Origin: Maribacter sedimenticola | GTDB taxonomy: Bacteria; Bacteroidota; Bacteroidia; Flavobacteriales; Flavobacteriaceae | Reading direction: 5' to 3' | Assembly (NCBI RefSeq): GCF_900188415.1 | Contig: NZ_FZNV01000002.1 | Location: 43,339-107,338 of the forward strand | DNA: 64,000 nt | Part shown: positions 1 through 64,000 of the stretch, in pieces | Layout: each line of letters opens with the position of its first letter | How positions within the stretch are numbered: position 1 is the first letter of the stretch | Program-made: the position numbers and the translations under genes | Notes under the pieces: generated by a model | What the model saw: only the letters and a program-made list of their open reading frames with translations | What the model was told of the DNA's origin: nothing | Database searches by the model: none

Positions 1-1
1 A

Positions 2-292
2 TGTTATCAAACTGCAGTATGGAACACGCAGACCTGTAGTTGGGAAGCTACTGGCGAACAACCGGAGATGCCAATGACCGAGTGCTATCAAACAGTGGCA
101 TGGAATGCACAAACCTGCAGTTGGGAAGTTACTGGTGAACAACCGGAGATGCCAATGACAGAGTGCTATCAAACAGCAGAATGGAATACACAAACCTGTA
201 GTTGGGAAGTTACTGGCGAACAACCGGAGATGCCAGAAACTGAATGTAATGAAACAGCTGAATGGAACGCGCAAACGTGTAACTGGGACATT
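2..292 (+). repeat. Tandem 81-bp coding repeats (27-aa Cys units)
   Basis: Unit boundaries fall at 68, 149 and 230, with a partial copy before 68 and a diverging last copy that loses similarity near 292. Each unit carries two Cys about 11 residues apart and two Trp. Copies are nearly identical at DNA level, so copy number probably varies between strains. More copies probably lie upstream of the window. Confidence 0.85.
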
Positions 293-1063
293 TTTCAAAA
301 TAATAATGATTGTGGTTCAGGAACAATCGATCAATGTGAAACGGCATTTGCTAGATCTACGAACGAAAATGTAAGAACATGCTTCTTGGATATTTCTGGT
401 ATTACCGCCAATCGATGGGGCTGGACCAATAGTATACCTTCTGTAAATGGTAGCTATGAACTCGAATTGTATGCAGCTGCCGGTCAATGTGATATAACTA
501 AAGGCGCATTGGTGGGTAACGTAATAGTGGTTTATGAAAATGGTTTGGTTGATGTTACGGTATCTGTTTTAAACGGGTATAAGATGACAGAGGCTCAGTT
601 ATATGTAGGAGGCAGTCCAATTCCTTTAAGGAATAATGGTAGCCAAACTGTTGCGCCTGGTCAATATCCATATCATGATGATGTAAACGGTGATTTTTAC
701 GCTTATACGTTTGAAAATTTGAATCCTGGCGATATGGATAATTTCTATGTGATTTTTCATGCCAAGGTTTGTCCGAACGAAACAGATGGTATGAAATCAG
801 CTCCATCTAGTGTTATGCTAACAGCATATCCAATTCCGTTTAAGAAAGAAATAAATCTTAAAATAACAACACCAAGAAAAATGAGTGGGGAGCTGTACAT
901 ATATGATGCAATAGGTCAAAAAGTTGAAGATTTTGGAATGCATAATCTTAAAAAAGGAGAAAATGAAATAAAGCTACAAGTAGTTGAATTACCTGTAGGT
1001 ATGTATTTCATTCATGTGAAATCAGATTATGGAAACGAAGTTTTAAAAGTTCTTAGGCATTAA
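2..1063 (+). CDS. Secreted repeat protein with C-terminal type IX secretion sorting domain (5' truncated)
   Basis: The reading frame is open from the first complete codon at base 2, so the N-terminus and any signal peptide lie outside the window. The visible part starts with Cys-containing 27-residue repeats (core CYQTAxWNxQTCSWEVTGEQ), continues through an acidic linker and a beta-rich region of about 150 residues, and ends in a roughly 80-residue segment (AYPIPFKKEI ... YDAIGQKV ... GMYFIHVKSDYGNEVLKVLRH). This matches the type A Por/T9SS C-terminal sorting signal of Bacteroidota, so the protein is probably exported through the outer membrane and its tail removed. The function of the body is not recognised; adhesion or a matrix role is inference. 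A strong hairpin terminator follows the stop codon. Confidence 0.85.
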   Translation, partial: CYQTAVWNTQTCSWEATGEQPEMPMTECYQTVAWNAQTCSWEVTGEQPEMPMTECYQTAEWNTQTCSWEVTGEQPEMPETECNETAEWNAQTCNWDIFQNNNDCGSGTIDQCETAFARSTNENVRTCFLDISGITANRWGWTNSIPSVNGSYELELYAAAGQCDITKGALVGNVIVVYENGLVDVTVSVLNGYKMTEAQLYVGGSPIPLRNNGSQTVAPGQYPYHDDVNGDFYAYTFENLNPGDMDNFYVIFHAKVCPNETDGMKSAPSSVMLTAYPIPFKKEINLKITTPRKMSGELYIYDAIGQKVEDFGMHNLKKGENEIKLQVVELPVGMYFIHVKSDYGNEVLKVLRH

Positions 1064-1136
1064 AAACATGTGAAAACTAAGTTTTATTCAATAATGTTTT
1101 GTTTTACTTCCTAAGTCGAACATTTTAGGATATAAT

Positions 1137-1168
1137 AAAAAAAGGAGACCAAATTGGTCTCCTTTTTT
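1137..1168. terminator. Bidirectional rho-independent terminator
   Basis: A 7-bp stem (GGAGACC / GGTCTCC) with an AAATT loop is flanked by an A-run on the left and six T on the right. It can serve both the rightward T9SS protein gene and the leftward yebC gene. Confidence 0.85.
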
Positions 1169-1190
1169 ATTGCTTACATTCTATAAAGAT

Positions 1191-1901
1191 TTATTCCTCC
1201 ATAGAATGGTATACGTTTTGTACGTCATCATCCTCTTCTAACTTTTCTAAAAGTTTCTCCACATCAGCAGCCTCTTCTTCAGATAAAGCTTTGGTTACCT
1301 GTGGTATCCTTTCAAAACCAGATGATAATATTTCTATTTCTCGGTTTTCCAACTCTTTTTGCAATGCTCCAAAGCTTTCAAACGGGCCATAAATCAAAAT
1401 TCCGTCATCATCAACGAACACTTCTTCTGCACCAAAATCTATCAGTTCCAATTCTAGTTCTTCTGGGTCAATACCTTCGGCAGGGATCCTAAAGTTACAC
1501 GTATGGTCAAACATAAATTCTACAGATCCCGAGGTGCCCAAATTACCGTTACATTTATTAAAATAACTTCTTACATTGGCCACTGTCCTTGTATTATTGT
1601 CGGTAGCGGTTTCTACCAATACGGCAATACCATGTGGTGCATAGCCCTCAAACAATACTTCTTTATAATCCCCAAGACTTTTGTCACTTGCCCTTTTAAT
1701 GGCGCGTTCAACATTGTCTTTTGGCATATTTACGGACTTGGCATTCTGTATGACCGCTCTAAGACGTGCATTGGAGTCTGGATCGGGTCCGCCTTCCTTT
1801 ACGGCCATAACAATATCCTTACCTATACGAGTAAAGGCTTTGGACATGGCAGACCATCTTTTCATTTTACGTGCTTTTCTAAACTCAAAAGCTCTTCCCA
1901 T
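1191..1901 (-). CDS. yebC: YebC/TACO1-family protein (PmpR)
   Basis: This is a 236-residue protein of normal YebC length. It starts MGRAFEFRKARKMKRWSAM and contains the family landmarks KAFTRIGKDI and GGPDPDSNARLRAVI, an IKRA segment near residue 68, and the acidic C-terminus typical of the family. YebC proteins were long annotated as transcription regulators (PmpR, quorum sensing); members are now linked to relief of ribosome stalling at proline-rich stretches. The start lies 17 nt downstream of a good TAnnTTTG box, so the gene probably has its own promoter although it follows the gcvT operon. Confidence 0.93.
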   Translation of the reverse strand: MGRAFEFRKARKMKRWSAMSKAFTRIGKDIVMAVKEGGPDPDSNARLRAVIQNAKSVNMPKDNVERAIKRASDKSLGDYKEVLFEGYAPHGIAVLVETATDNNTRTVANVRSYFNKCNGNLGTSGSVEFMFDHTCNFRIPAEGIDPEELELELIDFGAEEVFVDDDGILIYGPFESFGALQKELENREIEILSSGFERIPQVTKALSEEEAADVEKLLEKLEEDDDVQNVYHSMEE

Positions 1902-1918
1902 GGTAAATTATTTTAAGA

Positions 1919-1947
1919 CAAATGTACAAAAACAGTCGATGTTCAAA
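1919..1947 (-). promoter_or_regulatory. Bacteroidota-type promoter of yebC
   Basis: Read on the minus strand, the -7 box is TACATTTG (1919-1926) and a TTTG lies 17 bp upstream (1944-1947). This fits the TTG / TAnnTTTG consensus described for Flavobacterium. The implied 5' leader before the ATG at 1901 is about 10 nt. Confidence 0.6.
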
Positions 1948-1997
1948 AATTTGAAGACCATTGTCCGTACAAATAGGGTTTACATGTTAATTTGTGA

Positions 1998-2294
1998 TTA
2001 TTCGCTTTCAATAATATCCTCAATTGTCCGTGCAAGAACAAAATCTTTTTCAGTGACCCCATTGGCGTCATGGGTACTTAGCCTAATATTCAATGTTTTG
2101 TATACATTGCTCCAATCTGGGTGATGATTTTGTGCTTCACATTCAAAAGCAATGTGGGTCATAACGGAAAACGCTTCTTTGAAATCCTTGAATTCAAACG
2201 TAGTTTCTATGGCCCCGTCTATATATTCCCAACCATCTAATTGACCTAGATAGTCGGCAATTTGTTCATCTGTGAATTTTTCTATTTCTTTCAT
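1998..2294 (-). CDS. 4a-hydroxytetrahydrobiopterin dehydratase (pterin carbinolamine dehydratase)
   Basis: This 98-residue protein is full length for the PCD/DCoH family. The active-site motif reads NHHPDWSNVY near residue 58, with the two His and the Trp. A conserved downstream region (LSTHDANGVTEKDFVLA) follows. It dehydrates 4a-hydroxytetrahydropterin in recycling of the cofactor of aromatic amino acid hydroxylases. It starts 8 nt after the stop of the epimerase gene and is probably the last gene of the gcvT operon. No phenylalanine hydroxylase gene is visible in the window. Confidence 0.9.
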   Translation of the reverse strand: MKEIEKFTDEQIADYLGQLDGWEYIDGAIETTFEFKDFKEAFSVMTHIAFECEAQNHHPDWSNVYKTLNIRLSTHDANGVTEKDFVLARTIEDIIESE

Positions 2295-2302
2295 ATGATT
2301 TT

Positions 2303-3130
2303 TTAATTAAGTACGTGATGATCAATTATATCCTGATACGTAAACTGTAAATTTTTAGGTAATTTATTGGTTTTGGGCAGTACGGCCAAATATCTGTCTT
2401 CATTGGTCGTATATACCCTTTTTAAGATTGGGTTAAAATTTCCTACACGTTCCAGAATTTCTTTTATAAAATCCTCATGGTGTGTTAGGTCATTACTGCC
2501 CAGATGATAAATACCAGTTTTGTTTCTATTGATAAGATAATGAATTTGTTGGGTTACCTTATCGTCATTGGTTACATTTAAAATTAAATTAGGGAAGACC
2601 TCAACAGGCTCATTGTTTATAATGGCCTTTTTCATTTCACGAACTCTAGGAGAGCTATTGCCAAATACCATGGGTACCCTTAGTATTACCATCTTCTCTT
2701 TAGGTAAGCGTAACATCATATTCTCGATCCTTATTTTAAGTCGGCCAAAAATACTTTCGCTTAATGTCTTGTCCATTTCGTAGGATGGATACTTGCTGTA
2801 GGCATCAAAAACGTTGGCAGATGATATAAAATATATTCTACAATTCATTCTAGTGACATATTCCAATATATGCTCATGTGCAATGACCTGCGCCGCAAAA
2901 TTACCCCGTAATGAAGATATGATTATCTGTGGCCGTAGTTCCTCCAATAGCTCTACGATATCATCTTCTTCTAAATTGTAGTGTATAAATTGTTTGTTGT
3001 CCGCATATGTACTAGCGGCATGGCAATAGGTGGCATAAGTGTCAAAATAATTGCAAAGCTCTTTATATATAGCATTACCAATAAATCCACTACCACCAAG
3101 GATTAATATTTTCTTATTATCTAATTTCAA
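2303..3130 (-). CDS. NAD-dependent epimerase/dehydratase family protein (RmlD-like sugar reductase)
   Basis: This 275-residue short-chain dehydrogenase has the Rossmann dinucleotide motif GGSGFIG at residues 13-19. It also has an ISSANVFD segment and a following PSYEMDK that supply the catalytic Ser and a YxxxK-like Tyr/Lys pair. It most resembles dTDP-4-dehydrorhamnose reductase/epimerase-like proteins; the substrate cannot be told. Its ATG overlaps the glutaminase stop by 4 nt (ATGA), which points to translational coupling. Confidence 0.78.
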   Translation of the reverse strand: MKLDNKKILILGGSGFIGNAIYKELCNYFDTYATYCHAASTYADNKQFIHYNLEEDDIVELLEELRPQIIISSLRGNFAAQVIAHEHILEYVTRMNCRIYFISSANVFDAYSKYPSYEMDKTLSESIFGRLKIRIENMMLRLPKEKMVILRVPMVFGNSSPRVREMKKAIINNEPVEVFPNLILNVTNDDKVTQQIHYLINRNKTGIYHLGSNDLTHHEDFIKEILERVGNFNPILKRVYTTNEDRYLAVLPKTNKLPKNLQFTYQDIIDHHVLN

Positions 3131-4041
3131 AAAATGGAGAGTTCTGTTTCAGTTGTTAATTTTTCCAAAGCTAGCATACCTAGTTTGGAATTTCCTTTTT
3201 CATTTAAACCCGGAGACCACGTGGCGACACAAAATTTATTGGGGTGCAGTGCTACTATACCACCGCCTACACCACTCTTACCGGGTAGTCCTACTTCAAA
3301 GGCAAATTCACCGGCTTCATCATAAAAACCACACGTAAGCATTAAGGCATTGATACGTTTTACCTGACCGCTCGTTAAATGGGTGTTCTTTCTTCTACAC
3401 CGTCCATTATTGATATATAAATAAAATGTATTCGCTAATTGGGCGCAGCTCATTGTAAGTGAACATTGATGAAAATAAAAATCGAGCACGGTCTCTACAT
3501 CGTTTTCCAAATTCTTGAACGATTTAAGCAGATTGGCAGCTGCATAATTATGAAACCCGGTCTGTTTTTCCGATGCCGCTACTGTACTATCATAATCTAT
3601 GGTCTCATCATCCGCAATATTTCTAACAAAAGCTAAAAACTCATCCTTAGGATTTTTTAAATGGGATATCAAGACGTCGGCAACAACAATGGCACCCGGA
3701 TTTATAAAGGGATTTCTAGGAATTCCTTTTTCAAACTCCAACAAGGATAAATGGTTAAAAGGGTCACCGGAAGGTTCTACATCTACCCGCGTCCAGAGTT
3801 TTTCGCCAATTAAACCAAGTGCCATGGTTAAGGTAAAAACTTTAGAAATACTTTGTATGGAAAACCTCTCATTAGAATCACCTGCACTAAAATTCTCTTG
3901 GTTCATGTTCACTAGATGAATACCAAACTTGTTCTTATCCACTTTTGCCAATTCTGGGATATAATCTGCTATTTTACCCCGGTCGTCCGTTTTTTGTGCT
4001 GTTTGATGTATAGTATCAAGTACGTGTTGAAAATCGATCAT
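3127..4041 (-). CDS. glsA: Glutaminase
   Basis: This is a 304-residue serine-dependent glutaminase hydrolysing glutamine to glutamate and ammonia. The beta-lactamase-like SxxK motif is in [15 protein letters not shown], with the catalytic Ser near residue 65. Further family segments are [19 protein letters not shown], and the Gly-rich [12 protein letters not shown] near the C-terminus. Length matches bacterial GlsA/YbgJ. It overlaps gcvT upstream and the epimerase gene downstream, each by 4 nt, so all three are probably one transcript. Ammonia or glutamate supply next to the glycine cleavage T-protein is a plausible but unproven link. Confidence 0.94.
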
Positions 4042-5126
4042 TTGGCTTTGTAAAATGGCAATTTGACCACTGTTGCAGGAATGGCCTTCTTACGGATTTG
4101 GATTTGGATTTTGCTACCGTATTCTGAAAATACCGTAAGTACGTAACCTAAACCTATACCAGTTCCCATAGAAGGGGACATTGTACCGGAAGTTACGGTA
4201 CCAATAGTTTTTCCATTTCCATCTACAATATCGTACCCATGTCTTGGTATACCTCGTTCATTCAATTCAAAAGCGACCAATTTTCGTTCCGGGCCATGTT
4301 TCTTTTCTTTTTCCAGAGCCTCTGAATTCACGAAATCCTTAGTGAATTTAGTGATCCAGCCCAGGCCTGCTTCAAATGGGGAAGTTGTATCATCAATATC
4401 ATTTCCATATAGGCAATACCCCATTTCCAAACGTAAGGTGTCCCTAGCGGCCAATCCGATCGGCTTTATTCCAAATTCGGCTCCTGCTTCAAAAACCTTG
4501 TCCCAAATTTGTTTTACCTCCTCGTTCTTACAATAAATTTCAAATCCACCGGAGCCTGTATAGCCCGTTGCAGAAATAATAACATGGTCTATACCGGCAA
4601 AGTCAGCCACCTCAAAATGATAAAATTTTATAGTAGATAAGTCAATGGAAGTAAGTGATTGCATAGCTTCAACTGCTTTTGGCCCTTGTATGGCAAGAAG
4701 GGAGTAACCTTCAGAAATATTGCGTATATCTGCATTGAATTCCTTGTTATAAGCAGCAATATGTGCCCAATCCTTATCAATATTGGAAGCGTTAACGACC
4801 AATAGATATTGATCATCCTTTATGCGATAAACAATAAGATCATCCACAATACCACCCGTTTCATTGGGCAGGCAGCTATATTGTGCCCTTCCTATGGTTA
4901 ATTTGGAAGCATCGTTGGAAGTTACACGCTGTATAAGGTCCAATGCATTGGGACCGGATATTAAAAATTCACCCATGTGCGAAACATCAAAAACCCCAAC
5001 ACCGTTCCGTACCGTTTCGTGTTCGGCATTTACGCCTTCGTACGAAACTGGCATATTGTATCCGGCAAAAGGAACCATTTTTGCCCCTAGCAATTCATGT
5101 GTTGTAGTAAGTGCTGTATTTTTCAT
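4038..5126 (-). CDS. gcvT: Aminomethyltransferase, glycine cleavage system T-protein
   Basis: This 362-residue protein is the size of bacterial GcvT. It starts [23 protein letters not shown]. The folate-binding fold is marked by [11 protein letters not shown], by [12 protein letters not shown] near residue 190, and by [20 protein letters not shown]. The protein transfers the methylene group of glycine to tetrahydrofolate and releases ammonia from the H-protein-bound intermediate. gcvP and gcvH are not in the window. It is the first gene of the operon and has a consensus promoter directly upstream. Confidence 0.95.
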
Positions 5127-5147
5127 CTTCTATATTTATCGACCTTA

Positions 5148-5175
5148 CAAATTTATCGAAAATAAATAGAAGCAA
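5148..5175 (-). promoter_or_regulatory. Promoter of the gcvT-glsA operon
   Basis: On the minus strand, the -7 box is TAAATTTG (5148-5155) and a TTG (5173-5175) lies 17 bp upstream. It sits 21 nt in front of the gcvT ATG. Confidence 0.55.
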
Positions 5176-5224
5176 TTCTGACAAATCAGCTATTTAGGAA
5201 AATATTGTCAACTACAATTTTAGC

Positions 5225-6520
5225 TTATGATCTTTTCAAATACTGCTTTAAATCTTGATAAGTGGAAATTTTAATAGATGCTTTGTTCTTGCCCATAACC
5301 CGTAATATCTGGCTAGGAATTTCCAGTTTTTCCGTTAGGGTATCCTCAACGACATCCAGAAACTTTACAGGGTGCGCGGTTTCCAGGAATATACCATATA
5401 CATTTGGGTGTTGCTCTTGGTATTTCCTTAAGCCCAAATAACCTACGGCACCATGAGGGTCGGCAATATATCCGTTAATAGCGTATATTTCTTTCAAAGC
5501 TTGCTTGGTTTGCACATCATTAAAGGAGTAGGAGGATAAGTTCTCCTTTAATGTTTCAAAATTATCTCTGAATAAATGGCGAATACGGATGAAATTACTT
5601 GGGTCGCCAACATCCATTGCATTTGATATGGTAGCGGTAGATGGTTTTGGACTATATTCCTTTGTCATCATATATTGGGGTACGGTATCGTTTACATTGG
5701 TGGCAGCTATAAAATGGTTAACCGGCATTCCTAAACGTTGAGCCACGAAACCAGCACAAATATTACCAAAATTTCCAGAAGGTACGGAAAATACAATGTC
5801 CTTTCCTTTGGATTTCGCTTGCTTGTACGCAAATAAAAAATAAAATAGCTGGGGAAGCCATCTGGCAACATTGATAGAGTTTGCCGATGTTAATTTTAGA
5901 TGTTGTAGCAAATCCTTATCCAAGAATGCATTTTTTACCATTGCTTGGCAATCATCAAAAGTGCCGTCTACCTCTAAGGCAGTAATATTTTGTCCTAAGG
6001 TGGTCAATTGTCGTTCTTGAATATCACTGACTTTTCCACTTGGGTAAAGTATGACCACGTTTACTCCATCTACGCCTAAAAAGCCATTGGCAACTGCACC
6101 TCCCGTATCACCGGAAGTAGCGACCAATACGGTAACCTCTTGTTTATGGGACCGTGAAAAATAGCCAAGGCATTGCGCCATAAATCTTGCGCCAACATCT
6201 TTAAAGGCCATGGTGGGGCCATGAAAAAGTTCTAAGGTGCCAATATTAGGAGTTATATCGACTACGGGGAAATCAAAGTCCAACACTTCTTTTAAAATAC
6301 CTCTAAGAATATCATCAGGTATGGTTTCTTCCACGAATTGACGAATGGCGGTAAAGGCGATGTCTTCATTGGATAAATTTTCAATAGTCTCAAAAAACGA
6401 CTTAGGTAAGGAATTTATCTGTTCTGGGAAATATAATCCTTTGTCCGGGGCAATACCGTTGACTACGGCAACATCAAATGATATAACTGGCGCTTTGCCA
6501 TTTAAACTATAGAATTTCAA
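5225..6520 (-). CDS. thrC: Threonine synthase
   Basis: This 431-residue PLP enzyme converts O-phosphohomoserine to threonine. The PLP-lysine region reads FHGPTMAFKDVGARFMAQ near residues 103-120. The phosphate-binding segment ATSGDTGGAVANGF follows, with SVPSGNFGNICAGFVAQR further on. It is the last gene of thrABC, 36 nt behind thrB. Confidence 0.96.
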   Translation of the reverse strand: MKFYSLNGKAPVISFDVAVVNGIAPDKGLYFPEQINSLPKSFFETIENLSNEDIAFTAIRQFVEETIPDDILRGILKEVLDFDFPVVDITPNIGTLELFHGPTMAFKDVGARFMAQCLGYFSRSHKQEVTVLVATSGDTGGAVANGFLGVDGVNVVILYPSGKVSDIQERQLTTLGQNITALEVDGTFDDCQAMVKNAFLDKDLLQHLKLTSANSINVARWLPQLFYFLFAYKQAKSKGKDIVFSVPSGNFGNICAGFVAQRLGMPVNHFIAATNVNDTVPQYMMTKEYSPKPSTATISNAMDVGDPSNFIRIRHLFRDNFETLKENLSSYSFNDVQTKQALKEIYAINGYIADPHGAVGYLGLRKYQEQHPNVYGIFLETAHPVKFLDVVEDTLTEKLEIPSQILRVMGKNKASIKISTYQDLKQYLKRS

Positions 6521-6556
6521 GATGACTATTTTTTAGGTTATGAAAATGTGAGTTTT

Positions 6557-7489
6557 TTAAAGGGGACGTACGCCGTCCGTATTAATTTTGGATACATGGA
6601 TTTCATAGGCAATGTCAATTTTATCATATACCAACTTCATGGCATCACCGACTTTGATGGCGGTTTCTTTTCCTTTACTAAAGGCAAATATGGATGGTCC
6701 CGACCCAGAAATTCCAGAACCAAGGGCACCGGCAGATAAAGCTGTTTTTTTGACCTCGTCAAATCCGGGGATGAGTATGGAACGTATGGGTTCAACAATA
6801 TGATCTTCCAAAGATCTGCCGATAAGGGCGTAGTCCTCCTTAAAAAGTCCTGCAATTAGACCTCCAACATTTCCCCATTGTTTTATTCCTGTTTCCATTG
6901 AAATCGTTGTTTTCAAGATTTTTCTGGAATCAGATGTCTTAATTTCTATTTGTGGATGTATTATGGTAATATATAGTTCTGATGGTGCCGGAATGGTAAT
7001 AATGTCCAACGGGCTGTAGCTGCGCACTAGGGTAAAGCCACCAAATAGGGCAGGGGCTACATTATCCGCATGGGCAACGTCACTTGCCAACCGTTCACCT
7101 TCCATGGCAAATTTAACCAGGTCGGTATTATTGAAGGGGTAGTCCAATAGATGGTTCATGGCCCAGACTGCACCGGCAGAACTTGCTGCACTACTGCCAA
7201 TTCCACTGCCGGGTTTTATTTTTTTATTAATCTCTATTTCAAAACCACCTTCGTAATCCGCAGCCAGCAAAAATGCATTACCGGCAACCCCGGCAACATT
7301 GTTTAAGGTCTCCTTGGGAAGGTCTTGTCCGCTAAGTTTGGTAATTTTTATTCCCTTTTCAGTAACTTTTCTTACGGTCATTTCGTCACCTACCGCATCC
7401 AGGGCAACGCCCAAAACATCAAATCCACATGATATGTTCGCAACTGTAGCAGGGCAAAAGACTTTAACTTCGTTCTCATTCATGGTCAA
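6557..7489 (-). CDS. thrB: Homoserine kinase
   Basis: This 310-residue GHMP kinase phosphorylates homoserine. The N-terminus contains FCPATVANISCGFDVLG, the ATP-binding GHMP loop reads KPGSGIGSSAASS near residues 91-103, and the C-terminal loop GALGSGISGSGPSIFAF is intact. The gene lies between thrA (17-nt gap) and thrC, the usual order in Flavobacteriia. The start used has a second Met two codons on, so the exact start is uncertain by two residues. Confidence 0.96.
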   Translation of the reverse strand: MTMNENEVKVFCPATVANISCGFDVLGVALDAVGDEMTVRKVTEKGIKITKLSGQDLPKETLNNVAGVAGNAFLLAADYEGGFEIEINKKIKPGSGIGSSAASSAGAVWAMNHLLDYPFNNTDLVKFAMEGERLASDVAHADNVAPALFGGFTLVRSYSPLDIITIPAPSELYITIIHPQIEIKTSDSRKILKTTISMETGIKQWGNVGGLIAGLFKEDYALIGRSLEDHIVEPIRSILIPGFDEVKKTALSAGALGSGISGSGPSIFAFSKGKETAIKVGDAMKLVYDKIDIAYEIHVSKINTDGVRPL

Positions 7490-7506
7490 AACGATTTATA
7501 CGTCAA

Positions 7507-9948
7507 TTAAAAATTACCTATTCTTATAATATCGGCAAATATACCAGAAGCCGTAACATCGGCACCTGCACCGGCACCTTTTATAATCATGGGTTGGTTA
7601 GGGTAACGTTCCGTATAAAACAAAACGATGTTATCACTACCTTCCAAATTATAAAAATCATGGCCTTTTGGAATTTCTTGCAGACCTACACTGGCCACTC
7701 CATTATCATATTGTGCAACATATTTTAATTTACTATCAGCATTTTTAGCGCTGGCATAGAGATTTTGGAAATGAGGTTCGTGCTTTATCAATGAAGCAAA
7801 GAAATCCTCGTTATTAGTGGTCTTTAAGCTTTCTTCAGGTAGAAAAGGATTATTTTTTATATCGGATATTTCCAGTACGTTACCACTCTCCCTTGCCAAG
7901 ATTAATATTTTGCGCATAACGTCTACACCGCTTAAATCTATTTTAGGGTCGGGTTCCGTGTACCCTTCTTCCTGGGCTTGTTTTACCACATCATGAAAAG
8001 TTGTGGTATCGTTAAAATTGTTGAACACAAAGTTTAGGCTACCGGATAGGACAGCTTGAATCTTTAAAATTTTATCGCCCGAAGCAATAAGGTGCTTTAG
8101 CGTGTCAATAATAGGTAAACCTGCACCAACATTGGTTTCAAACAAAAATGGGGCATTATAACTTCTTGCTAAAGATTTTAAATGGGCATAATTTTCATAG
8201 GCCGAAGAACATGCAATTTTGTTACAGGTAACAACGGAAATACTATTGCCTAAATATTCGCTATAAGAAGTAGAAACATCTTCACTTGCGGTATTGTCCA
8301 CAAATATGCTGTTTCTGAAGTTTAGCGTATTCACCAATTCAAGAAATTTGGACTTGTCTGCTTTTTGACCATTTGCCAATTTTTCTTGCCATGTATTTAG
8401 GTCTATACCCTTTTCATCAAAAAACATGGTTCTAGAGTTGGACATGCCAATAACACGAATGTTCAATTTTAAGTTCTCTTTCAAAAATTTACGTTGAGAC
8501 CTTATCTGTTCAAGAAATTTTGCACCTACATTACCAACGCCCATTACAAATAGGTTCAGTTGTTTAATATTTTCTTCAAAGAATTCTTCATGTAGGGCAT
8601 TTAAAGCTTTCTTAACATCCTTTTGATCTATGATACATGAAATATTTCTTTCAGAGGCACCTTGTGCAATTACGCGGATGTTGACATTGTTCTTTCCAAG
8701 TGTGCTGAACATTTTACCACTTAATCCTTGGTGGCTTTTCATGTTGTCACCTACCAATGCTACAATAGCTAAATCTTTCTCGGGAATGACCGTTTTAATT
8801 CGTCCCCTTTCTATTTCATATTCAAAAGCTTCATTTACTATGTGAACCGCTTTTTCAACATCATCGGCTGAAATACCTACACAAATAGAATGTTCGGATG
8901 AAGCCTGCGTAATAAGGACAACGCTAATGTCTGCTTGAGAAAGTACTTCAAAAAAACGTTTGGATATACCTGGTATACCTACCATACCTGGACCTTCCAG
9001 AGAAATTAATGCAATATTTCCTATATGGCTAATGCCTCTGACCGTCTTTCCTTTTTCATTTTTTGATTTGGTAATCAGGGTGCCATTGGCCTCTGGGTCA
9101 AAGGTGTTTTTGATGACAATGGATATACCTTTGGATAGCACAGGTTGTATAGTGGGTGGGTATAGTACCTTGGCACCAAAGTGCGATAGTTCCATGGCTT
9201 CTTCGTAAGAAATATGGGGAATTGCTTTGGCTTGTTTTACCATTTTAGGATTGGCGGTATACATACCGCTAACATCTGTCCATATTTCCAGAATTTCAGC
9301 ATCAAGTGCTGCGGCATATATTGCTGCGGTATAATCAGAACCTCCCCTTCCCAATGTTGTAGAATTTCCTTCTTCAGAGGTGGAAATAAATCCGGGACAT
9401 ACTGTTATTTTTGCATTGCTGGCTTTGAAATATGCTATACAATTGGCATTCGTCTTGGCAAAGTTCACCATATTCTTGCCGTTCAGTTTTTGGGTAATGA
9501 TAATTTCCCTACTATCCTTGAACTCCGCATCCAATTGCTCGCTTTTTAGGTATTCACTAATAATGTAAGAGGAAAGTAATTCTCCAAAACTTACGATTCT
9601 GTCAGAAAGTCTTGGGGTAATCTCACCAATATAGAAAGCACCCTCCAATAAGGTTTCCAATTCATTGAATTCACTTTTTACCTTACTCAAAACGCGGCTT
9701 TGTGCATTTACGGGCAGTAATTGTTTTGTGGCCGTTAAATGTCTTTCCTCTAAAGTGGCTAGTACTTTTTTGTAGGATTCATTTTGTGTAGATGCCAACG
9801 TACCGGCTTCTAATAAATGGTCCGTTACACCCCCAAATGCAGAAACGACCAAAATAATTTGGTCTTCATATTTGGAAATGATATTCTTTATTTTAATAAT
9901 ATTTTCAGGATTGGCTACAGATGAACCTCCAAATTTTAAAACTTTCAT
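7507..9948 (-). CDS. thrA: Bifunctional aspartate kinase / homoserine dehydrogenase I
   Basis: This 813-residue fusion has the length of E. coli ThrA. The N-terminal aspartokinase begins MKVLKFGGSSVANPENI and carries TTLGRGGSDYTAA near residue 217. Two ACT-type regulatory segments span about 310-460, including GPGMVGIPGISKRFF and VALVGDNMKSHQGLSGKMF. The C-terminal homoserine dehydrogenase has the NAD(P) motif GVGNVGAKF near residue 470 and the GAGAGADVTASGIFADI end. It catalyses the first and third steps from aspartate to threonine. It heads thrABC and is preceded by a Thr-rich leader ORF and a consensus promoter. Confidence 0.96.
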   Translation of the reverse strand: MKVLKFGGSSVANPENIIKIKNIISKYEDQIILVVSAFGGVTDHLLEAGTLASTQNESYKKVLATLEERHLTATKQLLPVNAQSRVLSKVKSEFNELETLLEGAFYIGEITPRLSDRIVSFGELLSSYIISEYLKSEQLDAEFKDSREIIITQKLNGKNMVNFAKTNANCIAYFKASNAKITVCPGFISTSEEGNSTTLGRGGSDYTAAIYAAALDAEILEIWTDVSGMYTANPKMVKQAKAIPHISYEEAMELSHFGAKVLYPPTIQPVLSKGISIVIKNTFDPEANGTLITKSKNEKGKTVRGISHIGNIALISLEGPGMVGIPGISKRFFEVLSQADISVVLITQASSEHSICVGISADDVEKAVHIVNEAFEYEIERGRIKTVIPEKDLAIVALVGDNMKSHQGLSGKMFSTLGKNNVNIRVIAQGASERNISCIIDQKDVKKALNALHEEFFEENIKQLNLFVMGVGNVGAKFLEQIRSQRKFLKENLKLNIRVIGMSNSRTMFFDEKGIDLNTWQEKLANGQKADKSKFLELVNTLNFRNSIFVDNTASEDVSTSYSEYLGNSISVVTCNKIACSSAYENYAHLKSLARSYNAPFLFETNVGAGLPIIDTLKHLIASGDKILKIQAVLSGSLNFVFNNFNDTTTFHDVVKQAQEEGYTEPDPKIDLSGVDVMRKILILARESGNVLEISDIKNNPFLPEESLKTTNNEDFFASLIKHEPHFQNLYASAKNADSKLKYVAQYDNGVASVGLQEIPKGHDFYNLEGSDNIVLFYTERYPNQPMIIKGAGAGADVTASGIFADIIRIGNF

Positions 9949-10016
9949 GCTATTGAAATATTGACTTTTTAAAAAGATATGGTGTAGTTAAACACAGAAA
10001 CGGAGATATATAGTTT

Positions 10017-10109
10017 TTAACCCCTAAGGGTGAACCATGCGGTTGTAGAACCATAGCAATTGGTTACAGAAGTAATGTTAATTGTTATGTCTGTTTTTTC
10101 GCAGTCCAT
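10017..10109 (-). CDS. Candidate threonine/isoleucine leader peptide of the thr operon (30 aa)
   Basis: This short ORF lies between the thr promoter and thrA. It starts with ATG at 10109, stops with TAA at 10017-10019, and has 7 Thr and 3 Ile in 30 residues. The densest part reads TDITINITSVT, then STTAWFTLRG at the end. Its start is about 20 nt behind the -7 box and its stop 68 nt before thrA. Such composition is the hallmark of attenuation peptides such as ThrL. The 3' half contains alternating AACC and GGTT blocks that could form competing hairpins, but no T-tract terminator is visible, so the mechanism is inferred. Confidence 0.6.
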   Translation of the reverse strand: MDCEKTDITINITSVTNCYGSTTAWFTLRG

Positions 10110-10116
10110 AATACTA

Positions 10117-10145
10117 TTGGTTGAAAATCAAAAGTAGTACATTTG
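10117..10145 (+). promoter_or_regulatory. Promoter of nnrDE, overlapping the thr promoter
   Basis: This is TTG (10117-10119), an 18-bp spacer, then TACATTTG (10138-10145) on the plus strand. Its -7 box lies one base from the -7 box of the opposing thr promoter, so the two polymerase sites overlap almost fully. Confidence 0.55.
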
Positions 10146-10159
10146 GTATCTTAATCAAA
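10129..10159 (-). promoter_or_regulatory. Promoter of the thr leader-thrABC operon
   Basis: On the minus strand this is TTTG (10156-10159), exactly 19 bp, then TACTTTTG (10129-10136). It is a full match to the Bacteroidota TTTG / TAnnTTTG consensus. The predicted transcript starts near 10122, only about a dozen bases before the leader ATG. Confidence 0.75.
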
Positions 10160-10214
10160 TGATTCCACAATTTTTTACGGAATCGTTACTTTTTAGTTCA
10201 AAATAGCATAAAGA

Positions 10215-11768
10215 ATGAAGTTATTTAGTGCAAAACAAATATATAAGGCAGATCAGATTACCACGAAAAAACAAGGTATTGCCGGTGAAGAGTTAATGGA
10301 GCGCGCATCGTTACAATTATTTAATTGGATGCATTTAAGAATGCAAGGCGCCCCGGTAAAAATACATTTGTTCTGTGGTATTGGCAATAATGGGGGAGAT
10401 GGCATTGCCTTGGCTAGGCATTTGTTGGAGCATGGTTACAATATTGCCGTTTATGTGGTCAACTACAGCGAAAAACGTTCAGAAGATTTTCTAATCAATT
10501 TAGCACGATTAAAGGAACGTAAATGTTGGCCAAATTTTATGAATTCCGATGATGAATTGCCTGTTATAGGTAAGGATGATATTATTGTTGACGGTATTTT
10601 TGGCATAGGTATCAATAGAACTCCTGACGCTTGGGTGATAAAATTAATTCAGCATCTTAATAATTCACAAGCCTTTATTTTATCTATAGACATTCCTTCG
10701 GGGTTGTTCAGTGATCAAAGTCCAAAAGATTTTGATGCTATCATAAAATCAAATTATGTGTTAAGCTTCCAGGCACCTAAACTTACTTTTTTCTTACCGG
10801 AATCCGGTCCTTACGTAGAACAATGGGAAGCCTTGGATATAGGGCTAGATGTAGATTATTTAAGCTCTACCGAAACCGCATATGAATTAATTGGTAAAAA
10901 TGAAGTGTTGACCGTTTATAGACCACGAGAGAAATATGCCCATAAGGGTACTTATGGTCATGTGTTAATTCTTGGGGGAAGTTATGGTAAGATCGGCGCG
11001 GTATGTTTATCGTCAAAGGCGGCCTTGCATGCCGGTTGTGGGTTGGTTACGGCCTATTTGCCAGCAGTTGGCTACTCTATTTTGCAGACTTCCCTACCAG
11101 AGATAATGGTATTGACGGATAAGGATGAAAAAATAATTACCGACATTACATTTGAGATTGACCCTACAATTATAGGTGTAGGTATGGGTATGGGTACAGA
11201 TGATAAAACCATTATGGCATTCGGCTCATTTTTGAAAAGCAATGAAAAGCCATTGGTGTTGGATGCTGATGCGATCAATATTCTCTCAAAACATAAGGAC
11301 TTGCTTAAGCACTTGCCAAAAGATACTATATTGACGCCACATCCTAAAGAGTTGGAACGGTTGATTGGTAAATGGAAAAACGATTTTGATAAATTGAACA
11401 AGGTCAAAAAATTCTCTGACCAACACCAATGTGTAGTGGTTATAAAGGGCGCAAATACCATTGTTGTACAAAACGGGAAAGGGTATGTGAATACTACGGG
11501 TAATCCCGGAATGGCCACTGCGGGAAGTGGAGATGTACTAACGGGAATTATATCCGGCTTGCGGGCGCAAGGTTATTCAGCTTTGAATGCCGCAGTATTT
11601 GGTGTGTACCTGCATGGCAAAGCAGGGGATATAGCGGTTGAAAAAACAGGATATCAATCTATGGTAGCAACAGACCTAATATCCAATTTAGGAAATGCGT
11701 ATCTTGATTTGTTTCAGATTCCGGAACAGCCCCAACCTAGTGAAGCGGAACCGGAAGCTCAGCAATAG
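10215..11768 (+). CDS. nnr: Bifunctional NAD(P)H-hydrate epimerase / ADP-dependent NAD(P)H-hydrate dehydratase
   Basis: This 517-residue two-domain repair enzyme restores damaged NAD(P)H hydrates. The N-terminal YjeF epimerase domain (about 1-215) has CGIGNNGGDGIALARHL and VDGIFGIG. The C-terminal ribokinase-like dehydratase domain (about 230-500) has GHVLILGGSYGKIGA, LDADAINIL, LTPHPKELERLIG, and the signature GNPGMATAGSGDVLTGIISG. Length equals E. coli Nnr (YjeF). The last 15 residues are Pro/Glu/Gln-rich and divergent. It is monocistronic and convergent with the next gene. Confidence 0.94.
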   Translation: MKLFSAKQIYKADQITTKKQGIAGEELMERASLQLFNWMHLRMQGAPVKIHLFCGIGNNGGDGIALARHLLEHGYNIAVYVVNYSEKRSEDFLINLARLKERKCWPNFMNSDDELPVIGKDDIIVDGIFGIGINRTPDAWVIKLIQHLNNSQAFILSIDIPSGLFSDQSPKDFDAIIKSNYVLSFQAPKLTFFLPESGPYVEQWEALDIGLDVDYLSSTETAYELIGKNEVLTVYRPREKYAHKGTYGHVLILGGSYGKIGAVCLSSKAALHAGCGLVTAYLPAVGYSILQTSLPEIMVLTDKDEKIITDITFEIDPTIIGVGMGMGTDDKTIMAFGSFLKSNEKPLVLDADAINILSKHKDLLKHLPKDTILTPHPKELERLIGKWKNDFDKLNKVKKFSDQHQCVVVIKGANTIVVQNGKGYVNTTGNPGMATAGSGDVLTGIISGLRAQGYSALNAAVFGVYLHGKAGDIAVEKTGYQSMVATDLISNLGNAYLDLFQIPEQPQPSEAEPEAQQ

Positions 11769-11770
11769 TT

Positions 11771-12172
11771 TTATGAGTTAACCCTTCTTTTTACCCATTT
11801 TAAGGCGTTGTCGTATTCTATAAAAAACTTCATAGGTTTTTTGTAGAACAATTTTTCAATCTTAAAGTTATGCATATCTATTTCTTTTACAGAAACGATG
11901 GCAAAAGCCTTAAGGTTTTCCAGTTGCTTTAAATAGTTATAAATGGTAGGGTCAATGGCAAATGAGTTTTTGCGCAAACTAATGAATCCAAAATTTTTAT
12001 TCCTAAAATGGATTTCCGAGATGCCTATAATTTGATATGCTCGTTCAAGTGTAAGGGTTGCACCTTCATCAAAGATGGATACCATATAATTATCAAATAC
12101 TTGAATTTTTCCTATTTCCAATTCGTACTCGCGTACTACTACCTTCTTTTTTTTGGTTGATCCAACTTTCAT
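11771..12172 (-). CDS. Conserved-looking hypothetical protein (133 aa)
   Basis: The family is not recognised with certainty. It is a soluble 133-residue protein with a very basic N-terminus (STKKKKVVVREYELEIGKI). The alternating beta/alpha segments recall small STAS/SpoIIAA-like proteins of Flavobacteriia: a strand at YMVSIFDEG, FGFISLRKNSFAIDP, then AFAIVSVKEID and a closing helix YDNALKWVKRR. That similarity is an impression, not a result. It has its own consensus promoter and is tail-to-tail with nnr, with only 2 nt between the stops. Confidence 0.7.
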   Translation of the reverse strand: MKVGSTKKKKVVVREYELEIGKIQVFDNYMVSIFDEGATLTLERAYQIIGISEIHFRNKNFGFISLRKNSFAIDPTIYNYLKQLENLKAFAIVSVKEIDMHNFKIEKLFYKKPMKFFIEYDNALKWVKRRVNS

Positions 12173-12202
12173 TCGGCTTGTATTAATATAGTGTGTCTAT
12201 AG

Positions 12203-12235
12203 CAAATGTAAATTGAAGCGTATTCTTGGGGCAAA
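12203..12235 (-). promoter_or_regulatory. Promoter of the 133-aa protein gene
   Basis: On the minus strand the -7 box is TACATTTG (12203-12210) and TTTG (12232-12235) lies 21 bp upstream. It sits about 30 nt before the ATG. Confidence 0.6.
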
Positions 12236-12324
12236 TTATTAGTTAAAACACATAAATATCGTACGTACTGCGTACAGCTGATATCGGTGTATTTCAATTC
12301 TTACATAATCATATAAATTTTGCA

Positions 12325-12360
12325 CAAAAAAAGGAGTCCTACTTTGGACTCCTTTTCTTT
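12325..12360 (-). terminator. Rho-independent terminator of clpC
   Basis: A 9-bp stem AAGGAGTCC / GGACTCCTT with a 6-nt loop is flanked by A-rich and T-rich runs. It lies 21 nt beyond the clpC stop codon in the leftward direction. Confidence 0.8.
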
Positions 12361-12380
12361 TAGATAATTTAATACTTGTA

Positions 12381-14933
12381 TCAGGTCTTGGGAGATTCCT
12401 CTTCAGCCTTCTTTATATCTATGGTCAATTCCTCGGTCTTTTTGTCAAGGTCAATATAAATACTGTCCCCTTCTTTAAGTTTGGAATTTACGATCTCTTC
12501 AGCCAATGCATCCTCTATATATTTTTGGATTGCCCTCTTTAGTGGTCTGGCACCGTATTGTTTGTCAAAACCTTTTTCCGCTATATAATCTTTTGCGTTG
12601 TCTGTAAGATTTAAATGATATCCTATATCCTTAATTCTCTTATACAGTTTTGCAAGTTCAATATCAATGATTTGATGTATATGAACTCGTTCCAATGCAT
12701 TGAAAACGATAACATCATCTATTCTGTTCAAGAACTCAGGAGCAAATGCTTTTTTCAACGCATTTTCAATAACTCCTTTTTGATGGGCGTCTTCCTGAGA
12801 TTTTTTTGCCGATGTTCCAAAACCAACACCTTGCCCAAAATCCTTTAATTGTCTGGCTCCAATATTGGAGGTCATAATAATGATCGTATTTCTAAAGTCA
12901 ATCTTACGTCCCAGACTATCGGTTAAAAATCCATCATCAAGCACTTGTAAAAGCATATTGAACACATCTGGATGCGCCTTTTCTACTTCGTCCAATAGAA
13001 TGACAGAATAAGGTTTTCTTCTAACTTTTTCAGTTAACTGTCCTCCTTCTTCGTAGCCCACATATCCTGGAGGTGCACCCACCAATCTAGAAATGGCGAA
13101 TTTCTCCATATACTCACTCATATCTATACGGATAAGAGCATCTTCCGAGTCAAAAAGTTCCTTAGCCAGAACCTTGGCCAATTGTGTCTTACCTACACCG
13201 GTCTGCCCTAAAAAGATAAAAGAGCCAATTGGTTTATTGGGATCTTTAAGTCCAGCCCTATTTCTTTGAATGGCTTTGGATACTTTGGCAACTGCCTCGT
13301 CTTGGCCAATAACATTAGATTTGATAAGCTGTGGCAATTCTGCCAATTTATTGCTTTCTGTTTGTGCAATCCTATTTACGGGTATACCGCTCATCATGGA
13401 AACCACATCTGCAACATTGTCCTCACTTACGGTTTCTTTATTGAGTTTACTTTCGTCCTCCCAGCGTTCTTGTGCTATGGCAAGTTCTTTTTCCAAACTT
13501 TTTTCGTCATCTCGCAATTTAGCGGCCTCTTCATACTTTTGTTTTTTGACAACGCTATTTTTTAGCTCACGAACATCTTCCAGTTTCTTTTCCAGTTCAA
13601 GAATTTGTTTGGGAACGTCCATATTTACAATGTGCACGCGTGAGCCGGCCTCATCCAGGGCATCAATGGCCTTGTCTGGAAGAAAACGGTCTGTCATATA
13701 TCTATTGGTAAGTTTAACACAGGCGACAATGGCCTCATCGGTATAGGTCACGTTATGGTGATCTTCATACTTACCTTTAATATTATGAAGTATTTCTATG
13801 GTTTCGTCAATAGAAGTAGGTTCAACGATTACTTTTTGGAACCTTCTTTCCAAAGCGCCGTCCTTTTCAATATACTGTCTATATTCATCCAATGTCGTAG
13901 CACCAATACATTGTATCTCACCTCTTGCCAAGGCAGGTTTAAACATGTTGGAAGCATCTAGGCTACCGGTTGCTCCACCGGCACCTACAATGGTATGAAT
14001 TTCGTCAATGAACAAAATTACATCATCGTTCTTCTCAAGTTCGTTCATGACCGCCTTCATTCGCTCCTCAAACTGACCACGGTACTTGGTACCCGCAACA
14101 AGGGAAGCCAAATCTAGGGTCACCACCCTTTTATTATAAAGTATCCTTGAAACCTTTTTGTTGACGATACGCAAAGCCAAACCTTCGGCAATGGCACTTT
14201 TACCAACACCGGGCTCGCCAATAAGTAAAGGATTGTTTTTCTTTCTACGGCTTAATATCTGTGAAACACGTTCAATTTCCTTTTCGCGACCAACGACAGG
14301 ATCCAACTTGTTTTCTTCGGCCATATGTGTAAGGTCCCTACCAAAATTGTCCAATACCGGAGTTTTGGATTTTTTGGTTCCTTTTTGACCTGCAGTAGAT
14401 CCAAATGTACTTTCCTTTCCTTCATTGGTCTCTTCGGAATCACTTGGGAAAGATTCGGCCGTTGGGCCGTCTACCATATCGTCATCACTGGTAATCATAA
14501 ACTTGAACTGTTCCTTTACGCCGTCATAATCGACTTTTAACTTATGTAAAAGCTTAGTTGTAGGGTCGTTTTCATTTCTCAGGATACAAAGTAAGAGGTG
14601 TGCAGTATTGATCGAGGAACTCTGAAATAATTTTGCCTCTAAAAAAGTTGTTTTTAGGGCACGTTCCGCTTGTCTCGTTAAGTGCAGGTTTTTCTTATCT
14701 TTTTGTACGCCGCTAGCATTTGGGTTGGACGGACTAAGAATTTCCACTTTTCTTCGTAAGTGGTCCAAATCAACTTCCAATGCATCTAAAATGCTTATGG
14801 CCTTCCCGTTTCCATCTCTAAGAAGCCCTAACATAAGGTGCTCGGTTCCGATAAAATCGTGACCAAGTCGCAATGCTTCTTCCTTGCTGTAAGCAATTAC
14901 ATCCTTAACTCTTGGGGAAAAATTATCATCCAT
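12381..14933 (-). CDS. clpC: ATP-dependent Clp protease ATP-binding subunit ClpC
   Basis: This 850-residue HSP100 unfoldase feeds substrates to ClpP. The Clp N-terminal repeats cover about 1-150. AAA module 1 has Walker [11 protein letters not shown] and Walker [21 protein letters not shown]-type coiled middle segment ([21 protein letters not shown]) marks it as ClpC rather than ClpB. AAA module 2 has Walker [13 protein letters not shown] and the [17 protein letters not shown] loop. A ClpP-docking hydrophobic loop is expected in module 2 (VGFGTSA region). An acidic tail ends in ESPKT. The gene is divergent from gyrA. Confidence 0.95.
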
Positions 14934-15191
14934 ATACTATATTATCAACTATAAAATTACTAAATCTCCTTCAATCAATGGCAAATACCGTACCTATAAT
15001 CGTTAAAGTTATTGTAAAACCCTTGAAATGTGCGTCTATCGGTTAAAAATTATGCGTATAAATTAAAAATTAACATTTGTGCCATAACTGTTAATAAATT
15101 ATAATATTATTAAACTTAGTTATTCTTATAACGCCTAGGATTTAAGTATATTGGCATGCTTTTTTACTAATTAAAAAACAGAAGATTTTAA

Positions 15192-17726
15192 ATGGCAGAC
15201 GGTGAAAAATTAATACCTATTAATATTGAGGATGAAATGAAATCTGCCTACATTGATTATTCAATGTCGGTCATTGTGTCACGGGCTCTTCCAGATGTTA
15301 GAGACGGATTAAAGCCAGTACACAGAAGGGTTTTGTTTGGAATGCATGAATTAGGGGTTAGAAGTAATAGCTCCCATAAAAAATCTGCCCGTATTGTCGG
15401 GGAGGTTCTTGGTAAGTATCATCCCCATGGAGATACCTCGGTTTATGATGCAATGGTGCGTATGGCCCAAGAGTGGAGTTTGCGTTACATGCTTGTGGAC
15501 GGGCAAGGAAACTTTGGTTCTATAGATGGTGATAGCCCTGCTGCAATGCGTTATACGGAAGCCCGTATGCGCAAGATTGCGGATGACATGCTTATTGATA
15601 TCGAAAAAGAGACGGTAGATTATCAATTAAACTTTGATGATTCATTAAAGGAGCCTACTGTATTGCCAACCAGGGTTCCCAGTCTTTTGGTGAACGGTGC
15701 ATCTGGTATTGCGGTAGGTATGGCTACCAATATGCCACCACATAATTTATCTGAAGTTGTTGACGGTACGGTAGCTTATATTGACAATAATGATATTGAA
15801 ATAGATGAGCTGATCACCCATATCAAGGCACCGGATTTTCCTACCGGTGGTATTATCTATGGTTATGATGGGGTAAAGGAGGCCTTTCATACAGGTAGGG
15901 GACGTGTCATGATGCGTGCCAAAGCTACTTTTGAGGAAGTACAGGGAAGGGAATGTATTGTAGTGCATGAAATTCCGTATCAAGTCAATAAGGCAGACAT
16001 GATCAAAAAGACTGCCGATCTTGTCAATGAAAAGAAAATTGAAGGGATATCCAATATACGTGACGAGTCTGATCGTAACGGTATGCGTATCGTCTATATT
16101 TTAAAGAGAGACGCAATACCTAATATTGTATTGAACATGCTGTATAAGTATACGGCGCTGCAGACTTCTTTTAGTGTCAATAATATTGCTTTGGTCAATG
16201 GTAGGCCAGAATTATTGAACATTAAGGACATGATTCATTATTTCGTTGAGCACCGCCATGAAGTGGTAGTTAGGCGAACGCAGTTTGAATTGAAAAAGGC
16301 TGAGGATCGTGCACACATCCTGGAAGGGTTGATCATTGCATCGGATAATATTGATGAAGTAATTGCCATCATCAGGGCATCCAGCAATGCAGAGGAAGCT
16401 AGGGCCAACTTGATCGAGCGCTTTAAGCTTAGTGAAATCCAAGCCAAGGCAATCGTTGAAATGAGATTGCGCCAACTTACCGGTCTGGAACAGGACAAGC
16501 TAAGGTCTGAATATGAGGAAATCATGCTATTAATTGCTGATTTGAAAGATATTCTTGAGAAAAAGGAGCGTAGGATGCAGATCATCAAAGATGAATTGCT
16601 AGAGATAAAGGATAAGTACGGTGATGAAAGACGATCTGAAATAAATTTGGCTGGTGGTGATCTTAGTATGGAAGATATGATCCCGGACGAGCAAGTGGTG
16701 ATTACCATTTCTCATGCGGGCTATATCAAAAGAACACCTTTGTCAGAATATAAAACGCAAAACAGGGGCGGGGTTGGTCAAAAAGCCTCCTCTACCAGAA
16801 ATGAAGATTTCTTGGAACACCTGTTCGTAGGTACCAATCATCAATATATGCTCTTCTTTACGCAAAAAGGAAAATGCTTCTGGATGCGTGTATTTGAAAT
16901 ACCAGAAGGTAGTAGAACATCCAAAGGAAGGGCAATTCAGAACTTGATCAATATTGAGCAGGATGATAGTGTCAAGGCATTTATCTGTACGCAAGATTTA
17001 AAGGATGAGGAGTATATAAACGGACATTATGTCATAATGGCCACTAAAAAAGGTGTGGTCAAAAAGACATCTTTGGAACAATATTCAAGGCCTAGGCAAA
17101 ATGGTATCAATGCTATTACCGTGCGTGACGGGGATGAATTGTTAGAGGCTAAATTGACCACAGGTTCAAGTCAGATATTCTTAGGACTTAAATCTGGAAA
17201 AGCAATCCGTTTTGAAGAAAGTAAGACCAGGCCAATGGGTAGAAATGCCTCTGGTGTAAGGGGTATTACCTTGGCCAATGAAGAGGACGAGGTAATCGGT
17301 ATGGTTTCCGTACATAATTTTGAGGATGAGATTTTGGTGGTTTCTGAAAAAGGGTATGGTAAACGATCAAGTATTGAGGATTACAGAATTACAAACAGAG
17401 GTGGTAAAGGGGTCAAAACCATAAGCGTTACCGAAAAGACCGGAGGATTGGTAGCCATTAAAAATGTGACGGATTCGGATGATCTTATGATTATCAATAA
17501 ATCCGGAATCGCAATTCGTATGAGCGTAGAAGACTTAAGGGTCATGGGTAGAGCAACCCAGGGTGTTAGGTTAATTAATATTAAGGGGAACGATTCCATA
17601 GCCGCTGTTGCCAAAGTCATGAAAGATGAAGATGATTTGGAAGAATCCGAAATACTTGATATTGAGGTAAATACGGATAATGGCACGGAGCTTGATACGA
17701 ATACACCGGATGATTCTGAAGAATAA
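15192..17726 (+). CDS. gyrA: DNA gyrase subunit A
   Basis: This 844-residue subunit breaks and rejoins DNA in negative supercoiling. The catalytic Tyr is Y121 in [10 protein letters not shown]. The quinolone-determining region reads [18 protein letters not shown]. Thr82 and Asp86 correspond to E. coli Ser83 and Asp87, and Thr there is the wild-type residue in Flavobacterium psychrophilum, so no resistance change is implied. The C-terminal beta-pinwheel carries the GyrA box QNRGGVGQK. An acidic tail ends the protein. The TPR gene follows 39 nt on and is probably cotranscribed. Confidence 0.97.
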
Positions 17727-17765
17727 ACATCTAAATTTTAAACACTAATAATTAATATATTAAAA

Positions 17766-19028
17766 ATGAAGAATAGGATTTTACTTGTTGCGGCTTTGGC
17801 CTTTACTATGGTCGGGTTTGCACAAAAGAATGAAATAAAAGCTGCGGAAAAGGCTTTGAAAGGTGGCGATGCGCAGGCGGCTCAAACTGCTATTGATGCG
17901 GCTTCGGGAACCATAGCTTCCGCAGATGAAAAAGTGCAGGCTCAATATTATTTTACAAAAGGTAAAATTTACAGTGATTTGGCCAAAAAAGGCAATAATG
18001 ATGCATTTAAGCAATCAGCAGATGCTTTCAAAAAGGTAATTGAAATTGAGGAGGCTTCCGGTAAACAAAAGTATACCGGTGAAACAGAGCAATATATGGC
18101 TGCGCTAACGGCAGATTTGGTAAATTCTGCGGTAAGTGACAATGGTAACAAAAAATTTAAGGAAGCTGCAGAGAAATTATATATGAGCTATACCCTTAGT
18201 CCTAGGGATACATCATATTTATATTATGCGGCCGGTAGTGCTGTTAATGGTGGTCATTATGAAATGGCTTTGGATTACTACAACAAACTACAGGAAATCG
18301 GTTACGATGGGGGTGGTATAGTTTATAAAGCTACCAACACTGCATCTGGTGAAGTGGAGGAAATGGATAAGGTTCAACGTGACCTTATGGTTAAATCAGG
18401 GACATATACAGATCCCATAGATGAAAAAACACCTTCTAAAAAAGCTGAAATCGTAAAGAATACCGCATTGATTTATACGCAATTAGGACAAGACGAGAAA
18501 GCTTTGGAGGCTTATAAGGCAGCTAGAAAGAACGATCCGGAAGATGTTAATTTAATATTGAACGAAGCCAATCTTTATTTCAACCAAGGAGACAAGGAGA
18601 AATTTAAGGAGTTAATGGCAGAGGCCATTTCCTTGGCACCGGACAATGCGGATTTGCATTACAACGTTGGTGTTATTAGTATGGAGCAAGAAAATTATGA
18701 AGATGCCAGAAAGTCTTATAATAAAGCAATTGAAATAGATCCAGGTTACACCAATGCGTATCTTAACTTATCTACTACGTATGTAAACGAGGGTAACGGT
18801 ATGATCGATGAAATGAATTCATTAGGTAATTCAAGAGCGGACATTGCTAAGTATGATGAATTAAAGAAGAAAAAAGATGGTTTGTTCAAGCAAGGTGCAG
18901 ATATTTTGGAAGAAGCACTAAAGACTAATCCTGAAAATGAAAATATCATGATCCAATTGAAGAATATTTATGGAGCAATGGGAGACAATGAAAATTTCAT
19001 GAAAATGAAAAAGATGTTAGGAGAGTAA
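17766..19028 (+). CDS. Exported tetratricopeptide-repeat protein
   Basis: This 420-residue protein has a signal peptide (MKNRILLVAALAFTMVGFA, cleavage before QKNE). TPR-like helix pairs run through the rest, most clearly ALIYTQLGQDEKALEAYKAAR, then AISLAPDNADLHYNVGVI and SYNKAIEIDPGYTNAYLNLS. TPRs usually hold protein partners, so a periplasmic or envelope scaffold role is inferred. The gene sits directly downstream of gyrA, an arrangement I recall from other Flavobacteriia, and ends at a strong terminator. Confidence 0.85.
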   Translation: MKNRILLVAALAFTMVGFAQKNEIKAAEKALKGGDAQAAQTAIDAASGTIASADEKVQAQYYFTKGKIYSDLAKKGNNDAFKQSADAFKKVIEIEEASGKQKYTGETEQYMAALTADLVNSAVSDNGNKKFKEAAEKLYMSYTLSPRDTSYLYYAAGSAVNGGHYEMALDYYNKLQEIGYDGGGIVYKATNTASGEVEEMDKVQRDLMVKSGTYTDPIDEKTPSKKAEIVKNTALIYTQLGQDEKALEAYKAARKNDPEDVNLILNEANLYFNQGDKEKFKELMAEAISLAPDNADLHYNVGVISMEQENYEDARKSYNKAIEIDPGYTNAYLNLSTTYVNEGNGMIDEMNSLGNSRADIAKYDELKKKKDGLFKQGADILEEALKTNPENENIMIQLKNIYGAMGDNENFMKMKKMLGE

Positions 19029-19050
19029 TCCTTTGTAATCTTAAAAATGT

Positions 19051-19077
19051 AAAAGGCCCTAAAAAGGGCCTTTTTTT
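19051..19077. terminator. Bidirectional rho-independent terminator
   Basis: A perfect 10-bp stem AAAAGGCCCT / AGGGCCTTTT with an AAAA loop is followed by further T. It lies between the convergent TPR gene and the NlpC/P60-like gene and can end both transcripts. Confidence 0.88.
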
Positions 19078-19828
19078 ATATCACTTTTTTAATGACCCTT
19101 AATTGATGGGTATACGTTCTTAAGTCGTTATTAAAAATACCCGTATGGTCCAAGCGGTCTATACGTACCTTACCGTGTACATGAATAACATAATTGTTTT
19201 CCATAATGATGCCTACATGGTCAATTGACCCGCTGGAATTATCAAAAAAGGCTAGGTCGCCCGCCTCACTTTCTTCAACGAAACTTAGTGCATCACCCTG
19301 CGTTGATTGTCTTTCTGCTGTTCGTAAAAGTTTATATCCATTAATTTTATAGACCATTTGGGCAAATCCCGCCGCGTCAATACCAAAAGGTGTTCTTCCA
19401 CCTTTAACCTCAGGGGAATTTAAATATAGTAACGCTGTTCTAACAATATTGTCCTTTGATTGTTTTTCGCTTGTAATAACTCCATCAAAACTTAAGGGTA
19501 AAGAGGGGGTGTTGGGTATGCTGGACCCTATTAAGATTGGGGTAAGAATTTTATGTTCATCTTCAACATAGGTAATCAATTCTGCCGCCAATTTTTCCTC
19601 TTTACATTCTTTCAAAGTGTTGAATTCATCTTCGGGAATAAATACCAGTTGATTGTTCATGATCCATCCTTCGCATTTATCGAACAATGTCTTGATTCTT
19701 GACCAATTTTTTCTAGATTCCAACACTTTAAAATGCTCTCCGAACAAAAGTTGGGTGACCATTTCAGCTACTTCATCTGGAGTACTCCGTACGGGAATAA
19801 TACTTAAATGACAAATTCCGTATTGCAT
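19076..19828 (-). CDS. NlpC/P60-like (C40) protein with SH3 domain, catalytic Cys replaced by Ala
   Basis: This 250-residue protein has an N-terminal bacterial SH3-type segment (about 1-65, including ESRKNWSRIKTLFDKCEGWI) and a C-terminal NlpC/P60 fold from about 125. In C40 peptidases the nucleophile lies in a D-C-S-G-F motif; here the motif is GIDAAGFAQMVY, with Ala codons GCG GCG where Cys-Ser would be. The downstream His is present in SIDHVGIIM and the third polar position region in YVIHVHGK. No signal peptide is evident. Either the enzyme is inactive and binds peptidoglycan fragments, or this is a strain-specific loss. It follows the thiolase gene by 9 nt. Confidence 0.82.
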   Translation of the reverse strand: MQYGICHLSIIPVRSTPDEVAEMVTQLLFGEHFKVLESRKNWSRIKTLFDKCEGWIMNNQLVFIPEDEFNTLKECKEEKLAAELITYVEDEHKILTPILIGSSIPNTPSLPLSFDGVITSEKQSKDNIVRTALLYLNSPEVKGGRTPFGIDAAGFAQMVYKINGYKLLRTAERQSTQGDALSFVEESEAGDLAFFDNSSGSIDHVGIIMENNYVIHVHGKVRIDRLDHTGIFNNDLRTYTHQLRVIKKVI

Positions 19829-19837
19829 GCAGCTTAT

Positions 19838-21013
19838 TTATGCTCTTTCTATTACCATTGCCGATGCTCCACCGCCACCGTTGCAGATTGCGGCCGCACC
19901 AAGTTTTGCCTCATTTTGCTCCAACACATTGATTAAGGTAACCAATATCCTTGCTCCGGAACATCCTAGTGGATGGCCAAGTGATACAGCGCCACCATTA
20001 ACATTTACCTTGTCGTCCGTTAACCCCAATAATTTCATATTGGCCAAACCTACGACGGAGAAGGCTTCGTTGAATTCAAAAAAATCAATATCGTCAATAG
20101 ACACCTGTGCCTTGGTCAAGGCTTTTGGAAGCGCTTTGGCAGGAGCGGTCGTAAACCATTCCGGTTCATGGGCGGCATCCGCATATCCTTTAATACTTGC
20201 CAAGGGTTTTAAATTAAGTTCCTTGGCCTTTTCCTTGCTCATTAATACCAATGCTGCAGCACCATCGTTAATGGTAGAGGCATTGGCGGCCGTTACCGTA
20301 CCATCTTTGGAAAAAGCAGGTCTTAGATTAGGTATCTTATCAATAAACACATTGCTGAATTCTTCGTCCTTTTCAACTAGTATGGGCTCACCTCTTCTTT
20401 GTGGTACAGGCACGGGTATTACTTCATTGGAGAATTTTCCATTATCCCAGGCACTGGCAGAGCGTTTATAGGATTGTATGGCATAGGCGTCCTGTTCCTC
20501 TCTTGAGAACTCATATTTTACGGCACAAGCATCTGCACATACACCCATTGCATTTTCATCATAGGCATCTACCAGTCCATCTTTTTGCATACCGTCAATT
20601 AAGGTGCCGGGCCCAAATTTTGTACCTGTTCTCATGTGTACATAGTGTGGTATCAAGCTCATATTTTCCATGCCACCGGCAACGACAATATCAGCATCTC
20701 CCAAAGCTATAGCCTGTGCGCCTTGCATAACCGCTTTCATACCGGATGCACAAACTTTGTTGATGGTGGTGCATGGTACGGTGTTAGGGATTCCAGCATA
20801 AATTGCCGCTTGTCTGGCGGGAGCTTGACCTGTACCGGCCTGCACAACGTTGCCCATAATGACCTCATTGACCAAATTGGCATCCAAGCTTATTTTCTGT
20901 AATGCGCCTTCAATTGCTAAAGCTCCCAATCTGGGAGCGGTAATGGTAGATAAACCACCCATGAAACTTCCAATTGGCGTTCTAACTGCTGAAACAATAA
21001 CAACCTCTTTCAT
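19838..21013 (-). CDS. Acetyl-CoA C-acyltransferase (thiolase)
   Basis: This 391-residue thiolase is full length. The acyl-accepting Cys is in NKVCASGMKAVMQGAQ near residue 88. The C-terminal active-site motifs NEAFSVV and GGAVSLGHPLGCSGARI supply the His and the second Cys. It either condenses acetyl-CoA to acetoacetyl-CoA or cleaves 3-ketoacyl-CoA; sequence alone does not decide, though the set of motifs and the solitary location are closer to AtoB-type acetyl-CoA acetyltransferases than to a fadBA pair. Confidence 0.92.
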   Translation of the reverse strand: MKEVVIVSAVRTPIGSFMGGLSTITAPRLGALAIEGALQKISLDANLVNEVIMGNVVQAGTGQAPARQAAIYAGIPNTVPCTTINKVCASGMKAVMQGAQAIALGDADIVVAGGMENMSLIPHYVHMRTGTKFGPGTLIDGMQKDGLVDAYDENAMGVCADACAVKYEFSREEQDAYAIQSYKRSASAWDNGKFSNEVIPVPVPQRRGEPILVEKDEEFSNVFIDKIPNLRPAFSKDGTVTAANASTINDGAAALVLMSKEKAKELNLKPLASIKGYADAAHEPEWFTTAPAKALPKALTKAQVSIDDIDFFEFNEAFSVVGLANMKLLGLTDDKVNVNGGAVSLGHPLGCSGARILVTLINVLEQNEAKLGAAAICNGGGGASAMVIERA

Positions 21014-21135
21014 TATTCTATTTTTGTTGATTTTACGAAATTACTAAATTCTATAGCAATCCGCGGGATATCCTTTCAATTACTAGTTATCAGATTAATA
21101 TTTTCTATTTTTGATGAACATAATAATATTTTCTT

Positions 21136-23175
21136 TTGGACAATCTATATAAAAAGCAATCGCTCATATTTAAATATATATTATATATAGTAGCGATAGC
21201 GTTTATTGTTTTCTTCTTGCCCAAGGGAGGAAAGTTCAAATATGAATTTCAGAAAGGAAAACCATGGCAGTACGATAATCTTTATGCGCCCTTTGACTTT
21301 TCCATACAAAAAACCGATGCGGAAATAGCGGAAGAAACACAGGCTATTGAGCGTAATCAGTTACCATATTATAGGTATGATCAAAATATTGTTGATGATC
21401 TACGGGCAGAATTTCAAGTAGCCTTTAATGAAACTTGGCAGGATATAGGATTAAGGAACAGTCAAAGAAATAGACTAAAAAATGTTTCGGAGGCCATATT
21501 GGATTCTATTTATACCAAAGGTATTTTACAGAATAGTGGAAAGCAGGTACAGCGTAATTTTATTTATTTAGTTAAGGAAAATGAGGCAAGAAAGGTTAGG
21601 GTAACGGATTTTTTTAAAATAAATGAAATCAATGAATTGGTAAGCAGCGTTCTGGCCCAGAACAACCTCTCATTATTTGAAAATGAAACCCAAGCCTTAT
21701 TTTTTGATTTAATTACGCCAAATGTAAGTTTTGATAATAGTTTAACGAAGAAAGCAAGGGATGAGGCCCTTACCAAACTATCCTATACGAGAGGTACTGT
21801 TGACCAAGGGCGTTTAATAATAGCAAAGGGTGAAGTTGTTGAGGCGGAAAATCTAAAAATACTAGAATCATTAAAAGGGGAATATGAGTCGGAATTATGG
21901 ACGGCAAATAATTATTACTACATTTTAATAGGTTATACCGTTCTGGTGGCCCTAGTGTTGATTATGCTATTTCTTTTTCTCAAAAAATATAGAAAAGAAG
22001 TATATGACAATAATACCAAGGTCACTTTTATTTTCTTTAATATGTTGCTCATGGTATTCATTACTACCATGGTAGTAAAATATAATGATGAACTGGTGTT
22101 TGTAGTGCCTTTGTGCATATTGCCATTAATTTTAAAAACATTTTTTGATGCCCGTTTAGGGCTCTTTGTCCATGTCTTGGCCGTATTGATATTGGGGTTT
22201 GTGGTGCCCAATAGTTTTGAGTATATATTTCTTCAGATAATTACCGGTATTGTAACGATTCTAACTGTTTCGGAACTATATAAAAGAGCAAATCTTTTTG
22301 TTAGTGTAGGACAGATTACCCTAATCTATATTATTGGTTATTTGGCCTTTCATACCATTCATGAAGGAGATTTAAGCGATATACAATGGTTTACATTTGG
22401 CCTTTTTCTCTTAAATGGTATGATAACCTTATTTGTACAGCCACTTATTTACATCTATGAAAAATTATTTGGCCTTGTATCCGATGTATCCTTACTTGAA
22501 CTATCCGATACAAATTCTAAATTATTAAAAGAACTATCCAATAAAGCTCCTGGTACCTTTCATCATTCCTTGCAAGTTGCCAATTTGGCGGAGGCCGCAG
22601 CTAACGAGATTGGTGCAAATGCCATGTTGGTAAGGGTAGGGGCACTGTACCATGATATAGGTAAAATGAACGACCCAACATTTTTTACGGAAAATCAGAT
22701 TACCAATGTAAACCCACACGATGAATTAAGCCCAAAGCATAGTGCCAAAATAATTATAGACCATGTAATAAAAGGGATAGAGTTAGCAAGGAAAAATAAA
22801 ATTCCCGATCGTATTATTGATTTTATACGTTCTCACCATGGAACAACAATGGTGTATTATTTCTATAAGAAACAGAAGGATTTAAAAGGTGATGACGTCA
22901 ACGAGGAAGATTTCAGGTATCCCGGTCCCTTACCTTTTTCAAGGGAAACGGCAATATTGATGATGGCGGACTCTGTAGAGGCCGCATCTAAAAGTTTAAA
23001 GGATCCAACATTTTTAATTATCGATGAATTTGTGGACAAGATAATTTCGGGCCAGATGAAGGCCAACCAATTTTTAAATGCGGATATTACTTTTAAGGAG
23101 ATAGAAACCATCAAAAAAATATTCAAACAAAAGCTGACCAATATTTATCATTTACGTGTGGAATATCCTGAGTAA
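21136..23175 (+). CDS. 7TM-HD family phosphohydrolase (PgpH/YqfF-like, probable c-di-AMP phosphodiesterase)
   Basis: This 679-residue membrane protein has one N-terminal membrane helix, an extracytoplasmic domain (about 35-255), about seven membrane helices (260-455) and a C-terminal HD domain. The HD domain has HHSLQVANLAEAAANEIG, the metal pair in ALYHDIGKM, and RSHHGTTMVYYFY. Members such as Listeria PgpH hydrolyse cyclic di-AMP. The start is TTG at 21136; the nearest ATG (21114) is out of frame, so TTG is the best supported start. No terminator is obvious before the tRNA promoter. Confidence 0.9.
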   Translation: MDNLYKKQSLIFKYILYIVAIAFIVFFLPKGGKFKYEFQKGKPWQYDNLYAPFDFSIQKTDAEIAEETQAIERNQLPYYRYDQNIVDDLRAEFQVAFNETWQDIGLRNSQRNRLKNVSEAILDSIYTKGILQNSGKQVQRNFIYLVKENEARKVRVTDFFKINEINELVSSVLAQNNLSLFENETQALFFDLITPNVSFDNSLTKKARDEALTKLSYTRGTVDQGRLIIAKGEVVEAENLKILESLKGEYESELWTANNYYYILIGYTVLVALVLIMLFLFLKKYRKEVYDNNTKVTFIFFNMLLMVFITTMVVKYNDELVFVVPLCILPLILKTFFDARLGLFVHVLAVLILGFVVPNSFEYIFLQIITGIVTILTVSELYKRANLFVSVGQITLIYIIGYLAFHTIHEGDLSDIQWFTFGLFLLNGMITLFVQPLIYIYEKLFGLVSDVSLLELSDTNSKLLKELSNKAPGTFHHSLQVANLAEAAANEIGANAMLVRVGALYHDIGKMNDPTFFTENQITNVNPHDELSPKHSAKIIIDHVIKGIELARKNKIPDRIIDFIRSHHGTTMVYYFYKKQKDLKGDDVNEEDFRYPGPLPFSRETAILMMADSVEAASKSLKDPTFLIIDEFVDKIISGQMKANQFLNADITFKEIETIKKIFKQKLTNIYHLRVEYPE

Positions 23176-23216
23176 CAGGCGGCTAATTTTATATTCAAAA
23201 AAAATAGTAAAAATAG

Positions 23217-23247
23217 TTGTGTAAAACCAGTTATACTTATACATTTG
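23217..23247 (+). promoter_or_regulatory. Promoter of the tRNA-Ser/tRNA-Pro unit
   Basis: This is TTG (23217-23219), a 20-bp spacer, then TACATTTG (23240-23247), about 40 nt upstream of tRNA-Ser. Confidence 0.65.
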
Positions 23248-23286
23248 CATCCGCTATTTAGAGCAACAGTTCATTGAAGAATTACT

Positions 23287-23375
23287 GGAGAGGTGCCTGA
23301 GTGGCCGAAAGGAGCGGTTTGCTAAATCGTCGTAGGTGGAAACACTTACCCAGGGTTCGAATCCCTGTCTCTCCG
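23287..23375 (+). tRNA. tRNA-Ser (GCT anticodon)
   Basis: This class II tRNA of about 89 nt has a 7-bp acceptor stem GGAGAGG / TCTCTCC, a long variable arm (GTAGGTGGAAACACTTAC region), a TTTGCTAAA anticodon loop giving GCT, and a GGTTCGAATCC T-arm. CCA is not encoded. Confidence 0.95.
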
Positions 23376-23414
23376 CAACGATATGTTGAGAGACATATTT
23401 TTTGATAACCATTT

Positions 23415-23489
23415 CGGGGTGTAGCGTAGCCCGGTTATCGCGCCGCGTTTGGGACGCGGAGGTCGCAGGTTCGAATCCTGCCACCCCGA
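23415..23489 (+). tRNA. tRNA-Pro (TGG anticodon)
   Basis: This 75-nt cloverleaf has acceptor CGGGGTG / CACCCCG, anticodon loop TTTGGGA (TGG) and T-arm GCAGGTTCGAATCCTGC. Its 3' end is the proposed insertion site of the downstream island: the last 11 bases plus two following bases recur at 29832-29844. Confidence 0.95.
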
Positions 23490-23491
23490 CT
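23479..23491 (+). repeat. Left attachment-type repeat (attL) in tRNA-Pro 3' end
   Basis: TGCCACCCCGACT here is repeated exactly at 29832-29844 in the same orientation. It covers the 3' part of the acceptor arm, the usual crossover region of tRNA-targeting tyrosine recombinases. Confidence 0.6.
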
Positions 23492-23513
23492 TTAACATTT
23501 TGTTAACATTTAG

Positions 23514-23545
23514 AACCTGATAATCAATTGATTATCAGGTTTTTG
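23514..23545 (+). terminator. Palindromic terminator after tRNA-Pro
   Basis: A 28-bp perfect palindrome (12-bp stem AACCTGATAATC / GATTATCAGGTT around AATT) is followed by further T. It ends the tRNA transcript in the present arrangement. Confidence 0.75.
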
Positions 23546-23935
23546 CGTTTTAGGAATTTGTCGAAAACCGCTATTTTTGTATTAAAACCCAAGAAAAAGG
23601 TCAGCAAATCGGATAACAAATTACTTCAGTACGCCAAACGTATCGAAAATAAGGAGACTTTGAAAAGGTTCATCGGGGAAATGGGATTAGAACCTATATA
23701 TTTTGATCTCCATCACTTGATTTTTGCTATTCGTATATTTAATGTTGAGAATTGGAATATATCTTAAATCGAGGTTTTGACTTTTCGATTAAAAGCGGAC
23801 TTGATTAATGATTTTGACCAGAGAATGAAGCATTCATTCCCTACACAATATGATGAGGTAGGGAAGAGGATAGCCAAAATCTGGGATTGGGTCCAAGTCT
23901 TATTATATAGAAATTCTTTATTAAAAATAGAATGA
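23528..23935 (+). pseudogene. Degenerate ORF with in-frame stop next to tRNA-Pro
   Basis: One frame stays open from 23528 to 23935 except for a TAA at 23765-23767. The first part (79 codons) is basic (KPKKKVSKSDNK) and ends NVENWNIS. The second part (about 55 codons) reads like real protein (FDQRMKHSFPTQYDEVGKRI, IWDWVQVLLYRNSL) but has no good start. The position, immediately beside the tRNA, is where an integrase gene normally lies, but I see no recombinase motif. It could equally be unrelated non-coding sequence. Confidence 0.3.
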
Positions 23936-24035
23936 AAAGAAACCACGAAGGGACATGATGAGAATAGGTCGTGATTTTACGAGGTATTCCTATAAAACGG
24001 TCGTTTAATAGTTGGTCATTAAAAAAAAAAGTAGT

Positions 24036-25115
24036 TTACGAAACTAAATCTCCAACTTTTTGAACTCCGAATAGCGTAAGTGTTTCATCTTTTCCTTTTA
24101 AGAAAGTATCCACGTATAGCTGACTATCATATTGTTTCTTACTATTGATTACATTCCATATCGTTTCAGAAACCAACAGTTCCTGTTGGTATTTGTAGCA
24201 AAGTGATTGAATTCTTGATGAAGTATTGATAACATCTCCATGGTACGCCAGCTCTTTTTTTATTGTTCCGATTTCGGTAAATACAATAGTTCCACCGTGG
24301 ACACTAGCCTTAAATTCGGGATAAAACCCATACTTGTTGTGGTAATAGTCTTTCTTACTTTTTAATTGTTCTTTGAACTTGAAAAAAACTTCCACACAAT
24401 TATTAAACTGTAACCCGCCTTTATAGGTCCATACAAGTATTGCTTCGTCACCTACATATTGGTATATGGTAGCATCGTGTTTTGATACAACTTCGTTTAG
24501 CTCAACGAATGTCTCTTGAATAAACTGGCTGTATCTGTAATCACCTAATTTTTCAGCAATAGCAGTCGATGATTTTAGGTCTAAAAACATAAATATACGG
24601 GCTAGTTTTTGTGGTTTTTTGTAGACGCCCAAGAGCATTTTAGCAAAAATACCTTTGCCGAAATTATCTTTTGCCATCTGTAAAAATGAAAACACAAAGA
24701 GTGCGACTAGAAAGTATACTAAAGAAGTTCTAAAGAATTTATTTTGGATCCACCACCATCGTTCACTGGAAAAAAATTCATTACCATCATCTAAAATAAG
24801 CGTTCTGGCCGCGGTGAGTAGCGCAACAAGGATAACAAAATATGCCAAGGACTTAATCAGGAGCTGTAACCAAAGCACCAACTTTTTTAGGAATGTTTTT
24901 TGAAAAACAAATTCAATTAAAGTAAAAAAGACACCTAGCAAAGCACCTGTATAAACTGCGGGCAAAAGAAGGTCTTTAAAGATAATATGTTGGGTTGGGC
25001 GCAACCCAAGGTTGTCGATACCATAGAATTTCAGAAATACATAAAACAGAAAAGCCAGTGTCCAATAAAGTACGGATTCAAGTATAAAGTACACGTGTTT
25101 CATTGGAAACATCAT
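24036..25115 (-). CDS. Membrane class III adenylate/guanylate cyclase
   Basis: This 359-residue protein has about four N-terminal membrane helices (to about residue 165) and a C-terminal class III cyclase domain. Metal-binding Asp residues lie in FMFLDLKSSTAIAEKLGD and QYVGDEAILVW. The transition-state Asn and Arg lie in AYHGDVINTSSRIQSL. All the catalytic positions I can place are retained, so it is probably active; cAMP versus cGMP is not decided. The start MMFPMK has a second Met one codon on. It lies inside the proposed island. Confidence 0.88.
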   Translation of the reverse strand: MMFPMKHVYFILESVLYWTLAFLFYVFLKFYGIDNLGLRPTQHIIFKDLLLPAVYTGALLGVFFTLIEFVFQKTFLKKLVLWLQLLIKSLAYFVILVALLTAARTLILDDGNEFFSSERWWWIQNKFFRTSLVYFLVALFVFSFLQMAKDNFGKGIFAKMLLGVYKKPQKLARIFMFLDLKSSTAIAEKLGDYRYSQFIQETFVELNEVVSKHDATIYQYVGDEAILVWTYKGGLQFNNCVEVFFKFKEQLKSKKDYYHNKYGFYPEFKASVHGGTIVFTEIGTIKKELAYHGDVINTSSRIQSLCYKYQQELLVSETIWNVINSKKQYDSQLYVDTFLKGKDETLTLFGVQKVGDLVS

Positions 25116-25164
25116 CTTGAGTTTTCTTGGGATTTTTTTTCATGAAAAATTTAATCGGCATCTC

Positions 25165-25323
25165 CTAAATTAAATTTTCATGCATATCATTCAAAGCTTC
25201 AATTATCGTACTACCATACCCTTTTGTTATTTCAAATTCTTCTTTGTCTACTAAAGAAACACTGTATGATTCACTAGATCGGTAAATTTTTAAAAATTTC
25301 AATTGATTTGTATTTAATTCCAT
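25165..25323 (-). CDS. Small hypothetical protein (52 aa)
   Basis: This short ORF lies between the serine protease and cyclase genes. It starts MELNTNQLKFLKIYRSSES and ends in EALNDMHENLI, with a compact strand-strand-helix pattern (SYSVSLVDKEEFEI, GYGSTIIEALNDM). The even hydrophobic spacing suggests a true small protein. It lies on the same strand as its neighbours, in a 299-bp gap that has no other content I can see. Function is unknown. Confidence 0.5.
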   Translation of the reverse strand: MELNTNQLKFLKIYRSSESYSVSLVDKEEFEITKGYGSTIIEALNDMHENLI

Positions 25324-25414
25324 TGTATGTACAATTTAAATTAATGAATGTTTTAGTTTTAGATTATATGTAGCTGTTGTCTAATTAATGAAGATGTATC
25401 CTAAATCAAAGCTC

Positions 25415-26455
25415 CTAGCCTTTAAAGCTAATTGTAAGCTCTTCTACCTTACCACCTCTCAATACTTTTAGCACGAATTCTTTCATTTTGTAGAAATCCG
25501 ATCTATTAGCCATTGCATTATCCACTTTTTCAAAAGCTTCTTTGGTCAATGGAAATCCGTTTACCGATAGTATAATATCCCCTCCTAAAATCAAATGCTC
25601 ATCTTCAATGGTAATAGTTTCAAATCCGCCTTTGATTCCGGCGAAATATGCAGGTGAAAACCGAACTACGGATTCAACCAGCAAGCCGCCATTAATGGGG
25701 ACATTTAACATCCATGCCAATTCTTTATCCAGAATAAAACCATTAATACCGTTCCATCTTCTATTGCCGTTCACAACCAATTTCTTGGCTAAATTGGAAG
25801 TAGCTGCAAAACCCAACCCCTGAAAACCTCCAGATTCTGAAATGATGTAGCTTGAAATTCCGATGACCTCTCCTTGCAAGTTAAACATTGGACCACCGGA
25901 ATTTCCCTGATTTATCGATGCATCCGTTTGAAAGTACTCATTGATTACAAAGCCAGAGGTCCTGGTTTTTTGCTTTTGTCTGCCACTAATGTAGCCGGAA
26001 GAAAGTGAATGTTCCAAACCATACGGAGCTCCTAAAATAATAATCTGCTCTCCTACCGAGACCTTATCCGAATCTCCCATTTTTGCCACTTTATATACCT
26101 TGGGCATCCACGATAATTTCAATAACCCTATGTCCGCAACTGGGGCCGACCTAATCACTTTAGCGGGAATTTCTTCCCCATTTAAAAATTTGACGACGAC
26201 TTTTTCAGCATCATTGACGACATGGGCTGCCGTTAAGATTTCTCCATCCTCTGAAATAAGAACACCTGAACCGATACCTTCATCGACAATCATTTGATGG
26301 CTTTCTTCAAATAATCTTGATTCGGTCAGAATAGTAACAACGGATGTATTTACTTGTTTGTAAAGGGATGCTATATCTTGGGCATTGGCGATGCCTAATG
26401 TAAAAGAGAATACCACAAGAAAGATGGGCATTTTAATTGAAATCATTGACTTCAT
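25415..26455 (-). CDS. Secreted S1C (DegP/HtrA-like) serine protease with PDZ domain
   Basis: This 346-residue protein has a signal peptide (SIKMPIFLVVFSFTLGIANA, then QDI). The trypsin-like triad is complete: His78 in TAAHVV, Asp108 in VADIGLLKL, Ser186 in NQGNSGGPMF. A single C-terminal PDZ-like domain spans about 240-340 (GGDIILSVNGFPL). It is probably periplasmic. It is the last of three minus-strand genes (DUF2147-like, OMP, protease) and follows the OMP gene by 12 nt, so quality control or processing of that barrel is a reasonable guess. Confidence 0.9.
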   Translation of the reverse strand: MKSMISIKMPIFLVVFSFTLGIANAQDIASLYKQVNTSVVTILTESRLFEESHQMIVDEGIGSGVLISEDGEILTAAHVVNDAEKVVVKFLNGEEIPAKVIRSAPVADIGLLKLSWMPKVYKVAKMGDSDKVSVGEQIIILGAPYGLEHSLSSGYISGRQKQKTRTSGFVINEYFQTDASINQGNSGGPMFNLQGEVIGISSYIISESGGFQGLGFAATSNLAKKLVVNGNRRWNGINGFILDKELAWMLNVPINGGLLVESVVRFSPAYFAGIKGGFETITIEDEHLILGGDIILSVNGFPLTKEAFEKVDNAMANRSDFYKMKEFVLKVLRGGKVEELTISFKG

Positions 26456-26467
26456 TTTATTGTTAGT

Positions 26468-27166
26468 TTAAAATTTATAGGCTAGTGAAAGTCCTAAATT
26501 GAATGTGATGATTTTGGGCTTGTAATTTGAAGTGATGTGCCCATTGTCAATTGTTGTGTCAACATCGGAAATTGTTACAAAACCACCGCTGAAAGTAAAA
26601 GTGGGCATTAGACAAAAGTAGTTTCCTAAGTCACGTTTAAGCCCAATACCAAATTCGTAGCCTAAACCCAAACCGGTCTCACTAGAGCGATTTACTTCAG
26701 TATTGGTGTTTTCATTCGTAGCCGTTATTGACATCTGTGGGTTAGAAACAAGCATAGGGCCCAATCCGATACGGGGATAGAGACTGAATTTTCTGCCCAA
26801 ATTTATTTTGTATTCAATTCCTGTAAGAAAGGAATAGGTTTTCCAAACATCGGAACTACTAACAAAATTTGCTGCTTTATTTGTTGTTTCCAATTCTTTT
26901 ACCAATGTGGTGACATCGGTATCAAAATTCTGATAACGAAAAGTTAATGTTAAATTCAGCTTTTCGCTTAAAGCACTTCCTGCATATAAATCCAACTTGT
27001 ATCCGCTTTCTGCGAAACCTGCATTGGAATTGTTGCTAGCGTCATCCTTAAAATCTACTAATGGAAAACTTTTTCCATAAGAAATTCCAAGATAATAGTT
27101 GCTTTCTTGAGCAAAAACAGCGGTTGTGGTTATGTGAAAAACGATTATAAAAATATATTTTTTCAT
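26468..27166 (-). CDS. Outer-membrane beta-barrel protein
   Basis: This 232-residue protein has a signal peptide (MKKYIFIIVFHITTTAVFA, then QESNYYLGISYG). Alternating amphipathic strands end in aromatic residues, with a terminal Phe (GLSLAYKF), as in the OmpW/OprF-like small barrels of Bacteroidota. Ligand and partner are unknown. The gene lies between the DUF2147-like gene and the serine protease gene. Confidence 0.8.
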   Translation of the reverse strand: MKKYIFIIVFHITTTAVFAQESNYYLGISYGKSFPLVDFKDDASNNSNAGFAESGYKLDLYAGSALSEKLNLTLTFRYQNFDTDVTTLVKELETTNKAANFVSSSDVWKTYSFLTGIEYKINLGRKFSLYPRIGLGPMLVSNPQMSITATNENTNTEVNRSSETGLGLGYEFGIGLKRDLGNYFCLMPTFTFSGGFVTISDVDTTIDNGHITSNYKPKIITFNLGLSLAYKF

Positions 27167-27222
27167 TTTAAATTAGTTTTGAAAACTTGATAAAGAAAAA
27201 CTCAGATTCGGAACAAGCTTTA

Positions 27223-27591
27223 TTATCTCGCTCGGCTCCACTGTAGATCAGCGGATATGAAGCGTGCAGTTACCTCAAGATGCAGTTTATCCCCTTCCAC
27301 CTGACATTCTACATCCAACAGCCTTTCTCTTTTTTTGGAAAATATCTTTCCCGACCATTTACCTTCTTTATACTCTAAGTTGAGTACTTCGATTTCCGTG
27401 TTTCGCTCTCCCTCAGAATTTATCGGGCTGCCTATGTATCTAGTACCTTCTTTATAGATTTCTACTTTTATTTCATCTGGGGTAATCCAAACAGCAACTA
27501 TCTCATTTTGTTCATCTTGCTTATCTTGTGCAAAGAAGTTAATCGATAGGACAAAAAAGGAAATTGTGATTAAGTGATTCATATTTCTCAT
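27223..27591 (-). CDS. Secreted DUF2147-like protein (122 aa)
   Basis: The signal peptide (MNHLITISFFVLSINFFA, then QDKQD) is followed by a beta-rich domain: IVAVWITPDEIKVEIYKEGT, RYIGSPI, EGKWSGKIFSKKRERLLD. This resembles the DUF2147 pattern (a W near the start, then an IEIY strand, then a G-containing strand), although the conserved G before W is replaced. Assignment is by pattern only. It is the first gene of the three-gene operon and divergent from the LytS/LytTR pair. Confidence 0.65.
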   Translation of the reverse strand: MRNMNHLITISFFVLSINFFAQDKQDEQNEIVAVWITPDEIKVEIYKEGTRYIGSPINSEGERNTEIEVLNLEYKEGKWSGKIFSKKRERLLDVECQVEGDKLHLEVTARFISADLQWSRAR

Positions 27592-27734
27592 GATTATATT
27601 TTTTGATTACGGGGCGAAACTATTTTGATAGCGGGCCAGTGGCAAAAAAAATTTACGAAATTGCTGTATAAATGAACCAAATGGATGTTGAGGGCAACTA
27701 AGCCTTTTAATTATCAAAACGAACAATTCGTACC

Positions 27735-28841
27735 ATGAAATCATCATTTAATTCATTTGATTATGAAAAATTAGAAGATGACGCTAATATTGTTCCTATG
27801 AGCAGCGCATTGTCTAAAACGGAGCGATTTTTTAAAGTCGGCCCCTACATCCTATGGTTTGGGATACATATCTCCATCAGTTTGGTACTTGCATATCAAA
27901 GAAGTCTCGCAGATACTATTTACTATTTGGTAACCTATATATTTTTAGGGTCCTTGATTATTTGGCTTTTTGGATATAAACTCTTTCCCGAATACTTGGC
28001 AAGGGAAGGGAACATCAATCGAAGATTGGGACTGTTGATTACCACGAATATCATTCTTTTTGTTATCGGAATCTATGCGCATACCATTATGGCGGAAATA
28101 TTGGGGTTAAACCAGATCAGTGACCAATACGCCCCTAAATCGGTTCGTATCGCTTTGTGGCTTTTAATGGTTTTATTAGGGATAATTTTTGTGGCCAGTA
28201 TTCGAGTAGCACATGTTTATTACCTTAATGCAGTTCAAAAAGTTGAACATAAAGTGGAAAGAGCCGAGGCCGAACTGAGATTGTTAAAAAGTCAAATAAG
28301 CCCTCATTTTCTATTCAATACGTTGAATAACATCTACGGGCTTGCCTACTTGAGAGATGAAAGAGCTGCTGAAATGATTTCAAAACTATCCAAGCTGTTG
28401 CGTTATTTACTGTATGACTGCGATCGGCCCAAGGTACCTTTGGCCAAAGAAAAGGAACTGATAGAACACTATTTGAGTATACAGTTGCTTAAGCATGAAG
28501 ATTCCCGCAATGTTGATTTCTATCATGCAGGAATTACGGATAACAATAAAATTGCGCCTATGATCCTTATCAATTTTATTGAAAACTGTTTTAAACACTC
28601 CGATTTGGAAACCAATCCCCGAGGTTGGATCAAGATTGGTTTGGAAGTGGAAAAAAACGAACTTAGTTTTAAGACAGAAAATACCTTCAAGGATAAAGTT
28701 AAGGAAGTTGAAAGGGATCAAATGGGAATAGGGCTTAGAAATTCATTAAAACTTTTAGAGGCCAATTACCCAGAGAAGCACGAAGTTGATATCACCAAGG
28801 AAAATAACGTCTATCAACTAGACCTAAAGATTACGTTATGA
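27735..28841 (+). CDS. LytS/YehU-type sensor histidine kinase
   Basis: This 368-residue protein has about four membrane helices (35-155), a coiled linker and a His_kinase (PF06580-type) domain. The phospho-acceptor is His191 in SQISPHFLFNTLNNIYGL. The ATP-binding N-box is in PMILINFIENCFKHS and the G-box is short (MGIGLRNS). No extracellular sensor domain is present, so the signal is probably read in the membrane. The stop overlaps the response-regulator start by 4 nt. Confidence 0.92.
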   Translation: MKSSFNSFDYEKLEDDANIVPMSSALSKTERFFKVGPYILWFGIHISISLVLAYQRSLADTIYYLVTYIFLGSLIIWLFGYKLFPEYLAREGNINRRLGLLITTNIILFVIGIYAHTIMAEILGLNQISDQYAPKSVRIALWLLMVLLGIIFVASIRVAHVYYLNAVQKVEHKVERAEAELRLLKSQISPHFLFNTLNNIYGLAYLRDERAAEMISKLSKLLRYLLYDCDRPKVPLAKEKELIEHYLSIQLLKHEDSRNVDFYHAGITDNNKIAPMILINFIENCFKHSDLETNPRGWIKIGLEVEKNELSFKTENTFKDKVKEVERDQMGIGLRNSLKLLEANYPEKHEVDITKENNVYQLDLKITL

Positions 28842-29569
28842 AAATGAAATGTCTAATTGTCGATGATGAACATATTGCCCGAAAGATTCTTTCGGATTAT
28901 GTTGGCAAAGTCCCTGAGTTGGAACTGGTGGCTTCCTGCAGTTCTGCACTGCAAGCGCTCAACCATATTAAAAATGATCGTATAGATGTTTTGTTTCTCG
29001 ATATACAAATGCCCGATCTTACGGGGCTGGACTTTCTGAAAATCTTACCGAACAGGCCAGCTACCATACTTACCACGGCCTATTCCGAGTTTGCAGTTCA
29101 GAGTTATGAACTCGATGTTGTAGACTATTTGTTAAAACCGATAGATTTCGACCGATTTTATAAAGCGGTCACCAAAGCTATTTCACTTAAAGATTCAAAA
29201 GCTGATTATCCCGTAACTGCATCACCCTCAATCTCTCCGCCTACGGACAAACTATTTATTAAAGCAGACAGTAAAATCATCAGCGTCGCATTTCAGGACA
29301 TCATTGTCATTAATGGCCAAGGTCCCTATGTACAGTTAATTACCGTTCATGATCGTAAAATTATGACGTTGCAGTCAATGAGTAAATTAGAAGAAATGCT
29401 TCCTGCCAATTTTCACAGGATACATCGTTCTCACATTGTCAATATCAATCATATAGACAGTATTGATGGTTATATGGTTAGATTAAAAAATCATACGGCC
29501 ATAGTGAGTAAAAACAAACGAGACGAATTTCTTAAGCTAATTGATCAGCACAATTTATTGGGGGACTGA
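28838..29569 (+). CDS. LytTR-family response regulator
   Basis: This 243-residue protein has a receiver domain with acidic pocket (IVDDEH) and phospho-acceptor Asp55 in VLFLDIQMPD, and the Lys switch in LLKPIDF. The C-terminal LytTR DNA-binding domain (about 145-240) contains FHRIHRSHIVNINHIDSI. It is translationally coupled to its kinase. The nearest plausible target is the divergent secreted operon 27591-25415, since pairs of this kind often regulate neighbours. Confidence 0.93.
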   Translation: MKMKCLIVDDEHIARKILSDYVGKVPELELVASCSSALQALNHIKNDRIDVLFLDIQMPDLTGLDFLKILPNRPATILTTAYSEFAVQSYELDVVDYLLKPIDFDRFYKAVTKAISLKDSKADYPVTASPSISPPTDKLFIKADSKIISVAFQDIIVINGQGPYVQLITVHDRKIMTLQSMSKLEEMLPANFHRIHRSHIVNINHIDSIDGYMVRLKNHTAIVSKNKRDEFLKLIDQHNLLGD

Positions 29570-29831
29570 TTTAGGGATTACTTAAAAAGATAAGTGTCCC
29601 ATTAAAAGAAGGTTTTCTATAACTGATATTTATTGGTAAATATCGATGTAGATAAAATTTGTTCGCCTTTAATATTATTTTTAATCAGACAAATGATATA
29701 TTTACAGCATCAGAAAGTAAAGCATTTTACTTTAAGTTCATTTATAGTATCGTCAACAAATCGTTTAACAGTTAGGTTTTTAAATCCTTAACTTATTGAT
29801 ATGCAATATATTGAGTGGTATAGTTTTAACT
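29570..29831. other. AT-rich non-coding tail of the island
   Basis: I see no coding sequence here. A perfect 8-bp hairpin (AAAGTAAA / TTTACTTT around GCAT, 29714-29733) has no following T-run, so it is not a convincing terminator. No terminator for the LytTR gene is visible before the one at 29845. Confidence 0.5.
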
Positions 29832-29844
29832 TGCCACCCCGACT
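29832..29844 (+). repeat. Right attachment-type repeat (attR), copy of tRNA-Pro tail
   Basis: TGCCACCCCGACT matches 23479-23491 exactly. Bases further upstream do not match the tRNA, so this is a tail copy and not a second tRNA. It abuts the terminator at 29845. Confidence 0.6.
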
Positions 29845-29877
29845 AAAAAAGCCACTGATTTTTCAGTGGCTTTTTTT
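29845..29877. terminator. Strong bidirectional terminator, probably the ancestral tRNA-Pro terminator
   Basis: A 14-bp perfect stem AAAAAAGCCACTGA / TCAGTGGCTTTTTT has a TTTT loop. It can end the leftward phosphatase transcript and anything entering from the island. It starts directly after the tRNA-tail copy. Confidence 0.88.
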
Positions 29878-29926
29878 ATATCCTATTTTTAAGGTTTTAG
29901 ACTTGTAGTTTAAATTTCAAAAAGGC

Positions 29927-31567
29927 TTATTCTTTAAAAAGCTCTTGAATAACTTCTCCTGTAGTGGCATTTGGGAATTTCAAGCCCAACATAAGTGTTA
30001 AGGTGGGTGAGATGTCGGTAATACTTTTACGTTTTGTACTCGACCCTTTTGGAATATTACTGCCATACCAAAGCATAGGCACATGGGTGTCATAGGTGTA
30101 TCCGCTACCGTGTCCGGTTCCGTATTCCCTAAAAGAACTCCAAGCTGCGTTAAATAATATTACAACGTCCCCTGAGCGCTGTATATGGTATCCTCTCTGT
30201 ACCATTCCTTTTTCATCTGTAGTATATTCAAATCTTTCTAAATCCGGTCTTAGCATAACTTCAAAAACACCCGGTACTTTCATCAACTCATTTTTACATA
30301 CATTTAATACCGCATTAAAATCCAGCTTTTTTGAATCTATAAGTTCTCTATTTAAAAACAATTGATCACCTGATATAGCCTCAATCATTCCATCAAGATT
30401 ATAAAGGGATTTAAGCTTGTTTTGAACTTGAGCCATAACCGCTTCAGGATGATACGTTCCGGTAGGTATTTTCTGTTCTTCAAGGTATACGCTCACATCT
30501 GAAGCCGCATGATCTGCCGTTAAAAACAGCGTGTAATTGCCTTTGCCAACTTTGCTATCTAGTTGTTCTAATATAAGCGCCAAGTCTTGGTCTAAACGTA
30601 AATAGGTGTCTTGCACTTCAATGGAGTAGGGACCAAAAGCATGGCCAATCTTATCGGTACTTGAAAAGCTTACGGCTAAAAAATCCGTTTCATCACCCTG
30701 TCCTAAATTTTCATGTTCAATGGCTTCAATAGCTAGTTCGGCAACAATTGTATTTCCGTAAGGAGTTTCTGGAAGTATCTCGTAACGTTCCTTATTCGAT
30801 AAGGATTTATACGCGTAAGGAAATTTTGAATCCTTTTTGTGTGCAAATACCGTTTCATACACCTGTTGGTCTTTTGTGCTTTCTTTGTATTGTTCAATAG
30901 GTAAAAGCGTATTCCAATCTGTTTTTAGGTGCTTATTTACCTTATTTTCTTTATTGAATTTTTGCATCCAATCGGGTAGGGTTTCCATGTAATAAGTACT
31001 GCTAATAAAATTACCATTACTGTCATCATACCAATAGGCAGCATCTGCCATATGGCCTGCTGGCAGGATAGCACCTCTATCTTTAAGGGATATACCAATG
31101 ACTTTAGAACGACCCTGACTTGAAAGTTGCAACTCGTCAGTAATTGTGGTGGCCAACATTTTATGCGGGGATCGTTCCCCGTTATCTGAAGTACTTCCTA
31201 TTGTTCTTACGTTACCATCAAAAACACAGTTTTCATCTTTTTTTATATCCTTGTGGTACCAACTATTACTAATGATTCCATGAAATTTAGGAGTTGTTCC
31301 GGTATATACCGAAGCATGACCAGGAGCCGTTTTGGTAGGGATATAATTATAATGGGCGTTCTTAAAAACATAACCATCATTCATAATTCTTTTAAAACCT
31401 TTGTCGCCAAATTTGTCTTGAAATCTGGTGAGGTATTCTGCCCTCATTTGATCCACAATAATGCCAACAACTAGCTTTGGCTTTTCCGCTTTTCCATCTT
31501 GCATGTACCCATTAAAGGATATTGCCAGTATTGCTAGAAGTAAAAAAGGTTTTAATTGAAGTTTCAT
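29927..31567 (-). CDS. PafA-like alkaline phosphatase family protein
   Basis: This 546-residue exported phosphatase of the alkaline phosphatase superfamily has a signal peptide (KPFLLLAILAISFNGYM). Metal-binding Asp39 is in VVGIIVDQM. The Thr nucleophile is in IPTKTAPGHASVYTG (Thr80 most likely). Later metal ligands are in FGPYSIEVQDTYLRLD, FLTADHAASDV and STDKIGHAFGP. It probably releases phosphate from monoesters in the periplasm. It lies 34 nt behind the phytase gene, which suggests stepwise dephosphorylation of inositol phosphates. Confidence 0.88.
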   Translation of the reverse strand: MKLQLKPFLLLAILAISFNGYMQDGKAEKPKLVVGIIVDQMRAEYLTRFQDKFGDKGFKRIMNDGYVFKNAHYNYIPTKTAPGHASVYTGTTPKFHGIISNSWYHKDIKKDENCVFDGNVRTIGSTSDNGERSPHKMLATTITDELQLSSQGRSKVIGISLKDRGAILPAGHMADAAYWYDDSNGNFISSTYYMETLPDWMQKFNKENKVNKHLKTDWNTLLPIEQYKESTKDQQVYETVFAHKKDSKFPYAYKSLSNKERYEILPETPYGNTIVAELAIEAIEHENLGQGDETDFLAVSFSSTDKIGHAFGPYSIEVQDTYLRLDQDLALILEQLDSKVGKGNYTLFLTADHAASDVSVYLEEQKIPTGTYHPEAVMAQVQNKLKSLYNLDGMIEAISGDQLFLNRELIDSKKLDFNAVLNVCKNELMKVPGVFEVMLRPDLERFEYTTDEKGMVQRGYHIQRSGDVVILFNAAWSSFREYGTGHGSGYTYDTHVPMLWYGSNIPKGSSTKRKSITDISPTLTLMLGLKFPNATTGEVIQELFKE

Positions 31568-31601
31568 TTAGGTAGTGTTTCAAGTTATATATTCATATAC
31601 T

Positions 31602-33632
31602 CTATTCGGGCATAATGTCGCGCCAGTCGTAAATATGAAATGTTTTATCCGTAGACATACCAACGAACATACCTTTTGGAAACTCTTCGTTTATAGCAAC
31701 GGAAGTAACATCAGACCCATCACTTTCTAGGGTTAAAAGTTCTACGGATTTTAGTAATACGTGTTTGTTAGGAGCGTCTTTAGCGCCTTCTCTAGGGTAG
31801 ATGTTAAACGTATTTCGTTGTTGGTCGGAAATAAGAATATATCCAGTTCCATCATCATTTTTATAAATACTGATACCCTCTATATCACGGCCAAAATCTT
31901 TAGTACCGAACAAGGCTAATTCTTCGTCTCCCTTTTTCGGGTCGGCATAATATTTTCTAACCCCATAAGCTTCATCAGAATAATAAATATATCCCAATTC
32001 ATTATCGACGGCGATGGCTTCAATTTCTTTAACACCGCTATAGTTTCCGAAATCTCTAACCTTGGTAATCATGGCTGTACCTTTTGGTGAACTATGAATT
32101 TTATACTGCGATAAATACCCAGTGGCAGGCCCTGTTTTTGGACCAACAATAGCATAAATTTCTTTGGTCTTTTGGTCGGTGTAGAGCGCTATCCCCATTG
32201 GGTCACTAATTTCCCTATCCGTGAATACAGGAAGTCCTCCTCCATCAATAGGTTTCATGTCTGGTAGTGAAAATATTCTCAATTGATTATTACTTCTCTC
32301 GGTGGTAACGGCAATGTCTACAAAATTTCCGTGTAACTTAAAGTCATATGCGATATCAACGTTGTTGGGGCGTTGTAAATCTAGTACGCATTTTTCTTTA
32401 ATAATTTTCCCCTGTAAATCAAAGGCATATAATCCGCCACCATCTTCTTTATCCGTGCCAATAATGAAACTGTTGGATGGGTCTTTTTTGTCAATCCATA
32501 TAGCAGGATCATCGGTATCGAATACTACTTTTTCCGTAATGTATTTTGGATGGATGGCATTCTTTGTGTGCTGAGGTAAACCATCGGGAGCAATTAATAG
32601 GTCTTCACCTGCAATGTCTTCCCAGCTATAGAAATGGAAAGTTTTATCATCAGACATGGCCACAAAAAGTCCTTTTGGAAAAAGTGTTCCCAATGACGCA
32701 TTGGTAACTTCAGAACCATCACTTTCATTGGTCATCAAGTCAATCACTTTTACAACTTGATGGTCATGTGGGTTGTCATTAGTGCCTTCACGAGAAAAAA
32801 GATGAAATTTATTTGCTTGTTGGTCAGATACAATGATATACCCTGTACCTAAATCGGTCTGATAAATGCTTAAGCCTTCATGGTCTTCGGTGAAATTTTG
32901 AGTTGCGAATAAGGCTAGTTCCTCATTTCCTTTATCGGCATCCGCATAATATTTTCTTACGCCAATACCTTCGTCAGAATAGTAAACATAACCTAATTCA
33001 TCATCAACAACAATAGCCTCTATTTCATTTTTACCACTATATTTTCCGAATTCTCGAATCTTTTTACCGGTAATATTTCCTTGTAAATCACCTTCCAATT
33101 TATATTGCCAAATGTAACCATCGGTAGGTCCGGATTTTCGTCCAACAAAAGCAAACACTTGGTCATCAGCATCTTTGTATAGCCCTACACCCATAGGGGC
33201 TCTTAATTCTTCGCCTTCAAAAACAGGTATTCCGCCATTATCAATAGGTGTCATTTCTGGCACTCTAAAGATTCGTATTTTATTGGTTAACCTTTCTGTG
33301 GTGACGGCAATGGAGAATTCTTCTTCACCCATTTCAAACTCTTCAATATCAACATTATTAGGGCGTTTAAGGCCTTTTACGGTTTTGCTTTCAATTATTT
33401 TTCCGTTTAAATCATATACATATAGACCGCCATCTTCATTTTTATCTGTTCCTATAATCAAACTTTCTTCAGGGTTGTCCTCATTGATCCATATGGCCGG
33501 ATCATCTGTATCATGTGGTGTTTGTTCTGTAATAATTTTAGGTCGTAGCGCATTTTCACTATGTTGAACAGCTTGCTTACAACTTTGAAAAAGGATAATG
33601 GTTAATATAAAAAGGGGTCTAAGATTCATCAT
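31602..33632 (-). CDS. Lipoprotein with two tandem beta-propeller phytase domains
   Basis: This 676-residue protein has a lipoprotein signal ending in LFQSC (Cys17) and two consecutive beta-propeller phytase (3-phytase) domains, about 28-345 and 358-676. Both copies carry the family signatures: DTDDPAIWI, IGTDK, RPNNVDI, AVTTER, GYVYYSDE or GYIYYSDE, EGLSIY or EGISIY, and SDQQ followed by SDGSEVT or SDGSDVT. These supply the Ca2+ and phosphate site residues. Dual-domain phytases are known; the extra domain is thought to raise activity. The protein is probably surface or periplasmic and hydrolyses phytate. Confidence 0.92.
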   Translation of the reverse strand: MMNLRPLFILTIILFQSCKQAVQHSENALRPKIITEQTPHDTDDPAIWINEDNPEESLIIGTDKNEDGGLYVYDLNGKIIESKTVKGLKRPNNVDIEEFEMGEEEFSIAVTTERLTNKIRIFRVPEMTPIDNGGIPVFEGEELRAPMGVGLYKDADDQVFAFVGRKSGPTDGYIWQYKLEGDLQGNITGKKIREFGKYSGKNEIEAIVVDDELGYVYYSDEGIGVRKYYADADKGNEELALFATQNFTEDHEGLSIYQTDLGTGYIIVSDQQANKFHLFSREGTNDNPHDHQVVKVIDLMTNESDGSEVTNASLGTLFPKGLFVAMSDDKTFHFYSWEDIAGEDLLIAPDGLPQHTKNAIHPKYITEKVVFDTDDPAIWIDKKDPSNSFIIGTDKEDGGGLYAFDLQGKIIKEKCVLDLQRPNNVDIAYDFKLHGNFVDIAVTTERSNNQLRIFSLPDMKPIDGGGLPVFTDREISDPMGIALYTDQKTKEIYAIVGPKTGPATGYLSQYKIHSSPKGTAMITKVRDFGNYSGVKEIEAIAVDNELGYIYYSDEAYGVRKYYADPKKGDEELALFGTKDFGRDIEGISIYKNDDGTGYILISDQQRNTFNIYPREGAKDAPNKHVLLKSVELLTLESDGSDVTSVAINEEFPKGMFVGMSTDKTFHIYDWRDIMPE

Positions 33633-33650
33633 ATGGTTTTTGCAGTTGCT

Positions 33651-34073
33651 TTAAATTTTCTTTCTTAAAATTTTTCCTTCCTGATCAAAAAGGATATCAT
33701 AGGTTTTACCATCTTTTTCCAAATCAACTTCATAGAGTATTTTACCCGCTCTGGTCGCTACCAATTCTATATCCAGAATTTCATATTCTCCCATCTTGGT
33801 TCGTAGCGTTTGTAAAACTTTGTGGGGTAGTTCATCTACTGCTATTTCTGTTTCTGTCTCTAACCATTGACCTTGTTCATCAAAATAGGAGCTTGTATGT
33901 TTGGCCGATAAAAAATAGTCGACCTGGTAAATATTATTTTCTACAGTCCAAAGTACATCCTCTGCTTCAGGAACCTTATCCATAAATGATTTTTGCACAT
34001 GTTTGGGTATGGTTACCTGTTTGCATGTAATAACAAGAATGCATACGATGATGATAAAAATTGATTTTTTCAT
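33651..34073 (-). CDS. PepSY-like small lipoprotein
   Basis: This 140-residue protein has a lipoprotein signal (KKSIFIIIVCILVITC, Cys17). Two PepSY-like/DUF2874 repeats follow, a helix then strands: FMDKVPEAEDVLWTVENNIYQVDYF with YFDEQGQWLETE, and LRTKMGEYEILDIELVATRAG with ILFDQEGKILRKK. Such proteins commonly sit with two-component systems in Bacteroidota; the role is unproven. It starts the PepSY-phytase-phosphatase unit and has its own -7 box and operator in the 45-nt gap behind the kinase gene. Confidence 0.8.
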   Translation of the reverse strand: MKKSIFIIIVCILVITCKQVTIPKHVQKSFMDKVPEAEDVLWTVENNIYQVDYFLSAKHTSSYFDEQGQWLETETEIAVDELPHKVLQTLRTKMGEYEILDIELVATRAGKILYEVDLEKDGKTYDILFDQEGKILRKKI

Positions 34074-34084
34074 TTTCTTGGTCG

Positions 34085-34117
34085 TAAAACTATATGTTAA
34101 TTCTGTAGAGAATCTGT
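34085..34117 (-). promoter_or_regulatory. Promoter and Pho-box-like operator of the PepSY-phytase-phosphatase genes
   Basis: A -7 box TAGTTTTA (minus strand, 34085-34092) is followed upstream, after 9 bp, by the direct repeat TCTGTAGAGAATCTGT (plus-strand reading, 34102-34117). The two TCTGT cores are 11 bp apart. The same arrangement precedes the TonB receptor. The site occupies the gap directly after the kinase stop codon. Confidence 0.6.
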
Positions 34118-34118
34118 T

Positions 34119-35363
34119 TTAGAATAAAAGTCGGAATTTATGGGTGTCGTTCACGTATTCATAGGATAACTTAATGTTATGAAGACGACAAATTTTTGTA
34201 ATGATGGAAAGGCCAAGACCTAAAGAATTACTTTCCGATTTCTTAAAACGTTGAAACAGTTCAGGGTTTATTGGGCCATTTTTGGCGGTATTGTAAAAAC
34301 CTATTTCTCCGGCTTTTGTACTAATTTCTATATGACCGCCGGCATTATTGTGGTTTATGGCATTTTTAATAAAGTTGGAAAATAGGACCACCACCAGTTC
34401 TGGATTGATATCGTGTAAGATTTCATGCTTAACCTCTTGGTTTAGAGTCAAATTTTTTAAGGAAATCATTTCTTGAAAATGCGCTATTTGGGATATCAGG
34501 ATTTGAGTTAGGTTTACATTTTTTTCTACTTGATATGCCCCTGATTCAATTTTGGTCAATAGCGTTAGACCCTTGTTTACTTTGGATAGGCGAAGACAGT
34601 TATTATATATTGCCATAATAGATTTGGTCTGATCATTATTAAGATCGTTCTGCTGCAATAGTTTTTCGCATCTTCTACGAATTATGGCCAAAGGTGTTTG
34701 TATTTCGTGCGCTACATTTTCAGTAAATTCCTTTAGGTTTATATAATCATACTTAATTTTGGCGGTCATTGCCAAAATAATGTCGTTAAGTTGATTAAAC
34801 TCTTGCGTACTGGTTTTATTGAGCAAGATAGGACTGGTACTTCCCAGTTCATAATTGTTTAATGTACGTAAGGTTTCCTTGAATGGAAGCCAAACTTTTC
34901 GTGAAATCAACAGATTACTAACGATTAAAAAGGCCAACAGACCCAAGAAAACAGAAAATAGAGAAAGTAATACTTGCTTGACCAGGGTGTTGGGTTGTAT
35001 TAGCGACCTAAAAATGGAGATGTCATAATAATTGTTTCCAATTCTTCTGGTAACCCGCAACATTCTGTATTTGTGAAAATTGTCATCAATGATATCATAT
35101 CTAGTGGTATCCTTAAAACAGGGCTTGTCCAAAAAAGCCTTTGAATTTGTTTTTTCAATGACCTGTTCATAGTTGTTGAGAGATTCCAACGGAATGTCAT
35201 TTACTATTTGAGTTGTTACTATTTCTTCACTATTTATGAGGAGATTGTTGATTTCTTGATCAAGAATATTATTAAAATCATAAACGATAATAAATCCCGC
35301 AGCTATGAAAAATAGAAGCGAGGCAATTACATAATAAAGGGTGGTCTTGATTAATAGTTTCAC
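34119..35363 (-). CDS. Sensor histidine kinase (OmpR-partner type)
   Basis: This 414-residue kinase has membrane helices at about 8-28 and 130-153 flanking a roughly 100-residue periplasmic sensor with a single Cys (Cys82, DKPCFKDTTRY). The dimerisation box has His219 in FTENVAHEIQTPLAII. The N-box is in FSNFIKNAINHNNAGG, and the catalytic G-box is compact (SLGLGLSII). There is no clear HAMP consensus. It overlaps the response-regulator gene by 4 nt. The neighbouring phytase, phosphatase and receptor suggest a phosphate or phytate signal. Confidence 0.92.
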   Translation of the reverse strand: MKLLIKTTLYYVIASLLFFIAAGFIIVYDFNNILDQEINNLLINSEEIVTTQIVNDIPLESLNNYEQVIEKTNSKAFLDKPCFKDTTRYDIIDDNFHKYRMLRVTRRIGNNYYDISIFRSLIQPNTLVKQVLLSLFSVFLGLLAFLIVSNLLISRKVWLPFKETLRTLNNYELGSTSPILLNKTSTQEFNQLNDIILAMTAKIKYDYINLKEFTENVAHEIQTPLAIIRRRCEKLLQQNDLNNDQTKSIMAIYNNCLRLSKVNKGLTLLTKIESGAYQVEKNVNLTQILISQIAHFQEMISLKNLTLNQEVKHEILHDINPELVVVLFSNFIKNAINHNNAGGHIEISTKAGEIGFYNTAKNGPINPELFQRFKKSESNSLGLGLSIITKICRLHNIKLSYEYVNDTHKFRLLF

Positions 35364-36037
35364 TCCTTTTGAAATTTATAGCCTATACCATAGACGGTCT
35401 TTAAATAATCCTTATCACCAGATTTAATGATTTTTTTTCTGAGATTTTTTATGTGGGTGTAAATAAAATCAAAAGAATCAAAACTATCCGTATTGTCTCC
35501 CCAAAGGTGTTCTACAATAGATTCTTTGGTGATGACCCTGTTTTCGTTACTGATAAAAAAGATGAGTAGCTGATATTCTTTTTGGGTAAGGTCTATCAAT
35601 TTTTGGTTTATGTGTACTTCTTGAGAATCCGTATTAATGCTTATGGTATCAAAAACTACCATGTTGCTACCTTTAAAATGTTTTCTCCTAATAATGGATT
35701 TTATACGTGCATTGAGTTCGTTGTAGTCAAAGGGTTTGGCCAAATAATCGTCTGCACCAAGATTTAATCCGCTCACTTTATCCTCAATGGCATCATATGC
35801 GCTTAAAATTAAAACACCGGCATTATTGTCTACTGTTCTTAACGATTTTAAAACCTCCAGACCTGATCCGTCCGGTAAGCCTATATCCAATATAATGGCA
35901 TCATAATTATACATATATATTTTTTCTTGGGCTTCGGCAACCGTTGTAGCACTTTCGCATAGAAAATGGTCTTTCTTGAAAAAATCCATTAAATCTTCCA
36001 ATAGTTCGCTCTCGTCCTCTATGATCAGCAGTTTCAT
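35360..36037 (-). CDS. OmpR/PhoB-family response regulator
   Basis: This 225-residue protein has a receiver domain with IIEDE, Asp51 in AIILDIGLPDG, the Thr/Ser position in LILSAYDA, and Lys in YLAKPFDY. The C-terminal winged helix (about 130-223) has LTQKEYQLLIFF, TKESIVEHLWG and TVYGIGYKF. OmpR-family dimers bind head-to-tail direct repeats with 11-bp period, which is exactly the pattern of the two operators found at 34102 and 39058. It is probably the activator of the receptor and phytase units. Confidence 0.93.
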   Translation of the reverse strand: MKLLIIEDESELLEDLMDFFKKDHFLCESATTVAEAQEKIYMYNYDAIILDIGLPDGSGLEVLKSLRTVDNNAGVLILSAYDAIEDKVSGLNLGADDYLAKPFDYNELNARIKSIIRRKHFKGSNMVVFDTISINTDSQEVHINQKLIDLTQKEYQLLIFFISNENRVITKESIVEHLWGDNTDSFDSFDFIYTHIKNLRKKIIKSGDKDYLKTVYGIGYKFQKE

Positions 36038-36231
36038 AACTCACATTTTAAGGCCATATATATTATTTGTAGCCTATGGATATTCCAAGATACTTAAAGT
36101 GATTAAACTAGTTGTTGAAAAAAATATTAAGACCTTATGTCCATAGTATGATGTCTTTTTATAAAATAGCTTGTTATAACCCTGTATTCGTAATTTAAAG
36201 GCTTATAGAATCGTCAAGAATTCTATTTTAA

Positions 36232-39003
36232 TCAAAAATTAAAGCGTAACCCTAATCTGCCCCAACTACCATAACGCTGACGTTCACGGGGCGTGGCAAT
36301 GGTATTGTATAGTTCAATTTGGTTTTCATCATTAATATTTACCAACTCTATATATGCCGTCATTCTTTTTTTGGCAAAAGACTGGCTCATGGTAAAATCA
36401 ATTTGCATACGGTCATCTATCCTTACTAAATCGCTACCATCAAATTCACTAGTAAAAGCACCATTATAGTTGAAGGAAAGTCGCGCATCAAATCCTTTAT
36501 TATTATAGCCCAATGCAGCATTACCAACATGTTTAGCTTGACCAGGTAAATCTATTTCGGTAATCTCGTCATCCTCGGAGAAATTTTCGACTTCAGCTTT
36601 AGAATTGGTGTACGAGTAATTTGCATAAATAACAAACCCACTTAAAAAGCCAGGTAAGAAACTTAATTTCTGTTGATAGGCCAGTTCAAAACCAATTAGA
36701 TTGGCCGTATTACCGTTAACCGATTGCGTTACTTCTACATTTGGTATTCCCCTATACTCCCTATCCGTAGTCTGTTGGTAGATAAAGTTATCCAACTTTT
36801 TATAAAACACACCGGCACTTACCAGACCTACGGTACCAAAATAGTGCTCCGCAAAAATATCAAGATTTACTGCTTCTACAGGTACCAAATCCGGATTAAA
36901 TATTTCTGCTTCCAAATCTGCGGAATTAAATACGGCGCCTTGGGCTAAGGCTTGAAAATTTGGTCTTGAATAACTCTGTGTTGCAGATGCCCTTAATATG
37001 GTATTTTCGTTAACATTATACTTGAGGTGAAGCATGGGTAGTAAAAAATTATAGTCGTTTTCTCCATTTACAGCAATAGCCTCACCGGCTTCCTCATCAA
37101 ATATGCCGGAATCATAGGTAAAACGTGTAGCTTCATATCGTAGCCCACCAAGAACCATTAGCTTTTTAAAATTGATTTTACCCATGGCATAGGCGGCATA
37201 AACATTTTCGGAAGCAATATATTCTTGGGATACGGTTTCTTCAATGGCTTTTTCCGTATCAGATTCAAAATCACCTAAATTGGCATTTACAAAGGTATCT
37301 ATCGCATTTAACGATATAAAGTTGCCCAAAGGGGTGTTGAAGCTACCGTCCATAAATCCTATGGCATTGAAATTATCTGAAAAGCTATTACTGTCCAACG
37401 TAAGGTCTTGGTCTCCGTCATATTCAAGTAGTTCAAAGTTCCTTACGGTATATTGTTTTTCCTTTAGCCTAATTTTACCTCCAAATTTAAATTCTCCTGT
37501 ATTTTCAGAAATGGTAAAGGGCATAATGATGTTAGATTTTAAGGTTATATTCTCATCTTCTGCAAGTGTGCTTTCCTTTTCATATTCCTTAAACTCGAGC
37601 AGGCTTAAATTGGTCAGGGGGTCGGCTTCGGCACCAATGCCGTTTAAACTCACCAATTTAGGGTTTAATCTGTCCGTTACGTTGAACGCAAAAGGGGAGC
37701 CTTCGTTTTCAAACACCACTTGGTCGTTACGGGGGGTATCTTGCCAGGCTTTGGAATAGGAAACTTCATAGTCAAAAATTAAACCCGGGGTAACCGTGCT
37801 GCCACCTAAATTAAGGCTAAGAACACCTTGGTTTTCTGGTCTGTCCTTTAATTCTTTGGTGTATGCATATTCTATTTCACCATCTTCCTCCTCTGCCTGG
37901 AACGTAGCCCTTCTACGCACTTCATATTCCCTCAACTCACTGAATAGGCCTCTTAGGTATAAATTGGTATTTTGTCCTTTAAAGTCCAATGTGGAGCTTG
38001 CCCCGTATCTGTTACGGTCTATAGTGTAATCTGCAATTTCCAGTAGTTCTATATCATTGGAGCCTACGTCTCCCCAGCCATCAAATTCATAGCGATCATT
38101 TTCTTTCTTACTACCTGCATAACTACCGCTTAGAATAAAACCGAATTTACCATCCTCAGAGCGCTTACTAATATTGACACTGCCTTGTCCTACAGTTTTA
38201 TCGGATGCGTTATTATATTCCATTGCGGCAGAACCGTTTATGGAAAGTTCTCTTTTGGTGGCGGTTGGTGTATTGAGGTTGACGGAACCACCAATGGCGT
38301 CGCCATCCATATCCGGTGTAATGGATTTGCTCACTTCCAATGAGGACAATTGGTTAGAGGGTATGGCGTCCAATGCAACAAATCTAGATTCACCCTCAGG
38401 GGAAGGAATCTGTTCACCATTGATGCTAATGTTCGTAAATTGCGGAGCCAGTCCGCGAACCAGTACAAAACGGCCGTCACCCTCATCGCGTTGTAAATTT
38501 ACGCCAGAGACCCGTTGTAAGGATTCTGCGGAATTTTGATCGGGAAATTTACCCATTTGATCCGCAGAGACAATACTCTTTAGATTGTCCGCTGCCTTTT
38601 GCTGGTTCAGCGCCCTTTGTTGACCTTCAAGAGAACCGGTTACGACAACATCATCTAATTGTGTTGCTTGGGGAACCAATTCCACATTAATAATTTTTAC
38701 TTCACCTGCATTTACCTGCACATTGATTTTTTTTGTTTCATTGCCCAAGTAACTTATCTCTATTTCAAAAGTTCCTTCAGATACGAAAAGGGTATATTGA
38801 CCATCAAAGTTTGCCGTAGTTCCATTGGTTGTACCGGAGATTATTACATTGGCTCCCGGTAACGGACTTTTTAGTTCAGCATCTCTAATAGTACCTTTAA
38901 CGATAGCTTTTTCTTGGGCACTGGCACAAAGGATGGTAAACAGGCTCAATAGCGTAAACAAGACCGTATTGTATGGCCTAATGACCAATTGATGTTTTTT
39001 CAT
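36232..39003 (-). CDS. TonB-dependent outer-membrane receptor
   Basis: This 923-residue protein has a signal peptide (to about residue 29, ASAQE). A carboxypeptidase-like regulatory domain (about 33-112) has VKGTIRDAELKSPLPGANV. The plug (about 125-250) has SAESLQRVSGVNLQRDEGDG and GDAIGGSVNL. The barrel ends in GRLGLRFNF with terminal Phe. The plug resembles the receptor class often annotated TonB-Xanth-Caul. No SusD partner is present, so a small ligand is more likely than a polysaccharide. The adjacent phytase and regulator suggest import of phytate, inositol phosphates or a metal-phytate complex (inference). Confidence 0.92.
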   Translation of the reverse strand: MKKHQLVIRPYNTVLFTLLSLFTILCASAQEKAIVKGTIRDAELKSPLPGANVIISGTTNGTTANFDGQYTLFVSEGTFEIEISYLGNETKKINVQVNAGEVKIINVELVPQATQLDDVVVTGSLEGQQRALNQQKAADNLKSIVSADQMGKFPDQNSAESLQRVSGVNLQRDEGDGRFVLVRGLAPQFTNISINGEQIPSPEGESRFVALDAIPSNQLSSLEVSKSITPDMDGDAIGGSVNLNTPTATKRELSINGSAAMEYNNASDKTVGQGSVNISKRSEDGKFGFILSGSYAGSKKENDRYEFDGWGDVGSNDIELLEIADYTIDRNRYGASSTLDFKGQNTNLYLRGLFSELREYEVRRRATFQAEEEDGEIEYAYTKELKDRPENQGVLSLNLGGSTVTPGLIFDYEVSYSKAWQDTPRNDQVVFENEGSPFAFNVTDRLNPKLVSLNGIGAEADPLTNLSLLEFKEYEKESTLAEDENITLKSNIIMPFTISENTGEFKFGGKIRLKEKQYTVRNFELLEYDGDQDLTLDSNSFSDNFNAIGFMDGSFNTPLGNFISLNAIDTFVNANLGDFESDTEKAIEETVSQEYIASENVYAAYAMGKINFKKLMVLGGLRYEATRFTYDSGIFDEEAGEAIAVNGENDYNFLLPMLHLKYNVNENTILRASATQSYSRPNFQALAQGAVFNSADLEAEIFNPDLVPVEAVNLDIFAEHYFGTVGLVSAGVFYKKLDNFIYQQTTDREYRGIPNVEVTQSVNGNTANLIGFELAYQQKLSFLPGFLSGFVIYANYSYTNSKAEVENFSEDDEITEIDLPGQAKHVGNAALGYNNKGFDARLSFNYNGAFTSEFDGSDLVRIDDRMQIDFTMSQSFAKKRMTAYIELVNINDENQIELYNTIATPRERQRYGSWGRLGLRFNF

Positions 39004-39040
39004 TTTGATTGGTTCTTGGTTTATTATTTAGGATATACCT

Positions 39041-39079
39041 CAAACCTAAAGGGGAAATCTGTAGGAAATCTGTAGAAAT
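39041..39079 (-). promoter_or_regulatory. Promoter and Pho-box-like operator of the TonB receptor
   Basis: The minus-strand -7 box is TAGGTTTG (39041-39048), about 38 nt before the ATG. Instead of a -33 TTG, the upstream region holds an 11-bp direct repeat GGAAATCTGTA at 39053-39063 and 39064-39074 plus a partial third unit. The core TCTGTAGGAAATCTGT (39058-39073) matches 14 of 16 bases of the site at 34102-34117, and the distance to the -7 box is 9 bp in both. This is typical of activator-dependent promoters. Confidence 0.65.
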
Positions 39080-39357
39080 TTGGTATTTAAAATTAAGATT
39101 ATTCATTTTTTAAGGTGAAAATTTTTCAAATTCGCTTTTTAAAAAGGTTTTTAAAATTATATCCTTTTTTGTTTAAGAGAATATATTAGTTGATTTCTGC
39201 AATTTCAGTTATTGTACAATGAAGAAAAACTGGACTTTTTATTTAAAAAGTTTTAAGTTATTTACATCAATAGTAAAAACAATTATTGATCTTAATAGAA
39301 ATTTTAAAACATTTTATCTTCATAATCATTAAAATTTTTATATAACTTTATACCGTA
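39080..39357. other. AT-rich divergent intergenic region
   Basis: Between the receptor promoter and the TPP riboswitch I see no ORF and no clear hairpin. A -7-like TAACTTTA at 39343-39350, immediately before the riboswitch, is the best candidate for the thiamine promoter, but it lacks a well-spaced TTG. Confidence 0.4.
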
Positions 39358-39439
39358 AACTTTAGGGGTGTTCTATTGATTTAGGACTGAGAAAAACCCT
39401 TTGAACCTGATTTGGTTAGTACCAACGAAGGGAAAAGTT
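39358..39439 (+). promoter_or_regulatory. TPP riboswitch (THI element)
   Basis: The conserved core is clear: GGGGTG, CTGAGA (39387-39392), ACCCTTTGAACCTGAT and the closing CGAAGGGAA. P1 is formed by AACTTT (39358-39363) and AAAGTT (39434-39439). It senses thiamine pyrophosphate and controls the thi operon that begins at 39568. Confidence 0.95.
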
Positions 39440-39442
39440 GAA

Positions 39443-39476
39443 AAACGCATTGCAATATGTGTTTACGCATCTTTTT
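39443..39476 (+). terminator. Possible expression-platform hairpin of the TPP riboswitch
   Basis: An 8-bp stem AAACGCAT / ATGTGTTT (one G-U) around TGCAAT is followed seven bases later by a CTTTTT run. It could be a weak terminator just downstream of P1; the loose spacing to the T-run leaves doubt, and translation control is possible instead. Confidence 0.35.
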
Positions 39477-39567
39477 ATGATAGTGGTGGATCTCTGCGCC
39501 ACAAAATGTCAATTCAAAAGCTTCTCAACATCCTTATTGGTTACAGCATATTTAAAATATACTGTAT

Positions 39568-41660
<2,093 letters not shown>

Positions 41661-41672
41661 AATGTGTAGGTA

Positions 41673-41756
41673 GTTCCCGCACTTGTAAAAGTGCGGTCGG
41701 GCTTTCAGCTGTATCTTTTTTTGAAATAAAAAAAGGATGCCGCTTCAATCCCTAAC
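41673..41756 (+). ncRNA. Structured intergenic element (Flavobacteriaceae repeat, possibly Flavo-1 RNA)
   Basis: In the thiC to tenI gap lies an 8-bp hairpin CCGCACTT / AAGTGCGG (41677-41696). It is followed by TCGGGCTTTCAGC and a second A/T hairpin (ATCTTTTTTT / AAAAAAAGGAT), then GCCGCTTCAATCCCTAAC. I recall nearly the same string, with a variable second hairpin loop, from many intergenic regions of Flavobacteriaceae, and it may be the Rfam Flavo-1 motif. That identification is from memory and not searched. No usable T-tract follows the first hairpin, so it is not a plain terminator. Confidence 0.5.
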
Positions 41757-41804
41757 TTAAATGATACTAGTGCCTAAAACAGAATTTTATATAAACCATA
41801 ATAA

Positions 41805-42392
41805 ATGATAGTAGTTATAGCCCCGGAGCATGATATGGAACATGAATTGAACATTCTTCACCAATTGTTTGATGAAGGGTTGCACTATTTTCATTTGCGT
41901 AAGCCCCATAAAAGTTTAAAGGACCACCGAGCTTATTTAAATGAATTGGATGTCAAATATCATAATAGGGTAGTGGTACACTTGTACCACGAACTGGTAA
42001 ATGAATTTGACTTAAAGGGAATTCATTTTCAAGAACAACACAGAATAAACCATATTGACAATCCTGGGCGCTATTTTAAAAACCTTGAGATGTATGGCAA
42101 GTCCATTAGTAGCTCATTTCATGAACCGGAAGTATTGGGCAATTGTTATTTTGAATTCGATTATCATTTATTGAGTCCTGTTTTTTCGTCTATCTCAAAA
42201 CCGGGGTATAAAGGTCGTGGGTTTGATGTAAACCATATTAATAAAACAATCATTGGTATGGGTGGTGTTTCAATTGAAAATATAGAAGAGTTCAAAACTT
42301 TAGGTTTTAAAGGAGTTGGAGTGTTAGGTGGTATCTGGAACAGCAATGAACCTGTTGAAGCTTTTAAAAAAATGAAACAATATTTTGAATAA
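41805..42392 (+). CDS. TenI/ThiE-like protein (probable thiazole tautomerase)
   Basis: This 195-residue TIM-barrel is shorter than ThiE. It keeps the fold landmarks YFHLRKPHK, KGIHFQE and MGGVSIENI but lacks the GPxxxTxTK phosphate/pyrimidine segment and the ND metal site, which the second copy at 43146 partly retains. That pattern fits TenI, which aromatises the ThiG product in Bacillus. It lies 144 nt after thiC and overlaps thiD by 8 nt. Confidence 0.75.
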   Translation: MIVVIAPEHDMEHELNILHQLFDEGLHYFHLRKPHKSLKDHRAYLNELDVKYHNRVVVHLYHELVNEFDLKGIHFQEQHRINHIDNPGRYFKNLEMYGKSISSSFHEPEVLGNCYFEFDYHLLSPVFSSISKPGYKGRGFDVNHINKTIIGMGGVSIENIEEFKTLGFKGVGVLGGIWNSNEPVEAFKKMKQYFE

Positions 42393-43149
42393 TTTAAAAT
42401 ACATACTTTCTATTGCAGGTCACGACCCTAGTGGTGGTGCCGGTATTACGTCAGATATAAAAACATTTGATGCGCACGGATTATATGGCCTTTCGGTTTG
42501 TACGGCCATAACGGTGCAAAATGAGAATGATTTTAAGGAATGTAGTTGGGTGCCCGTCACATCTGTTTTGGCTCAGATAGAAGTTTTATTTGAACAATAT
42601 ACCATCGACATCGTCAAAATAGGGCTTGTAGAATCTTGGCCTGCAATGCTCCGTATTGTAAATACATTACACGCAATACATCCCAAGGTCAAAATTGTCT
42701 TGGACCCAATATTAAAAGCAAGCTCAGGGTTTGATTTTCACAATGGCGAAGGACAAAATGTATTGGATGAAATATGGAGTAAATGTTACATCGTTACCCC
42801 TAATTATGATGAGATTAAGTGTTTGTATCCGCAAATGACTATTGAAGAGACACTTGAGCATATGGCCAATTATACCAACATCTATTTAAAAGGTGGACAC
42901 CGAGCGGATAAAAAGGGGTATGACGAGTTGTATTATAGTCAAATTGTTATGGTGAACATACCTCCCTTTTTAAGTGAGGTATTGGAAAAACATGGTAGTG
43001 GATGCGTGTTGTCATCTGCACTTGCCAGTAATTTGGCGCTTGATATTGGTTTGGAGGATGCCGCTAGGAACGCTAAAAAATATACGGAGGAATATTTAAA
43101 TTCCCACCCCTCTTTGTTGGGGTTACACAAAAAAATAATTACAGAATGA
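42385..43149 (+). CDS. thiD: Hydroxymethylpyrimidine/phosphomethylpyrimidine kinase ThiD
   Basis: This 254-residue ribokinase-like enzyme has SIAGHDPSGGAGITSDIKTF at the N-terminus. It also has ALTAITVQN-type AITVQNENDF, VLDPILKASSG, TPNYDEIKCL, and an anion-hole segment HGSGCVLSSALASNLA. It phosphorylates HMP and HMP-P. The start is TTG at 42385, overlapping the tenI-like gene by 8 nt; no later Met would keep the conserved N-terminus. Confidence 0.94.
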   Translation: MNNLKYILSIAGHDPSGGAGITSDIKTFDAHGLYGLSVCTAITVQNENDFKECSWVPVTSVLAQIEVLFEQYTIDIVKIGLVESWPAMLRIVNTLHAIHPKVKIVLDPILKASSGFDFHNGEGQNVLDEIWSKCYIVTPNYDEIKCLYPQMTIEETLEHMANYTNIYLKGGHRADKKGYDELYYSQIVMVNIPPFLSEVLEKHGSGCVLSSALASNLALDIGLEDAARNAKKYTEEYLNSHPSLLGLHKKIITE

Positions 43150-43799
43150 TACCGAAATTGCATTATATATCGCAAGGTAGAACAGTAGACGAGCATTTAT
43201 CGAACATTCAAAATGCCTGTAGTAGTGGCATTGAATTGGTGCAGTTGCGATTAAAGAAATTTAAAGAACCTGCCGTTTTAAAAGCAGCAGAACAAGCACG
43301 GGAAATTACTGGTCGTTTCCAAACCCGGTTGATTATTAACGATTATTATAAAGTAGCCAAAGAGGTAAAAGCTGATGGAGTTCATTTAGGACAGAACGAT
43401 ACCTGTCCAAAAGCGGCCCGTAAACATTTATATTCTTGGCAAATAATCGGTGGTACGGCCAATACATTGGAACAGGCACAAGAATTAATTGCTAAAAAAG
43501 TAGATTATATTGGTATGGGGCCGTTTAGATTCACATTGACCAAAGCAAATTTGAGTCCCGTATTGGGTGTTGATGGTTATGCTACAATCATAAAAAAGCT
43601 GAACACGGAAACACCAATTATTGCCATTGGCGGCATAACGTTGGAGGACGTTCCGGATATCTTAAAGACCGGGGTGTACGGCATAGCGGCATCGGGAGGA
43701 ATAACCAAGGATTTTAATAACATAGCACACTTTAAAAAATTACTGGATGGTAATGTACAGGAACAGGTTTGGACTGCCTTTAAACATGAAAATAAATGA
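43146..43799 (+). CDS. thiE: Thiamine phosphate synthase
   Basis: This 217-residue TIM-barrel joins HMP-PP and thiazole phosphate. Active-site features are [26 protein letters not shown], and the pyrimidine/phosphate loop [17 protein letters not shown] with [12 protein letters not shown]. It overlaps thiD and thiG by 4 nt each. Confidence 0.93.
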
Positions 43800-44569
43800 A
43801 AGATAAGTTAACAATTGCCGGTAAATCGTTTATGTCAAGATTGTTTACCGGTACGGGAAAATTTAAAAGCTCGGAAAATATGCGGCAGGCCATTATTGCT
43901 TCTAAAAGTGAACTGGTAACCGTTGCGTTAAAGCGGGTAGAGGTCCATAATTCTTCAGATGATATATTGGTACATTTAAGGGATAATCACATTAATCTTT
44001 TACCAAATACATCTGGAGTAAGATCGGCCAAAGAGGCTGTTTTTGCAGCTCAATTGGCACGGGAAGCTTTGGAAACAAATTGGGTAAAGTTAGAAATTCA
44101 TCCGGATCCAAAATACCTATTGCCAGATCCTGTAGAAACCTTAAGGGCCGCTGAAGAACTTGTAGCGTTGGGCTTTGTGGTTATGCCCTATATACACGCA
44201 GACCCCGTGTTGTGCAAACGCCTGGAAGAAGTTGGTGTACAGTGCGTAATGCCATTGGGAGCACCTATTGGCAGTAATAAGGGAATTATGACCAAAGATT
44301 TTTTGGAGATCATCATTGAGCAAAGCAATGTACCGGTTATCGTTGATGCAGGTATTGGCGCTCCGTCCCATGCGGCCTTTGCCATGGAGCTGGGTGCAGA
44401 TGCTGTTCTGGTTAATACGGCAATTGCCGTTTCTGACGATCCAGTAGCTATGGGAATGGCATTCGCAAAGGCCGTAGAGGCGGGGAGAATGGCTTACTTG
44501 GCAAAATTGGCACCTATTCAGGAACATGCTGCTGCAAGCAGCCCGCTAACTTCTTTTTTGCATGAATAG
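43796..44569 (+). CDS. thiG: Thiazole synthase ThiG
   Basis: This 257-residue TIM-barrel forms the thiazole ring from DXP, ThiS thiocarboxylate and dehydroglycine. The Schiff-base Lys is in [17 protein letters not shown]. Also present are [14 protein letters not shown] and [32 protein letters not shown]. It overlaps thiH by 8 nt, consistent with ThiG-ThiH complex formation. Confidence 0.96.
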
Positions 44570-45683
44570 TTTTAAGGAAACTTTTGAAAGGTATGATTGG
44601 CATACGCTGGAAAAGGAAATTTATGGCTGTACCTCATTAGATGTGGAACGTGTGTTGGCAAAGGAAAAGATTACGTTATCGGATTTTAAAACTTTGATTT
44701 CCCCTGCGGCCAAACCATATTTGGAACAAATGGCACAGCGAAGTAGCGCATTGACCAAAAAACGTTTTGGGAAAACCATGCAAATGTATATACCCTTGTA
44801 TCTTTCCAATGAGTGCCAAAATATATGTACCTACTGTGGGTTCAGTATGATCAATAACATTAAACGAAAAACCCTAACGGATAAGGAGATTTTGGATGAG
44901 GTGGCCTATATAAAAAAATTGGGTTACGATCATATTCTATTGGTAACGGGAGAAGCCAACAGAACGGTAGGTGTAGCATATTTAAAAAATGCCATAGCCT
45001 TAATTCGTAAACATTTTTCTAATATTAGTATAGAGGTACAGCCATTGGACCAAGAAGAATATGAAACCTTGATCGCGGAAGGACTATATGCAGTTTTGGT
45101 ATATCAGGAAACCTATCATAAGGCAACATATAGGACCCACCATCCAAAAGGTAAAAAATCAAATTTTGATTATAGATTGTTAACACCGGACCGTTTGGGT
45201 AGGGCGGGCATTCATAAAATTGGGTTAGGTGCTTTGTTCGGCTTGGAAGATTGGCGGGTAGATAGTTTTTATACGGCGTTACATTTAAAATATTTGCAAA
45301 GAACATATTGGAAAACCAAGTATTCCATCTCCTTTCCACGGCTACGTCCGCACCAAGGAGATGTGGAGCCCAAGGTAGCAATGACAGATGCGGATTTGGT
45401 CCAGTTAATTTGTGCCTATCGTCTGTTGGACGAAGATGTGGAATTATCTATGTCCACTAGGGAGAGTAAAGTGTTTAGGGATAATATTATTAACCTGGGT
45501 ATTACATCCATTAGTGCGGAATCAAAAACCAATCCAGGTGGCTATGCGGTTGCCCCTGAATCTTTGGAACAGTTTGAAATATCTGACGAGCGCAGCACAG
45601 TGGAAATCACTGAAATGATCCAATCCCAAGGATATGAAGTCGTTTGGAAAGATTGGGATAGAAGTTATTTGGTTTCGGAATAA
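44562..45683 (+). CDS. thiH: 2-iminoacetate synthase ThiH
   Basis: This 373-residue radical SAM enzyme cleaves tyrosine to dehydroglycine for ThiG. The cluster motif is C-x3-C-x2-C in [13 protein letters not shown]. Use of ThiH instead of ThiO fits Bacteroidota. It is the last gene of the operon; no thiF adenylyltransferase follows, and none is present elsewhere in the window. Confidence 0.95.
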
Positions 45684-45899
45684 GAGGTAGCGTTATATAT
45701 TTCATCATGTTAGCGAAACCTTATTGAACGTTTTAAGGTAATACAGTTCACTCAAACGGATAAAATGTTAAAATTTTTATTTCGTTAAACCTTTTCAAAT
45801 ATTGGAAGTCATACAATGTAATGCACATTTTAATCTAATGTGTATATCTATAAAAAGAGCTAATTGGTGTATTAAAACGGTGTTAAATAATACCTAACA
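45684..45899. other. Intergenic region after thiH
   Basis: This is AT-rich sequence with no ORF and no convincing terminator for the thi operon that I can see. Confidence 0.4.
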
Positions 45900-45932
45900 T
45901 TTCTATAAAACAGCCTTTAAGAATTAGATTTG
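45900..45932 (+). promoter_or_regulatory. Promoter of the RND efflux operon
   Basis: A full -7 match TAGATTTG (45925-45932) has a TTTC 21 bp upstream in place of TTTG. It gives a leader of about 40 nt to the ATG at 45979. Confidence 0.45.
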
Positions 45933-45978
45933 TGAAGTAGACGATACCGGTTTGCCAAATAACTATCCAAACTTCCAA

Positions 45979-47058
45979 ATGAAAATAAAATACATTGTTT
46001 ATAGCCTTCTTTTAATAGGAATTACCGCCCTAATAGTATACCGCATAGATGCAAACAATGAAATTGGCGGATCTAAGGCCAATGATGCGGTAGAACAAGC
46101 AACTTCTGTAAAGGGAATGGTGCTTAATGCCCAACAGTTCAATGATAATATTTCCTTATCCGGAACCATAGAAGCCAATGAACAAATTGAGATAAGGAGT
46201 GAGGTTTCCGGTATTGTTGAACGTATTAATTTTAATGAAGGCAGTAAGGTTACCGAAGGTCAAGTGTTGTTCAAGGTCAATGATATAGAGTTACAGGCGC
46301 AATTATCCAAAGTGCAAACGGCCCAAAAACTAGCCTCGGAAAATGAACGGAGGGCAAAATTATTGTTGGAAAAACAGGCCATAAGTCAAGAGGAATATGA
46401 TATTGTGAGTGCGGACTACCAATCTGCCAGTGCAGAATCGCAATTAATACAGGCGCAACTTTCAAAAACTATAGTTAGGGCGCCTTTTTCGGGAACCATT
46501 GGGTTGAGGTATATTTCTAAAGGCACCTATGTAACTCCACAGACATTGATCGCCAAATTGGTCAATACCAGCAAGCTCAAGATTACATTTTCAATTCCGG
46601 AAAAATATGCATCTCAGGTATCTGTAGGTTCGCAGTTGAGTTTTACTACTTCAGATACCAAAGAGGAATATAAGGCCAAGGTGTATGCCATTGAGCCAGA
46701 AGTAGAGATTGCTACTAGAACATTGAAAATGAGGGCCATTGCGGAAAACAAGGAAGGTAAATTGTACCCGGGAACATATGCCAATGTAATGTTGCCTTTG
46801 GAAAGTATAGATGATGCCCTAATGGTACCGTCAGAAGCCTTGATACCTGTACAGAACGGTAAAAGAATATTTATTGCAGAACAAGGTAAAGCCAAGGAAA
46901 TCGATGTTGAGATCGGGGCAAGGACGGGTAATGAGGTACGGGTGGTTTCTGGACTAAAGGTAGGGGACACTATTTTGACCTATGGAGTAATGGCCTTGAA
47001 AAATGGTACTCCCGTCAATATTCAATTTGAAGAACCTGTAACGTTAACCGCAGAATAA
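45979..47058 (+). CDS. RND efflux periplasmic adaptor (membrane fusion) protein
   Basis: Starting from ATG 45979 (MKIKYIVYSLLLIGITALIVY, one signal-anchor helix), the protein has 359 residues; a TTG nine codons earlier is open but less likely. Order: barrel-sandwich half IEIRSEVSGIVERINFNEGSKV, alpha-hairpin with KLLLEKQAISQEEYD, second half RAPFSGTIGLRYIS, beta-barrel and a C-terminal domain (VVSGLKVGDTILTYGVMAL). It links the inner-membrane pump to TolC. The stop overlaps the pump start by 1 nt. Confidence 0.92.
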   Translation: MKIKYIVYSLLLIGITALIVYRIDANNEIGGSKANDAVEQATSVKGMVLNAQQFNDNISLSGTIEANEQIEIRSEVSGIVERINFNEGSKVTEGQVLFKVNDIELQAQLSKVQTAQKLASENERRAKLLLEKQAISQEEYDIVSADYQSASAESQLIQAQLSKTIVRAPFSGTIGLRYISKGTYVTPQTLIAKLVNTSKLKITFSIPEKYASQVSVGSQLSFTTSDTKEEYKAKVYAIEPEVEIATRTLKMRAIAENKEGKLYPGTYANVMLPLESIDDALMVPSEALIPVQNGKRIFIAEQGKAKEIDVEIGARTGNEVRVVSGLKVGDTILTYGVMALKNGTPVNIQFEEPVTLTAE

Positions 47059-50000
47059 TGAACTTATCGACCTTAAGTATAAAAAGACCGGTTCTGACCA
47101 TTGTAATGAACCTTACCTTAATCCTATTCGGTATCATTGGTTATACATATTTAGGGGTGCGTGAGTTTCCTTCCATTGATCCGGCGCAAGTATCTGTGAG
47201 AACCAGTTATTCAGGTGCCAATGCAGATATAATTGAATCTCAGATCACTGAACCATTGGAAAAAGCGATCAATTCCATTGACGGTATACGTAATATAACC
47301 TCTTCTAGTGTACAAGGTTCAAGTTCTATTAGTATAGAATTTAACTTGGACAAAAATCTTGAAGATGCGGCCAATGATGTAAGGGACAAGGTGTCACAAG
47401 CGGTAAGGCGTTTGCCGGAAGATTTGGATGCCCCACCGGTAGTCTCCAAATCTGATGCCGATGCACAACGTATCCTTTCCATGACCGTGCAAAGCGATGG
47501 AAAGAATATATTGGAACTATCAGACTACGCAGAGAACGTTATTGCCCAGCGGATAGAAACGATACCTGGGGTAAGTAGCGTACAAATATGGGGACAGCGA
47601 AGATATGCAATGCGCCTTTGGATAGACCCATTGAAATTGGCTTCCTATGGACTTACAGTGGCAGATGTTAGGGCCGCATTGTTGGCACAGAACGTAGAAT
47701 TGCCATCTGGAAAATTAACCGGAGATAATACGGAGTTAACGGTAAAGACAATCGGGAACCTTAATACGGAAGAGCAGTTCAACGATATCATTATTCTGGC
47801 AGATGGGGAAAAATTGGTTCGTTTAAGTGACATTGGTAAGGCAAGTTTGGAAGGGGAGAACATGGAGACCAAGATGAGCGATTCTGGGCAGCCCATGGTC
47901 GCTACCGCGGTCATTCCACAACCAGGAACCAATTATTTGGAGATTGCGGATGCTTTTTATGAGGAATATGAAAAGCTAAAAAAAGATTTGCCGGAAGGTT
48001 TTAAATTGAACGTGGTAATTGATGATACGGTCTTTGTTAGAAGGGCTGTAACCGAGGTTGCGGAAACCTTATTGATTTCAATAGTATTGGTTATCCTGGT
48101 CATTTTCTTCTTCTTTAGAAACTGGTCCATGGCCCTAAGGCCCTTAATAGATATTCCCGTATCCTTGATAGCCACTTTCTTTATTATGTGGCTGTTTGGG
48201 TATAGTATTAATGTGCTTACACTTTTGGCCATTGTACTTGCCACGGGACTTGTAGTGGATGATGGTATTGTGGTAACGGAAAATATTTATAAAAAAGTAG
48301 AAGAGGGTATGAGCCCTATAGAGGCGGCCATAAAAGGGTCTAATGAAATATTCTTTGCGGTCATATCCATTTCAATAACATTGGCAGCAGTGTTTCTTCC
48401 GGTAATCTTTTTGGAAGGTTTTGTAGGCAGGCTTTTCCGTGAGTTTGGGGTGGTCTTAGGTGCCGCAGTATTGATTTCCGCATTTGTTTCTTTGTCACTG
48501 ACCCCTATGCTTAATGCCTACTTGATCAAACCCGGCAAACAGAAACAATCAAAATTCTATCATTTTACGGAGAAGTATTTTTTGAGAATGAACCGTTCCT
48601 ATGCAGAATCGCTTAGGGAATTTATGAAAAGAAAGTGGTTGAGTTTTCCAATTTTGGCAGGATGTTTAGGATTAATTGTGGTGTTCTACATACTACTTCC
48701 AAAAGAAACCGCACCTTATGATGACCGTAGTTTTGTGCGGCTGAACGTGCGCGCACCAGAAGGATCATCCTATGAATACATGGATCGTCTTATGACGAAT
48801 ATTACTGACTTGATCAATGATTCCATACCAGAAAAGAAAGTCAGCCTTGTACTTACTTCACCAGGTTTTGGATCATCTTCCGTAAATAGTGGTAGGGCCA
48901 ATGTTGCTTTGGTAGATCCTAGTGAACGGGAACGTTCCCAACATGAAATTGCGGAAGATTTGGGCAGATGGGCTAAGGCATATGTTGGTGGTAAGTCCAA
49001 CGTATCTGAACGGCCAACAATATCCGTAAATAGAAGAGGTGGCCCCCCGATCCAATACATTATTCAGGCACAGAACTTTAAGAAATTAGAAGAAAATATT
49101 CCTGCATTTATGGCAGAGGCAGAAAATGATGAGACGTTTTCTTTTGTAGACGTTAATCTAAAATTTGACAAACCGGAAATCTATGTGACCATAGACCGTG
49201 AGAAGGCTGAAAGTTTAGGGGTGTCCGTAATAGATGTTGCCCAAACCCTGCAACTATCTTTGAGCGGACAACGTTTTGGATATTTTCTAATGAACGGAAA
49301 GCAATATCAAGTAATTGGTCAATTTGATAAAGAGGACAGAAATGCACCGATGGATTTAACATCAATCTTTGTCAAAAATAAGGACGGTTTGTTGATTCAA
49401 TTAGATAACCTGGTTCAAACATCAGAACATAGTAGTCCACCACAACTATATCACAATAATAGGTACATGTCTGCTACCGTATCTGCAAATTTAGCACCCG
49501 GTAAAACCATCAACGACGGTATAGAGGCCATGGAGCGGATAAAGGATAAAGTATTGGATGAATCCTTTACTACAGATTTGGGTGGAGAATCAAGGGATTT
49601 TGTTGAAAGTAGTTCAAATACCCTATTTGCTTTTGGATTGGCATTACTGTTGATTTTCTTAATTCTTGCTGCACAATTTGAAAGTTTTATAGATCCCTTC
49701 ATCATTATCCTGACCGTACCTATGGCCGTTGCCGGAGCCATGTTTTCCTTGTGGTTATTTGGACAGTCATGGAATATTTTCAGTCAAATAGGCACCATAA
49801 TGTTAATTGGTCTGGTAACCAAGAACGGTATTCTTATTGTAGAATTTGCCAATCAATTACGGGAACAGGGATTAGGAAAAAGAGAATCAATTTTACAGGC
49901 ATCGGAATCAAGACTACGGCCTATTCTAATGACCAGTTTAACCATTGCCTTGGGAGCTTTGCCCATAGCGTTATCCTTGGGAGCGGCTTCTACCAGTAGA

Positions 50001-50138
50001 ATAGGCATGGGGGTAGTGATCATTGGTGGGACCATGTTCTCCTTATTGCTAACGTTATTTGTAATTCCTGCACTTTATATGTTGTGGTCACGTGAAAAAG
50101 TAGAAAGACCGGAGTTTAAAGTGCTTGAAACATATTAA
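47058..50138 (+). CDS. RND multidrug efflux permease (HAE1/AcrB family)
   Basis: This 1026-residue pump has the usual twelve membrane helices and two large periplasmic loops. TM4 contains the proton-relay pair in LATGLVVDDGIVVTENIY (two adjacent Asp), and the TM10 region has LIGLVTKNGILIVEFANQLRE with the relay Lys. The start IKRPVLTIVMNLTLILFGIIGY and the LGVREFPSIDPAQVSV segment are those of hydrophobe/amphiphile exporters, not metal pumps. Substrates are unknown. Confidence 0.94.
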   Translation: MNLSTLSIKRPVLTIVMNLTLILFGIIGYTYLGVREFPSIDPAQVSVRTSYSGANADIIESQITEPLEKAINSIDGIRNITSSSVQGSSSISIEFNLDKNLEDAANDVRDKVSQAVRRLPEDLDAPPVVSKSDADAQRILSMTVQSDGKNILELSDYAENVIAQRIETIPGVSSVQIWGQRRYAMRLWIDPLKLASYGLTVADVRAALLAQNVELPSGKLTGDNTELTVKTIGNLNTEEQFNDIIILADGEKLVRLSDIGKASLEGENMETKMSDSGQPMVATAVIPQPGTNYLEIADAFYEEYEKLKKDLPEGFKLNVVIDDTVFVRRAVTEVAETLLISIVLVILVIFFFFRNWSMALRPLIDIPVSLIATFFIMWLFGYSINVLTLLAIVLATGLVVDDGIVVTENIYKKVEEGMSPIEAAIKGSNEIFFAVISISITLAAVFLPVIFLEGFVGRLFREFGVVLGAAVLISAFVSLSLTPMLNAYLIKPGKQKQSKFYHFTEKYFLRMNRSYAESLREFMKRKWLSFPILAGCLGLIVVFYILLPKETAPYDDRSFVRLNVRAPEGSSYEYMDRLMTNITDLINDSIPEKKVSLVLTSPGFGSSSVNSGRANVALVDPSERERSQHEIAEDLGRWAKAYVGGKSNVSERPTISVNRRGGPPIQYIIQAQNFKKLEENIPAFMAEAENDETFSFVDVNLKFDKPEIYVTIDREKAESLGVSVIDVAQTLQLSLSGQRFGYFLMNGKQYQVIGQFDKEDRNAPMDLTSIFVKNKDGLLIQLDNLVQTSEHSSPPQLYHNNRYMSATVSANLAPGKTINDGIEAMERIKDKVLDESFTTDLGGESRDFVESSSNTLFAFGLALLLIFLILAAQFESFIDPFIIILTVPMAVAGAMFSLWLFGQSWNIFSQIGTIMLIGLVTKNGILIVEFANQLREQGLGKRESILQASESRLRPILMTSLTIALGALPIALSLGAASTSRIGMGVVIIGGTMFSLLLTLFVIPALYMLWSREKVERPEFKVLETY

Positions 50139-50139
50139 A

Positions 50140-51444
50140 ATGAATTATTACAGGATTATATTTTTTATTGTATTCTTAGTTGGATGCAATGTCCGGGGAC
50201 AAGAAGTGCTCTCCTTGCAGGAAGCGGTAAAAATAGCAATAGAGAATAATTACAGTATTATTACCGCCAGCAATAATCTCGCAATTGATTCCATAGGGGT
50301 AAGTCCGGGTTATGCAGGCATGCTTCCTACTTTGGAAGCCCGTATTACGGATAATAATAGTGTGCAGAATTTATCGCAAACCCGTTCAGATGGTTCCCAG
50401 GTAGAACAGGACAATGCAAAGAACAATAGTTTAAATTATGGTGTGGCCATGGATTGGACATTGTTTGACGGCCTACGCATGTTCGCCAATCTGGAACAAT
50501 TGAAACAAAATCAGAATTTGGGCGAGGTAGAACTAAAACAAGTTATTTTGACCAAAGTGGGCGAAGTAATGATCACTTATTATGATTTGGTACAGCAACA
50601 GCAACAGCTAACGGCCTTGGATAGTACCATACTAATATCCAAACAACGGGTTGAGCTGGCCCAAAATAGGTTTACCATTGGTAAGGCCTCAAAATTGGAA
50701 GTCCTGAACGCCCAGGTAGATTTAAATACGGACCAAACGCTAATGCAGCGGCAGAGGGAATTATATGCCAACACCAAAATCCAATTGAATGAACAACTGG
50801 CACGAGATTTAAAGACGGCATTTGTGGTCGCTACGGAAATTAATGTAGATGAAAGTCTTTTATTACCGGAGTTGGAAGCGGATGTCATCTCCAATAACCC
50901 ACAATTAAATGCAGAGCGTATTAACAAACGTATAAATGAATTGGAGTTAAAACAGGTACGTGCGGCCAGATATCCTACTGTTTTTGCAACAACAGGTTAT
51001 AATTTTGGCAGGTCAGAATCAAGTCTTGGGTTTACTACGAGTGCCAATTCCAGAGGTTTTAATTATGGTTTTGGGGCCACTTTAAATCTTTTTGATGGCT
51101 TTAATCAAAACAGAAATGAAAAAATAGGACGTTTAGAGTTGGAGAATGCTGAAATTGCCATTGCCCAACAGCAACAAGAGTTATTATCTATTCTTAGTAT
51201 TACTTATCAAACCTATCTGACCAATATCAGTTTAATTGAATTGGAAGAAAGTAATGAGGCCATAGCAAAGGAGAATTTAGACATAACCGTAGAGAAATAT
51301 CGCATAGGCATAATACCAACGTTAGAGTTTAGAACTGCGCAATTAAACTATATTAATGCCAAGGTGAGGTTTAGCAATGCCAAGTTTCAGGCTAAGCTAT
51401 CGGAAATTATTTTAAGGCAGTTGTCCGGAGATTTGGCCATATAA
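50140..51444 (+). CDS. TolC-family outer-membrane efflux protein
   Basis: Starting from ATG 50140, two bases after the pump stop, the protein has 434 residues; an upstream TTG at 50125 would overlap the pump gene and is less likely. The signal ends IVFLVGCNVRGQE, possibly a lipobox (LVGC). Two long coiled-coil repeats follow, with LSLQEAVKIAIENNY at the start of the first and a second half (ERINKRINELELKQVRAARYP) typical of TolC. It is the third gene of the efflux operon. Confidence 0.92.
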   Translation: MNYYRIIFFIVFLVGCNVRGQEVLSLQEAVKIAIENNYSIITASNNLAIDSIGVSPGYAGMLPTLEARITDNNSVQNLSQTRSDGSQVEQDNAKNNSLNYGVAMDWTLFDGLRMFANLEQLKQNQNLGEVELKQVILTKVGEVMITYYDLVQQQQQLTALDSTILISKQRVELAQNRFTIGKASKLEVLNAQVDLNTDQTLMQRQRELYANTKIQLNEQLARDLKTAFVVATEINVDESLLLPELEADVISNNPQLNAERINKRINELELKQVRAARYPTVFATTGYNFGRSESSLGFTTSANSRGFNYGFGATLNLFDGFNQNRNEKIGRLELENAEIAIAQQQQELLSILSITYQTYLTNISLIELEESNEAIAKENLDITVEKYRIGIIPTLEFRTAQLNYINAKVRFSNAKFQAKLSEIILRQLSGDLAI

Positions 51445-51459
51445 TCAGTTGTCCATTAT

Positions 51460-52395
51460 TTAGGAATTTTCCAAAATCCAGCTGTTCAGCTCATCTACAT
51501 CGTTCTTTTTACAAAGTTGTGAACCTTCTGTCATGGTTGCCGCCGTACCACAGGCTACTCCGTAAATACCCATTTCCTTGATTGATTTATTTTTAGAAAG
51601 GGCCAACACCATACCCGCTACCATACTATCACCGGCGCCAATGGTGCTTTTTTGTAAGACAACGGGCGATTTTATATGAAAGGCCATATCATTGGCAACG
51701 ACCATGGCTCCTTTTGGACCCATTGAGATTACCAGCACTTTACATGTATTATTTTTGAGGAAATGCTTGGCAACGGCTTCAAGTTCCGTATAGGTAATTG
51801 CTTCAATGCCGCATAGCGTAGCCAACTCGCCCAAATTTGGTTTCAAGAGGTAAACCCCTTCTTTTGCACCTTTTATCAATGCTTCCCCAGAGGTATCCAA
51901 AATATATTTGGCCTTATTCTTTGTTGTTATTTTAGCAACTTGGGCAAAAAAGTCTAAGGGCATACCAGGGCTAAGACTTCCACTTGCTACCAAGAAATCA
52001 TCTTCTTCAAGAACGGTATCCAGTTGTTTTAATGTTCTTTGCCATTCCGTTTTTTGAACTACGGGTCCGGGCATTCCAAATCGGTATTGGGCATTGTTCT
52101 TGGTATCGGTTACGGCAAGGTTTTCACGTACCCAACCAGATATAGGGATTATCTGTTGGTCAATTTGTAAATCTGTCAATTGTTCCTGAAGATGAATCCC
52201 AGTAGGTCCGCCGGATAAATACATACATAAGGAAGTGCCCCCAAGTTCCTGTATTACGCGAGACACATTGATTCCGCCCCCTCCGGGTTCATATACCGGC
52301 GTGCCGCATCTTAATTTATTATCGGGCACTATACCATTGACCGTGGTGCTTTTATCGACCGCAGGGTTTACGGTAAGAGTAATAATTCTGTTCAT
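51460..52395 (-). CDS. pfkB: 6-phosphofructokinase of the PfkB type (1-phosphofructokinase family hexose kinase)
   Basis: Starting from the Met of NRIITLTVNPAVDKST (52395), the protein has 311 residues, as in E. coli PfkB; the frame is open 27 codons further up but without family similarity. Motifs: RCGTPVYEPGGGGINVSRVI, LDTSGEAL, LKPNLGELATL, and the anion hole STIGAGDSMVAGMVLAL with the catalytic Asp. It phosphorylates fructose-6-phosphate or a related sugar phosphate. It is convergent with the efflux operon with no clear terminator between them. Confidence 0.9.
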   Translation of the reverse strand: MNRIITLTVNPAVDKSTTVNGIVPDNKLRCGTPVYEPGGGGINVSRVIQELGGTSLCMYLSGGPTGIHLQEQLTDLQIDQQIIPISGWVRENLAVTDTKNNAQYRFGMPGPVVQKTEWQRTLKQLDTVLEEDDFLVASGSLSPGMPLDFFAQVAKITTKNKAKYILDTSGEALIKGAKEGVYLLKPNLGELATLCGIEAITYTELEAVAKHFLKNNTCKVLVISMGPKGAMVVANDMAFHIKSPVVLQKSTIGAGDSMVAGMVLALSKNKSIKEMGIYGVACGTAATMTEGSQLCKKNDVDELNSWILENS

Positions 52396-52509
52396 GGTGG
52401 TAATGTTCAAAACATAGTTCAAATATAGCCGTAGGAATATGTTGGTGCTATGACCATTGTCATTGGTATAGATCAAGGTCTAGAATATCTTGGTATAAAA
52501 TTGGTAGAT

Positions 52510-53595
52510 ATGAAAGGTGTCATGCGTTTAGGAAAGGTATCCGGAATAAAGATTGAAGTTCACTGGACCTTTATACTTTTACTTTTATGGGTAGCGTTTT
52601 TGGAGTTTCAGAAAGGCAGTGGTCTAAACAGAATATTGCTCAATGAAGCCCTTATTGTGGTATTGTTCTTCTGTGTCGTTTTACATGAATTGGGGCATGC
52701 CCTGACCGCTAAAAAATTTGGGGTACAGACCAAGAACATACTTTTATTGCCAATAGGCGGTGTTGCAACATTGGAAAAAATGCCTGAAAAACCTGTGCAG
52801 GAGTTATGGATTGCATTGGCAGGTCCTGCGGTGAATATCATTATTGCCATTTTACTTCTCTTGGTAGTCCCGGTACGTAGCTACTTTAATTTTGATGCTA
52901 TTGTTATGGAGGAATTGCTTTATGAACCAACCTTACAGAATTTTTTATTCTACCTATTTATTGCCAATGTAATGTTGGTCGTCTTTAATCTAATACCAGC
53001 CTTTCCTATGGATGGTGGCCGCGTATTGCGTGCATTGCTATCCTTTAAACTTGGGCGTGTAAAGGCTACTGAAATCGCTGCAAGTCTTGGTCAAGGGTTA
53101 GCTGTGGTATTTTTTGTACTCGGCTTATTTTTTAATCCTTTCTTAATATTGATAGCACTGTTTATCTTTCTTGCGGCCTATGGTGAAAACCAAATGGTAA
53201 AACAGGGAGATTTGCTCAAAGGATATATGGTCAAGGATGCTACCATGACCAATATAACACAATTGAATACCCAAAATAAAGTAAAGGAAGTCATTGCAAT
53301 CCTTTTGGGGGGAACAGAGAAAGATTTTGTGGTAGTTGACAATGGGAAAATTGTAGGTGTATTGACACAAAAAAATATAATAGAACACGCCAAAGCACCC
53401 GAAACTTTGGTGGGCAGCATCATGCAAACCAAATTTACTACCGTTAATTCATCTGACGGGTTAATGAAAGTATTGCAAGGGTTGGGAAGGGAAGGAAATG
53501 GTTTTTTTCCAGTACTTGAACAGGGGAAACTAATTGGAGTAATTGATACGACCAATATTAGCGAATTTATATTGTTGAGAACTGCAGCTACTTAA
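52510..53595 (+). CDS. Site-2-protease-family metalloprotease (M50) with CBS domains
   Basis: From the Met at 52510 (MKGVMRLGKVSGIKIEVHW) the protein has 361 residues; the frame is open from 52450, but the first 20 codons look non-coding and overlap the pfkB upstream region. The zinc motif HELGH lies in VVLHELGHALTAKKFGV, with the third ligand in NLIPAFPMDGGRVLRALL. About five membrane helices are followed by two CBS domains (about 245-360), which suggests control by adenine nucleotides. Such proteases cleave transmembrane substrates; the target is unknown. Confidence 0.87.
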   Translation: MKGVMRLGKVSGIKIEVHWTFILLLLWVAFLEFQKGSGLNRILLNEALIVVLFFCVVLHELGHALTAKKFGVQTKNILLLPIGGVATLEKMPEKPVQELWIALAGPAVNIIIAILLLLVVPVRSYFNFDAIVMEELLYEPTLQNFLFYLFIANVMLVVFNLIPAFPMDGGRVLRALLSFKLGRVKATEIAASLGQGLAVVFFVLGLFFNPFLILIALFIFLAAYGENQMVKQGDLLKGYMVKDATMTNITQLNTQNKVKEVIAILLGGTEKDFVVVDNGKIVGVLTQKNIIEHAKAPETLVGSIMQTKFTTVNSSDGLMKVLQGLGREGNGFFPVLEQGKLIGVIDTTNISEFILLRTAAT

Positions 53596-53664
53596 AATGA
53601 CACATTGTTCTTAACCTGGTTTATAAATGGGCTGTATGATGGAAGCGCAAGGAAAACGGGATAA

Positions 53665-54453
53665 TTAATCCCTTACGCTTGAAGTCATAGTAAGTATAAA
53701 GGAAGGATTTGAACGTATTTCCTCCATTGCGGATTCATAGCCCAATTGAAATATGGTGTCAATGTTCTTTACGGCGAACATGTTGTAATTTTCCAGCCCT
53801 TTGGGTTGAATCAACAAGTTGCAATCCTCAAACTTTGACAGAGATTCATTGGCAAGGATGATATGATAGGCACGTTCCAAAATGTGGTAGGAATGTTTTA
53901 GATGTTCCATACGTACCTTTTTAAATGGATTAACGTATACACCTACAATTTGATCGCAAAAATGGCTAATAAGTTCTACGGGAAACGTATTTAAGGTACC
54001 ACCGTCAATATAATATCCATCTTCAATCTGTACCGGGGCAAAAAAACCGGGTACTGCTGCAGAAGCCAATACTGGTCTAATAAGTTCACCTTGATGAAAA
54101 ACTTTCAGGCTTCCATCCAATAAATTGGTAGCGGTGATGTATAATGGAATTTTAAGGGAGGTAAAATTATCATGAGGTAAATAGGTGCGTAAGAGATCAT
54201 AGTATTTAGAAGCATCCACAAATCCTGGTTTGTTTCTTGCATATTTCTTTACTGAAAACAGGTCTACGGTTTTAAAAAGTTCAAGCATATGCTGCCAACT
54301 GCAACCGTTGGCGTATAGTGCTCCTACAACGGCACCTGCACTTGTACCGGCAATGTACGAAGGGAAAATATTATGCTCCTCTAATGCTTTTATGGCCCCA
54401 ATATGCGCTACACCACGCATACCCCCACCAGAGAGTACAAGTCCAATTTTCAT
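53665..54453 (-). CDS. Patatin-like phospholipase
   Basis: This 262-residue protein has the patatin oxyanion loop LVLSGGGMRGVAH, the nucleophile Ser38 in AGTSAGAVVGAL, and the catalytic Asp in YYIDGGTLNTF. Both members of the Ser-Asp dyad are present. It has no signal peptide, so it is probably cytoplasmic (RssA-like). It is followed upstream by three small envelope-related genes on the same strand. Confidence 0.9.
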   Translation of the reverse strand: MKIGLVLSGGGMRGVAHIGAIKALEEHNIFPSYIAGTSAGAVVGALYANGCSWQHMLELFKTVDLFSVKKYARNKPGFVDASKYYDLLRTYLPHDNFTSLKIPLYITATNLLDGSLKVFHQGELIRPVLASAAVPGFFAPVQIEDGYYIDGGTLNTFPVELISHFCDQIVGVYVNPFKKVRMEHLKHSYHILERAYHIILANESLSKFEDCNLLIQPKGLENYNMFAVKNIDTIFQLGYESAMEEIRSNPSFILTMTSSVRD

Positions 54454-54492
54454 ACTAGATGTTTTAATATTATTGTGATGGTCATGTAGTTG

Positions 54493-54747
54493 TTAGGATT
54501 TTTTTGAAGTTCTTTTATGTTGAATAAACCGTAACAATCTATTGGAAAAGAAAGTAATGATAGCACTTTTAACCGTAGAGGTGTTTAGCATTTGTGCGCC
54601 TATACCGGTACGAAACGTCTGTGGAACCAAATCTACTTTAGCATGATGCGCCAATAGTTTTAAATTTTCCTTGTTGATTTCCCGTTGAAGCTCCAAAACT
54701 TTAAGTCGATTATCAATTTCTTTGAAGGATGTATATGCTTTTGTCAT
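54493..54747 (-). CDS. Small hypothetical protein (84 aa, DUF6327-like)
   Basis: This basic, helical 84-residue protein (YTSFKEIDNRLKVLELQREINKENLKLLAHH, then a C-terminal ITFFSNRLLRFIQHKRTS) lies behind the holin-like and YtxH genes in what looks like one operon. I recall this trio from other Flavobacteriia, where the last protein is labelled DUF6327; that label is from memory. Function is unknown. Confidence 0.7.
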   Translation of the reverse strand: MTKAYTSFKEIDNRLKVLELQREINKENLKLLAHHAKVDLVPQTFRTGIGAQMLNTSTVKSAIITFFSNRLLRFIQHKRTSKKS

Positions 54748-54748
54748 A

Positions 54749-55093
54749 TCACGAAAAATAATAGGTGGATAATTTTTTGAGTACAGGTTTGTTCAATTTT
54801 TCCCTGAATAGATAGCATACAAATGCCAGTAGGATATAAAAACCGGAAATGACCACAAACCCACTAAAATAACTGTCCATTAATTCAGAAAGCCAAAGGC
54901 ATGCTGCAAAGGATAGGAACAATAATGCCAAGAGAGCACTAATGCCAATTAGTACCAATTGTAATAGACCTGTTGCATTTTTGGATAGGACCTTGAATAT
55001 TTTAAGTCTATAATATTCCTCGCTATGTTCTATGTATGACCCCATTTCGGTCTGTAACCCAATGAGGTCATTTTTTAGTTCTTCAAAAGCCAT
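54749..55093 (-). CDS. Phage-holin-family-like membrane protein (114 aa)
   Basis: Two membrane helices (about 40-66 and 72-92) sit between a charged helical N-terminus and a basic C-terminus. It resembles proteins annotated as phage holin family/ActMST in Bacteroidota. These are chromosomal and not evidence of a prophage. It lies one base from the 84-aa gene and 5 nt behind the YtxH gene. Confidence 0.75.
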   Translation of the reverse strand: MAFEELKNDLIGLQTEMGSYIEHSEEYYRLKIFKVLSKNATGLLQLVLIGISALLALLFLSFAACLWLSELMDSYFSGFVVISGFYILLAFVCYLFREKLNKPVLKKLSTYYFS

Positions 55094-55098
55094 ACGTA

Positions 55099-55428
55099 CT
55101 ATTTTTGTAGTTGGGAATTTTTAGCTTTAAGGTCTTCTAGTTTTCTCTCCAATTTATCAATGATGTCATCTGCCTTGTAACTCATGGTGGCAATGGCCTC
55201 ATCCAATTTTCTGTCGAATACGTCCTTCTTTTCGTTTGCCGTTTTGGTTAGTTCGTCTTTGGCATGGGATAAACGTTCTGCTAAATCATGTCCGGTATCC
55301 TCTACTTTTCTTTTTATTTTATGGCGGGTTTCAACGCCCTTGTCCGGAGCATAAAGTATACCGATTCCTGCTCCAATTGCTGCGCCAGTTAATAGGGCCA
55401 ATAATACATTTCCGTTGTCGTTCTGCAT
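55099..55428 (-). CDS. YtxH domain-containing protein
   Basis: This 109-residue protein has a Gly-rich membrane segment (LALLTGAAIGAGIGILYAP) followed by DKGVETRHKIKRK and a long amphipathic coiled coil. That is the YtxH layout, linked to general stress in Firmicutes. It is the first gene of the small three-gene unit. An 8-bp inverted repeat (ATTTAGGT / ACCTAAAT, 55438-55470) lies just upstream and may be regulatory. Confidence 0.85.
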   Translation of the reverse strand: MQNDNGNVLLALLTGAAIGAGIGILYAPDKGVETRHKIKRKVEDTGHDLAERLSHAKDELTKTANEKKDVFDRKLDEAIATMSYKADDIIDKLERKLEDLKAKNSQLQK

Positions 55429-55624
55429 GATGTTTAAATTTAGGTGTTATAGAATTTACTCAACCTAAATGTACATCCATTAAAATGCGGTTGATATGAC
55501 ATGCATCATATTCTACAAGTTATTATAGCACTATATTATTGTATATAACCACAATGCACTATTCCGCTGCATGAAGGGATTGATATAGTCTTGTGGTTTA
55601 AAGAGCAGTAGCTGTATGCTGTAA

Positions 55625-56809
55625 TTAAGTAAGTAACTGATACACTTGTTGCGCAATTTCCAATTCTTCATTGGTTGGAACCACCAGAATCTTAACCTTG
55701 GAATCAATGGTGTTTACTTCACGGATAGTAGCCGCTCTTAAGTCATTTTTTGCATCGTCCAAAACTATATTGAAATGGCTCATATCTTGGCAGACAAGCT
55801 TACGCATTAAGCTGGAATTTTCCCCAATACCGGCAGTAAAGATTATGGCATCTAATCCGTTCATGGCGGCAGTATAGGCGCCTATATATTTTTTTATGCG
55901 GTAGGCGTTCATCTCTAGGGCCAGCATACATTTTTGGTTGCCATTACTTGCCTGGCTTTCAATATCCCGCAAATCATTATAACCGGTAAGGCCTAGCATA
56001 CCGCTTTTTTTGTTCAGAAGTTCATTTATTTCGGATAGGCTATAGCCCAGGTTGTCAACCATATAGAAGATTATGGAGTGGTCAATATCTCCACTACGTG
56101 TTCCCATAATTAATCCGTTAGACGGTGCAAAACCCATACTGTGGTCTATACTTTTACCATTTTTAATGGCCGTAATACTACACCCATTCCCTAAGTGAAT
56201 TGCAATTAAATTGGTCTTTTGATTGTTTAAATAAGCATTTGCTTTTTCAGATACATATTTGTGACTGGTACCATGAAATCCGTACGCCTGTACGCCTTTT
56301 TCGTCATATAAGGGTAGGGGAATGGCATATTGTTTGGCCTTTACGGGAATAGTACCATGAAAAGCGGTGTCAAAGACGGCAACTTGTTGAGCGTTCTTAA
56401 AGATCGCTTCCGCCATTTCTATGCCTACTAAATTGGCAGGATTATGAAGTGGCGCCAAAGGAGATAGTTTTTTTATACTCTTTTTTACATCATCATTTAT
56501 TAAGGTGGTTTTTGTGTAAGTGCTTCCCCCATGTACCACCCGGTGGCCTATGGCATCAATGTTGTCCGTACTTTTAATAACTCCTTTTTCAGAATCTAAA
56601 AGTAATTCCGTTATTCTTTCCAGACCCTCCCTGTGGTTGTTTATCGTGCAGGTCCTTTCTATCTTATGATCTTTTGATGTAAAGGAAGAAATGGCATCGA
56701 TACTGCCAATACGCTCAATTATACCTGCGCAAATAATTTGTGCGGAAGGCATGTTCAAAAGTTGATATTTGATGGAAGAACTACCGGAATTTATAATTAA
56801 GATATTCAT
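55625..56809 (-). CDS. ackA: Acetate kinase
   Basis: This 394-residue ASKHA-fold kinase interconverts acetyl phosphate and acetate with ATP. Motifs: NSGSSSIKYQLL at the start, GHRVVHGG, AVFDTAFHGTIP, IAIHLGNGCSI with SMGFAPSNGLIMGTRSGDID, and IIFTAGIGENS. It lies 10 nt behind pta in one operon. Confidence 0.96.
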   Translation of the reverse strand: MNILIINSGSSSIKYQLLNMPSAQIICAGIIERIGSIDAISSFTSKDHKIERTCTINNHREGLERITELLLDSEKGVIKSTDNIDAIGHRVVHGGSTYTKTTLINDDVKKSIKKLSPLAPLHNPANLVGIEMAEAIFKNAQQVAVFDTAFHGTIPVKAKQYAIPLPLYDEKGVQAYGFHGTSHKYVSEKANAYLNNQKTNLIAIHLGNGCSITAIKNGKSIDHSMGFAPSNGLIMGTRSGDIDHSIIFYMVDNLGYSLSEINELLNKKSGMLGLTGYNDLRDIESQASNGNQKCMLALEMNAYRIKKYIGAYTAAMNGLDAIIFTAGIGENSSLMRKLVCQDMSHFNIVLDDAKNDLRAATIREVNTIDSKVKILVVPTNEELEIAQQVYQLLT

Positions 56810-56819
56810 GAAAATTGGG

Positions 56820-58913
56820 TTAAAGGCCTTGCGCCTGTATGGCGGTGATGATTACGGTATTAAATATATCTTCTACCGTACAACCACGGCTTAAATCGTT
56901 TACGGGCTTGTTCAACCCCTGTAACATAGGTCCAATTGCCAATGCTCCTGTTTCCCGTTGCACGGCCTTGTATGTATTGTTGCCGGTATTTAAATCGGGA
57001 AAAATGAATACACTTGCTTGTCCGGCAACTTCAGAATCGGGTAACTTACTTAATCCTACCTTGGCATCTACGGCGGCATCATACTGTATTGGTCCTTCTA
57101 CCTTTAGATCGGGTCTTTTTGTTTTGATGATTTCAGTAGCCTTGCGAACCCGGTCCACATCTTCTCCTACGCCAGATGCACCTGAGGAATAGGATAGCAT
57201 GGCAATTTTTGGTTCTATGCCAAATGCGGTACTTGTAGCGGCAGAGGAAATGGCAATTTCTGACAATTGTTCAGCTGTTGGGTTTGGATTGATCGCGCAA
57301 TCGCCAAAAACGGTAACCCTATTGGGCAAGCACATAAAGAAAATGGAGGAGACTATGGATACGTCAGGTCTGGTCTTAATAAATTGTAACGCAGGCCGAA
57401 TAGTGTGTTGGGTAGTGTGTACCGCTCCGGACACCATACCATCTGCATGTCCTTTATAAACCATCATTGTACCGTAATAAGAAACATCTTCCATTAAATC
57501 CTTGGCCATGGCCAAGTTCACATTTTTATGTTTCCTTAATTCAAATAGGGTATTGGCGTACTCATCAAAAACTGGTGATGCAGTTGGATCAATGATATTA
57601 ATGGTCTCAAGGTCAAGGTCAATATCCAATTCGGTAATTTTTGTCCTAATCTGTTCTTTGTTGCCCAATAAAGTAATGGAGACCGCATCCGCATCTATTA
57701 ATTTTTTAGTGGCTAAAAGGATACGTTCATCAAGTCCTTCGGGCAGTACAATATGCTTTTTGGAGGATTTGGCCTTTTGCAGCAAATTATATTGGAACAT
57801 TCTAGGGGTAATGCCCTTTGCCTTGAAGGTAATCAAGCGTTCAGACAATTCCTTGGTGGGCACGTGTTTTTCAAATTCTTGGATAGAGGTCAAGATTTTC
57901 TCTGTATTATCGGCATATATACGAGGTCTTATGGTACCAATTTTATTGGTTACCGCATAGGTGCCACCGGCAACAGAAAGTATGGGGATGATATCCGTTA
58001 GGCCCTCAATCAATTTTGTAATGGAATCTTCAGGAAGGAGTCCGCCCGTTAATACTATACCGGAAAGTTTGGGGTAGTTGGTTGAGATATTGGCTTGCAA
58101 AGCACCTAAAATAATATCTGCCCTGTCACCGGGAGTAATGACCAGGCTATCTTCCTTTAAATGGGTAATATAATTACGTAATTGCATGGCACCAACACCA
58201 AAACCGGCTACTTGGTTATTTATAAATGCTTCGCCAAATAATATTTTAGCATCTAATTCTTGCGATATTTCCTTGATGGTTGGGCGTCCTAAAATGGTAT
58301 TCATGGGGATAGTACCGATCAAGACATTTTCAGGGAGTTTTTTCTGCAGCCCCTCATTGACGATATCTAAATTTTCTGGCTGTATTTTATTTGCAATGAT
58401 CAATAGTACTTCAACACCTTTTTCCATAAACGAATCATAGGCCATATAAAGATTGCCCAAAAGTTCATCTAGCGTTTTGTTTTTACCACTGGCAAGGATA
58501 ATTGCGGGGATGCCTAAATTTTTGGCAATGAGCACATTAATATCCCATTCAATAATTGTTCCCTCCCCAGAAAAATCTGTTCCTTCCACTAATACGAAAT
58601 CAAAACGTTTTTCAATGGTTTTGAACTTGTGGATAATGTGCCCTACGATTTCATCGTCCTTATCCTGGTTTTTAAGTTGAACCACATGGCTACGGGTATA
58701 GGCATAAGCCTCTTCAGGTACCATGTCTACATTAAAATAACTTAGCACGGTATCTATATGGTTATCTATATTTCCATCAGGAACGTCGTCTATAATAGGT
58801 CTAAAATACCCTACTTTGGCCGTCTTGCCCAGTAAGAGTTGCATAAGTCCTAAAGAAACAATGGATTTTCCGCTATTGGGCTCGGTAGTGACAATATAAA
58901 TGGCTTTGCTCAC
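56820..58913 (-). CDS. pta: Phosphate acetyltransferase (long, DRTGG-containing type)
   Basis: This 697-residue enzyme has an N-terminal BioD-like P-loop domain (VTTEPNSGKSIVSLGLMQ), a central DRTGG domain (about 220-330) and a C-terminal catalytic domain (about 370-695). The catalytic domain has VLPEGLDERIL, GMVSGAVHTTQHTIRPALQ, AISSAATSTAFGIEPKIAMLSYS and the VFIFPDLNTGNN end. It converts acetyl-CoA and phosphate to acetyl phosphate. Confidence 0.96.
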   Translation of the reverse strand: MSKAIYIVTTEPNSGKSIVSLGLMQLLLGKTAKVGYFRPIIDDVPDGNIDNHIDTVLSYFNVDMVPEEAYAYTRSHVVQLKNQDKDDEIVGHIIHKFKTIEKRFDFVLVEGTDFSGEGTIIEWDINVLIAKNLGIPAIILASGKNKTLDELLGNLYMAYDSFMEKGVEVLLIIANKIQPENLDIVNEGLQKKLPENVLIGTIPMNTILGRPTIKEISQELDAKILFGEAFINNQVAGFGVGAMQLRNYITHLKEDSLVITPGDRADIILGALQANISTNYPKLSGIVLTGGLLPEDSITKLIEGLTDIIPILSVAGGTYAVTNKIGTIRPRIYADNTEKILTSIQEFEKHVPTKELSERLITFKAKGITPRMFQYNLLQKAKSSKKHIVLPEGLDERILLATKKLIDADAVSITLLGNKEQIRTKITELDIDLDLETINIIDPTASPVFDEYANTLFELRKHKNVNLAMAKDLMEDVSYYGTMMVYKGHADGMVSGAVHTTQHTIRPALQFIKTRPDVSIVSSIFFMCLPNRVTVFGDCAINPNPTAEQLSEIAISSAATSTAFGIEPKIAMLSYSSGASGVGEDVDRVRKATEIIKTKRPDLKVEGPIQYDAAVDAKVGLSKLPDSEVAGQASVFIFPDLNTGNNTYKAVQRETGALAIGPMLQGLNKPVNDLSRGCTVEDIFNTVIITAIQAQGL

Positions 58914-59161
58914 GTATTGTAATTTTTTGGTATGTACTACATTTTAAAAGTTCGCTTTTGTATCATCCCGGATACTTGGTTATGGATAATGTTTAAATGA
59001 ACCGTATGCTAAAAATCTTCGTTATAAATATAAGTATTGTTACGCCTAAATAGGCCCTTTTAAATGATATGAAACAAGATTGAATGCTATATAGGCCAAT
59101 TTCCATAATTCATACGATTATTACTAAAAGCGACAAACATAAATAGGATAATCATGGCTGC
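58914..59161. other. Intergenic region upstream of pta
   Basis: This is AT-rich sequence between the divergent pta and LOG-family genes. I see no gene in it. It leads into the very strong hairpin at 59162-59202. Confidence 0.4.
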
Positions 59162-59202
59162 AAATGACAATGCTCATAGTTCAGGTATGAGCATTGTCAT
59201 TT
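59162..59202. terminator. 17-bp perfect hairpin in a divergent promoter region
   Basis: AAATGACAATGCTCATA (59162-59178), a 7-nt loop GTTCAGG, then its exact complement (59186-59202), continued by TT. It has terminator shape in both directions, yet no annotated gene ends here: pta starts to the left and the LOG-family gene starts to the right. It may end a short unannotated RNA or act in the LOG gene leader. Confidence 0.6.
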
Positions 59203-59256
59203 TTAAATTACTTTGTTCAAGTTACTTTGGTTGGGTATTTAATCAAAGTACAGAAA

Positions 59257-60009
59257 ATGCTTAAAACAAATAAAAAGGATTCCCCTTGGTTTTTAACGGA
59301 AGAGCGTGCTTTCCTAGATGGCCCACGGAGCAGGTTCAAGGAACTTTGGTTTACGTTTAAGGTGCAGTTTCAATTTATCAAAGCATTTAGAAAACTACAT
59401 TTTATAGGCCCCTGTGTTACCGTGTTTGGTTCTGCACGTTTTTCTGAGGAAAATGATTATTATAAGCAGGCGGAGGAAGTTGGTAAAACTTTGTCCGAAA
59501 TGGGGTTTGCCGTTATGACCGGAGGCGGTCCCGGTATAATGGAAGCAGCAAATAAAGGGGCTTTTCTAAACAATGGTTATTCTGTAGGGTGTAATATTAT
59601 ATTGCCACATGAACAGGAGCCCAATCCCTATTTACATAAATGGATCAACATACCTTATTTTTTTGTACGCAAGTTTTTGTTGTTGAAGTACTCGTATGCA
59701 TTTGTTGTAATGCCTGGCGGTATAGGCACGTTAGATGAACTGTTTGAAGCGGTAACGTTGATACAGACAAAAATGATCCACAATTTCCCCGTAATTATTT
59801 TCGGTAAGGAATACCATAAGGAACTATACAGGCATATTGAGATTATGGCTGAAAATGAAAGTATTTCAAAAGAAGATTTGGATTTGATGTTTTTAACCGA
59901 TTCCGTTGAGGAAATGAAGGCTCATTTAAAGGAACATGCAGTTAAAAGATTTGGGCTCATTAAAAAACCCATGCGAACACGATGGTGGTTTGGTGAAAGT
60001 AAACGCTAG
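59257..60009 (+). CDS. LOG-family protein (TIGR00730, probable nucleoside-monophosphate phosphoribohydrolase)
   Basis: From ATG 59257 (MLKTNKKDSPWFLTEERAFL) the protein has 250 residues; a TTG frame opens at 59194 but lies inside the hairpin. The Rossmann-type fold carries TVFGSARFSE, MTGGGPGIMEAANKGA and the signature PGGIGTLDELFEAVTLIQT. Relatives hydrolyse AMP or cytokinin riboside monophosphates to base and ribose 5-phosphate. The L,D-transpeptidase gene follows by 12-36 nt. Confidence 0.9.
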   Translation: MLKTNKKDSPWFLTEERAFLDGPRSRFKELWFTFKVQFQFIKAFRKLHFIGPCVTVFGSARFSEENDYYKQAEEVGKTLSEMGFAVMTGGGPGIMEAANKGAFLNNGYSVGCNIILPHEQEPNPYLHKWINIPYFFVRKFLLLKYSYAFVVMPGGIGTLDELFEAVTLIQTKMIHNFPVIIFGKEYHKELYRHIEIMAENESISKEDLDLMFLTDSVEEMKAHLKEHAVKRFGLIKKPMRTRWWFGESKR

Positions 60010-60021
60010 ATAAAAATTATA

Positions 60022-60975
60022 ATGGTTAAAAATCATTTAAGATATATGAAAATAACGATACAGATATGTTGTTTGGTTTTTTTTGTCGCCTGCCAGACAA
60101 ATACACAACATTATGCAGAGAAGATGCAAAGCGATAGTATTGGTGTGGCAATGGAGTATAGGCCATTGGTAGAAGAGAAGAGGTTTGTTCAGATATTGAA
60201 CGATGTAAAAGTAGGTGCCTATTTTCAGTATATGGATTCTGTGGTCAATACATATGATAGCATTGTGCCATATGATTTATCGGAACATTTGTTGGTACGC
60301 CATAATCCTTGGATTATAGATACTTTGGAAAACACGGATTATTATAGAATGATTGCTCGTGATTCATTTGTATATGATCAAAGACAAATGATCGTATTAC
60401 CTAAAGGAAGTCAACTTCAAATTCCAGATTCGTTAAGTGCGTGTAAATTGTTGGAAGCATTTTCAAATACGGAAATTGATGTAAATGTACCGGAATATAA
60501 ACTGCGCATCTTTCAAGATTCCATATTGTTATATACGTTTCCGGTTAGAGTGGGCCAGCATAGGGAGCGGTACCTAAAATTTGGTGACCGTGTAACAGAT
60601 TTAAGGACAAAAACGGGCAAAGGTTCCATCATTAAACATGTAAGGCATCCTGATTTTTATAACCCAGTAAACGGCAAGCGTTTTTATGTTACCAAAAGGG
60701 ATGATGAAAAAACTACGATGATGCCACAAATACCATGGATAGAGACGGAGATCAATGCAATTAGGAATGGTCAAATGATTCACCCCACCACAAATCCTAA
60801 AACCTTGGGTAAAGCGTATTCCAATGGTTGTATAGGTTTAGGCGAAGCAGATTCTTGGAGGGTCTATTACTATGCCCCTTTAGGTACCAAGCTCCGTATA
60901 CGATATGACTTGAAAACGTATGATGAAGGTATGGTCATTTCCGTTTTAAAGGATGTGTATAATCTATCAAATTAG
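60022..60975 (+). CDS. L,D-transpeptidase-family (YkuD) lipoprotein
   Basis: This is 317 residues from the first ATG; the Met at 60046 (MKITIQICCLVFFVAC) gives a cleaner lipoprotein signal with Cys in FVACQ and is an equally good start. The YkuD domain covers about 165-305. His is in MIHPTTNPKTLGKAYSNG and the nucleophile is in SNGCIGLGE. The usual Arg after the Cys (SxGCxR) is Gly-Leu here. It would cross-link peptidoglycan or attach proteins to it. Confidence 0.85.
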   Translation: MVKNHLRYMKITIQICCLVFFVACQTNTQHYAEKMQSDSIGVAMEYRPLVEEKRFVQILNDVKVGAYFQYMDSVVNTYDSIVPYDLSEHLLVRHNPWIIDTLENTDYYRMIARDSFVYDQRQMIVLPKGSQLQIPDSLSACKLLEAFSNTEIDVNVPEYKLRIFQDSILLYTFPVRVGQHRERYLKFGDRVTDLRTKTGKGSIIKHVRHPDFYNPVNGKRFYVTKRDDEKTTMMPQIPWIETEINAIRNGQMIHPTTNPKTLGKAYSNGCIGLGEADSWRVYYYAPLGTKLRIRYDLKTYDEGMVISVLKDVYNLSN

Positions 60976-61046
60976 AATGAATATGAATTGGCTTTTTGAA
61001 CGTGTTAAGAAACTTGTGCAAACATAATTTTATTAATTTTACTAAA

Positions 61047-61448
61047 GTGAACAAGCTGTTTTCCATACTATTATCATCGCTGATCATGCTGCAAAGTTTT
61101 GGTGTGCACTATGACGATATCGTTCAATTGGATGAATTGATAGAGCATGCGCAGTTCCATAGTGAACAGTATGGGGACAATATTATCGTTTTTCTGTCCA
61201 AACATTATGGTGAATTAAAGGCAGAGCACCAAAGGGACCATCAAGAAGAGAAGAAAGACCATGAAAAACTGCCGTTTAATCACAGTAGTACGTCACACAC
61301 CTGTATAGCGGACATTTTTATAAATACCTATAAGGCAGATTTTAACCTAGTGGAATTTTTGGATTATAGCGCCGCAAATTTTCATTACCATGCGCCTACA
61401 TCCACATTACATACCCAGGGTATCTTACAGCCCCCGCGCTTTTCATAA
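61047..61448 (+). CDS. His-rich exported protein upstream of cusA (133 aa)
   Basis: From GTG 61047 the protein begins with a signal-like MNKLFSILLSSLIMLQSFG; the frame also opens at TTG 60996. The mature part has His/Glu/Asp-rich stretches (ELKAEHQRDHQEEKKDHEK, HSSTSHTC, ANFHYHAP) and ends ILQPPRFS. The family has no name that I know, but I recall similar proteins preceding CusA/CzcA pumps in Flavobacteriia. Metal binding in the periplasm is inferred from composition and context. Confidence 0.7.
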   Translation: MNKLFSILLSSLIMLQSFGVHYDDIVQLDELIEHAQFHSEQYGDNIIVFLSKHYGELKAEHQRDHQEEKKDHEKLPFNHSSTSHTCIADIFINTYKADFNLVEFLDYSAANFHYHAPTSTLHTQGILQPPRFS

Positions 61449-61526
61449 CATAATCGATTTTTAATTTATTTAGTTCAAATTCACTTGTTGTGATTTTGGG
61501 CGACTAACATTGATGTATATGAAAAG

Positions 61527-64000
61527 ATGCTTTCACAAATTATTAAATTCAGTTTAAGGAATAAGCTCGTAGTACTGTTGTTCACTCTGTTCATTGTGGG
61601 GTATGGGCTTTATGCACTATCACAGATTCCCATAGGTGCGGTACCCGATGTAACCAATAATCAGGTTCAGGTCATTACCACATCACGGAATCTGTCTACG
61701 CAGGATATGGAACAATTCATTACCTACCCCGTAGAATTGGAAATGGCCAATTTACCCGGAGTTCAGGAAATTCGGTCTGTATCCAAATTTGGACTATCTG
61801 TCGTAACCATTGTATTTGATGATGATCTGGGAACATATTTGCCCAGGCAATTAATTGCGGAAAAGATAGCGTCTGCATCGGAAAACATTCCTACAGGCTT
61901 TGGTACTCCACAAATGGGACCCATTACTACGGGACTAGGAGAAATTTACCAGTATATTTTGGAGGTGGAGCCAGCGTATAAGGACACCTATACCACAACG
62001 GATTTGCGAACTATACAGGATTGGATAGTAAAACGACAATTATCAGGTATACCCGGTGTTGTTGAAGTGAACACCTGGGGCGGATTTTTAAAGCAATATG
62101 AAGTAGCCATCAATAGCCAAAAGTTAAACGCCATGAACATTACTGCTAGTGATGTATTTAGGGCGCTTGAAAATAACAATAGTGTTTCTGGTGGTGGGTA
62201 TATAGAAAAAGTCAATCAAGCGTATTTTATTCGTGGTGAAGGCTTGGTTGCCTCTTTGGATGACATTAAAAATATAGTAGTAAAGAATGATGGTATTCCA
62301 ATTTATATTAAAGACGTGGCCACAGTGGATTTTGGAAGTGCAGTACGTTTTGGAGCAATAACCGGCAACGGGGAAGGGGAAAAAGTTTTAGGACAGGTGA
62401 TGATGCTTAAGGATGCAAATTCTAAAAAAGTGATAGAAGCGGTCAAGGAACGAGTGGAATTAATTTCAACTTCACTACCAAAGGGCGTTTACATTAATCC
62501 GTTTTTGGAGCGTAGTGAGCTAATTTCAAAAACAACCTTTACGGTTACGGAAAATTTAATTTTAGGATGTCTGATCGTCATCTTTGTGGTGGTACTTTTA
62601 TTGGGCAACTTTAGGTCTGGTTTAGTGGTTGCATCAGTAATTCCGTTGTGTTTGTTGTTCGCTTTATCGCTTATGTACATTTTCGGAGTAGATGCCAATT
62701 TAATGAGTTTAGGAGCTATTGATTTTGGCATTATCATCGATGGGGCAGTAATTATTGTAGAATTCATAGCGTTCGAGATTACTAGGAAACAGCAAGAATT
62801 AAATAGTCTGCAAAAGTTAGAAAAGCAGTATTTAAAAGATGAAATCACCTTTAATGGAGCTTCAAAAATGATGAATTCGGCCATTTTTGGACAATTGATC
62901 ATTTTGATCGTATTTATACCCATATTGTCTTTGAGTGGTGTAGAAGGCAAAATGTTCAGGCCTATGGCATTGACATTTAGTTTTGCGCTGATCGGGGCAA
63001 TGATCTTATGTTTTACCTATGTACCGGTAGCGGCATCAATCTTTATAAAGCCCGCCAAGCAAACCGATAAGAACATCTCCGTTCGTTTAATGAATTGGTT
63101 GAACAAGAAATATGCACCTATAATTGAATGGGCATTAAATAGTAAAAAAATTGTTTTAGGTATTGCAACGGTATTTCTTTTAGGTGCAATAGTATTATAT
63201 AGTACCATGGGTAGTGAATTTGTACCTACATTGGATGAAGGGGATTTTGTGATCCAGCCCGTTTTAAAAACAGGGACTTCATTGAGCAAGACTGTTGAAA
63301 TTACTACCGAAATCGAGAAAATTCTATTGAAAAACTTTCCGGAGGTACAACAGGTTGTTACGAGAATAGGTGCCGCAGAAGTTCCTACCGATCCTATGTC
63401 AATGGAAGAAAGCGATGTTATCATTAAACTGGCTCCAAAAGGGGAATGGACCAGTGCAACCTCCAAAGATGAACTTGCGGACAAGTTCAAAAAAGCATTG
63501 GCCGTAATACCGGGTATGGAAGTAGAATTTACCCAACCTATAGAAATGCGTTTTAATGAGTTGATTACTGGAGTTAGGGCAGATATTGCCATAAAGATTT
63601 TTGGACCGGATTTAGATGTGCTGGCTCAAAAAGGGAGCGAGATAGGTAATTTGATAAAAACGGTAGAAGGTGCTGCAGATATAAGTGTAGAGAAAATAGC
63701 GGGTCTACCGGAAATGAGGGTTCATTACAACCGGGCCAAAATTGCCCGTTATGGATTGAACATTCAAGACTTGAATGATTTGGTATCCATGGGATTTGCA
63801 GGTAAAACTGCAGGCAGTGTATTTGAGGGAGAAAAGCGTTTTGATTTAGTGGTTCGCTTAGAAAAGGATAAGCGAAAAGATTTGGATGACCTTAAAAACC
63901 TATATGTAGATATTCCTACAGGTGGTAAAGTGCCTTTGACAGAACTGGCGGAAATCAGCTATAAAAAAGGGGCGGCAAAAATTTCTAGGGACGATACCAA
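61527..64000 (+). CDS. CusA/CzcA-family heavy-metal RND efflux transporter (3' truncated by window)
   Basis: The gene opens at ATG 61527 and is still open at the window end, giving 824 residues of a pump normally about 1030, or about 1440 when fused to TolC as often in Bacteroidota. The N-terminus IIKFSLRNKLVVLLFTLFIVGYGLYAL and IPIGAVPDVTNNQVQVIT are typical of heavy-metal exporters. The TM4 region reads LGAIDFGIIIDGAVIIVEF, with the acidic pair of monovalent/divalent metal pumps (compare DGxxxxxEN). The substrate (Cu+/Ag+ or Zn/Co/Ni) is not decided. Confidence 0.93.
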   Translation, partial: MLSQIIKFSLRNKLVVLLFTLFIVGYGLYALSQIPIGAVPDVTNNQVQVITTSRNLSTQDMEQFITYPVELEMANLPGVQEIRSVSKFGLSVVTIVFDDDLGTYLPRQLIAEKIASASENIPTGFGTPQMGPITTGLGEIYQYILEVEPAYKDTYTTTDLRTIQDWIVKRQLSGIPGVVEVNTWGGFLKQYEVAINSQKLNAMNITASDVFRALENNNSVSGGGYIEKVNQAYFIRGEGLVASLDDIKNIVVKNDGIPIYIKDVATVDFGSAVRFGAITGNGEGEKVLGQVMMLKDANSKKVIEAVKERVELISTSLPKGVYINPFLERSELISKTTFTVTENLILGCLIVIFVVVLLLGNFRSGLVVASVIPLCLLFALSLMYIFGVDANLMSLGAIDFGIIIDGAVIIVEFIAFEITRKQQELNSLQKLEKQYLKDEITFNGASKMMNSAIFGQLIILIVFIPILSLSGVEGKMFRPMALTFSFALIGAMILCFTYVPVAASIFIKPAKQTDKNISVRLMNWLNKKYAPIIEWALNSKKIVLGIATVFLLGAIVLYSTMGSEFVPTLDEGDFVIQPVLKTGTSLSKTVEITTEIEKILLKNFPEVQQVVTRIGAAEVPTDPMSMEESDVIIKLAPKGEWTSATSKDELADKFKKALAVIPGMEVEFTQPIEMRFNELITGVRADIAIKIFGPDLDVLAQKGSEIGNLIKTVEGAADISVEKIAGLPEMRVHYNRAKIARYGLNIQDLNDLVSMGFAGKTAGSVFEGEKRFDLVVRLEKDKRKDLDDLKNLYVDIPTGGKVPLTELAEISYKKGAAKISRDDT

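Follow-up and report, generated by a model that had tools for sequence, protein, structure and literature searches.

The window, the whole 64-kb stretch of DNA that was analysed, belongs to a genome of 4.27 Mb in 20 contigs and contains a cluster of six genes, all on the minus strand (Table 1). The regulator scored above the cut-offs of both PF00072 and PF00486, which identified a receiver domain and a Trans_reg_C winged helix and placed it in the OmpR/PhoB class. The predicted structure of the kinase had a mean pLDDT of 72.9 and a pTM of 0.44, and the 50 matches listed when its fold was searched were kinase cores or longer kinases, with no clue to a sensor or ligand. Cys17 of the PepSY-like protein was conserved in all 9 orthologues aligned, and this protein is a candidate feedback partner of the kinase.

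Table 1. Genes and promoter elements of the cluster, in window coordinates
Feature	Coordinates	Strand	Description
TonB-dependent receptor	36232..39003	-	TIGR01782, 492.4 bits against a cut-off of 310
OmpR-type response regulator	35360..36037	-	Recognition helix FIY-THIKN-LRKK
Sensor histidine kinase	34119..35363	-	HisKA, HATPase_c; NCBIfam PorY family NF052314, 371.2 against 350
PepSY-like protein	33651..34073	-	PF11396; hydrophobic N terminus
Phytase	31602..33632	-	Two stretches matching PF02333, 295.1 against a gathering cut-off of 21
Alkaline phosphatase PafA	29927..31567	-	NF042991 equivalog, 740.3 against 650
Operator 1	34100..34119	-	Half-sites AAACAGATT (34119-34111) and CTACAGAAT (34108-34100); ahead of PepSY-phytase-PafA
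Operator 2	39056..39075	-	Half-sites CTACAGATT (39075-39067) and CTACAGATT (39064-39056); ahead of the TonB receptor
-7 box TAGTTTTA	34085..34092	-	PepSY-phytase-PafA transcript; 7 bp from the near half-site
-7 box TAGGTTTG	39041..39048	-	Receptor transcript

Two matching promoter units

The earlier note on this DNA had singled out two 16-mers, TCTGTAGAGAATCTGT at 34102-34117 and TCTGTAGGAAATCTGT at 39058-39073, each 9 bp from a -7 box. The sequences, their positions, and the 9-bp distance were all confirmed by reading both sites. On the coding strand each unit consists of a 9-bp half-site, 2 bp, a second 9-bp half-site, 7 bp, and the -7 box, giving CTACAGATT-TC-CTACAGATT-TCCCCTT-TAGGTTTG on the receptor side (39075 to 39041) and AAACAGATT-CT-CTACAGAAT-TAACATA-TAGTTTTA on the PepSY side (34119 to 34085), where the first base of the operator falls within the stop codon of the kinase gene. 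The core was CTACAG in three of the four half-sites and AAACAG in the remaining one. Compared with the flavobacterial sigma-A -7 box TAnnTTTG, TAGGTTTG conforms and TAGTTTTA differs by one letter. In F. psychrophilum this box is placed at -12 to -5 (PMC9723704), and from the positions of the two boxes the predicted +1 would lie near 39036 for the receptor transcript and near 34080 for the PepSY-phytase-PafA transcript.

Without mismatches, TCTGTAGNNNATCTGT matched twice in the window and twice in the whole genome, both times at this cluster. Allowing one mismatch added 7 further places in the genome, none of which had a -7 box at the right distance when a relaxed pattern was used, and the composite pattern ACAGNNT-N4-ACAGNNT-N6..8-TANNTTT matched these two sites only. 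A stricter composite with ACAGAWT halves was found in 3 of 397 family genomes, twice in the window's own and once each in two strays, both of which had a spacer of 8 bp versus 7; the reversed control pattern had no match among the genomes listed. The many random genomic matches that the earlier note had raised as a possible objection were therefore not seen, only two exact sites being present in 4.27 Mb, and the paired-site observation was confirmed as real and far above chance.

Conservation of the operator beside the two-component pair

A phytase search of named genomes yielded 10 loci. Eight of them (L059-L066), from three Arenibacter, two Maribacter (one a MAG), one Flagellimonas, and two more MAGs, carried the full six-gene set in an unchanged order, and the remaining two had receptor and phytase only. 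In every six-gene locus the repeat stood ahead of the receptor gene and again ahead of the PepSY gene, with 7 bp between operator and -7-like box at 16 of 16 sites. Kept at both places in 8/8 orthologous loci, the single operator class that had been proposed for the receptor and the PepSY-phytase-PafA genes withstood this check of site conservation. The eight loci are not independent and appear to represent about five lineages besides the window, since L063 and L064 share 95% DNA identity across 13.7 kb and the three Arenibacter loci share 86-90%. Invariant columns of the promoter alignments fell in the operator, the -7 box, and the start codon for the receptor (the unconfirmed G171 row included), and in the operator and the -7 box for PepSY. 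Deviations in L063 and L064 affected the near half-site at the receptor, which reads CTCCAG, and the PepSY -7 box, which reads TAATATTA. Among 36 genus genomes the composite pattern occurred in four, twice each in the window's genome (G000), G151, and G167, and once in G171. The operator sequences of G151 and G167 are those of the Maribacter loci L059 and L060, and hence not independent; this agreement makes Maribacter, or a close neighbour, the probable genus of the window. The G171 match is to the pattern only, at a contig end of a fragmentary, 82%-complete assembly in which no phytase was found.

Some of these loci had additional genes. A metallophosphoesterase lay between receptor and regulator in L059, L060, and L061, and a third operator copy was seen at L063:428-461 and L064:403-436, ahead of genes for a dehydrogenase, a xylose-isomerase-like protein, and a sodium:solute symporter. 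The operon behind this third copy was considered as a set of inositol genes and rejected as such, since the NCBIfam matches of the dehydrogenase and the xylose-isomerase-like protein were all below cut-off; the symporter passed the general sss model only.

Phytase relatives at E<=1e-60 were present in 87 of 395 family genomes. Loci were obtained for 30 of these 87, the window's own included, and the other 29 consisted of phytase and receptor. Within about 1.5 kb around the phytase, these 29 loci (L107-L135) had no relative of the kinase, the regulator, PepSY, or PafA, and no operator (0/29). For 20 of them (L197-L216), 5 kb covering the receptor promoter were scanned and the operator was not found on the receptor strand (0/20), nor was it found in the two named-genome loci without kinase and regulator, at 21 kb each (0/2), giving a total of 22 of 22 scanned phytase/receptor loci without two-component genes in which the operator was not found. 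In these respects the stand-alone pairs, taken from other family genomes, differ from the window's cluster. The 250 bp or less upstream of the receptor in L197-L216 contained a different 11-bp repeat, TGTT[GT]C-N5-TGTT[GT]C, in nine of the 20, and 13 of the 20, those nine included, had a reading frame with SVRVxRYRLRKK. Judging from these elements, the stand-alone pairs of L197-L216 seem to use a different regulator.

The earlier note had read the two sites as Pho boxes. A true Pho regulon would make low phosphate the only cue for the cluster, acting either through PhoB on Pho boxes or through the local pair as a second system for phosphate starvation. It would agree with the resemblance of CTGT-N7-CTGT to the E. 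coli box in complement and with the liberation of phosphate by phytase and PafA. Moreover, the Flavobacterium pair Fjoh_1367/1368, which like the window's cluster joins a receptor to a PF02333 phytase, is induced on phosphate depletion (5.76 and 9.22 for phytase and receptor in the FC column, taken as log2; PMC8115612). Nevertheless, we consider a true Pho regulon unlikely. The local regulator is not PhoB by model score, with 140.7 bits against a cut-off of 270 for the Bacteroidetes PhoB model; the composite operator is present nowhere else in the genome, the intergenic stretch of a PhoBR-like locus included; and the 22 scanned loci without the local pair had no operator. Pho-box identity was rejected on the regulator score, the genome distribution of the sites, and the membership of the half-site in the CT[TA][TC]AGAWT family described below. 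Similarities to the Pho box remain in the tandem 11-bp units and the OmpR/PhoB-type regulator (PMC4415409), and in the phosphate-releasing targets, but the E. coli unit CTGTCAT is absent from the window's sites.

The top match to the PhoB model in this genome was another regulator, at 204.4 bits also below 270, which adjoins a kinase and a divergent receptor and lipoprotein-like protein (identified by eye). The phoBR locus of F. johnsoniae has a similar gene arrangement (PMC8115612). A separate PhoBR-like locus thus appears to exist, the label resting on gene order and rank, with no match of at least 270. Between its regulator and the divergent receptor (L156:5216-5399, contig C12) lies GTAACA-N5-GTAACA, a possible flavobacterial Pho box.

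The operator family and the recognition helix

From CTGT on the non-coding strand, opposite to E. coli, the earlier note had also suggested a possibly distinct operator type. The idea of an exotic, reversed orientation was dropped, as CTGT is the complement of ACAG and the coding-strand CTACAG aligns with PmrA boxes and with the CTTTAG/CTTCAG boxes of related regulators. The PmrA (BasR) box of enterobacteria is a head-to-tail 11-bp repeat with a C-T-x-x-A-G core on the strand as printed, and the same layout of CTxxAG half-sites in an 11-bp direct repeat on the coding strand was found at the window's operators. PmrA also shares with the window's regulator an OmpR-type winged helix and an xHIxN helix (VHIHN in the PmrA alignment). 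Half-sites CTTAAG and XTTAAT with 5 bp between them make up the PmrA site (PMC3973317). Unlike them, the window's half-site is CTACAG, its promoter has a flavobacterial -7 box, and its regulator scored 181.7 against the PmrA equivalog cut-off of 330.

Related regulators, 43-54% identical apart from two close orthologues, were accompanied by adjoining kinases. The loci of these regulators were scanned for half-sites CT[TA][TC]AGA[AT]T in an 11-bp repeat with TAnnTTTR at 4 to 8 bp, which gave 65 matches in 37 of 67 loci versus 1, 0, 0, 1, and 0 in five shuffles; the 67 loci partly overlap and some sites were counted twice. All sites printed had a 7-bp spacer to the -7 box. No match was found in 30 of the 67 loci, most of which have QIKN-helix regulators, and the box of the QIKN regulators was TTCCCAATT/TTCTAGATT or TTACAGATT. 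By its sequence, the window's operator belongs to this CT[T/A][T/C]AGAWT family, with 7-bp spacing, beside related OmpR-type regulators. PepSY-like genes were near the related regulators in 5 of 47 shorter loci (within 1.5 kb; L010-L058 minus L039/L040) and in 6 of 10 longer, hand-chosen stretches. Upstream of PepSY-like genes, at L088:11761-11800 and in L089 (genes near 4826 and 5481), three 11-bp units preceded the -7 box (CTTTAGATT, CTTTAATTC, CTTTAGAAT and similar).

The base at half-site position 4 was tallied with only positions 5-9 constrained, on 54 distinct site pairs after 16 duplicates were dropped. C occupied this position in 18/18 cases for HIKN, 41/50 for QIKN/QFKN, and 1/40 for HINN regulators, and one recognition-helix residue (Lys or Asn) thus appears to go with base 4 (C or T). 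The Lys/Asn position corresponds in the alignment to His195 of PmrA, and presumably to Arg201 of PhoB. His195 is among the PmrA residues named for DNA-specific contacts, and Arg201 of PhoB bonds a guanine (PMC3973317). In the tree the phytate regulators formed one clade (98/97) beside THM[RG]N forms, the HINN regulators formed one clade, and the QIKN regulators another. Because the HINN, QIKN, and phytate forms each cluster, the helix-base rule rests on few evolutionary changes.

For a phylum hold-out, 70 of 395 genomes had a regulator match at E<=1e-68, and 28 new loci from this search were used. The strict scan gave 6 sites in five of the 28 loci versus 0 in five shuffles, the other 23 loci having none. 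Lys was present in all 27 helices that were readable among the 28, and base 4 at these Lys regulators was C in 8 of 10 half-sites and A in 2 (L169, register shifted). A looser scan without the -7 box gave 29 matches versus 10-18 in five shuffles; the prefix CTTC or CTAC appeared in 17 of 58 half-sites, and neither was among the ten commonest shuffle prefixes. The hold-out supports the Lys/C pairing, with a modest excess and in a sample that contained no Asn regulators. PepSY-like genes were present in one of the 28 loci, and PepSY is not a constant companion of the family regulators within 1.5 kb. A free-register scan for 11-bp repeats smeared the spacers over 5 to 9 without fixing the register, and was not relied upon.

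The repeats could alternatively be kept for some other protein, an OmpR-type regulator or a repressor, with the local regulator acting on other targets. The pairing of regulator and operator was drawn from sequence, and the genome encodes four other full-length regulators above 140 bits with the PhoB model, one of them in the same family. However, the operator goes with the local pair across the loci seen, the same-family paralogue (C12:674221-674889, L055; SQIKN helix) has its own distinct box, TTCCCAATT-CC-TTCTAGAAT, and the other three carry different recognition helices, which makes a different protein improbable. The best explanation, and in our judgement a probable one, is that the local regulator reads the shared operator at both promoters.

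More tentatively, and with slightly less than even confidence, we propose a phylum-wide Bacteroidota family of OmpR-type regulators and kinases with a common 11-bp operator which, wherever a promoter can be recognised, ends 7 bp ahead of its -7 box. Some of its pairs would adjoin PepSY-like genes, the helix residue would set base 4, and one branch would control the whole use of phytate, including its import, the release of phosphate, and the breakdown of inositol. Its probability is lowered a little by the finding that PepSY is not a constant companion. If it is true, the regulons of the operator family would be predictable from the protein sequence of the regulator. Targets could be assigned to many uncharacterised regulators with the aid of this operator family and the apparent link between helix residue and base.

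Inositol genes, and the proposed circuit and signal

Eight loci had at least 2 kb of readable flank (the window, L059, L060, L061, L062, L064, L065, and L066; L063 ends at PafA), and inositol genes directly followed PafA in five of them. In L061, L062, L064, and L065 a class II aldolase, IolJ-like by position, was followed on the same strand by IolB, IolC, IolD, and IolA; in the three Arenibacter loci a sodium:solute symporter stood between IolD and IolA (by Pfam for L061, by size and sequence for the others). L064 had IolB, IolC, and IolD above their cut-offs, with IolE (198 versus 290) and IolG (288 versus 355; gene cut by the locus end) below. The ends of L061 and L062 take in the beginning of IolE, and L065 stops short of this gene. 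The fifth locus, L060, has a myo-inositol oxygenase that starts 2 bp past the PafA stop codon, plus a symporter. This oxygenase was absent from the other nine of the 10 phytase loci and from the window, whose genome has one on another contig. No inositol gene adjoined PafA in L059 and L066, and the window's genome has no iol cluster, the best IolD match being 235.7 against a cut-off of 715. Among 810 Flavobacteriaceae species, only 2% have a reported inositol cluster (PMC9430895).

The inositol-gene neighbours in relatives point to the use of phytate and inositol, not of phosphate alone. Since inositol genes follow PafA in these relatives, phytate or inositol would be at least as likely a signal as phosphate starvation; by analogy with the induction in F. 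johnsoniae on phosphate depletion, phosphate could also be the signal here, and the local pair may sense its shortage. The regulator-linked phytate/phosphate circuit put forward in the earlier note therefore stands in part: the shared operator goes with the local regulator, the Pho identity was given up, and the circuit is refined to phytate and inositol use.

Phytate is the main phosphorus store of plants. We propose that the kinase phosphorylates the regulator, which would then bind both 11-bp repeats as a head-to-tail dimer. With the -7 box taken at -12 to -5, the near half-site would occupy roughly -28 to -20 and the far half-site roughly -39 to -31, replacing the -33 element. PmrA and PhoB activate as head-to-tail dimers at the -35 region, and the layout seen here is compatible with the same mode. 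The bound regulator would switch on the two promoters at the adjoining TAnnTTTR boxes. A first transcript would start from the TonB receptor and probably continue through regulator and kinase, resulting in positive feedback; the stretch that separates receptor and regulator in the window showed no TAnnTTTG box, which would fit read-through and feedback. The other transcript would cover PepSY, phytase, and PafA. The receptor may import phytate or partly dephosphorylated products, phytase and PafA would strip phosphate, and in several relatives inositol would be taken up and burnt via the iol or inositol-oxygenase genes at the cluster end. The PepSY-like protein likely acts on the kinase from the periplasm, either as a brake or as a signal adaptor, and the signal may be phytate or an inositol derivative.

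Phytate also binds Ca, Mg, and Fe, and the kinase might sense metal ions, a shortage of cations being answered as in PhoPQ/PmrAB-like systems. The PmrA-like operator layout and recognition helix agree with such a role, as does the increase of the B. thetaiotaomicron PepSY-like genes BT0922-23 under low iron (PMC10434189). However, the genes neighbouring the pair are phytate and inositol genes, and we regard metal sensing as improbable. The compact two-site regulon with its defined operator makes the sensed signal (phytate, inositol, phosphate, metals) testable.

Other known systems share parts of this arrangement. Polysaccharide utilisation loci and iol clusters likewise keep receptor, enzymes, and sensor together, and catabolic genes are added in some relatives of the window's cluster; the window's cluster differs from polysaccharide utilisation loci by its TIGR01782-type receptor, the lack of SusD among its six genes, and its OmpR-type pair, and iol genes are present in some relatives only. 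PorXY of type IX secretion is similar in that the window's kinase scored above the PorY-family cut-off. PorX is a regulator without an OmpR DNA-binding domain, whereas the partner of the window's kinase is an OmpR-type DNA-binding regulator with Trans_reg_C, and not PorX. HaeSR of P. gingivalis is a characterised two-component pair of the Bacteroidota (PMC3764172). Searches of the open-access literature brought up neither a Bacteroidota regulator devoted to phytate utilisation nor this family of operators, and likewise no phytate locus that carries a two-component pair of its own.

Two further elements were observed next to the cluster. A TPP riboswitch (RF00059, 77.5 bits; window 39354-39450) adjoins the receptor promoter on the opposite strand and precedes genes resembling thiamine genes. 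A second two-component pair, a kinase with a LytTR regulator, occupies 27735-29569, its end facing the PafA gene.
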